From NCBI GenBank assembly GCA_001791995.1, contig MGFR01000001.1, positions 142,880 to 177,147 of the forward strand: DNA of 34,268 bases. The letters are read 5' to 3'. The notes below the pieces were generated by a model. That model searched no databases. It was not told the origin of the DNA and worked only from the letters and a program-made list of their open reading frames with translations. A program made the position numbers and the translations under genes. Shown here in pieces: positions 1 through 34,268 of this stretch; position 1 is the first letter of the stretch, and the number at the start of each line of letters is the position of its first letter. Source of the stretch: Candidatus Woesebacteria bacterium RBG_13_46_13 (lineage in GTDB: Bacteria > Patescibacteriota > Microgenomatia > UBA8517).

Positions 1-1138
1 GAACAATGTTGTGAATCCTGTTGGGAATAGAACCTTTAAACCTGGAGATTCCTCTGCCGATAAGTTCCTTAATACCCAGGTTATTGACGTCGCCGGTGGT
101 TATTTTGGGAGCCGTCTTGTTTACCGGAATTTCTATCGAGGCAGAGGCCTGGTCGTTTTCCTCCAGCAGCTTTAAGTTGTCGGTAATCAGACCGATAAGC
201 TCTTCCTTTTGGACTTCCACTCCGTCTTTGGAGGCCGTAAATTCTTTAACCCGACCACCCTCGAAAACGAAAACCGGATTTTGCGGTTGCCTGTCCACCT
301 GGGAAGAGATGGTCAGAGCCAGGGTATTTATCGCCTCGCCGTCGTATCCGCCCCGGGCATTAAGGAAAGAGACCAAATCATTACCTTTGTAGAGGAAATC
401 CTGATATTCGAAGATGGCCTCAAGCGATTTATTGATAAATATCTCAGCCCTTTTTCTGAATCCTTCGGCCTCTTCGTCCGAAATGGAAGGGTCGATTGTT
501 TTGACAGGAATTTGAACGAGTTCACCTGTTGGATAAGAAAGAGCCCTACCGATGGATATTCTTAATGTGGGAATATCCACCTGGGTGCCCGCTTTTCCCT
601 TATCGATTACCACCTCTTTGCCGACGATTTTGGCCGACGGATAGACGGGGCTGGTTGCTACCTGGTCGGCAATTTCGCTGAGGTTATTATTGAGCTTCTG
701 CTCATCAAGCGTAAATCTGACTCCGAGGGTTTTGGGGGAAGCCAAAAGAGACAGTCTCGTCCAAAGGTCGTAAAGAATATTGCCTGTTCTGGTTAAGCCA
801 TAGGCGGCCCTGGCCGAATCTATAAAATCATAGGCAAGACCAACATCGTTTAAAAAAATTTCGAAAGTTGTATCGGAAGAAGAGAGAACTATTTTTTGAG
901 GAATATTAACCTCTTGGCCAATTGTTGCGATGGCCTCGGTGGGGCTCTTCCCGCCTAGATTGGCACCGGCAACGTAAATACCGGGAAATATTTTGCCCAG
1001 AAAGTAAAAATTGTAAAAGGAAAAAAGAACGAAGAGAATCAGGCTAATACCCAGAACAACCCAGCGGACAGCTCTAATCTTTTTGTTTCTTAATTTTTTG
1101 CCGATTTTTGCCAGAAACTTGGTCTTAAGCAGAGGCAT
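1..1138 (-). CDS. VanW-family / YoaR-like putative peptidoglycan-binding membrane protein (3' end truncated by window start)
   Basis: Open minus-strand frame from ATG at 1138 to the window edge: MPLLKTKFLAKIGKKLRNKKIRAVRWVVLGISLILFVLFSFYNFYFLGKIFPGIYVAGANLGGKSPTEA...; N-terminal TM followed by 'GIYVAGANLGGKSPTEA', typical of YoaR-like domains preceding VanW. Confidence 0.8.
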   Translation of the reverse strand, partial: MPLLKTKFLAKIGKKLRNKKIRAVRWVVLGISLILFVLFSFYNFYFLGKIFPGIYVAGANLGGKSPTEAIATIGQEVNIPQKIVLSSSDTTFEIFLNDVGLAYDFIDSARAAYGLTRTGNILYDLWTRLSLLASPKTLGVRFTLDEQKLNNNLSEIADQVATSPVYPSAKIVGKEVVIDKGKAGTQVDIPTLRISIGRALSYPTGELVQIPVKTIDPSISDEEAEGFRKRAEIFINKSLEAIFEYQDFLYKGNDLVSFLNARGGYDGEAINTLALTISSQVDRQPQNPVFVFEGGRVKEFTASKDGVEVQKEELIGLITDNLKLLEENDQASASIEIPVNKTAPKITTGDVNNLGIKELIGRGISRFKGSIPNRIHNIV

Positions 1139-1144
1139 CTTAGT

Positions 1145-1150
1145 ATGATA
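1145..1150 (-). promoter_or_regulatory. Putative -10 element (TATCAT) exactly 6 nt upstream of the VanW-family ATG; leaderless
   Basis: Minus strand reads TATCAT-ACTAAG-ATG; -35 weak. Confidence 0.45.
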
Positions 1151-1187
1151 ACATTAAACATAATTAAGGCCTATATAGGTTAGCGAT

Positions 1188-2600
1188 ATGGATCCAACCG
1201 TAAACCCCACAATTCCTCCGACGGAAATATTTTCCCCGCCGGTGATGCCTCCCGTGGTGCCTCCGCCGATTACAACACCGCCTCCCCCCAAAAAAGCTTT
1301 TCCCAAGCTTCTCATCTTTGCCCTTCTGGCAATTATCCTTGCGGCAGTAGGAGCCCTTATTCTACCTAAACTATTCGGGGGCATGGGCAAGGGTGGGCAG
1401 GTAAATCTGACCTGGTGGGGGCTTTGGGAGGATGCATCAACGGTTACCCCCTTGATTGCCGAATACGAGAAAGCCAATCCCAAAGTTAAAATCCAATACG
1501 TTAGCCAATCCCAACAGGATTACCGCGAGAGGCTGACCAATGCTTTAGCCAAAGGCACCGGCCCCGATATTTTTAGGTTCCACAACAGCTGGGTACCTAT
1601 GTTTGCCAAAGAGTTGGACTTTGTGCCTGCTTCGGTGATGAGCGCCTCCGAATACGCGCAGGCTTTTTATCCGGTGGCCTCATCCGATCTTACCAGCGGT
1701 ACGGGTTTGGTGGGAATTCCCCTGGAATATGACGGGCTGCTTCTATATATCAACGAAGATATTTTTGCCAAAGCAGGCAAAACTCCTCCTGCGACCTGGG
1801 ACGATTTAAGGCAGACCGCCATTTCCTTAACCACCAAAGACGAGCAGGGTGTGATAACCCAGTCGGGGGTAGCCTTGGGTAGAACCGAAAACATCGACCA
1901 CTGGCAGGAGATCTTGGGCTTAATGATGCTTCAGAACGGGGTGGACCTAACCAAACCGACGGGCAAGCTTGCCGAGGATGCAATAAATTTCTTTACTCTC
2001 TTCTCCTCGGTTGATGGCATTTGGGATGCGACGCTTCCACCTTCGACTACGGCCTTTGCCGCGGGGAAGGTGGCCATGTATTTCGCTCCCAGCTGGAGAA
2101 CCTTCGAAATCAGGCAGCAAAACCCCAACCTCAAGTTTAAAACCGTTGCGGTTCCGCAGCTGCCGAAATCCAATCCCAACGAGCCGGATGTGACCTATGC
2201 AACCTACTGGGCCGAGGGCGTTTGGGCCAGAAGCGAAAACAAAGCCGAAGCCTGGAAATTTTTGAAGTTTCTCTCCTCCAAGGACTCCCTTGAAAAGATG
2301 TACCAAAACGCGTCCAAACAAAGACTTTTCGGTGAACCTTATCCCCGGGTGGACATGGCTGGACTGTTGACCCAGGACCCGATATTGGGCCCGCTTGTGA
2401 CCCAAGCACCTGACGCATCGAGCTGGTACCTTGCCTCGCGGACATTCGACGGAACCACGGGGATTAATTCCCAGCTAAGTAAGTATTTTGAGGACGCGGT
2501 CAATTCGGTAAATGCCGGGAATCCCGCCGCCAAAGCTCTGGAAACCGTTGCCGCCGGAGTCTCCCAGGTTTTATCCCAGTATGGACTTATTAGTCAATAA
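1188..2600 (+). CDS. Extracellular solute-binding protein (ABC sugar-type, family 1) with cytosolic Pro-rich N-tail and TM anchor
   Basis: ORF track 470 aa; 'VNLTWWGLWEDASTVTPLIAEYEKANPKVKIQYV...' typical SBP fold start; no lipobox, single TM after PPPPKK. Confidence 0.85.
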   Translation: MDPTVNPTIPPTEIFSPPVMPPVVPPPITTPPPPKKAFPKLLIFALLAIILAAVGALILPKLFGGMGKGGQVNLTWWGLWEDASTVTPLIAEYEKANPKVKIQYVSQSQQDYRERLTNALAKGTGPDIFRFHNSWVPMFAKELDFVPASVMSASEYAQAFYPVASSDLTSGTGLVGIPLEYDGLLLYINEDIFAKAGKTPPATWDDLRQTAISLTTKDEQGVITQSGVALGRTENIDHWQEILGLMMLQNGVDLTKPTGKLAEDAINFFTLFSSVDGIWDATLPPSTTAFAAGKVAMYFAPSWRTFEIRQQNPNLKFKTVAVPQLPKSNPNEPDVTYATYWAEGVWARSENKAEAWKFLKFLSSKDSLEKMYQNASKQRLFGEPYPRVDMAGLLTQDPILGPLVTQAPDASSWYLASRTFDGTTGINSQLSKYFEDAVNSVNAGNPAAKALETVAAGVSQVLSQYGLISQ

Positions 2601-3426
2601 AAAAGATGCTACCCCCGTCCTGCTAGATCCCCGCGCCTTGGGCTCAATCCTGTACCATGATATCTTCGATTATCCTCTGTCCTTCTCCGAGCTTATCAAG
2701 TGGGAGCGTGCTCCCGGTAAGGGCCAGGTTAAGATAATAGTCCAAATAAAAAACGGTTTCTATTTTTTACAAGGCAGAGACGGGATTATTCTCAAACGCC
2801 TGATGCGGAAAAGGATTTCGGCCAAGAAATTAAGCATTGCCCGCAAGGCGTCCCAAATTCTGGCGACCATTCCAATGGTTAAATTTGTGGGCATAACGGG
2901 GGCTCTGGCGATGGAGAATGCGGATGACGACTCCGATATCGACCTACTCATAATTACGCAAAAAGGTACCCTTTGGACGAGCCGGATTTTGGTGCTTTTG
3001 GCCCTTAAGGCGATAGGCTTTCCGGTCAGGAGATATCAAGATAAAGACCAAAAAGACAAACTTTGCCTGAATATGTGGCTGGATGAGACGGCTCTTGCCT
3101 GGCCCAAAAAGGACAGAAATATCTATACCGCCCACGAGATTGCCCAGATAGTCCCTTTGGTAAATAAAGCCAAAGCCTACGAAAGGTTTATCTTCGCCAA
3201 TAAATGGGCTAAAAGGTTTTGGCCGAACGCGATAAAAGTTCAAACTATAAAAATGAATCCCGAAAATTCTTCAAAACTCTTAAGCTCTTTGGTCGAACCT
3301 TTGGCCAGAAAGCTACAAATGTGGTACATGCGGGGAAAGATTACCAGGGAGGTAGTTGGGATCAAAAGGGCTGTTTTCCATCCCTTTGACTGGGGAAAAC
3401 TGGTGCTTTCCAAATTGACCTCTTGA
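2581..3426 (+). CDS. Nucleotidyltransferase-domain protein
   Basis: ORF 2512..3426 with likely start at internal ATG 2581 (MDLLVNKKDATPV...); 'GITGALAMENADDDSDIDLLIIT' resembles the pol-beta-like NTase motif G[GS]xAxxxxxxxSDIDLxI; 20-bp overlap with upstream CDS. Confidence 0.7.
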   Translation: MDLLVNKKDATPVLLDPRALGSILYHDIFDYPLSFSELIKWERAPGKGQVKIIVQIKNGFYFLQGRDGIILKRLMRKRISAKKLSIARKASQILATIPMVKFVGITGALAMENADDDSDIDLLIITQKGTLWTSRILVLLALKAIGFPVRRYQDKDQKDKLCLNMWLDETALAWPKKDRNIYTAHEIAQIVPLVNKAKAYERFIFANKWAKRFWPNAIKVQTIKMNPENSSKLLSSLVEPLARKLQMWYMRGKITREVVGIKRAVFHPFDWGKLVLSKLTS

Positions 3427-3451
3427 CAGCTTCTTGGCCACTAGCTAAAAT
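3423..3451 (+). promoter_or_regulatory. Near-consensus sigma70-type promoter for groES-groEL (TTGACA-17-TAAAAT)
   Basis: TTGACA at 3423-3428, 17-bp spacer, TAAAAT at 3446-3451; -35 overlaps the TGA stop of the upstream CDS. Confidence 0.8.
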
Positions 3452-3476
3452 AGCACTCGCTGTTAGGTATTGCTAA
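3450..3476 (+). promoter_or_regulatory. Degenerate CIRCE (HrcA operator)
   Basis: ATAGCACTC-N9-TATTGCTAA against consensus TTAGCACTC-N9-GAGTGCTAA: 15/18 arm positions match with exact 9-bp spacing, at the groESL transcription start. Confidence 0.75.
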
Positions 3477-3485
3477 CAGTTTTTT
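3460..3485 (+). promoter_or_regulatory. Leader hairpin with U-tract in groESL 5' UTR
   Basis: Perfect inverted repeat CTGTTAG (3460-3466) GTATTG CTAACAG (3473-3479) followed by TTTTTT (3480-3485), 7 nt before ATG 3493. Confidence 0.55.
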
Positions 3486-3492
3486 GCATACA

Positions 3493-3807
3493 ATGGTAAA
3501 GAAAGCTACCAAGAAATCTTTTAATATCCACCCGACCGCCGGGTACCTTCTGATTGAACCCTTGGAGGCCACCAATAAAACTTCTTCCGGGATATATATC
3601 CCCGATTCAACCAGCGAAAAACCTGTCAAAGGAATCGTTTTGGCCGTCGGGGAAGCAGAGATTACAGAGAACGGCAGCAAGAGGCTGGCTCCCGCCAAGG
3701 TTGGGGATACGGTAATTTATAAAAAGTGGGGCGGCAACGAAGTCAAAATCGATGGCAAAGAATACTTATTCGCCAAATTTGAGGATATTTTGGCTTTGGA
3801 GAAATAA
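3493..3807 (+). CDS. groES: Co-chaperonin GroES
   Basis: MVKKATKKSFNIHPTAGYLLIEPLEATNKTSSGIYIPDS...KVGDTVIYKKWGGNEVKIDGKEYLFAKFEDILALEK; GroES hallmarks; adjacent to groEL. Confidence 0.95.
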   Translation: MVKKATKKSFNIHPTAGYLLIEPLEATNKTSSGIYIPDSTSEKPVKGIVLAVGEAEITENGSKRLAPAKVGDTVIYKKWGGNEVKIDGKEYLFAKFEDILALEK

Positions 3808-3810
3808 ATC

Positions 3811-5424
3811 ATGGCTAAACAACTGAAATTTTCGGATGATGCCAGACAGGCCCTCTTAAAGGGAATCGATACCGTGGCCAAGGCCGTTGTGACCACCTTG
3901 GGACCCAAAGGAAGGAATATTGCCTTGGATAAAAAGTGGGGAGCTCCAAGTATCGTCCACGACGGAGTTTCCGTAGCCAAAGAGATAGATTTAAAAGATC
4001 CGTTTGAAAATATGGGTGCGCAGCTTGTAAAAGAAGCAGCCAGCAAGACCAACGACGATGCCGGCGATGGAACAACCACAGCCACTCTTCTTGCTCAGGT
4101 GATGACCGCCTCGGGAATGAAGAACATTACGGCCGGAGCCAACCCGATGATAGTTAAGAAGGGGATAGAAAAAGCAATTGCTGCGGTAGTTGATGAACTC
4201 AAGAAAATATCCAAACCGATCAAAAATAGGGAAGAGATTACCCAGGTTGCGACCATTTCGGCGGGGGACTCGGAGATCGGTTCGAAAATTGCAGAAGCCC
4301 TGGGTAAAGAAGGCAGGGTAGTTACCGTTGAGGACGGAAAAGGGCTAACTATCGATATCGAATACAAAGAAGGAATGGAGTTTGACCATGGCTACGTATC
4401 GGCCTATTTTGTTACCAACCCCGAAAAGATGGAGGCAGAAATTGAGGATGCCTACCTTCTTTTGACAGACAAGAAGATCGCTTCGCTTCAGGACATGCTT
4501 CCTTTCCTTGAGAAATTCGTCAAAGTTTCCAAGAATTTAATAATCATTGCCGACGAGATTGAAGGAGAGGCTTTGGCCACCCTGGTAGTAAACAAGATTA
4601 GGGGCACGTTTAATATCCTGGCGGTTAAGGCTCCCGAGTTTGGGGACAGACGAAAAGAAGTCTTGGAAGATATAGCAATTTTAACGGGGGGTGTAGTTAT
4701 CAGTGAGGATGCGGGCAGAAAGCTGGAATCGGTGGAGATTGAGGATTTGGGTCGTGCCGATAAGGTTTGGTCAGACAAAGAAAGCACTAGGATAATCGGC
4801 GGAAAAGGCAAGAAAGCCGAGATCAGTGCCAGAGTGGCCTCAATCAAAAAGCAGATAGCAGGCTCGGACTCCGATTTTGACAAAGAGAAGTTTGAGGAAA
4901 GACTCGCCAAGCTTTCGGGAGGGGTAGCCCAGATAAACGTAGGCGCAGCCACAGAAATTGAACTCAACGAGAAAAAAGAGAGGGTTAAAGATGCGGTTGG
5001 TGCTACCAAGGCGGCGGTTGAGGAAGGGATCCTTCCCGGCGGCGGAGTGGCGCTGCTTAAGGCCAGAAAGGTCTTGGCCAAGCTATCTTCAGCCAATGAG
5101 GACGAAAAAGTGGGGGTGGAGATAGTCAAAGAGGCCCTGGAGCAGCCGATTAGATGGCTCGCCAAAAACGCCGGAGAGGACGACGGCTATGTCTTAAGAA
5201 AAATAGAAGAAGCAGCCGATTCCGATTACGGATTCAATGCCTTAACCGGCGAGTTTGGGTCGATGACCAAATTCGGCATTTTGGACCCCTTGAAGGTAAC
5301 CAGGAGCGCTCTTCAAAACGCAGCTTCGGTTGCCATGATGGTTTTAACCACCGAAGGATTGATTACCGATATCCCGGAAGAGAAGAAAGAAACCCCAACC
5401 CCAGGCGGGGGAATGGACTATTAG
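3811..5424 (+). CDS. groEL: Chaperonin GroEL (60 kDa)
   Basis: [36 protein letters not shown]...[15 protein letters not shown]...GGGMDY. Confidence 0.98.
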
Positions 5425-5621
5425 TTCTTTTGAAGAGTTTTATCCTCAAGGTCCAGTCTTGCAGTGAAACACCCCTTTACCCGACTTCTTTCCGTGACAG
5501 CCTCAAGGGCTATTATTCTTCCTTCCGAAGCCTCATATCTGGTTATTTCTATGCCCGTGTCGGGATGACGCGACGGAGTATCCCTGTCCAGAGAACTTCT
5601 CCTGTTGACTCTTTCTGCCAT
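5421..5621 (-). CDS. Small uncharacterised protein, 66 aa
   Basis: [69 protein letters not shown]; preceded by TTGAGA-17-TATAAT-6-ATG; stop overlaps the groEL stop. Confidence 0.55.
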
Positions 5622-5627
5622 AGCCGG

Positions 5628-5656
5628 ATTATACGAAAATAGGATAAAATTCTCAA
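5628..5656 (-). promoter_or_regulatory. Near-consensus leaderless promoter of the 66-aa ORF
   Basis: Minus strand TTGAGA (5656-5651), 17-bp spacer, TATAAT (5633-5628), then CCGGCT and ATG at 5621. Confidence 0.7.
5645..5650 (+). promoter_or_regulatory. Putative -10 (TAAAAT) of the AlkA-like gene
   Basis: TAAAAT followed by 9 nt and ATG 5660; lies inside the spacer of the divergent promoter. Confidence 0.4.
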
Positions 5657-5659
5657 AGA

Positions 5660-6253
5660 ATGTGGGATAAAGGGGAAAAGCTACTTCTAAAAGATAAACA
5701 TCTAGGCCCGCTTGTTAAGAAATACGGCCACTGTAGGATTAAACCCAGCAAAAAGCAGGATTACTTTACCGACCTGGTGGAATCCATCCTCTCTCAACAG
5801 CTCTCCGGTAAGGCCGCGGCCACGATTTTCGGCCGGGTTAGGGTAGGGTTGGGTGGGGAAGTCTCCCCTGCCAAAATCCTTAAAACCAAAGACGCCAAAT
5901 TTAGAAGTTGGGGACTTTCCCGGCAGAAAACCAGCTATATCAAGGATTTGGCCAAAAGAGTCGAAAGGGGAGAGCTGAATTTGAAAAAACTTGACACCCT
6001 CTCTGATGAGGACGTAATCGCCAAACTTGTTGCGGTTAAAGGAATAGGCCGCTGGACGGCCGAGATGTTTTTGATGTTTACGCTAGCCAGGCAGGATGTC
6101 TTCCCGGTTGACGATTTGGGAATCCGAAACGGGGTAAAGAAGATGTTCGGAAAAGCCCTAGATGCCCGAAAGGTTGGTCAATTGGCTGATACCTGGAAAC
6201 CATTCAGAACCCTAGCCTCCTGGTATATTTGGGAATCCTTGGATAACCGCTAG
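5660..6253 (+). CDS. DNA-3-methyladenine glycosylase II-like (HhH-GPD superfamily)
   Basis: 'DYFTDLVESILSQQLSGKAAATIFGR...LVAVKGIGRWTAEMFLMFTLARQDVFPVDDLGIRNGV' = AlkA HhH-GPD motif with catalytic Asp. Confidence 0.92.
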   Translation: MWDKGEKLLLKDKHLGPLVKKYGHCRIKPSKKQDYFTDLVESILSQQLSGKAAATIFGRVRVGLGGEVSPAKILKTKDAKFRSWGLSRQKTSYIKDLAKRVERGELNLKKLDTLSDEDVIAKLVAVKGIGRWTAEMFLMFTLARQDVFPVDDLGIRNGVKKMFGKALDARKVGQLADTWKPFRTLASWYIWESLDNR

Positions 6254-6254
6254 T

Positions 6255-6920
6255 TTAGCGGGGTAAAATGGTTATCGGATTAACGGCGACTCCGTGATCG
6301 CGGATTTCCAAATGCAAATGGTCTCCCGAAGCACGTCCGGTTGCACCCATTTCACCGATGACGGTATTGGTAGTAACCTCCTGGCCTTCAACCACCAAGA
6401 TTTTGGAAAGGTGGGCATAAAGGGAGGTTATTTTATTGCCGTGGTCGATAACTACAGCGTTTCCGTAGGCATATTTGGAACGGGATATAGCCTCAACCCG
6501 GCCGGCCTTAATCGGCCTAATCGGGTCTCCTGTTTCCCCGTCAAGGTCAATTCCGGGATGGAAAAGCCTATATCCCTGGGTAATTCTGACGCTTTCGGTC
6601 GGATATTGGGCGGAACGTTCCGTAACCAGCGGGGTAGATGCTTCCCCAACCACGTTTTGTTCAGCCTCGGCATCGGCGAAGACATTGGTGGGCGCAAACG
6701 AGCTGGCAATTAGGACTAAAGCCAGGTTGGTCCCCAGAAGCTTCCTAATATCTTTATGCTCGAAGATATGGCGGAAATAGCGGGAGATCTTATTCCCGGC
6801 TCTGAAATTTTTGATGGTTTCAAATTCGGGGAATAAAGGTTCCTCAACAGAACCTCCTCGCCTCTTGGCTAGGCTCAAGTGAAGGCGGTACTTAGGCAGA
6901 TTTAGTGTAATTTTTATCAT
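6255..6920 (-). CDS. M23-family (LytM-like) peptidoglycan endopeptidase
   Basis: 'FHPGIDLDGETGDPIRPIKAGRVEAISRSKYAYGNAVVIDHGNKITSLYAHLSKI...GDHLHLEIRDHG' contains HxxxD and HxH zinc motifs; internal hydrophobic segment. Confidence 0.92.
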   Translation of the reverse strand: MIKITLNLPKYRLHLSLAKRRGGSVEEPLFPEFETIKNFRAGNKISRYFRHIFEHKDIRKLLGTNLALVLIASSFAPTNVFADAEAEQNVVGEASTPLVTERSAQYPTESVRITQGYRLFHPGIDLDGETGDPIRPIKAGRVEAISRSKYAYGNAVVIDHGNKITSLYAHLSKILVVEGQEVTTNTVIGEMGATGRASGDHLHLEIRDHGVAVNPITILPR

Positions 6921-6929
6921 GGTGGGCAG

Positions 6930-6959
6930 AAAAAACGAGCCTGGGATAGGCTCCCAGGC
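6930..6959 (-). terminator. Terminator-like hairpin 2 upstream of the M23 start codon
   Basis: Minus strand GCCTGGGA-GCCTA-TCCCAGGC (8-bp perfect stem, 6959-6939), TCG, TTTTTT (6935-6930). Confidence 0.6.
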
Positions 6960-6962
6960 AAT

Positions 6963-6986
6963 AAAAATCCCGCTTTGCTAGCGGGA
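6963..6986 (-). terminator. Terminator-like hairpin 1 in the M23 leader / downstream of tRNA-Cys
   Basis: Minus strand TCCCGCT-AGCAA-AGCGGGA (7-bp perfect stem, 6986-6968) immediately followed by TTTTT. Confidence 0.65.
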
Positions 6987-6992
6987 GACGCG

Positions 6993-7022
6993 AGTATATC
7001 TGATGAAAGGGTCAAAAGTCAA
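6993..7022 (-). promoter_or_regulatory. Putative promoter of the M23 leader transcript (TTGACT-18-TATACT)
   Basis: Minus strand TTGACT (7022-7017), 18-bp spacer, TATACT (6998-6993); predicted +1 near 6986, the base of hairpin 1. Confidence 0.65.
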
Positions 7023-7046
7023 GTTTTGGGGCCTAAACCAACAAGG

Positions 7047-7118
7047 AGGCCTGGGAGGGAATCGAACCCTCGCATCGCGGTTTTGCAGACCGCAGCGTTT
7101 CCACTTCGCCACCAGGCC
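7047..7118 (-). tRNA. tRNA-Cys (anticodon GCA)
   Basis: 72-nt cloverleaf: GGCCTGG/CCAGGCC acceptor, GCGGT-CTGCAAA-ACCGC anticodon arm, GAGGG-TTCGATT-CCCTC T arm; discriminator U; no encoded CCA. Confidence 0.95.
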
Positions 7119-7128
7119 GACAAGCTGT

Positions 7129-7157
7129 ATTTTATCTTATCCGACCCCGGAAGACAA
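7129..7157 (-). promoter_or_regulatory. Putative tRNA-Cys promoter (TTGTCT-17-TAAAAT)
   Basis: Minus strand TTGTCT (7157-7152), 17-bp spacer, TAAAAT (7134-7129), 10 nt before the mature tRNA 5' end. Confidence 0.6.
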
Positions 7158-7169
7158 AAAGAGGGAATA

Positions 7170-7199
7170 TTGTCAATCCGCAATGTTTTTTGTTAAACT
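7170..7199 (+). promoter_or_regulatory. Putative promoter of the PEGA protein (TTGTCA-18-TAAACT)
   Basis: TTGTCA 7170-7175, 18-bp spacer, TAAACT 7194-7199, 8 nt before ATG 7208. Confidence 0.45.
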
Positions 7200-7207
7200 T
7201 TCTCACC

Positions 7208-8056
7208 ATGAAGAAGATCGGGACAGCGCTGGCGGTATTGGTCATTGTCATGTTGGTAGTCTTGGCAGCCTTCTTTCTAATCGGCTATCTTCGGCCCAAA
7301 AGCGCGGGACTTTTGATTCAAACCAACCCCTCGGCTACTGTTTTTATCGATGGAGAAGAGGTCGGTAAAACCCCCTACGAGGGTACTCGTGCTCCCGGAG
7401 AGGTGGTTATCAAGCTCGTACCTATATCTACGGATAAGCCCCTGGTGCCCTATGAAACGAGGCTAACCTTAAGCTCTAAAATTCAGACCACAATCAACAG
7501 AGATCTGGCCGAGTCGGAGGAGGCATCGGCCGGAGAGACGGTTTCTTTTGAGAGGGTGGGCGGGGCCGAGGCACCCTTGGCGATTGTGGCAATTCCCGAC
7601 AGCGCCCAGGTTTCTCTGGACGGACAACTGCGGGGTTTTGCTCCGTATAAGACTACTTCGTTCCCGGCGGGAGACCACGAGATAACCGTTGCGGCCCCAG
7701 CTTTCCTGGAAAGAAGCGTTAAAGTCAGAACCATTAAGGGTTATAAACTGACCCTTGTTGTTAAACTGGCTCCTTCTGGCCAAGCGCCAGAGCCGACCCC
7801 GACGTTCGAGGAGGTTCAGGTAAGCATGGTTGAAATCCTGGCAACCCCGACGGGGTTCTTGCGAGTCAGGGCCACCCCGGCCACCGGAGGAGAGGTTGTG
7901 GCTGAGGTCAAACCCGGGGAAAAATTCCGCTATTTGGAGACGGACGAGGCTACCGGATGGTTTAAGATAGAATACCAAAAAGGCAAAGAAGGTTGGGTGT
8001 CTAATCAGTACGCCAAGAAGATCGAAGCTCAGACAAACGAGGAAACCCCTCCGTAG
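7208..8056 (+). CDS. PEGA-domain membrane protein with C-terminal bacterial SH3 domain
   Basis: Start MKKIGTALAVLVIVMLVVLAAFF (TM); 'GLLIQTNPSATVFIDGEEVGKTPYEGTRAPGEVVIKL' and 'AIVAIPDSAQVSLDGQLRGFAPYKTTSFPAGDHEITV' PEGA repeats; 'FLRVRATPATGGEVVAEVKPGEKFRYLE...WFKIEYQKGKEGWVSNQYA' SH3b. Confidence 0.88.
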   Translation: MKKIGTALAVLVIVMLVVLAAFFLIGYLRPKSAGLLIQTNPSATVFIDGEEVGKTPYEGTRAPGEVVIKLVPISTDKPLVPYETRLTLSSKIQTTINRDLAESEEASAGETVSFERVGGAEAPLAIVAIPDSAQVSLDGQLRGFAPYKTTSFPAGDHEITVAAPAFLERSVKVRTIKGYKLTLVVKLAPSGQAPEPTPTFEEVQVSMVEILATPTGFLRVRATPATGGEVVAEVKPGEKFRYLETDEATGWFKIEYQKGKEGWVSNQYAKKIEAQTNEETPP

Positions 8057-8964
8057 ATTATCCAGACAACCATTCCCATCCATAAAACAACGGAGGTGAT
8101 CAAAGACCTGTCCGTTAACAGTAGCTTTTCCGGAGCCTCGCTTCTGCCTTCAAAAATCAAACTTTCGTATCTCATGATTCCGAAGATAACCACGGGAATG
8201 GTAATCATCATCAATTTGTTGATGGCCGTGGTCCGCGAAATTTCGGCCAAGAAAATCCAGACCCGCATGGTTGCGGGTGGGGACTCGAAGAAGGTGAAAA
8301 GAGCCCAGCTCATCCAGGCTGCATTTCCAAACATGGTGACGTAGGAGTTTAATAGATCCTGTTTGTAGTGGGTGAGGCTTTCCCTGGTGACAAGCGCCGT
8401 TTGCTCGATGACGTTAAGCTCCGCCCTTCTTTTTCCGGCCGCCAAAAAAAGAGCGACCGAGATAACACAGAGCAAAAACCAGACCGAAAGGTGGGCATCG
8501 ATGACGAAGGCTCCGGAGTAGACCCTCATAATAAAACCTGCGGCGATTACCAAGATGTCGATAATTGCCAGCTTTTTAAGCCCCAGGCTATAGAGGATTT
8601 GGATAACCAGATAGCTTAAGACCATAAAGAAGAATAAGGAGCCCAGGTTCGAGGCTAAGGACAAAGCCGCCAAAGCCAACAGAGCCGAGACTATGATAGC
8701 CACTGGTATGGGCAGCTTTCCTGAGGCAACGGGCCTGTTTTTCTTGATCGGGTGCAGTCTGTCGGCTTTGGCATCGAGGATATCGTTCACGATATAGGCA
8801 GCCGAGGTTATCAGGTTAAAGGCGATAAATGCCCAAAAAACCTTATTAAAACTGGCTTTCGAGAACAGCTCACCGGTAAAGATTATGGCGGCAAAAAGAG
8901 CTAAATTTTTAACCCAGTGAAGAGGTCTTGCTATGCGGATGATTTCGGTCGGTAGGTTAGCCAT
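8029..8964 (-). CDS. UbiA-superfamily prenyltransferase, resembling decaprenyl-phosphate phosphoribosyltransferase
   Basis: 'IARPLHWVKNLALFAAIIFTGELF', 'NDILDAKADRLHPIKKNRPVASGKL' (NDxxDxxxD), 'GKRRAEL', multi-TM. Confidence 0.85.
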   Translation of the reverse strand: MANLPTEIIRIARPLHWVKNLALFAAIIFTGELFSKASFNKVFWAFIAFNLITSAAYIVNDILDAKADRLHPIKKNRPVASGKLPIPVAIIVSALLALAALSLASNLGSLFFFMVLSYLVIQILYSLGLKKLAIIDILVIAAGFIMRVYSGAFVIDAHLSVWFLLCVISVALFLAAGKRRAELNVIEQTALVTRESLTHYKQDLLNSYVTMFGNAAWMSWALFTFFESPPATMRVWIFLAEISRTTAINKLMMITIPVVIFGIMRYESLIFEGRSEAPEKLLLTDRSLITSVVLWMGMVVWIIYGGVSSFV

Positions 8965-10007
8965 ATAATAAGACCGCCGACGGCCACTGCTACACCGACA
9001 ATTGTATAGAACTTGGAGGGAGTATTCAAATTAAGAGCAATCACCCCGAGAGCGGCAGTTAAGGCCCAGTAGAAATAGGCCACTTTGGGCTTACTCCAGC
9101 CTGCATCCAGAAGCCTGTGGTGCAGATGGCCCCGGTCTCCCCAGACTGGAGACTTCCCCGCCAGAATGCGTCGCACAATAGTATAGCCGGTATCTACCAG
9201 AGGGATTCCCAGAACCACGATTAAGGTTCCTACTTTGGTTGTCGAAAGAATGGAAAGAACAGCCAAAAGGTATCCCGCCAAAGTTGCCCCTCCGTATCCC
9301 GGCATGATTTTTTGCGGATAAATATGCCAGGGCAAAAAACCCAAAAAAGCCCCTGCGGTAACTGAGGCTAGAATTATTACCGGCCATTGGGTAATATCCG
9401 CCGAGAATCTCAGGGAAAGAGCCGCAATTGTGGCCGCAGCTATGGCTACCACCCCGGTTAGCTGACCGTCGATACCTTTGGCTCCCATATTGAGCATGTT
9501 CATCATGAAGGTAATCCAGAACAGGGCGAAGATATCCGAAAGAATCCAGATGGCGTGCTGGCTTCCCAAAAAGTTAAAAACGATCTGTGGGTGGGAAAGA
9601 TCAATGGTTCCGTTGAAAGGATTTGAAATAAAGGCGATGCCTATTCCGGCTGCGATTGGAGCGGCCGCGGCCAGAAATCCCGTCAATAGCCTCAAGTAGG
9701 GATTGAGATTGTATTTATCGTCCAGAAAACCCATGACGGCGATTAAAGCCGCTCCAGCCAGAATTCCCCTTAAGTGTTTATCCAAAGGTAGAAAGACAAG
9801 CGAGGCAACAAGAATTGCCGCGAATAGCGCCAGGCCTCCGCCCCTCGGGGTCGGCCGGGTATGGATTACTTTGGGGTGTTTGTGTTTTGCCGGGTCATCG
9901 ATTATGCCCAGCCGGCTGGCGAACCTGATAATGACTGGGGTAAGGCAATAGGCAATTAGTCCGGCCAGGATCGCGGGGAGGAAAACAAGGTTAGAAAGAC
10001 TAGGCAT
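8931..10007 (-). CDS. WecA/TagO-like undecaprenyl-phosphate sugar-1-phosphate transferase
   Basis: Likely start MPSLSNLVFL at 10007; 'HPKVIHTRPTPRGGGLALF', 'GFLDDKYNLNPYLRLL', 'GKSPVWGDRGHLHHRLLDAGWS' (HxHH). Confidence 0.9.
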   Translation of the reverse strand: MPSLSNLVFLPAILAGLIAYCLTPVIIRFASRLGIIDDPAKHKHPKVIHTRPTPRGGGLALFAAILVASLVFLPLDKHLRGILAGAALIAVMGFLDDKYNLNPYLRLLTGFLAAAAPIAAGIGIAFISNPFNGTIDLSHPQIVFNFLGSQHAIWILSDIFALFWITFMMNMLNMGAKGIDGQLTGVVAIAAATIAALSLRFSADITQWPVIILASVTAGAFLGFLPWHIYPQKIMPGYGGATLAGYLLAVLSILSTTKVGTLIVVLGIPLVDTGYTIVRRILAGKSPVWGDRGHLHHRLLDAGWSKPKVAYFYWALTAALGVIALNLNTPSKFYTIVGVAVAVGGLIIWLTYRPKSSA

Positions 10008-10014
10008 AGTATTT

Positions 10015-10383
10015 TTAAAAACTCCCCACCAAAAAGATAATCTTGCCAACGGTAATACTTGCCAAGAAAGTAGCAGCCAGGGCTGCAATCACCAGTGTTT
10101 TTTTGGAGAACTCGTCCTTAATAAAGAAAGCCAGGCTCAGGTTAACGGCTGTAATCAAAATAGCCACCAGATTCGGAATAATTAGGGCCAAGGAGCCTGC
10201 CAGCTGTCCGTCTCCCTCTGCCGTTCCGTAGAAAAGCGGAACCTGGGGTGGCAGGTGTCCCCGCAAAAGGAGGACCATGGCCAAAGAAAGAAGGTTAACG
10301 ACTAAGGATGCGTAGACATAATTTCTGAAAGGGATAGCCTCAAGAATCTTCTTGTCGAATTCAATTTTGGGTAATTTAGGCAT
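10015..10383 (-). CDS. Small membrane protein, DUF1648-like
   Basis: 122 aa, three hydrophobic segments, 'LPPQVPLFYGTAEGDGQLAG'; -10-like TAAAAT 9 nt upstream of ATG. Confidence 0.6.
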   Translation of the reverse strand: MPKLPKIEFDKKILEAIPFRNYVYASLVVNLLSLAMVLLLRGHLPPQVPLFYGTAEGDGQLAGSLALIIPNLVAILITAVNLSLAFFIKDEFSKKTLVIAALAATFLASITVGKIIFLVGSF

Positions 10384-10421
10384 TGGCGGCTGATTTTAAC
10401 CGAAAGGCGGCCTTGGAGCAA

Positions 10422-11927
10422 TTATCTGGCGGGCTTTTGTCTTAGAGACCAGATTTCGGCTCCGTCCAGGGTCAAAACAGAGATATATGAGCTTCTTAAG
10501 AGTGGGACGATTTCGGGAAAAGGACCGGCATCCGGCAAAAGAACGATAAACTTCGGCTTGTTTTTTTCCAGAACGGCGGCCTCGTCCTTCCTTGATGAAA
10601 AATCGTTGATGTGGTAGTCGATAACATATTTTCCCGGGGGCAGCCGGCGGGAAAGCGCGTAAATGGTTGAACCGTCCGGTCCCCAGACGAAAACACGGTC
10701 TTTGGGGGTTGAAGATTTAACCAGAAAATCCGCAATCTGGTAGTTGCGGGTAACTTGCGTTCCGAAGCTGTCGAAATACTGGTTTTTGTCGATTTTGCCA
10801 ATGGCAAACTTCACAAACTTGACATAATAAGGGGTGGTCGGATAGTACCAGAATTTATAGTAAACAGGCACAAAAAAGGCGATGGCCAGGGGAATTATAA
10901 CCAGTGATTGCTCAATGGTCTTTTCGGCAAAAAGAACCCCCAGGAGCAAAGATATCGGGGCAACCGCCTGCAGCAGATAGTGGGGATACGGTCTTTCGGA
11001 AAGGGTTGCCGCAAAAAGTGCAAGCATCAGCCAGAGAGTTAGAAACACGAATTGTTTTGAGAGCTTCTTTTTCTTGAGATAAAGAATTACGGCCGTTGCC
11101 AAAACCACGGCACCCCTGACAAGCAAGGGCAGGTTACGTAGCAAAAACGGTTTGGCCACCCCACTCCCTCTCCAGCTGGAAAGGTAGCCGACATTTTGCA
11201 GGAATGCGGCGACGAAGTATTCCTTGAAGGCTCCCGCAAGGTAGTACCAGACAAAACTTAAGGCAATCGGAGTTGCCCAGCCCAATCCCAGGAAAAGGCT
11301 ATTTTTGGCTATTTCCTTGAGAGACGATTTGTTTAAGGCCGAGCTAATTAGCCAGAAGGCGATAATTGCGGGGATATCAAACACCGCAGGAACCTTAAAA
11401 AGTGTCGCTATTGAAAAGAGCACTCCTGCGCCGAAAAGACTCCTGAAGTTGAGTTTACGGGTCAGAAGAACCAAGAAGGCGGCAATTGTCGGGCCGACCA
11501 TGAACATCTCGGCATTGGCGATATTTCCCTCCAAAAGGGGAATTGTGGTTAAGATGGCGAAGATGGCCGTAGCCAGTTTTTGCAGCTTATCTCTGGTGGG
11601 AAAAAGAGCCTTGGCCAAATGCCAAAAGAGAACAATGGTGATTATGTTCCAGAAGGCCAAAATAGCCTTAAACCAGAAGACGTTTCCAGCCACGGCTGCG
11701 GCAAGATAAAGCAGGGGAGGCTTATTGTCATGGATATCCTTATAAAGAGTCATTCCCTGACGAACCCCCTCCCCCAGGGTCAGATAAATCATCTCGTCTC
11801 CGTAGGAGAAAGGCTCGAAAAAGGAAGGAATCCTCAAAACTATAACTGCCGCCAAGAGGATGGCCAGCCAGACAGGAATGTGGGTTTTGCCGATAAAAGT
11901 ATTTAGCCCCGCCCGAATTTTTTTCAT
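10422..11927 (-). CDS. Polytopic GT39/ArnT-like glycosyltransferase
   Basis: Start at ATG 11927 overlapping the upstream stop (ATGA); 'FFEPFSYGDEMIYLTLGEGVRQGMTLYKDIHDNKPPLLYL' typical GT39/PMT N-terminal catalytic loop. Confidence 0.8.
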   Translation of the reverse strand: MKKIRAGLNTFIGKTHIPVWLAILLAAVIVLRIPSFFEPFSYGDEMIYLTLGEGVRQGMTLYKDIHDNKPPLLYLAAAVAGNVFWFKAILAFWNIITIVLFWHLAKALFPTRDKLQKLATAIFAILTTIPLLEGNIANAEMFMVGPTIAAFLVLLTRKLNFRSLFGAGVLFSIATLFKVPAVFDIPAIIAFWLISSALNKSSLKEIAKNSLFLGLGWATPIALSFVWYYLAGAFKEYFVAAFLQNVGYLSSWRGSGVAKPFLLRNLPLLVRGAVVLATAVILYLKKKKLSKQFVFLTLWLMLALFAATLSERPYPHYLLQAVAPISLLLGVLFAEKTIEQSLVIIPLAIAFFVPVYYKFWYYPTTPYYVKFVKFAIGKIDKNQYFDSFGTQVTRNYQIADFLVKSSTPKDRVFVWGPDGSTIYALSRRLPPGKYVIDYHINDFSSRKDEAAVLEKNKPKFIVLLPDAGPFPEIVPLLRSSYISVLTLDGAEIWSLRQKPAR

Positions 11928-13240
11928 CTTATCCTTAAGTACCAAAGAAACTTGAGGCTGCCGAACTGTTTTACTTCATTTTTAGTATAGCCCGGAAGCT
12001 TAACCTCCTCAACCGGACCGCTGGTGATTACCCCGATTCTGTTGATACTCCTGGCATTTTTGCCCTGGGGCAGGCTGGAGACGGTATCCGCTTCGGTCAT
12101 TAAAGCAGTTCCGACATAATAGGGCAGTTTATCCCCGGACAAATAAATCGGCGCAGGGATACCGTAGTATTTGGATTCCCAAAGGTGGTGTGCGGCCGAA
12201 TTCCAGTTGATGAGATAATCGTCTCCCCGCTTGCTTTCGGTCACATAGGCCGCCAGTTCCCTAAAGGGTCGTTTAGTCGGATGGGTGAAGTAGAAAGAAT
12301 CGATAATGATAAACAGGGCAATTACACCAGCCAGGATCGGAAGCGAGATTTTTCTTAAGCCGGAGGCAATAAGCAGCATGGCGGCGGGAATCGTGTAGAG
12401 CATATAGCGGTCGAAAAATATTGCCTGATACTTTTGCGAGATCACCCAAACAGCAATAATTGGAACCAAAAACCAAAAAACAAGAAATAGATTTTTCTCG
12501 ACATCTTTTCCCCAGCGTTTAATGACAAAGGCTGCCAGAACCAGATAGAGCGCCGGCTGGGCAAGCTTGTGGGGAATTCCTTCGGCCAGATATTTATAGA
12601 CCAGGCTTCTAAAATCCGTGAGTGTCGGGGTTCCCAGCCAAAAACCGGTTCCGACCATCTTGGCCTGGTTAAGAAGAGGCATAACCCAAGGTAGGTACAA
12701 GATTGCGATAGCGATAAAGGATTTGAGGATTTGGATGGCGACCTTTTTCTTACAGAAGAAGTATTCTTTGAGAAACCATAGCCCCTGGGGCAAAATGGCA
12801 AAAACCGCAAAATGGTGCGTATAGAGTGCGGCCGCGGTGGTAAGCACATAGAGCTTCCATCTCCTGCTCAGGAAGAAGTAGAAAGACGAGGTGACTGTTA
12901 AGGCCAAAAGCGAGTACATGCGTCCTTCGAAAGCGTAGGTAAAGAAAAAGGGGTTAAAAAAAGTCAGAATTGCCGCGATAGCCCCTGTTTTTCTACTCCA
13001 GAGATTCTCCCCGATCTTATAAACGAAAAATATTGCCAGGATAAAAAAGGCGAAAGAAAGGGCCCGGATGGCAATCTCGGATGAACCGAAAAATCTAAAC
13101 AGCAGGTGCTCGCAGATATTGTATAAAGGAGGCGAAGTATCTCGGGCGATAATTGCAATAATCTGGGGGATGGATTTTTGGGAGAGGATGGCGGAGAAAG
13201 CCTCGTCTCCCCAGAGGCTGGCAGTAAATTGGTTCATCAA
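11924..13240 (-). CDS. Polytopic GT39-like glycosyltransferase
   Basis: 'SLWGDEAFSAILSQKSIPQIIAIIARDTSPPLYNICEHLLFRFFGSSEIAIRALSF' typical of GT39-like family; multi-TM; start could be TTG 13240 or the next ATG. Confidence 0.8.
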   Translation of the reverse strand: MMNQFTASLWGDEAFSAILSQKSIPQIIAIIARDTSPPLYNICEHLLFRFFGSSEIAIRALSFAFFILAIFFVYKIGENLWSRKTGAIAAILTFFNPFFFTYAFEGRMYSLLALTVTSSFYFFLSRRWKLYVLTTAAALYTHHFAVFAILPQGLWFLKEYFFCKKKVAIQILKSFIAIAILYLPWVMPLLNQAKMVGTGFWLGTPTLTDFRSLVYKYLAEGIPHKLAQPALYLVLAAFVIKRWGKDVEKNLFLVFWFLVPIIAVWVISQKYQAIFFDRYMLYTIPAAMLLIASGLRKISLPILAGVIALFIIIDSFYFTHPTKRPFRELAAYVTESKRGDDYLINWNSAAHHLWESKYYGIPAPIYLSGDKLPYYVGTALMTEADTVSSLPQGKNARSINRIGVITSGPVEEVKLPGYTKNEVKQFGSLKFLWYLRIR

Positions 13241-13244
13241 TTAA

Positions 13245-14735
13245 CTATACCTTTTCCGTGACCCGATATTCCAGATACTTGCCCAGCATCAGCCGGGTGT
13301 GGGCGTCCAGTCCGGGAAGTGCGGAGAAGAAAAAGCCGGCCACGGGCATGAGTACAAACTCAAAAGGGATTAAAAGGGCTCTCCAGAGGGGAAATTCTTT
13401 GGGTCGCTTGGGCTTATAAATGTTGTCGATGACTATCATTACAAGCAGGAAAAGAAGGGCCACGGTCAGAACAAAGGAAGAAAGTCTGGGTACGGTATAG
13501 CCCAGGGCGGTTCTGGCAAAGGCCGGATTAAGCAGGGAAGGAATCGTCAGACCGATAGTGATAATAAACCAGTTAACAGGCCACATAAAATGGGCCCAGA
13601 TGGCGAACATCAGTCTCATTGTTTTATCCCAGAAGGGCACCCCGGGGGTTAAGAGGTAGTTTTTGATAATCCAGGGATCATCCGATACACCCCAGGCCCA
13701 GCGCTTGTACTGCTCGTATTGGTTTTTGAGGGTTTTGAAAAAGGACGTCGATTGCGGGGCGTCGGCGTGCAGGGGTAGATAAATCGGTTCAACTTCGACC
13801 CCGCCCCGTTTCTTGTAGTAGGCCTTAAAGAATATGCCCCAATCCTCCGGAATCTTGTCCGGGTCCCAATAGCCCACCTCGTCTAGAAGCTTAAAGGAAA
13901 GCGAGTAGTTTTGGGCATTGATTAGCCTGTCTTTGCGGGGCAATAAAGAAAGATTCCAGATAGAAGAAAGGGTATTGGGAACGCGGGTAATGGCGGGGAG
14001 TTCCCAGATGTTGTTGTAAAACATGACTGCCGGCTGCCAAAAATAGTTATATCTTTTGGGATTATCCAAAAACCTGAAGGTCAGGCAGGCAAAGTGCTGG
14101 GGGTGATATTTATGGTCGGCATCGCAGCTGGTAACCACCAAATAGTTAATATCCATCTTGGCCTTATCTATCAATTTTTCCTTCACCCACAATGCGGCGT
14201 GTCTTTCGTTGGAGGCCTTGCCTACCACTTCGCCGGGAACAAGCGTGTGTACGGTTACAAAAAAATGCGCAAAGGTTTGGCCGAACTTGCTTCTGAGATA
14301 TTTAACCTTTGCGGCCCTATCCTCTTTAGGCTCCTTTTTCTCCATTGCCAGAACTACAATTAGTTTTTTGCGGGGCAGAGTCTGTTCTGCCAGGGAATTA
14401 AATGTTCTCTCCAGAATATAAGCCGGTTCTTTGTAGGTGGGGATGATAACCACATGATGGACCTTCTGCCAGTCGGGAAAGGTTTTTAAGTCCCCGAGCC
14501 AATCGTAAGCAATGGAAGCCTGAATCCTTAAGTGGGAGATGACTGCGGTAATGGCAATTTGCAAGGATTGATAGAACCAGTAAATGTTAAAAATGAGCAC
14601 GAAGTAGGCAACCATGGTGGGAATCAGGAAGATTCCCCAATAGGGAAAGAGGATGATGTTCCAGGAGACAAGCCCCGGGAGTATTTCCAGCAGTCGGTGA
14701 ATTACCCTATCGTGTTTGATTATAAATTCACGCAT
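13245..14735 (-). CDS. Membrane glycosyltransferase family 2
   Basis: 'HHVVIIPTYKEPAYILERTFNSLAEQ', 'VVTSCDADHKY' DxD, 'IPEDWGIFFKAY', 'NQYEQYKRWAWG' QxxRW-like; TM helices at both ends. Confidence 0.88.
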   Translation of the reverse strand: MREFIIKHDRVIHRLLEILPGLVSWNIILFPYWGIFLIPTMVAYFVLIFNIYWFYQSLQIAITAVISHLRIQASIAYDWLGDLKTFPDWQKVHHVVIIPTYKEPAYILERTFNSLAEQTLPRKKLIVVLAMEKKEPKEDRAAKVKYLRSKFGQTFAHFFVTVHTLVPGEVVGKASNERHAALWVKEKLIDKAKMDINYLVVTSCDADHKYHPQHFACLTFRFLDNPKRYNYFWQPAVMFYNNIWELPAITRVPNTLSSIWNLSLLPRKDRLINAQNYSLSFKLLDEVGYWDPDKIPEDWGIFFKAYYKKRGGVEVEPIYLPLHADAPQSTSFFKTLKNQYEQYKRWAWGVSDDPWIIKNYLLTPGVPFWDKTMRLMFAIWAHFMWPVNWFIITIGLTIPSLLNPAFARTALGYTVPRLSSFVLTVALLFLLVMIVIDNIYKPKRPKEFPLWRALLIPFEFVLMPVAGFFFSALPGLDAHTRLMLGKYLEYRVTEKV

Positions 14736-14741
14736 AGTAAT

Positions 14742-16169
14742 TTATTTGCTGCGGGGGAAAAGCGGTGCCTGGGATTTGATTTTGGTTCCCCCGAACTGTT
14801 TTTCGATTGACTCAGCAGTTTCGGGAAGGAAGGGTTTAAGGTTATATGCTATTTGCAAAATTTCTCCAACCAAGCGAGTTAGGACTTTTCCAAGATCAGC
14901 CCCTTTAAGCTCCCAGGGTTTGGTCTCGTCGATGAACCTATTGGCCGCGAATATTTTCTTAATCCAGATATATTCCAGAGCCTCGTTCGGTTTGAAATTT
15001 GCCAGTGCCTGCTCAACCGCCCCATCTAATTTGCTTTCATCTCTCGATACGTGGATATCGGGAACGGATTCGCAGAGCCTGGCAACTCTTGAAACGAGAT
15101 TACCCAGACCATTGGCCAAATCGGCGTTATATGCATCTTTGAGTTTTTCCTCCGAAAAATCTCCGTCCGCAAAGGGTGATACTTTGGCCAGTAGATAATA
15201 CCGTAGGGCATCCGCCCCGTATTTTCCAATAAATTCGTTGGGGTCAATCACGTTACCCAGCGTCTTGGACATCTTCTGTCCGTTAACGGTCAGATATCCG
15301 TGAACGAAAACCGTTTTGGGAAGTTTTAGCCCCGCCGAAAGCAGAAAGGCCGGCCAATAGACGGCATGGAAGCGAGTGATTCCCTTGCCGATTACGTGGA
15401 CATCTGCCGGCCACCATTTTTTGTATTTTTGCTCATCCCAGCCAAAGCCTATCCCGGACTGATAAATATTCAAAGCGTCAAACCAGACGTAGATTTTCTG
15501 CGTAGGGTCTCCCGAAACTGGAACCCCCCAGTTTTTGGCTCGCTCATTGGTTCTGGAGATACTTATATCCCGAAGCGGTTCTTTAAGAAATGCCAAAACC
15601 TCGTTTTTCTTGGTTTCCGGTACGATTTCCAGCTCGCCGGACTTGATAATTTCAACAAGACGGCCTTGATATTTGGAAAGGGCAAAGAAATAATTTTCCT
15701 CTGCGACTTTTTCGAGTTTCTTGCCGGGGTGCTCGAAGCACTCTCCCGCCTCGTCAAGCTCATCAGCCGTATAAAAAGCCTCACAACCTACGCAATAAAG
15801 CCCCTCGTAGGTCTTCTTGTAGATGTCTTTTTCGCAGAGTTTCCAAAGCTTTTGCACCGCAGGGTAGTGGTGGATCCTGTCGCTGCCTTTTTGCCAGGCT
15901 CCAAATTCGGCGTTTAAGGCCACAGCGAGGGTGCGAAAAGCTTCGGTATTCCTGTCGACAAATTCCTGGACGGGAACATTTTCCTTTTCCGCCGCCTGGA
16001 TGTTTTTGACGGCGTTTTCGTCCCCGCCCGAAAGGGACAAGACGTCCTCGCCTAAAGCCTTGTGATATCTGGCGATGCAATCTGTTTGGACAAATTCCAG
16101 GGCGTGGCCGATATGCGGCTTAGCGTTTACATAGGGAATGGCGGCGGTAATATAAAATTTCTTGCTCAT
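14742..16169 (-). CDS. metG: Methionyl-tRNA synthetase (compact, no C-terminal tRNA-binding domain)
   Basis: 'FYITAAIPYVNAKPHIGHALEFVQTD' HIGH; 'VHGYLTVNGQKMSKTLGNVIDPNEF' KMSKS; Zn knuckle region 'YCVGCEAFYTADELDEAGECFEHPGK'. Confidence 0.97.
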   Translation of the reverse strand: MSKKFYITAAIPYVNAKPHIGHALEFVQTDCIARYHKALGEDVLSLSGGDENAVKNIQAAEKENVPVQEFVDRNTEAFRTLAVALNAEFGAWQKGSDRIHHYPAVQKLWKLCEKDIYKKTYEGLYCVGCEAFYTADELDEAGECFEHPGKKLEKVAEENYFFALSKYQGRLVEIIKSGELEIVPETKKNEVLAFLKEPLRDISISRTNERAKNWGVPVSGDPTQKIYVWFDALNIYQSGIGFGWDEQKYKKWWPADVHVIGKGITRFHAVYWPAFLLSAGLKLPKTVFVHGYLTVNGQKMSKTLGNVIDPNEFIGKYGADALRYYLLAKVSPFADGDFSEEKLKDAYNADLANGLGNLVSRVARLCESVPDIHVSRDESKLDGAVEQALANFKPNEALEYIWIKKIFAANRFIDETKPWELKGADLGKVLTRLVGEILQIAYNLKPFLPETAESIEKQFGGTKIKSQAPLFPRSK

Positions 16170-16175
16170 GAGGCT

Positions 16176-16181
16176 ATTTTA
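16176..16181 (-). promoter_or_regulatory. Putative -10 (TAAAAT) 6 nt upstream of metG ATG; leaderless
   Basis: Minus strand TAAAAT-AGCCTC-ATG. Confidence 0.5.
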
Positions 16182-16201
16182 TCGCGCCTGGTGGGGTAAA
16201 G

Positions 16202-16555
16202 CTACTGTCGGATGAACTTTTTTATTCTTTCAGCCCAGACATTGGCCCATTCTTCGGCCTCGACCTGCTTCATGGCCAGGGCAAACCCTGGAGTTTTGGA
16301 AAGGTTTTGAATAACCGCAATTGTGGCACTTGAGACCTTGAGGTTCTCCCTGATATTTGAATAGCTTCTCTTTTTCCTCAACCAATAGGCAACGGCCAGT
16401 CTTTTGGCAAAAGTTTCCAACTCGCTCTCGTTAAAAAAGTCTTTCAGGAAAACCTCAACATCTTTGGGGTCTTTAAAGTCGGCCAAGGTCTGAGCCAAGG
16501 TCTTTATTACCTGATTTTTGAGGATAGGATGCATTTTTCTGTCCGAAATTCTCAT
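16202..16555 (-). CDS. TrpR/YerC/YecD-family HTH protein
   Basis: 'FLKDFFNESELETFAKRLAVAYWLRKKRSYSNIRENLKVSSATIAVIQNLSK' matches TrpR-superfamily architecture. Confidence 0.8.
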   Translation of the reverse strand: MRISDRKMHPILKNQVIKTLAQTLADFKDPKDVEVFLKDFFNESELETFAKRLAVAYWLRKKRSYSNIRENLKVSSATIAVIQNLSKTPGFALAMKQVEAEEWANVWAERIKKFIRQ

Positions 16556-16589
16556 ATCAATTCATTAGAACAAAGCAGCAAGCGAGTGC

Positions 16590-16617
16590 AGTATATCAAG
16601 AAGGCCGACCCAGTCAA
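16590..16617 (-). promoter_or_regulatory. Putative promoter of the TrpR-like gene (TTGACT-16-TATACT)
   Basis: Minus strand TTGACT (16617-16612), 16-bp spacer, TATACT (16595-16590); -35 overlaps the upstream stop codon. Confidence 0.55.
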
Positions 16618-16961
16618 GTGCTGGCGGAATTTTTGGCAAAATAAATCTCAATCGAGATTGTAACGCCCGCGATCAACAAAAAGTTGATGATATGGCCCAC
16701 GCCCAAAGATCTGAGTATCAGAAAAAGAGTCAAGGCCGATGCTGTCAAAAGCCCTCTTCTGGAATTGGCAAAAGCTGTAGAGAAGGTAAAAAGCAGGGCG
16801 AAAAACACAAGGGCAAAGAATACGAAAAAGGCTCCGAAGGTGTCCGGTTCAACAAAATAAACCAAACCGAAAAGCGCAATCCACAAAAGTATTGTAACCG
16901 CCAAAGTCGGAAAGAAGTTTTTTCTTTCCCTAATCTGTTTTTGTCTGAGTTTACCCTTCAT
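16614..16961 (-). CDS. Small integral membrane protein
   Basis: 115 aa, basic N-terminus then several hydrophobic segments; leaderless -10 TAAAAT-GAAACT-ATG. Confidence 0.65.
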   Translation of the reverse strand: MKGKLRQKQIRERKNFFPTLAVTILLWIALFGLVYFVEPDTFGAFFVFFALVFFALLFTFSTAFANSRRGLLTASALTLFLILRSLGVGHIINFLLIAGVTISIEIYFAKNSAST

Positions 16962-16999
16962 AGTTTCATTTTAGCCCACTTTGTGGCAGAATTCTTAGC

Positions 17000-17998
17000 A
17001 TGGATCCAATTGTTCTGCTCGTCATCGTTCTTGCCGGCCTTCTAGTCATCGCCATCCTTATTAACAGGAAATTAAGCGAACTCAAAGAGGCCCAAAAGCC
17101 GTCCGATGAGCTTCTGGAAATAATAAAAATGCTCCAAAGCGGCTCCAAGGAGGACAGAAAAGTACTTTTGGATTCCCTGCAGCAAAACACCCAGTCGTTA
17201 AACGAAAGACTGGATAACGCCGCCAGGGTTATTTCTCAGGTGCAAAGGAACTTGGGTGAGATGAGCGAAGTCGGCAAAGGAATAAGAACCCTGCAGGAAT
17301 TTCTGCAGTCTCCAAAACTCAGAGGTGGCCTCGGCGAGGAAGTTTTAAAGGAAATGATCGGCCAGACCTTTCCTAAAAACGCTTTTCATTTACAATACGC
17401 TTTCAAGTCCGGGGCCAAGGTCGACGCCGTTTTAAAGACAGAAGCCGGACTTCTCTGTATCGATTCGAAATTCCCCATGGAAAATTTTAATTTAATGCTC
17501 AAAGGCGAAACCGAAGCCGAAAGGGCTGTCGGAAAAAAACAATTTGCCGCGGATGTTAAAAAACACATAGAAGACATTTCCAGGAAATATATCTTACCCG
17601 AGGAGGGCACCATGGATTTTGCCCTGATGTATATTCCTTCGGAGGCGGTCTACTACGAAGTCGTAAATATTCAGGAGCTGAGCAACTTTGCCCGAAGACT
17701 AAGGGTCTATCCCGTTTCTCCCAATACCCTCTATGCCCACCTGCAGGTTTTGCTTTTGTCCTTTGAGGGAAAGGGCCTGGAGGCAAAATCGCGCCAGGTA
17801 TTCAGGATTCTCCGGGCCATACAGAAAGATTATTCAAAAGTCGGAGATAATCTTGGGGTATTACAAAAACACTTAAACAACGCCTACAATATCATGAGTT
17901 CGGTGATAACCTCGTTTACCCAACTGGGACAGAAAATAACCTCAACCCAGTCTTTGGGAGAGGCAGATGCCAAAGAAGTAAAAAAGCTCAAAGAGTAG
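17000..17998 (+). CDS. rmuC: RmuC-family DNA recombination protein
   Basis: N-terminal TM and coiled coil; 'GGLGEEVLKEMIGQTFPKNAFHLQYAFKSGAKVDAVLKTEAGLLCIDSKFPMENF' RmuC core. Confidence 0.93.
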   Translation: MDPIVLLVIVLAGLLVIAILINRKLSELKEAQKPSDELLEIIKMLQSGSKEDRKVLLDSLQQNTQSLNERLDNAARVISQVQRNLGEMSEVGKGIRTLQEFLQSPKLRGGLGEEVLKEMIGQTFPKNAFHLQYAFKSGAKVDAVLKTEAGLLCIDSKFPMENFNLMLKGETEAERAVGKKQFAADVKKHIEDISRKYILPEEGTMDFALMYIPSEAVYYEVVNIQELSNFARRLRVYPVSPNTLYAHLQVLLLSFEGKGLEAKSRQVFRILRAIQKDYSKVGDNLGVLQKHLNNAYNIMSSVITSFTQLGQKITSTQSLGEADAKEVKKLKE

Positions 17999-18077
17999 AA
18001 CAGTGGTTTTAAGCCTTTGACCGTGTGTATTATCACACAGACAAATGCGGGGTTACCACAAACCCATGACACTTGCT

Positions 18078-18533
18078 TCAAGATCTGCCGCCGGTGGACT
18101 CCATGAACTGCTGGGCCAGGAAGATTTGGTGCTTCACAATTCCGTGCATGACGTCTCTGATGGAGATTAGCCCCAAGAGCTTCCCTTCCTCGATAACGGG
18201 AAGGTGGCGGACGTGGTGTTCATCCATCAGAACCAGAGCTTCCTCAAGGGTACTAAAGCGTGTTACCGAAACGACATCTTTCGCGGGCGTCATGATCTGA
18301 GCGACGTTGGTTCTGGTAGCGGCTTTTCCCTCAAGCTCAACTTTCCAGGCGTAGTCGCGCTCCGTGACAATACCCACGAAGCTTCCCTCTTGATCCATCA
18401 CCACAAGGGCTCCAACCTTGGCCTTTCGCATGATGTCGAGGGCTGTGATGACGAACGTTTCGGGGGCAACCTCAAGCAGAACTTGTTGCTCCTTCTCGAC
18501 GAGCATTCCCCGGACAGTGAACGCATTAACCAT
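18078..18533 (-). CDS. Tandem CBS-domain protein
   Basis: Start ATG 18533 (MVNAFTVRGMLVEKEQQ...) preceded by AAGGAGG; 'VGALVVMDQEGSFVGIVTERDYAWKV' and 'VRHLPVIEEGKLLGLISIRDVMHGIV'. Confidence 0.92.
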   Translation of the reverse strand: MVNAFTVRGMLVEKEQQVLLEVAPETFVITALDIMRKAKVGALVVMDQEGSFVGIVTERDYAWKVELEGKAATRTNVAQIMTPAKDVVSVTRFSTLEEALVLMDEHHVRHLPVIEEGKLLGLISIRDVMHGIVKHQIFLAQQFMESTGGRS

Positions 18534-18538
18534 TCCTT

Positions 18539-18545
18539 CCTCCTT
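18539..18545 (-). promoter_or_regulatory. Perfect Shine-Dalgarno sequence AAGGAGG for the CBS gene
   Basis: CCTCCTT on + strand, 5 nt upstream of ATG 18533 on -. Confidence 0.75.
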
Positions 18546-18607
18546 AGGTCTGAGATTTTTGTTCAAAGAGCGAATAAGTATTATACATTATTGCCTTTTC
18601 TTTCTGA

Positions 18608-18613
18608 TACAAT
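18608..18613 (+). promoter_or_regulatory. Putative -10 (TACAAT) 6 nt upstream of the GTG start of the helicase-nuclease; leaderless
   Basis: TACAAT-TGCCTC-GTG. Confidence 0.5.
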
Positions 18614-18619
18614 TGCCTC

Positions 18620-21532
18620 GTGGCAAAAAGAGCTTCGGAAGTAAGGCTAAATAAAGAACAGGCAACCGCAATCAAATACGGCAAAGGACCCCTGTTAATT
18701 ATCGCCGGCGCGGGTACCGGTAAAACTACGGTAATTACGGAAAGAATAAAGTATTTGATCCTCTCCAAACTGGCCAAACCCGACGGGGTTTTAGCCCTGA
18801 CGTTTACGGAAAAGGCGGCCAGAGAGATGGAAAGCCGGGTGGATGTGGCCATGCCCTATGGCTATACCCAGATGTGGATATCTACCTTTCATTCTTTTTG
18901 CGACAGGATATTAAGACGAGAAGCCCTCCATATCGGGTTGGACCCGAAATACAAATTGACTTCAGAGGCGGAGACGACCCAGTTTATTCGCAACAACCTT
19001 TTTAAGTTTGATTTAAATTATTTCCGGCCGTTGGGAAATCCCACCAAGTTTATCGGGGGAATGTTGCAGCATTTTTCCCGTCTTCAGGATGAGGATATCA
19101 GCCCCAACGATTATCTTGCCTGGACAAATACCAAGTTGGCCAAGGTCGAAAAAGTCGAACGGGCCAAATGGAAAGAACTGGCCAAAGCCTACAAAACCTA
19201 CGACGAACTCAAGGTTAAAGAAGGATTGATGGATTTTGGAGATTTAATTGTCAAAACCCTTCAGCTGTTTAGACAAAGACCGAATGTTTTGAAGGAATAT
19301 CAAGAGCAATTTAAATACGTCCTGGTGGATGAATTCCAAGACACCAACTTTGCCCAGAACGAACTGGCAAAAATCCTTGCCGGCAAGGGCAAAAATATTA
19401 CCGTTTGTGGGGATGACGATCAATCCATTTATCGATTTAGGGGAGCCGCGGTATCCAACATTGTCCAATTCAGGAAAAATTTTCCCAGGGCCAAAATTGT
19501 GGTTTTGACCAAAAACTATCGCTCCACCCAGGAAATTCTTAACCGTTCCTACGACATGATCCAGCACAATAACCCCGACAGGCTGGAGGTAGTTGAAAAA
19601 ATTGACAAAAAGCTTGTCTCGCAGGTGGCCAAGGACGGTGAGGAGATAGGTTTTATCCACACCGACAGGGTAGAAAATGAGGCAGAGACTGTTGCCAAAA
19701 AAATAAGGGAGTTGGTAGAGGAAGGTTATGATTATCGCGACTTTGCCCTTCTGGTTAGGGCGAATAGCCACTCCGAACCCTTTAGTCGGGCACTATCCCG
19801 GCAGGGAATTCCCTCCCAGTTTTTGGGCCCCGGCAGACTCTTCAGACAACCGGAAATAGTGGATCTGATTGCCTATCTTAAAGTTTTATACAACCTCGAG
19901 GATTCGGTTTCTTTCTATCGGCTTTTGGCGATTGAGTATTTCAATATCTCCGCCAGGGACCTGGCACTTTTGGGAAATTATGCCAGAAAATACAACCTTT
20001 CCCTGTTTGAGGCCTGCGAGAAGATGGGGGAGGTTTCTATAAGTACCGACTCCAAAGAAAAAATTAGCAAGATTTTGGAGATTATCAATAAACATTTGGA
20101 AAAAGCCAAGAAGGAAACCGCCGGACAGCTGCTTTATTATTTTCTAGAAGATACCGAACTTTTGACCAAACTTTTAAATCCGGAGAGTGTGGATGCCGAG
20201 AAAAAGGCGGCCAACGTTGCCAAATTCTTCGACAAATTAAAGACCTATGAGGTGGATCATGAGAACGCGACGGTCGCCGCGATTGTTGATTGGCTGGAAC
20301 TTGCCAGCGAATTGGGGGAATCGCCTCTGGCGGCAGACACGGACTGGGTTGATATTAATGCCGTAAATATTTTAACAGTGCACTCGGCCAAGGGTTTGGA
20401 ATTCCCCGTCGTTTTCTTAGTCAATTTGGTAGCCCAGAGATTTCCGACGGTTGAGCGTCGCGAACAAATCCCCATACCCGAGGCTTTGATTAAGGAAGTT
20501 TTGCCGGTTGGGGATTATCATTTGGAAGAAGAAAGGCGGCTCTTTTATGTGGGGATGACCAGAGCACGGGACTTATTATTCTTTAGCGCAGCGGATTACT
20601 ACGGAGAGGGGAAAAGAGAAAAACGCTTATCTCCGTTTATTTTCGAGGCCATAGGGGATAAGGCAGTTTCGGCCGAGCAGCTATTGCCCAAGGGCAAACA
20701 GCTGAGTTTCTTAGACTATGCCGCACCCCAGATATTGGACAGCAGGCCTAAAGCACCCAAGCTGCATATCGACTATTTGTCGTACTCCCAAATCGAAACG
20801 TTTAAAACCTGTCCCTTACACTATAAATTGAAATATATTTTCAAAGTTCCGACCCCACCGAGTGCCTCCCAAAGTTTCGGAACATCAATCCACTCCTCGA
20901 TCAAAGAATTTTATGAACTGGTAGGGTCGGGCAAAAGACCGACGGAAAAGTTGATCCATCAATGTTTGCAGGAAAACTGGGTCAGGGAGGGTTTTTCGGG
21001 GAAAGCCCACGAGAAGAAGTTTTTCGAGAAAGGTAAAATTTATCTCTCGGGATTTTTAAAGACTGGTTTTGATAAAAATAATCTCCCCAGGACAATGGAG
21101 CAGGTCTTTACGGTTCCTCTGGTCTCCAAAGACAGGAAGTCTGTAATAAGGATTGGGGGGAAAATCGACAGGATGGATGTTTTTCCCGACGGGTCGGTTG
21201 AGATAGTCGACTATAAAACCGGGGCAACAATTCCGACCCAGAAAGAGGTTGATAATAACCTGCAGCTATCTTTCTACGCCTTGGCTGCAACCGGCATTCC
21301 CGACAAACCTTTCGGCAGGAAGACAGAGAAGGTCAAATTGTCATTATATTTTTTGGACGAACAGGAAAAACTGACAACAACCAGGACCGCCGAACAGTTG
21401 GAAAAAGCGCGTCAGGAGATTTTTAAAACCAAAGAGGAGATAGAAAAATCGGACTTCAAGTGCTCAGGTCACATCTTTTGCCAGGGCAGCTGTGAGTATT
21501 CCCTCTTTTGCCGCAGCGAAAGACTACTTTAG
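18620..21532 (+). CDS. UvrD/Rep-family superfamily-1 helicase fused to C-terminal PD-(D/E)XK nuclease
   Basis: 'LLIIAGAGTGKTTVITERI', 'VDEFQDTNFAQNELA', 'VCGDDDQSIYRFRGA'; C-terminal 'LSYSQIETFKTCPLHYKLKYI', 'GGKIDRMDVFPDGSVEIVDYKTG' and Cys-rich tail; GTG start. Confidence 0.93.
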   Translation: MAKRASEVRLNKEQATAIKYGKGPLLIIAGAGTGKTTVITERIKYLILSKLAKPDGVLALTFTEKAAREMESRVDVAMPYGYTQMWISTFHSFCDRILRREALHIGLDPKYKLTSEAETTQFIRNNLFKFDLNYFRPLGNPTKFIGGMLQHFSRLQDEDISPNDYLAWTNTKLAKVEKVERAKWKELAKAYKTYDELKVKEGLMDFGDLIVKTLQLFRQRPNVLKEYQEQFKYVLVDEFQDTNFAQNELAKILAGKGKNITVCGDDDQSIYRFRGAAVSNIVQFRKNFPRAKIVVLTKNYRSTQEILNRSYDMIQHNNPDRLEVVEKIDKKLVSQVAKDGEEIGFIHTDRVENEAETVAKKIRELVEEGYDYRDFALLVRANSHSEPFSRALSRQGIPSQFLGPGRLFRQPEIVDLIAYLKVLYNLEDSVSFYRLLAIEYFNISARDLALLGNYARKYNLSLFEACEKMGEVSISTDSKEKISKILEIINKHLEKAKKETAGQLLYYFLEDTELLTKLLNPESVDAEKKAANVAKFFDKLKTYEVDHENATVAAIVDWLELASELGESPLAADTDWVDINAVNILTVHSAKGLEFPVVFLVNLVAQRFPTVERREQIPIPEALIKEVLPVGDYHLEEERRLFYVGMTRARDLLFFSAADYYGEGKREKRLSPFIFEAIGDKAVSAEQLLPKGKQLSFLDYAAPQILDSRPKAPKLHIDYLSYSQIETFKTCPLHYKLKYIFKVPTPPSASQSFGTSIHSSIKEFYELVGSGKRPTEKLIHQCLQENWVREGFSGKAHEKKFFEKGKIYLSGFLKTGFDKNNLPRTMEQVFTVPLVSKDRKSVIRIGGKIDRMDVFPDGSVEIVDYKTGATIPTQKEVDNNLQLSFYALAATGIPDKPFGRKTEKVKLSLYFLDEQEKLTTTRTAEQLEKARQEIFKTKEEIEKSDFKCSGHIFCQGSCEYSLFCRSERLL

Positions 21533-21784
21533 AGCAATAACCTGAAAACCGTATTTTTTGATATCTTTTTCGGAAAAGAATTTTAAGTCTTTCGTTTTTA
21601 AAACATAACCCACTCTTTTCTCCAACACCCTTCCGGTATAGACTTTATTTTTCGGGTCCCATTCACGCAGTACAAGAACATCTCCTTCTTTGCACTTCCA
21701 ATCGGCAAGCCTGACCTCGAAGGTCTTCTTGCCTGATTTGATCTCTTTGAAAAATTCCGGCGTTGTTTTCTTTTCTATCTTCAT
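21524..21784 (-). CDS. DUF3850 / ASCH-like (PUA-fold) small protein
   Basis: 'EFFKEIKSGKKTFEVRLADWKCKEGDVLVLREWDPKNKVYTGRVLEKRVGYVL' matches the DUF3850 pattern. Confidence 0.85.
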   Translation of the reverse strand: MKIEKKTTPEFFKEIKSGKKTFEVRLADWKCKEGDVLVLREWDPKNKVYTGRVLEKRVGYVLKTKDLKFFSEKDIKKYGFQVIALK

Positions 21785-22599
21785 AGTGGTAGTCGGGTTT
21801 TGATAAAAGCCCCCGGATATTCTACAACAATCCCCCCAAAGGATTTTTTAAAATGGGTAAATCCCAACCAGGATTTATTGGGAAACCTTTCGTCATAGAT
21901 TCCCTCGAAATCAAAAATCTTGGCGCCCAGTCTCTTGGCCCAGAGGATTCCTTCCCAAACAATATTGTATTGTGCAAGGGCCCTTCTCCCTTCTTTGTTG
22001 GTGAATGCTTGCCAGTAGTAACCCATCCCGTCAGCTACCAAAAAAATCGCCCCCGCCCTTATCTGTTTTGAAGGATCTGTGCATAAATAGAAAGTGCACT
22101 TATCGTCGAAGGATTTCTTAAGGGCTAATAGAGGTTTGAGGGGCGGGATGCATCTTCTGCGCCCGACAGATTTTTTCCATAGGTTTCTAAAGTCTTCGAT
22201 ATCGGAAGAAGTTTCCACTCCAGAACGTGAAGTCTTGCGAAGAGCATGTCTGGCGTCTTTTAATAAATTCTGAAATATCTTTTCTTTAGGTTTGGTAAGG
22301 TCTATTTGCAAGGTTTTTGTCGGCAGGTAAGGAGATTTGCTTAGCTTATAGCCATTCTTTATCAATAGGCCAATGTCGGTCGTGTTCTTTGGTTCGACAA
22401 TGATTTGCAAAGCCCGATATTTTTTCGCAAGTTTGTTGATTTTATCCATCTCAATCTTTTCGGGGCGCTGGATTTTTATTACAGAACCAACAATGGGGAA
22501 TTTCCTAATAAAAGAATTAATCCCCGAAGCCCTCTCGGCTATCCAGCCGGTTTTGGAGAGATAGTCGGCATACTGGGTAGACTGTCTTATGTCCTTCAT
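21781..22599 (-). CDS. FemAB/FemX-like aminoacyltransferase (GNAT fold), copy 2
   Basis: 'YLPTKTLQIDLTKPKEKIFQNLLKDARHALRKTSRSGVE...AGAIFLVADGMGYYWQAFTNKEGRRALAQYNIVWEGILWAKRLGAKIFDFEGI'. Confidence 0.85.
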   Translation of the reverse strand: MKDIRQSTQYADYLSKTGWIAERASGINSFIRKFPIVGSVIKIQRPEKIEMDKINKLAKKYRALQIIVEPKNTTDIGLLIKNGYKLSKSPYLPTKTLQIDLTKPKEKIFQNLLKDARHALRKTSRSGVETSSDIEDFRNLWKKSVGRRRCIPPLKPLLALKKSFDDKCTFYLCTDPSKQIRAGAIFLVADGMGYYWQAFTNKEGRRALAQYNIVWEGILWAKRLGAKIFDFEGIYDERFPNKSWLGFTHFKKSFGGIVVEYPGAFIKTRLPL

Positions 22600-23597
22600 T
22601 AAAACTTTGGTTTAATGATTCCCAGCTTTGTTCTGGCGCGTAGAATCCACCAGCGGAGATTTTCGGCAATCCTATAAAGCCGATATAAAGGACTGGTGAC
22701 CAAATCCCAGGTCCCCAAAAACTCAATTACTTCGGGGCCGTAGCCTTCTTTAAAACGGGTGAAACCCTTGCCTTCCTCCCGGCCCCAAAGATCAAAGGTG
22801 GCAAGCCCCAGAGACTTTCCGAATCTAATTGCCTCCCACATAATCAGATTATTGGCCATGACATTTTTGTTCTCTTCGGTCGAGGCACCGTAGGGATAGT
22901 AAAGGAAATCATGCCAGGAAAATAATATCCAGGTGGTAATGATTTTCTTATGATAAGTTGCGACCAAGAGGTGGGCGATACCGGCATCTTTTAGGCTTTT
23001 CCACATCAAGCGGTGGTAGTTTTCGGTATGGGCATAGAAACCCTGACGGCTAACCGTTTCGCCGGTAAGCTCCAGATATCTTTCGAATGCCGATTTTGAA
23101 TTATTTTCCTGAACCGTAACCCCGTTTTTTATGGCAATGCGGATATTGTAACGGGTCTTGGGGTGAAAGTTGGCTAGCAGTTCCTCCTCGGACCTCTTGA
23201 GATTTATCCAAAAAGTGGTCGGTGTAAAAAGGGTTTTTCCGGGGACTGCGCCGGAAGATGAAAGGATGTCCGTAAGTTTTTTGTTGGACCTAACATTCGG
23301 TTCCATTTTGATAAAAATCAATTTATTTTTTCTGGCAAAGTCTTTGAGAAATTCCAGCGTTTCAGAATTTGGTTCCTGGCCTTTGATAAACATGCCGATT
23401 TTGAAATTGGTCAGGGGGATTTTGTGGAGTGTCAGCTGTATCGCCTCAAGAAGTACCCCACCTTTATTAAATCTGGCGAATCTTACAACTTCGTTCCCGG
23501 ATTGTTTTCTAAACTCTCCCCACTCCCAAGATTGTAAAGGATGGCTCGAGGCTTTATTGAAAGCTTCTTTTTCGGACTGGGAAACTTGCCTGATCAT
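22599..23597 (-). CDS. FemAB/FemX-like aminoacyltransferase (GNAT fold), copy 1
   Basis: 'HPLQSWEWGEFRKQSGNEVVRF...TTFWINLKRSEEELLANFHPKTRYNIRIAIKNGV...YYPYGASTEENKNVMANNLIMWEAIRFGKSLGLATFDLWG'. Confidence 0.92.
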   Translation of the reverse strand: MIRQVSQSEKEAFNKASSHPLQSWEWGEFRKQSGNEVVRFARFNKGGVLLEAIQLTLHKIPLTNFKIGMFIKGQEPNSETLEFLKDFARKNKLIFIKMEPNVRSNKKLTDILSSSGAVPGKTLFTPTTFWINLKRSEEELLANFHPKTRYNIRIAIKNGVTVQENNSKSAFERYLELTGETVSRQGFYAHTENYHRLMWKSLKDAGIAHLLVATYHKKIITTWILFSWHDFLYYPYGASTEENKNVMANNLIMWEAIRFGKSLGLATFDLWGREEGKGFTRFKEGYGPEVIEFLGTWDLVTSPLYRLYRIAENLRWWILRARTKLGIIKPKF

Positions 23598-25471
23598 AAA
23601 TCTATCTCGTCTAATTCTGACATAAAATTGTCGATTAGACGACCCGGACCGATATCCTCCAGAAGATTTTCTGGAATGTCCATTATAAAACGGGAGGGTG
23701 GGTTTGAAACTTTTTCGCCGAAATAGAGCCGGCGCGAGGCGTAACTTAAATAAAGCAGATCTTTGGCCCTGGTCATGCCCACATAGGCCAGGCGTCTTTC
23801 TTCTTCCAATTGTCCCGCATCCCAGAGGGAACGCGAATGGGGGAAAAGCCCCTCCTCCATGCCGACGATGAAAACAATCGGGAATTCCAATCCTTTTGCG
23901 GCATGTAGGGTCATTAGCGTAACCGCATCTTTTTTCTCGCCGGTTTGGTTTTTGATATTTCCTTTTTCGTTTTGTTCCGCCTCAACCAAGGATACGTTTT
24001 CCAGAAATTCGTTTATCTCGGGAAACTGGGCGGCCACGGAGCGTAATTCCTTGATGTTTTCCAGTCTGGCCAGATTCTCTTCGGTCTCTTTCTGGTACAA
24101 ATCCAAGTAGTCGGTTTTGGCCAGCACCGAATCCAGAAGGTCCAGAGTCGTAAACTTTTCAATACTTCCTACCTCTTGTCTAAACTCATCGAACTTTTGT
24201 AGTCTTCTTTTGCCGAGTTTTGCCACCCTTCTTTTGGAAACCGAATCGTTGGGGCTTACCAAAAGCCTAAGATACGAAAGAACATCCTTGACTTCCTTTC
24301 TGGCATAGAAACGGATGCCTCCAATAAGCACATAGGGGATTCCCCCATGCAGGAGGGCTTCCTCCAGAACCCTGGACTGGGCATTTGTTCGATACAACAC
24401 GGAGATAGCGGAGTAATCAATTCCGCTACCAACGAGTTTGTCTATTTGGGAAACCACAAAGCTCGCCTCATCCAGACCGTTCTTGGCAGTATAGAGTTTT
24501 ATCCTTTCTCCCAAGGGGTTTTCGGTCCAAAGCCTCAGTATCGGATGGGATTTGTTTTTGGCAATTACACCGTTGGCTGCGGAAAGAATGTTTTGGGTAG
24601 AACGGTAGTTCTGTTCAAGGTTAACAATTTTGATATCGGGAAAGTCTTTCACCAGGTAGTTGATATTGCGATAGTCGGCCCCCCTCCAGGAATAGATGGA
24701 CTGGGAAGCATCCCCAACGGCCGTAATGTTTTTTCTCTTGCCAATAAGCATCTTGGTGAGGCTGTATTGAATTTTGTTGGTATCCTGCCATTCATCCACA
24801 AAGATATGCGTAAATTTTGTCTGCCATTTGGCAAGCACCCCCGGATTTTTTCTGAAAAGCTCAACCGCCTTAAGCAGTAGATCGTCAAAATCCAGAGCTC
24901 CGGCGGCCTTGAGATATTTTCCGTACCCACTATAGACCTTAAAGATTGTTTCTTGCCAGTCTCCCTTGGCGAATTCGGCATACTGGACGGGTGAGAGCAT
25001 TTGGTTTTTGGCCTCCGAGATATCGTTTAGTACCGCGGCGGGGGCATAGGAATCCGTAGAGAGGTTGAAGCTTTCCATAATTTCCTTTACCGCCTGTTTC
25101 TGGTCTTCTTCGTCATAGATCAAAAAGGATGGTGCAATCCCGATATTCTTTCCGTCAATCCTTAAGATTTTTGCACAGAGCGAATGGAAGGTTCCGGCAA
25201 ATCCGGGAGGAGTTCCGATGAGTTTGGCAACTCTTTCTTTCATTTCCCCGGCTGCCTTGTTGGTAAAGGTCAGAAGACAGCAGTTTTCGGGCTCTGCCTT
25301 GCTGGTGGCTATACAGTAGGCAACCCTATATGTTAATACCCTGGTCTTGCCGCTGCCTGCGCCGGCCAGTACTAAAAGGGGTCCTTTATCGTGGACCACT
25401 GCCTGTTTCTGCGCAGGATTGAGGCCCGAAAGAAGCTTGTCCGCCTCGGGTTTCTGAAATACAATTGTCAT
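23594..25471 (-). CDS. PcrA/UvrD-like DNA helicase
   Basis: Likely start MTIVFQKPEADKLLSGLNPAQKQAV at 25471; 'LLVLAGAGSGKTRVLTYRV', 'VDEWQDTNKIQYSL', 'VGDASQSIYSWRGADYRN', 'VTLMTLHAAKGLEFPIVFIVGMEEGLFPH'. Confidence 0.94.
   Translation of the reverse strand: MTIVFQKPEADKLLSGLNPAQKQAVVHDKGPLLVLAGAGSGKTRVLTYRVAYCIATSKAEPENCCLLTFTNKAAGEMKERVAKLIGTPPGFAGTFHSLCAKILRIDGKNIGIAPSFLIYDEEDQKQAVKEIMESFNLSTDSYAPAAVLNDISEAKNQMLSPVQYAEFAKGDWQETIFKVYSGYGKYLKAAGALDFDDLLLKAVELFRKNPGVLAKWQTKFTHIFVDEWQDTNKIQYSLTKMLIGKRKNITAVGDASQSIYSWRGADYRNINYLVKDFPDIKIVNLEQNYRSTQNILSAANGVIAKNKSHPILRLWTENPLGERIKLYTAKNGLDEASFVVSQIDKLVGSGIDYSAISVLYRTNAQSRVLEEALLHGGIPYVLIGGIRFYARKEVKDVLSYLRLLVSPNDSVSKRRVAKLGKRRLQKFDEFRQEVGSIEKFTTLDLLDSVLAKTDYLDLYQKETEENLARLENIKELRSVAAQFPEINEFLENVSLVEAEQNEKGNIKNQTGEKKDAVTLMTLHAAKGLEFPIVFIVGMEEGLFPHSRSLWDAGQLEEERRLAYVGMTRAKDLLYLSYASRRLYFGEKVSNPPSRFIMDIPENLLEDIGPGRLIDNFMSELDEIDL
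25437..25465 (+). promoter_or_regulatory. Putative leaderless promoter of the LCP gene (TTGTCC-17-TACAAT-6-ATG)
   Basis: TTGTCC 25437-25442, TACAAT 25460-25465, ATG 25472; lies wholly in the divergent helicase coding region. Confidence 0.6.
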
Positions 25472-26602
25472 ATGGACAAACCTAATTCTAGCACGCAGGA
25501 GGCTGTCCCCATACGTCAAAACCTTTCCCCCCGGGACAAGTTTTTTCTCAGGGCCAAACGCAGATTTTTAAGGCATATTTGGTTGGCCAGGCTCGGACTG
25601 GTTGTGGCTGTCGTGGCCTCCGTCTATCTGGCGATAGTGGTAATAGGCTTTGCCCTGACCAGAATCGGAATACCCAACTATGTCCATCTGGTATCGGATT
25701 TCATATTCACACCAGCGGCTCAAATTCATTCACAAGAAGGTCGTACCAATTTCCTTATCCTGGGGAAAGCCGGAGCCGGACACGATGCCCCGGACCTTAC
25801 GGATACGATTATCTTTGCCTCGGTTTCGCAGGGGAAGCCATCAACCGTTTTGGTATCTCTGCCTAGGGATATCTGGGTCCCGGCAATTAGGGCCAAGCTC
25901 AATAGCGCCTATTATTGGGGTAAGCAGAGAGCCGAAGCTGGAGGTTTGGTTTTGGCAAAGTCGGAGGTCGAAGCCATAGTCGGACAACCGGTTCATTACG
26001 GAATAGTTATCGACTTTTCGGCATTCAAGCAAATTATTGATGTTATTGGAGGGATAGATGTGGACGTGGATAGGGCTTTTGTTGACAACAAATACCCGAT
26101 TGTCGGTAGGGAAAACGATGAATGCGGTGGAGACAGGGAATTTAAATGCCGCTATCAAACCGTGAGTTTTTCGGCCGGGACACAAAAGGTGGACGGGGAG
26201 ACGGCCCTTAAATTTGTTCGCAGCCGTAACGCCGAAGGTGAAGAGGGTACGGATATTGCCAGAGCGGCCAGACAGCAAAAAATAATTGTTGCCCTGAAAA
26301 ATAAAATTTTAAGTCCTGCGGTTATATTCTCACCGAAGAAATTATTGGGAGTTTGGAAGGAAGTAAAAGACTCTGTGGAGTCGGACATCGATCCTTCGGC
26401 GGCGGCCATCTTGGCCAGGCGCATATTAGCCTCTAGAAACGAAGTCCGTCAGCTTGTGCTCTCGGAAGAATTTTTGGCAAATCCCCAGGTTTCTCCTAGG
26501 TACGACAATCAATATGTATTTTTGCCTAAGGAGGGCAACTGGAGTAAGGTCCACGAATGGATAAACTGTCTTTTGAACTCTAATTGTTTATCTGGTAAAT
26601 AG
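25472..26602 (+). CDS. LytR-CpsA-Psr (LCP) family cell-envelope ligase
   Basis: 'FLILGKAGAGHDAPDLTDTIIFASVSQGKPSTVLVSLPRDIWV', 'IDVIGGIDVDVDRAF', 'LKFVRSRNAEGEEGTDIARAARQQKII'; N-terminal TM. Confidence 0.93.
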   Translation: MDKPNSSTQEAVPIRQNLSPRDKFFLRAKRRFLRHIWLARLGLVVAVVASVYLAIVVIGFALTRIGIPNYVHLVSDFIFTPAAQIHSQEGRTNFLILGKAGAGHDAPDLTDTIIFASVSQGKPSTVLVSLPRDIWVPAIRAKLNSAYYWGKQRAEAGGLVLAKSEVEAIVGQPVHYGIVIDFSAFKQIIDVIGGIDVDVDRAFVDNKYPIVGRENDECGGDREFKCRYQTVSFSAGTQKVDGETALKFVRSRNAEGEEGTDIARAARQQKIIVALKNKILSPAVIFSPKKLLGVWKEVKDSVESDIDPSAAAILARRILASRNEVRQLVLSEEFLANPQVSPRYDNQYVFLPKEGNWSKVHEWINCLLNSNCLSGK

Positions 26603-28586
26603 AAGTTTTCCCCGCGGTAAAAACTTTCTTGCCAAACTTAAGAAATTTTGCCTCATCAAGATTCGGGAATCTTTCCCTTTCGAAACTGCCGATAAGTACA
26701 TAGCTGACATTATATTTTTTCAAAAAAGTTAAGGCTTGGCTGGCATTTGTGGTCTGATAAATAATCGTGGCATCATCTACCCTCTCTTGAGGCAGAGCTG
26801 GCGAACCTCTCCAGAGCCACTCGTGGACAAACCAGCCCTGTAGGGTTGGCAGACCGGTATATGAAGAGATAAGGTTATTATCTGAATAGCTATTACCTGG
26901 GGCCTCCAGGATAACCGGCTGTCCGACAGCGTTTTCCCTTAACCACAAGATGGCCTCGTAGGAATCGGGATAGAATTTTTCTACCCAGGTCTCTCCGGAT
27001 AGGCCCTGAAAACTTTTTAAGTCTCCATAATAAGAATTCACTGCCATAAAAGGGTAGATAAGTAGCGACGTAAACAGGAGCGCGAAAGCCACGGCCACAA
27101 AGGGTTTGAGAACTTTTTTGACAGCCCCCACAGTTCTTATGGCGATATAGCCTGAGGCTAGATAAAACATGACATAGGCTTCATAGGTGAGCTTAAACAT
27201 GGTGTTGGCCCGGTAGTGCGAAGCGATATAAATGTCTTTTACAAAAACAATTTCCGGAATTAGAATCAGGATCCATGAAGCGGCAAGAATTCCCAGAACA
27301 AAAACATCGGCGGCCTCAATTTCTTTTCGAATTCTCTTAACAAGGACAAGAAAGACCACGGTCATGATAAACGGAAATCCCCAAAGCACTCCCAACTGCC
27401 AGAGCGGGCTATGCGAATGAACTAGTTCGATTCCTTGGGCTATCGAGGAAAAATTAAGCAGGAAGGGGAGGAATGCCAAAAGTCCGACAAGTGCCATTGC
27501 CGATACTTGTAAAAAGACAGAAACGGCCGATTTTAGTGCCCCCTTTTTCTTAGAAAGGTTTGTAAATAAAATTACCAAGCCCGCCGCCATCCCGTAGCTG
27601 GCAAAGTCCCAGGTGTTGGTTGCGAACATCACTCCCAGGGTGATTCCTCCGGCCAGCAGCCGATAAACATTATTTTTCCTACTTATTACCAAAGACAAAA
27701 GGATTCCCAAAAAAAGCAATGTAAAAGGGACATCCAGAAGATGTGCGTGTAAGTCCGAAACAACGAAAGAGTAGATGGGAAATTCATGGATTGTTTTATC
27801 CTGCGTTTCCGGGAAATAGCCGATGAAACGGGTTGCATCGGGATACCAATATTTATCAAATCCGTTCTTTACCAAATAGATAGGGGTATGCAGATTTCCG
27901 GCAAAGACAAGCATCAACGCCGAAATTATTCCTGCGGAAATTGCTTTTTTACTCGAGGCCGACTTTAGACTTTTGACGAGGGTCGAAACAAGAGAAAAGG
28001 CACCGCTGGCGAGAACGCCCAGAATTGTTCCCAACATCAGGTTATAGCCGACCGCCGGGGGTATCGCGGTTATTTTTATGGGAACCGCGGCAAAAAAGTG
28101 ACCGTACCAATAATAATTCAGCTCTTTACCCGCGAACCACATGTCCGTGGGTGGGAGGTATTTACCCTGAAGTATCGAATTGATAAATCCGAAATCCATA
28201 AATTTCTCAAGACCCCTGATGTCCGGAGCATAGCTTCTGACAATTGTCCAAAGAACCAAGCCTAGTGTAAAGATAATTTCTTGAAGAAGAATTATTTTCC
28301 AGCTTTTCTTCAGAGTCAAAAGAAAAGATTCGTTTTTGAACGCCAAAAAAGCTCCGAGAACCCCAGTTAGTAGCAGAATTACAAACAGGATAGCCTGGCT
28401 CAAAGGCAAAACCTTGGCGCTGGCGCCGATAAAGGCGAGGTAGGAAACGATAAGCAGACCAATCGTTTTCGAGAATCCGTAACCCAGGTCGAATGATTTT
28501 CTAAACAAAAACCAGGTGAGGGGAAAATTTATCAGCCCTACCACCAAGAAAAATAGCCACCAGATAAAAAGGTAATAAATATCCAT
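26580..28586 (-). CDS. DUF2298 / Chlor_Arch_YYY-type polytopic membrane protein
   Basis: 668 aa, 'PLTWFLFRKSFDLGYGFSKTIGLL', 'DIRGLEKFMDFGFINSILQGKYLPPTDMWFAGKELNYYWYGHFFAA' typical of the YYY family. Confidence 0.85.
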   Translation of the reverse strand: MDIYYLFIWWLFFLVVGLINFPLTWFLFRKSFDLGYGFSKTIGLLIVSYLAFIGASAKVLPLSQAILFVILLLTGVLGAFLAFKNESFLLTLKKSWKIILLQEIIFTLGLVLWTIVRSYAPDIRGLEKFMDFGFINSILQGKYLPPTDMWFAGKELNYYWYGHFFAAVPIKITAIPPAVGYNLMLGTILGVLASGAFSLVSTLVKSLKSASSKKAISAGIISALMLVFAGNLHTPIYLVKNGFDKYWYPDATRFIGYFPETQDKTIHEFPIYSFVVSDLHAHLLDVPFTLLFLGILLSLVISRKNNVYRLLAGGITLGVMFATNTWDFASYGMAAGLVILFTNLSKKKGALKSAVSVFLQVSAMALVGLLAFLPFLLNFSSIAQGIELVHSHSPLWQLGVLWGFPFIMTVVFLVLVKRIRKEIEAADVFVLGILAASWILILIPEIVFVKDIYIASHYRANTMFKLTYEAYVMFYLASGYIAIRTVGAVKKVLKPFVAVAFALLFTSLLIYPFMAVNSYYGDLKSFQGLSGETWVEKFYPDSYEAILWLRENAVGQPVILEAPGNSYSDNNLISSYTGLPTLQGWFVHEWLWRGSPALPQERVDDATIIYQTTNASQALTFLKKYNVSYVLIGSFERERFPNLDEAKFLKFGKKVFTAGKTSIYQINN

Positions 28587-28592
28587 AAAAGA

Positions 28593-28598
28593 AGTATA
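28593..28598 (-). promoter_or_regulatory. Putative -10 (TATACT) 6 nt upstream of the YYY-protein ATG; leaderless
   Basis: Minus strand TATACT-TCTTTT-ATG. Confidence 0.5.
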
Positions 28599-28615
28599 GC
28601 AAGACTACGCTTGAA

Positions 28616-29071
28616 CTAGAGAGCCAGAAGGACCGAGATAACCAGAAGTATTGCTCCAAGGCCTATTCCAAAGAGAGTCGGGGTTGAAACCCCAGCCACC
28701 GGAAGTGTCGGGGTGGCCGTTGCCGTTGCGGTAGGTGTTTTGGTGGCAGTAGGAGTTGCCGTGGCAGTTGCTGTGGGAGTCGATGTTGTAGTGGGGGTAA
28801 CCGTTACGGTCGGAGTTACGGTTACCGTCGGGGTAACAGTCACCGTGGGCGTGATGGTTTCGGTTACCGTCGGGGTTGTAAGGACAAAGGATAAAGCGGT
28901 ACAAGATTGTGGGGCGGCGGCTTCGGGTTTAGATTCCGGGGTGCCCGGTGAAACAGCCTTTTGCCTAAGCTGATACAGCCTGACTGCGGTAAAGATGGCC
29001 ACCCCCGCCAGAACAAGCGTGGCGATTAATATTAAAATTGTAACGATTTTGTTCCTAAAAAAGTCCCTCAT
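28616..29071 (-). CDS. Membrane-anchored Thr/Pro-repeat surface protein with C-terminal LPVAG + hydrophobic segment
   Basis: N-terminal TM; 'TPTVTETITPTVTVTPTVTVTPTVTVTPTTTSTPTATATATPTATKTP...LPVAGVSTPTLFGIGLGAILLVISVLLAL'. Confidence 0.8.
   Translation of the reverse strand: MRDFFRNKIVTILILIATLVLAGVAIFTAVRLYQLRQKAVSPGTPESKPEAAAPQSCTALSFVLTTPTVTETITPTVTVTPTVTVTPTVTVTPTTTSTPTATATATPTATKTPTATATATPTLPVAGVSTPTLFGIGLGAILLVISVLLAL
28758..28880 (-). repeat. Coding minisatellite, about 18-bp unit encoding TPTVTV-type repeats, grading into TPTATA
   Basis: Consecutive TPTVTV units with diverged synonymous codons; same low-complexity style recurs near 30690-30830 and 31965-32070. Confidence 0.7.
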
Positions 29072-29075
29072 CTTG

Positions 29076-30593
29076 TTAATTAGACCAGCCTAAACTCGAA
29101 TGATGGATTTGGGCATTTATGCTAAAAGTTGTTACTCCCTCGGGGATTGTATATTCATCATAAAACTCTTCTGTCCCTGGCTTCTTTACGCTAACCTCGG
29201 CCCTTTCGGTACCGTTAATCTTGAACTTGGCCTTATCAAAGTTGCCGGAGGTTGCCGTTCCTGCAACCGCAAAGCGCACTTTGTCTCCGGCTTTTAGGGT
29301 GGGAAGAACGGCTGCCGTAATTTGATTCCATTCGGTATCGTAGGCTTTAACATTCAAGCACTGCGCGGTTGCTCCCGGCGGAGGAGGTGAAGTAGGCTCA
29401 CAGGCAGTAGCGGCGGCTTTACTCGCATAGGCAACCCCGCCCCAGGTGTTGCCCGTACTCTTACACCCAACATCGACCTGTACCGTGCCGCAGCTTGGAT
29501 CGCTGGCACTGAAGGTCTGGCCGACAGAGGCGTTGTAAGTCAAAACTTCTCCGTTGTCTTGGCATCCTTGTGACAATCCGATTCCGTTACATTTATAGCG
29601 AGATACCCACAACACTCCACTCGGACATTTGTTTTTACATTCATTAAGCATGGCCTGGGAAATAGTAATACTTGTGGAATTGGTGCTACCCGAGACCAAG
29701 TTTACCCGGGAACACTGAGTTCCCGTAACGGTGGGAACAACGGTGGTGGTTGGGGATGCCGAACTGCAACAATATTCACCCAGGGCAGCTCCACAGTCTC
29801 CGTATCCCAGAGCTTGAGATTCGTTTGGATAGAAACTGCCCGCTGCACACTTGGATTTTGGAGCCACGCAGTCTTTGGGACACAAAGAAGTCGTGGGTGT
29901 AGGACTTGTGGCCTTGCAACAATATTGACTGTCGCGGCAGTCGAAAGAGCCCAGGCCTCGACTTGTTCCGCTGACACAGCTACTGAGATTAACATAGCAT
30001 CCGTATCCTGCCCCTAATCCAGAGCAAGTTTGTGGAAAAGTCGGCGTACCCGTTGCCGGTGGTGTGCCGGTGGGTGGGGTTGGCGGTCTGGTCGCGGTCG
30101 GAGTTAGGGTTGGGGTGGGAGTAACCACGGGAACACACTTGTTGGACACACAGCGATAGCCGTCGCCACATTCCGAACTGCTTGCGCATTCAACGTCCTT
30201 GGCTCTTTGTCTTATATCCTGCTGTTGTTGTACCAGAACTATCCCCGCGCCCAACCCACCCACCAATACCAATAGGCCCAGAATTGTGGCCACCATTTTC
30301 TTTCCGCCAAATTTCTTCTTCGGCGGAGGTTCCGGAGAGATAGTTGATGAGATGTCAAAAGTCGGTGCGGCGGTTCCTTCGGTTGGAGCTTCTTCGACAA
30401 TAGGAGGTGCCGGCGGTAACTCCGAATCGGCCATAGAGGATGGTGGTGCAACCTCAACAGGGGGAAGAGGCGGTGCAATATCAGCAGTCGGTTGTACGGG
30501 CGCCGGGGATTCGGTTGGGGGAGCCACGTCTAAATTTTTAAATGAGGTAACGGGGCCAGTCGTGATTGGGTCAGTAGGGTTCTGGTCGGGCAT
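29076..30593 (-). CDS. Cys-rich exported protein with cytosolic Pro-rich N-tail, single TM and Thr/Pro linkers
   Basis: 'PPPKKKFGGKKMVATILGLLVLVGGLGAGIVLVQQQQDIRQRAKDVECASSSECGDGYRCVSNKCVP...' plus repeated CC-containing modules ('DSQYCCKA', 'LGEYCCSS'). Confidence 0.8.
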   Translation of the reverse strand: MPDQNPTDPITTGPVTSFKNLDVAPPTESPAPVQPTADIAPPLPPVEVAPPSSMADSELPPAPPIVEEAPTEGTAAPTFDISSTISPEPPPKKKFGGKKMVATILGLLVLVGGLGAGIVLVQQQQDIRQRAKDVECASSSECGDGYRCVSNKCVPVVTPTPTLTPTATRPPTPPTGTPPATGTPTFPQTCSGLGAGYGCYVNLSSCVSGTSRGLGSFDCRDSQYCCKATSPTPTTSLCPKDCVAPKSKCAAGSFYPNESQALGYGDCGAALGEYCCSSASPTTTVVPTVTGTQCSRVNLVSGSTNSTSITISQAMLNECKNKCPSGVLWVSRYKCNGIGLSQGCQDNGEVLTYNASVGQTFSASDPSCGTVQVDVGCKSTGNTWGGVAYASKAAATACEPTSPPPPGATAQCLNVKAYDTEWNQITAAVLPTLKAGDKVRFAVAGTATSGNFDKAKFKINGTERAEVSVKKPGTEEFYDEYTIPEGVTTFSINAQIHHSSLGWSN

Positions 30594-30596
30594 TAT

Positions 30597-31943
30597 TTAG
30601 ATTCCTGATTTTTTCCAAAGCATAACCGCAAACGCGATTACGCCTATCCCCATAATAGAAAGAAGCACCGTGGGTGTCAAGCTACCCGATTCCGGAGTGG
30701 CAAACGTAGTGGGAGTTGCAGTAGGCGTGGCAGTTAGGGTTGGGGTTTTTGTTGCCGTTGGGGTCGCGGTTAGGGTCGCCGTAGGTGTCGGACTTACTGT
30801 GGGGGTGAGGGTGGCCGAAGGTGTAGCGACAAAGGCGGGGCCTTCGGCTGCCTGGACCACGAAGGTCCTGGTTAAGGTTCTTAATATCCCCGATGCGTCC
30901 TTCCAGGAAATGATAATTTTGTGCGTTCCCTCCGAAAGGTCGGAAGGCGGTGTCCAAGCCCACTCGCCGCTTGAGGGGACGCTTAATTCCTGGGTAACTG
31001 GGTCCGATTCCACTGTGACGGTTAGGGCGGTTCCAGCGGGAGCTTCCCCGAAGAATTCGGGTTGGGTTGTAGTGATGACCTCTCCTTCTTTAACGCTGGT
31101 TAAAGTGACGGTTGTTGCGGAGGGGGTAGAAACTTGTCCGTCGACCGTAAAACCGGATGAAGGAGTTGCCTGCTCGGGAAGACTCACCGAGGCCTCCGGA
31201 ATCCCGCTGACCTCACTGGGAGGTAGATTTTTGAAATCATGGGTTTGTCCGATGATCATCGGAGGAACGGGTTTTGCCGATTGGGGATAAACCTGAGCAG
31301 ATGAGACTCCGTCTCCGGAACTGGCAGAGACCTCCAAAATAGTGGTTTTGTCGTCTATGGAAACAAGAGAGGAAAGATTCGAGGTTCTGGCCGTGGAAAT
31401 AGACAGTACCCAGCTACCGTTTTGGGAAGTTATCGTTGAAAGCGGACTGCCCCCGCCTATTACTATATAGACTAGAGTGTTTTTCGATGGGGCGCCCGTG
31501 GCGCTTAGGATCGTGCCCGAGACCAAGTTGGATTTGCCGGTGGCGGAGAGGGCGGGCCCGGTCGTAACCTGCCAGGCGAGGCCGTTGTTATCAAACAGAC
31601 TTCCCCCCGAATTTATCTTGAAAAAATAAGTCGTTTCCGGGGAAAGGCCCTTAACCGAAAGGGTGTGAGTTAGTCCGGGCAGACCCGTTTCGTCCTCTTC
31701 TGTTCTGGCTAAGGAATTCTCGTTTTCCCCCCAGGTGATAAAGCCCAGAGCTTCTTTCTGGGTAATCCAGGAAACCGCAAAAGAGGAATCCGTAATGTTG
31801 GTTATTCTGACATCCTTGGGCTCGCTTTCTTGGGAAGCCCCGAGCCGGAAGATCTGTCTGTTTTGGACCAGAAGCACCCCGGCGGCCAGGCCGACGGTCA
31901 AAAGTATTACTCCGATTATTGTTGGGATCTTGCTTATCTTCAT
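30597..31943 (-). CDS. Surface protein with fibronectin III / purple-acid-phosphatase-N-like domain, Thr/Pro linker and C-terminal TM
   Basis: 'IPTIIGVILLTVGLAAGVLLVQNRQIFRLGASQESEPKDVRITNITDSSFAVSWITQKEALGFITWGE...TTYFFKINSGG'; C-terminal 'LLSIMGIGVIAFAVMLWKKSGI'. Confidence 0.82.
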   Translation of the reverse strand: MKISKIPTIIGVILLTVGLAAGVLLVQNRQIFRLGASQESEPKDVRITNITDSSFAVSWITQKEALGFITWGENENSLARTEEDETGLPGLTHTLSVKGLSPETTYFFKINSGGSLFDNNGLAWQVTTGPALSATGKSNLVSGTILSATGAPSKNTLVYIVIGGGSPLSTITSQNGSWVLSISTARTSNLSSLVSIDDKTTILEVSASSGDGVSSAQVYPQSAKPVPPMIIGQTHDFKNLPPSEVSGIPEASVSLPEQATPSSGFTVDGQVSTPSATTVTLTSVKEGEVITTTQPEFFGEAPAGTALTVTVESDPVTQELSVPSSGEWAWTPPSDLSEGTHKIIISWKDASGILRTLTRTFVVQAAEGPAFVATPSATLTPTVSPTPTATLTATPTATKTPTLTATPTATPTTFATPESGSLTPTVLLSIMGIGVIAFAVMLWKKSGI

Positions 31944-32293
31944 GGTGTTAATCCTCCCGACGGGGTAGAGGTTGGCGAAGGAGTCAGGGTGGCCTCAGCG
32001 GAGGCCGTCGGGGTAGGAGAGGCGGTTGCCTCTAGGGTTGGTGTTGCGGTAGGTGTCGTAACTGCGACGCTAATTTGGGGAATTTCCCCTTCCTCAAAAA
32101 ACCTGCGGCCTTGGATTTTACCCAAGGTCTCCTTGTCCAGCTCGGGGCTGAACGGCTCAAGTATCTCCGGTGAAGGCGCGGGCGTGGGCTGCTGGGTAAA
32201 GGCCCGGTAGACGCTGAAAAATACCCAGAAGACAATCGTAATGGTGGTCAGAACAACCAGGGTGACTAAGTTGGGGGTTTTGTATTTTTTCAT
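31940..32293 (-). CDS. Small membrane protein in PilP-like position, Thr/Pro-rich C-terminus
   Basis: 117 aa; N-terminal TM 'LVTLVVLTTITIVFWVFFSVYRAF'; ATGA overlaps with neighbours; PilP homology not demonstrated. Confidence 0.55.
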   Translation of the reverse strand: MKKYKTPNLVTLVVLTTITIVFWVFFSVYRAFTQQPTPAPSPEILEPFSPELDKETLGKIQGRRFFEEGEIPQISVAVTTPTATPTLEATASPTPTASAEATLTPSPTSTPSGGLTP

Positions 32294-32949
32294 TTTTTGC
32301 CCAGATAGGGTACCCTCCCGCTTATTAAAAGTACCAGTTTTTTACCCTCTTCGGTCTGTGATGCGGTAAAGCCGACATTGTCAATCTTAACCGGACGCCT
32401 GAGGTTTTCAAGTTCGGAAAGAAAAGAAGCAAGTCCCGCATATGTTCCGTTAACGCTTATCGAAAAAACCAGAGGGGGTACTCCTTCAGGCAGAGGTTCG
32501 GTATCGGTTTCCGACGTCGGAACTTTCTTGGCTTCCCCCGCCAGGGTTAACTGGCCGATGGATATTCCCAAAAGGTTTATCGATGAACTGGCGGCTAAGC
32601 CTTCTATTTGGCGTACAAATGTTTCGGGAGAGGCCAAATCCGGTACAGAAATTTGAGTAAGCAGGATTCTGGAAGACTCTGTATTGAAGGTGGTTTGGGC
32701 AGCGGCGATGTTTTTTATTTTTGTATCCATCTTGGCAACCGTTTCCTGTTTGGACTTTATTTCCTTATACAATCCCGCTACCGTGACCAGGGTCGGTTTT
32801 AAAGCAAAGAAGGTAAAGAAAGAGACGGTGCCGAGGGATAAAAGCACCTCCAGAAACATTCTTAAATCTTGATTTCTCTTGTAAAGAGCAACGATATTTA
32901 AGAAAAATTCTCTATACCTTAGATATTCTTTTCGCCAACCCAGTGCCAT
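32290..32949 (-). CDS. PilO-like type IV pilus assembly protein
   Basis: N-terminal TM followed by coiled coil 'YKEIKSKQETVAKMDTKIKNI', C-terminal ferredoxin-like region 'FSISVNGTYAGLASFLSELENLRRPVKIDNVGF'. Confidence 0.78.
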   Translation of the reverse strand: MALGWRKEYLRYREFFLNIVALYKRNQDLRMFLEVLLSLGTVSFFTFFALKPTLVTVAGLYKEIKSKQETVAKMDTKIKNIAAAQTTFNTESSRILLTQISVPDLASPETFVRQIEGLAASSSINLLGISIGQLTLAGEAKKVPTSETDTEPLPEGVPPLVFSISVNGTYAGLASFLSELENLRRPVKIDNVGFTASQTEEGKKLVLLISGRVPYLGKK

Positions 32950-32955
32950 TTTTGG

Positions 32956-33513
32956 CTATTTTCCTTTCTTGGGAACAATTTTTAGAGAAAAAGTCAAAAG
33001 AGAACTTTCCTGTTGGCTGGAATCGAGATTGGTCAGTTCAACTTTCTCGAAGGCACCGCTCGCCTCCAAATTAACCATAAACTGGGCAACGGAACTTTCA
33101 CTGATGGCCGCCCCTTTTGTCTGAACAACTCCTGCCCCGAAGGTATAGGAGATAAGGGAAACGTCCGAAGGAAGATATGTCGCAATAGTTTCCAGGTAGG
33201 TTGAAGCCTGTCCTTCTTCCTTGGCCAGGGCGGAGAAGACCCTGAGTCTTTTTTGGGTGTTTCGGTAATCTTTTTCGAAATCGGCAGTGGCGGCGATTAC
33301 GGCCTGCTTCTGTTTAATCAGATCGTTTAAATCCACATTGCGTGCATCGAGCCAAAATCTGGAGAGGAATGCCAGCATGACAACCATTTCAGTAATAATA
33401 ACGATTATTCTGAAGGTTGAAAGAGCCCAAAGAAGAACCCTGCCGAGCGTTGAGCCGGCGAATTCCTCCTGTGGCAACAAATTTATTTGATTTTGGTTTT
33501 TATGGGCAGCCAT
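32956..33513 (-). CDS. PilN-like type IV pilus assembly protein
   Basis: 'NQINLLPQEEFAGSTLGRVLLWALSTFRIIVIITEMVVMLAFLSRFWLD...LETIATYLPSDVSLISYTF'; PilN 'INLLP' start. Confidence 0.85.
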   Translation of the reverse strand: MAAHKNQNQINLLPQEEFAGSTLGRVLLWALSTFRIIVIITEMVVMLAFLSRFWLDARNVDLNDLIKQKQAVIAATADFEKDYRNTQKRLRVFSALAKEEGQASTYLETIATYLPSDVSLISYTFGAGVVQTKGAAISESSVAQFMVNLEASGAFEKVELTNLDSSQQESSLLTFSLKIVPKKGK

Positions 33514-33574
33514 AGCAACCTAAACGCAAGAAGCGTCTAATCTCACTATATCATAAGAGTAAGGCTCGCAGAAG

Positions 33575-33862
33575 TTACTTTTTTTTCTTTTTGGCGGCCT
33601 TTTTCTTACTTGGAGTTATTGTTTTGCCCTTGAGGGTCAAACGACCGAGAACCTTTTTGATTCTTGAGGCCTTATTTTTGTGAATAACATTCTTTTTGGC
33701 ACCCCTGTCGGCCAGTTTAATTGCGGCAGAAATTTTGGCCAAAGTTTTATCCTTTTTGGCGACCCTGACGGCAACTTCAAGCTGTTTTCTGATAATGTTA
33801 TTTACTTTAAACTTTCTTTTGGCGACCCTGAGGGCTCTTTTGGCTGTTTTTGTAACAGGCAT
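33575..33862 (-). CDS. rpsT: 30S ribosomal protein S20
   Basis: MPVTKTAKRALRVAKRKFKVNNIIRKQLE...AIKLADRGAKKNVIHKNKASRIKKVLGRL + Lys-rich tail. Confidence 0.93.
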   Translation of the reverse strand: MPVTKTAKRALRVAKRKFKVNNIIRKQLEVAVRVAKKDKTLAKISAAIKLADRGAKKNVIHKNKASRIKKVLGRLTLKGKTITPSKKKAAKKKKK

Positions 33863-33868
33863 GGCTGG

Positions 33869-33897
33869 AGTATAATCTAACAGGATTTAAATATCAA
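33869..33897 (-). promoter_or_regulatory. Leaderless promoter of rpsT (TTGATA-17-TATACT-6-ATG)
   Basis: Minus strand TTGATA (33897-33892), 17-bp spacer, TATACT (33874-33869), CCAGCC, ATG 33862. Confidence 0.7.
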
Positions 33898-33898
33898 C

Positions 33899-34268
33899 AT
33901 GGTTGGAAAGATTTTTGACAGAAGTAAAAAGCTTTTAACTTCCCAGCAATCTTCGGTTCTTTCCGCGGCGACAATAATTATGCTGATGATTGTTGTCTCA
34001 AGAATCTTGGGTCTTGTCAGGCAAAGAGTTTTGGCCAATTTCTTTACCCCGGATGATCTTTCTCTGTTTTTTGCGGCCTTCAGGCTTCCGGATTTGGTTT
34101 TTGAAGTTTTGGTTTTCGGTACTTTTTCCTCCGCCTTCATACCCGTTTTTACCCGAGCCTTGAAAAAGGGACACCGCGAGGCCTGGGATATTGCGGGTAC
34201 TGTCACCAATATCGGCCTGATCGTTTTTGTAATTTTAGCAGCGGTTATTATTATCTTTGCCAATAATT
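33899..34268 (+). CDS. murJ: MurJ/MviN-family lipid II flippase (truncated by window end)
   Basis: MVGKIFDRSKKLLTSQQSSVLSAATIIMLMIVVSRILGLVRQRVLANFFTPDDLSLFFAAFRLPDLVFEVLVFGTFSSAFIPVFTRAL: MurJ N-terminal signature; open to window end. Confidence 0.9.
   Translation, partial: MVGKIFDRSKKLLTSQQSSVLSAATIIMLMIVVSRILGLVRQRVLANFFTPDDLSLFFAAFRLPDLVFEVLVFGTFSSAFIPVFTRALKKGHREAWDIAGTVTNIGLIVFVILAAVIIIFANN

Follow-up and report, generated by a model that had tools for sequence, protein, structure and literature searches.

The gene for an M23 peptidase, a putative cell-wall hydrolase, is preceded in a Woesebacteria-type (CPR) genome by a strong promoter and a short, U-tracted hairpin that begins at the predicted first transcribed base. 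This hairpin and its promoter are one conserved unit: it recurs before M23 orthologues and before a second, unrelated kind of wall hydrolase across the class. The best explanation, to which we give a probability of about 0.55, is that transcription of the M23 gene is terminated prematurely, and conditionally, right at its start site.

The window – the whole stretch of DNA analysed, 34,268 nucleotides in length – comes from a 711 kb genome in 5 contigs (98% complete). Direct reading and a pattern scan confirmed the layout described by an earlier sequence-only reading, namely a promoter, two U-tracted hairpins and the M23 AUG; on the minus strand the full order is tRNA-Cys, promoter, hairpin 1, hairpin 2 and the AUG of the M23 gene (Table 1). 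The pattern scan scores the promoter as a 10/12 match and places CGCGTC between the -10 box and hairpin 1. The first base of the hairpin, about 7 nt past the -10 box, is the +1 predicted from promoter consensus, and 47 nt separate its perfect stem from the ATG. That start codon is sound: most close relatives of the protein align from residue 1 or 2, the nearest named ones belonging to Candidatus Woesebacteria and allied CPR genomes. The protein carries an N-terminal extension and a likely membrane anchor. The leader DNA segment exists in one copy in the genome. Its folding energy, with the start region included, is -28.8 kcal/mol (z -4.0), and none of 200 shuffles is as stable; recurrence in orthologues is much stronger support than this single-sequence statistic.

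Table 1. Features of the M23 locus, in window coordinates.
Feature	Position	Strand	Description
tRNA-Cys (GCA) gene	7045..7118	-	ARAGORN, Rfam; outside the conserved unit
M23 gene promoter	6993..7022	-	-35 TTGACT 7022-7017, spacer 18, -10 TATACT 6998-6993
Hairpin 1	6963..6986	-	7-bp stem TCCCGCT/AGCGGGA, loop AGCAA (6986-6968), T5 immediately after
Hairpin 2	6930..6959	-	GCCTGGGA-GCCTA-TCCCAGGC (6959-6939), TCG, then T6; perfect 8-bp stem
Pre-ATG sequence CTGCCCACC	6921..6929	-	Direct reading; no Shine-Dalgarno sequence in the window M23 leader
M23 peptidase gene	6255..6920	-	221 aa, ATG at 6920, Pfam Peptidase_M23 E 2e-29

Upstream regions of 43 M23 orthologues, taken from the bacterium's own family, order and class, were scanned for a promoter with a T-tracted hairpin after it, and searched with a covariance model. 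The full unit of promoter, hairpin 1 and U-tract is present in 40 of these leaders; two are partial and one is without it, the exceptions being L004 (weak promoter), L077 (no U-tract) and L070 (no hairpin). Among the orthologues the hairpin starts 4–13 nt (mostly 5–8) past the -10 box and lies 7–141 nt from the AUG, its stem diverges in sequence (TCCCGC, TCTCGC, TCCTGAAA, GTCCTCGTA and others) and its loop ranges from 3 to 12 nt. Across 38 sequences eight of the nine hairpin 1 pairs change on both sides, and the covariation score – from an alignment (A3) fitted to the structure, of sequences related to one another – is 0.466; shuffling gives 0.195, and slid structures reach no more than 0.121. 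The same picture, in weaker form, comes from 19 sequences aligned with MAFFT (0.337 vs 0.183). The sequence-only reading had suggested testing the leaders of orthologous M23 genes by covariance search and had staked its case on the orthologues keeping the hairpins: the search finds a covarying start-site hairpin with a U-tract nearly everywhere, and hairpin 1 is kept.

A simple reading of this locus is that the hairpins are mere terminators of the upstream tRNA-Cys, the M23 transcript starting downstream of both. The tRNA-Cys gene is indeed only 58 nt upstream in the window genome and lies upstream in about half of the orthologous M23 loci, in the same orientation except in L009, where it is reversed; moreover, hairpin 1 may additionally stop tRNA-Cys transcripts. 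But many loci have no tRNA or have it reversed: the unit is kept without tRNA-Cys in L014, L015, L017, L024, L028 and L029, and with it reversed in L009. A separate promoter sits between tRNA and hairpin, and where the U-tract lies at the AUG there is no space in which a later transcript could begin. The sequence-only reading had itself named hairpins found only as tRNA-Cys terminators as fatal to its proposal; the hairpin stays where tRNA-Cys is missing, and we consider this explanation highly improbable. The tRNA-Cys and M23 genes are in their own right an old neighbour pair.

The U-tract is central to how hairpin 1 is to be understood. In 36 of 37 sequences the stem is followed at once by at least four T's, and because these adjoin it at any distance from the AUG, the tract belongs with the hairpin rather than with the start codon. 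A terminator-like signal is, judged from the sequence, the best account of it. The promoter is near consensus and its spacer is unusually conserved (6.6 bits, vs 2.4 in groES promoters of the same genomes), although the latter may only reflect promoter strength. These features bear on a second explanation, that the start-site hairpin is a constitutive structure at the 5′ end, there to shield the mRNA or to modulate the access of ribosomes, and involves no termination. The hairpin would form the extreme 5′ end of the mRNA, a second hairpin often adjoins the AUG, and the comparable stem of LytB-like genes in the bacterium's own family (type B, below) has no strong U-tract directly after it. A simple 5′ stem, however, would have no need of a U-tract held against it wherever the AUG lies, nor does it account for conservation extending into the promoter spacer; we hold this explanation to be rather unlikely.

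Covariance model searches show the element to be specific within genomes. The window genome has one strong match, at 68.2 bits (next best 17.8), and strong matches in 56 relatives are M23 leaders, nearly always one per genome; a match at a contig end in G031 is also an M23 leader, and G036 carries a second, weaker element. A general promoter habit of these genomes can be ruled out. The window was surveyed together with 20 stretches, none longer than 20 kb (847 kb with both strands counted): 24 of 323 promoter-like sites carry such a hairpin, 17 of them at M23 and four at groES with CIRCE. Because the stretches were picked around M23, the background rate is that of the other promoters only, 7 in about 306, the four groES sites included. 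At random positions in the same genomes such a hairpin occurs in 9 of 1615 cases. A model rebuilt from 38 M23 leaders and applied to 281 class genomes and 192 from the phylum matched 67 of the class genomes at E <= 1e-3, and none of the sampled genomes outside the class. Rfam at gathering thresholds recognizes only the tRNA in the window (the best other family, RF02837, reaches 24.4 bits vs the 49.5 required) and at permissive thresholds adds only weak, sub-threshold matches; literature searches found no description of the promoter-hairpin element.

The element is associated with genes for wall hydrolases. Among 42 new elements – matches outside the bacterium's own family and absent from the model-building set – 38 precede a putative wall hydrolase: 21 an M23 peptidase (one of them a truncated duplicate, L162) and 17 a LytB/GH73-like protein. 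Pfam finds M23 in 19 of 40 scanned proteins, with weak glucosaminidase or SLT matches in others, and for the second family a profile search leads to solved LytB endo-N-acetylglucosaminidases (E 4e-10). Of the remaining four elements, two stand before unknown proteins (L135 and L180), one before a CAP-domain protein (L170) and one before a stretch with no clear target (L190). In G093 and G245 the element stands at both M23 and LytB-like genes. We attach no probability to 38/42 because the matches come from related, non-independent genomes; nonetheless, with few hydrolases per genome, the base rate cannot yield such a figure. In L162 (G097:C30) the promoter-hairpin unit and the 5′ end of the M23 gene are duplicated about 2.5 kb apart, the first copy being cut short to 52 codons.

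In several loci the U-tract touches the ATG (L014, L165, L167, L177, L182 and others), and among the new elements contact or overlap is frequent: the junction reads GGATTTTTTTATG in L177 and GAATTTTTTTTATG in L165, and in L014, from the M23 set, TTTTTTA is followed directly by ATG. The hydrolase gene in such loci is therefore expressible only through read-through of the hairpin. This geometry makes unlikely the stand-alone small RNA that the sequence-only reading had left standing as an alternative, if M23 is then to have another promoter. A related explanation is that the unit is a tiny small-RNA gene acting in trans, with a product of about 25–30 nt (55–60 nt in the window genome) and with read-through into M23 as a secondary matter. 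Promoter and terminator-like hairpin are complete, as such a gene would need, and the type B sister element occurs without a hydrolase in several genomes, that of the window included. Yet loop and stem sequences are not conserved in the M23-type element (type A), which therefore has no common seed, and nearly all new elements lie before hydrolases, often in contact with the AUG: we regard a trans-acting RNA gene as improbable.

A U-tracted hairpin resembling hairpin 2 is clear in only two other leaders (L053 and L067), and as a second terminator-like hairpin it is lineage-specific. Many M23 orthologues have instead an unrelated hairpin, without a U-tract, a few nt before the AUG. By shuffling, an AUG-proximal hairpin is found in 18 of 31 M23 leaders at p <= 0.05 (11 at p <= 0.01), whereas for comparison genes from the same stretches the figure is 22 of 176 at the 0.05 level, roughly half of these being M23 or groES; a general habit of genes is thus ruled out. 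Structure against the AUG is also typical of the M23 gene, its sequence not being conserved. In this test the window leader does not reach significance, since its hairpin 2 stops 18 nt short of the AUG. In the window (6921-6929) and in L009, L010, L016, L027 and L053, with no Shine-Dalgarno sequence present, the bases right before the AUG resemble CUGCCCA(A)(A)U, or CTGCCC(A/G)A(A)T in DNA.

These comparisons recast the regulatory leader that the sequence-only reading had suggested. What stands is hairpin 1, which covaries, is U-tracted, lies at the start site and is kept in orthologues. The tandem arrangement finds no support, with only hairpin 1 conserved as terminator-like, and neither does a switch by alternative pairing between the hairpins, which amounts to GGGA/UCCC alone, in the wrong order for an antiterminator. 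Nor does a 55–60 nt RNA hold as a family-wide product: a stop at hairpin 1 would give about 25–30 nt.

Inverted repeats at start sites can also be DNA operators, and it might be supposed that the palindrome at +1 binds a repressor dimer in the manner of CIRCE, the hairpin being incidental. The position is typical of many operators, and CIRCE occupies that very place at groES in these genomes. CIRCE, bound by HrcA, is a sequence-conserved DNA operator with a fixed N9 spacing. The two elements are alike in placing an inverted repeat where transcription of a regulated gene begins; they differ in that the M23 hairpin is variable, both in sequence and in the length of its loop, and retains its U-tract. 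The CIRCE/HrcA operator (TTAGCACTC-N9-GAGTGCTAA) is absent from M23 leaders and present at groES. A loop of 3–12 nt without a 10-bp period, half-sites that differ between genera, and a near-invariant U-tract on one side only all argue against an operator, which we think very improbable. At the groES promoter of the window (3415-3490, plus strand) the CIRCE-like operator reads AGCACTC-N9-...TGCTAA; in the window genome, L121 and L131, and not in most relatives, a second start-site hairpin with T6 arises from its spacer.

A different start-site RNA belongs to LytB-like genes of the bacterium's own family. This type B element, a candidate new small RNA class that matches no Rfam family at gathering score, has the stem (A/G)UUCUGAGGC...GCGUCAGAAU at the transcription start, then a separate strong intrinsic terminator, then the hydrolase AUG. 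The stem is paired in all cells of 18 sequences and five of nine pairs covary, a favourable figure given that most rows were chosen by eye. It is found in the window genome at G000:C3:60125-60175 (minus strand; locus L230) and in relatives (L201-L217, L227-L256), and is nearly always single-copy where found. In the window genome and several others type B stands without a hydrolase, before a tRNA-Leu-like gene.

How might the M23 unit work? Attenuator leaders have a promoter followed by a terminator-like hairpin and U-tract before the gene, an arrangement conserved here in the orthologues, and in several loci the geometry forces transcription through the hairpin. From this we infer termination, its conditionality and the nature of the factor involved. 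The M23 gene would be transcribed from its own strong promoter (7022-6993), and polymerase would meet a terminator-like hairpin and U-tract beginning at the first transcribed base. Many polymerases would be expected to stop there, freeing an RNA of about 25–30 nt – in the window genome a stop at hairpin 2 would free one of about 55–60 nt – and hydrolase mRNA would be made by read-through alone. Since nothing is transcribed before the hairpin, control by an aptamer, riboswitch, T-box or leader peptide is not available from this promoter; with the hairpin at the predicted +1 in orthologues, and no Rfam family at gathering score, an attenuator of these classical kinds was set aside. The lack of upstream RNA means that control would come through polymerase or a trans factor. 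The decision would rest with something that acts on the hairpin, or on polymerase while it initiates or has just escaped: a factor loaded at the promoter, one that binds RNA, or polymerase's own state. The hairpin that abuts the AUG in many orthologues probably adds a translational brake.

Conditional termination of this kind suggests that risky wall-cutting enzymes are made only when something lets polymerase pass. Across a class of uncultured bacteria the element marks two unrelated kinds of such enzyme, with possible roles in division or in attacking other cells, and it therefore offers a testable regulon signature in organisms beyond manipulation. It also raises the question of whether an intrinsic terminator at the first transcribed base can switch a gene, and of what frees the polymerase.

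We read the element as a class-wide, wall-hydrolase-linked variant of the premature-termination leader, a kind already known. The rpfB leader of Mycobacterium tuberculosis is likewise a premature-termination leader candidate before a potentially lethal wall hydrolase, but there the 5′ UTR is long, folded and able to sense, whereas the M23 element has no RNA before the hairpin (PMC6009663). In Corynebacterium glutamicum the wall peptidase gene nlpC is also under RNA-level control; there a c-di-AMP riboswitch with a ligand-binding aptamer is responsible, and the M23 leader has no Rfam riboswitch match (PMC9960051). The closest known working model is AlpA, the resemblance being one of layout, with no membership claimed. 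It is conceivable, if doubtful, that CPR bacteria have a chromosomal, class-wide Q/AlpA-like wall-cutting regulon, in which polymerase would be stopped within 30 nt, by a terminator at +1, and freed by a dedicated promoter-loaded factor; to our knowledge Q proteins have no sequence relation to one another. At alpBCDE and PA0807 of Pseudomonas aeruginosa AlpA works through a putative site between -35 and -10 and enables polymerase to read past terminators that begin 26 and 54 nt after the start site, and its targets include self-lysis genes (PMC7969949). The systems of AlpA and phage Q resemble the M23 unit in having a strong promoter, one or more intrinsic terminators (in the M23 unit a terminator-like hairpin) before the gene, cell-lysing targets and information in the promoter spacer, which in the M23 unit may only reflect promoter strength (PMC7969949). 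Where they part is in position: AlpA's terminators begin 26 and 54 nt downstream, whereas the M23 hairpin, terminator-like by sequence, stands at +1.
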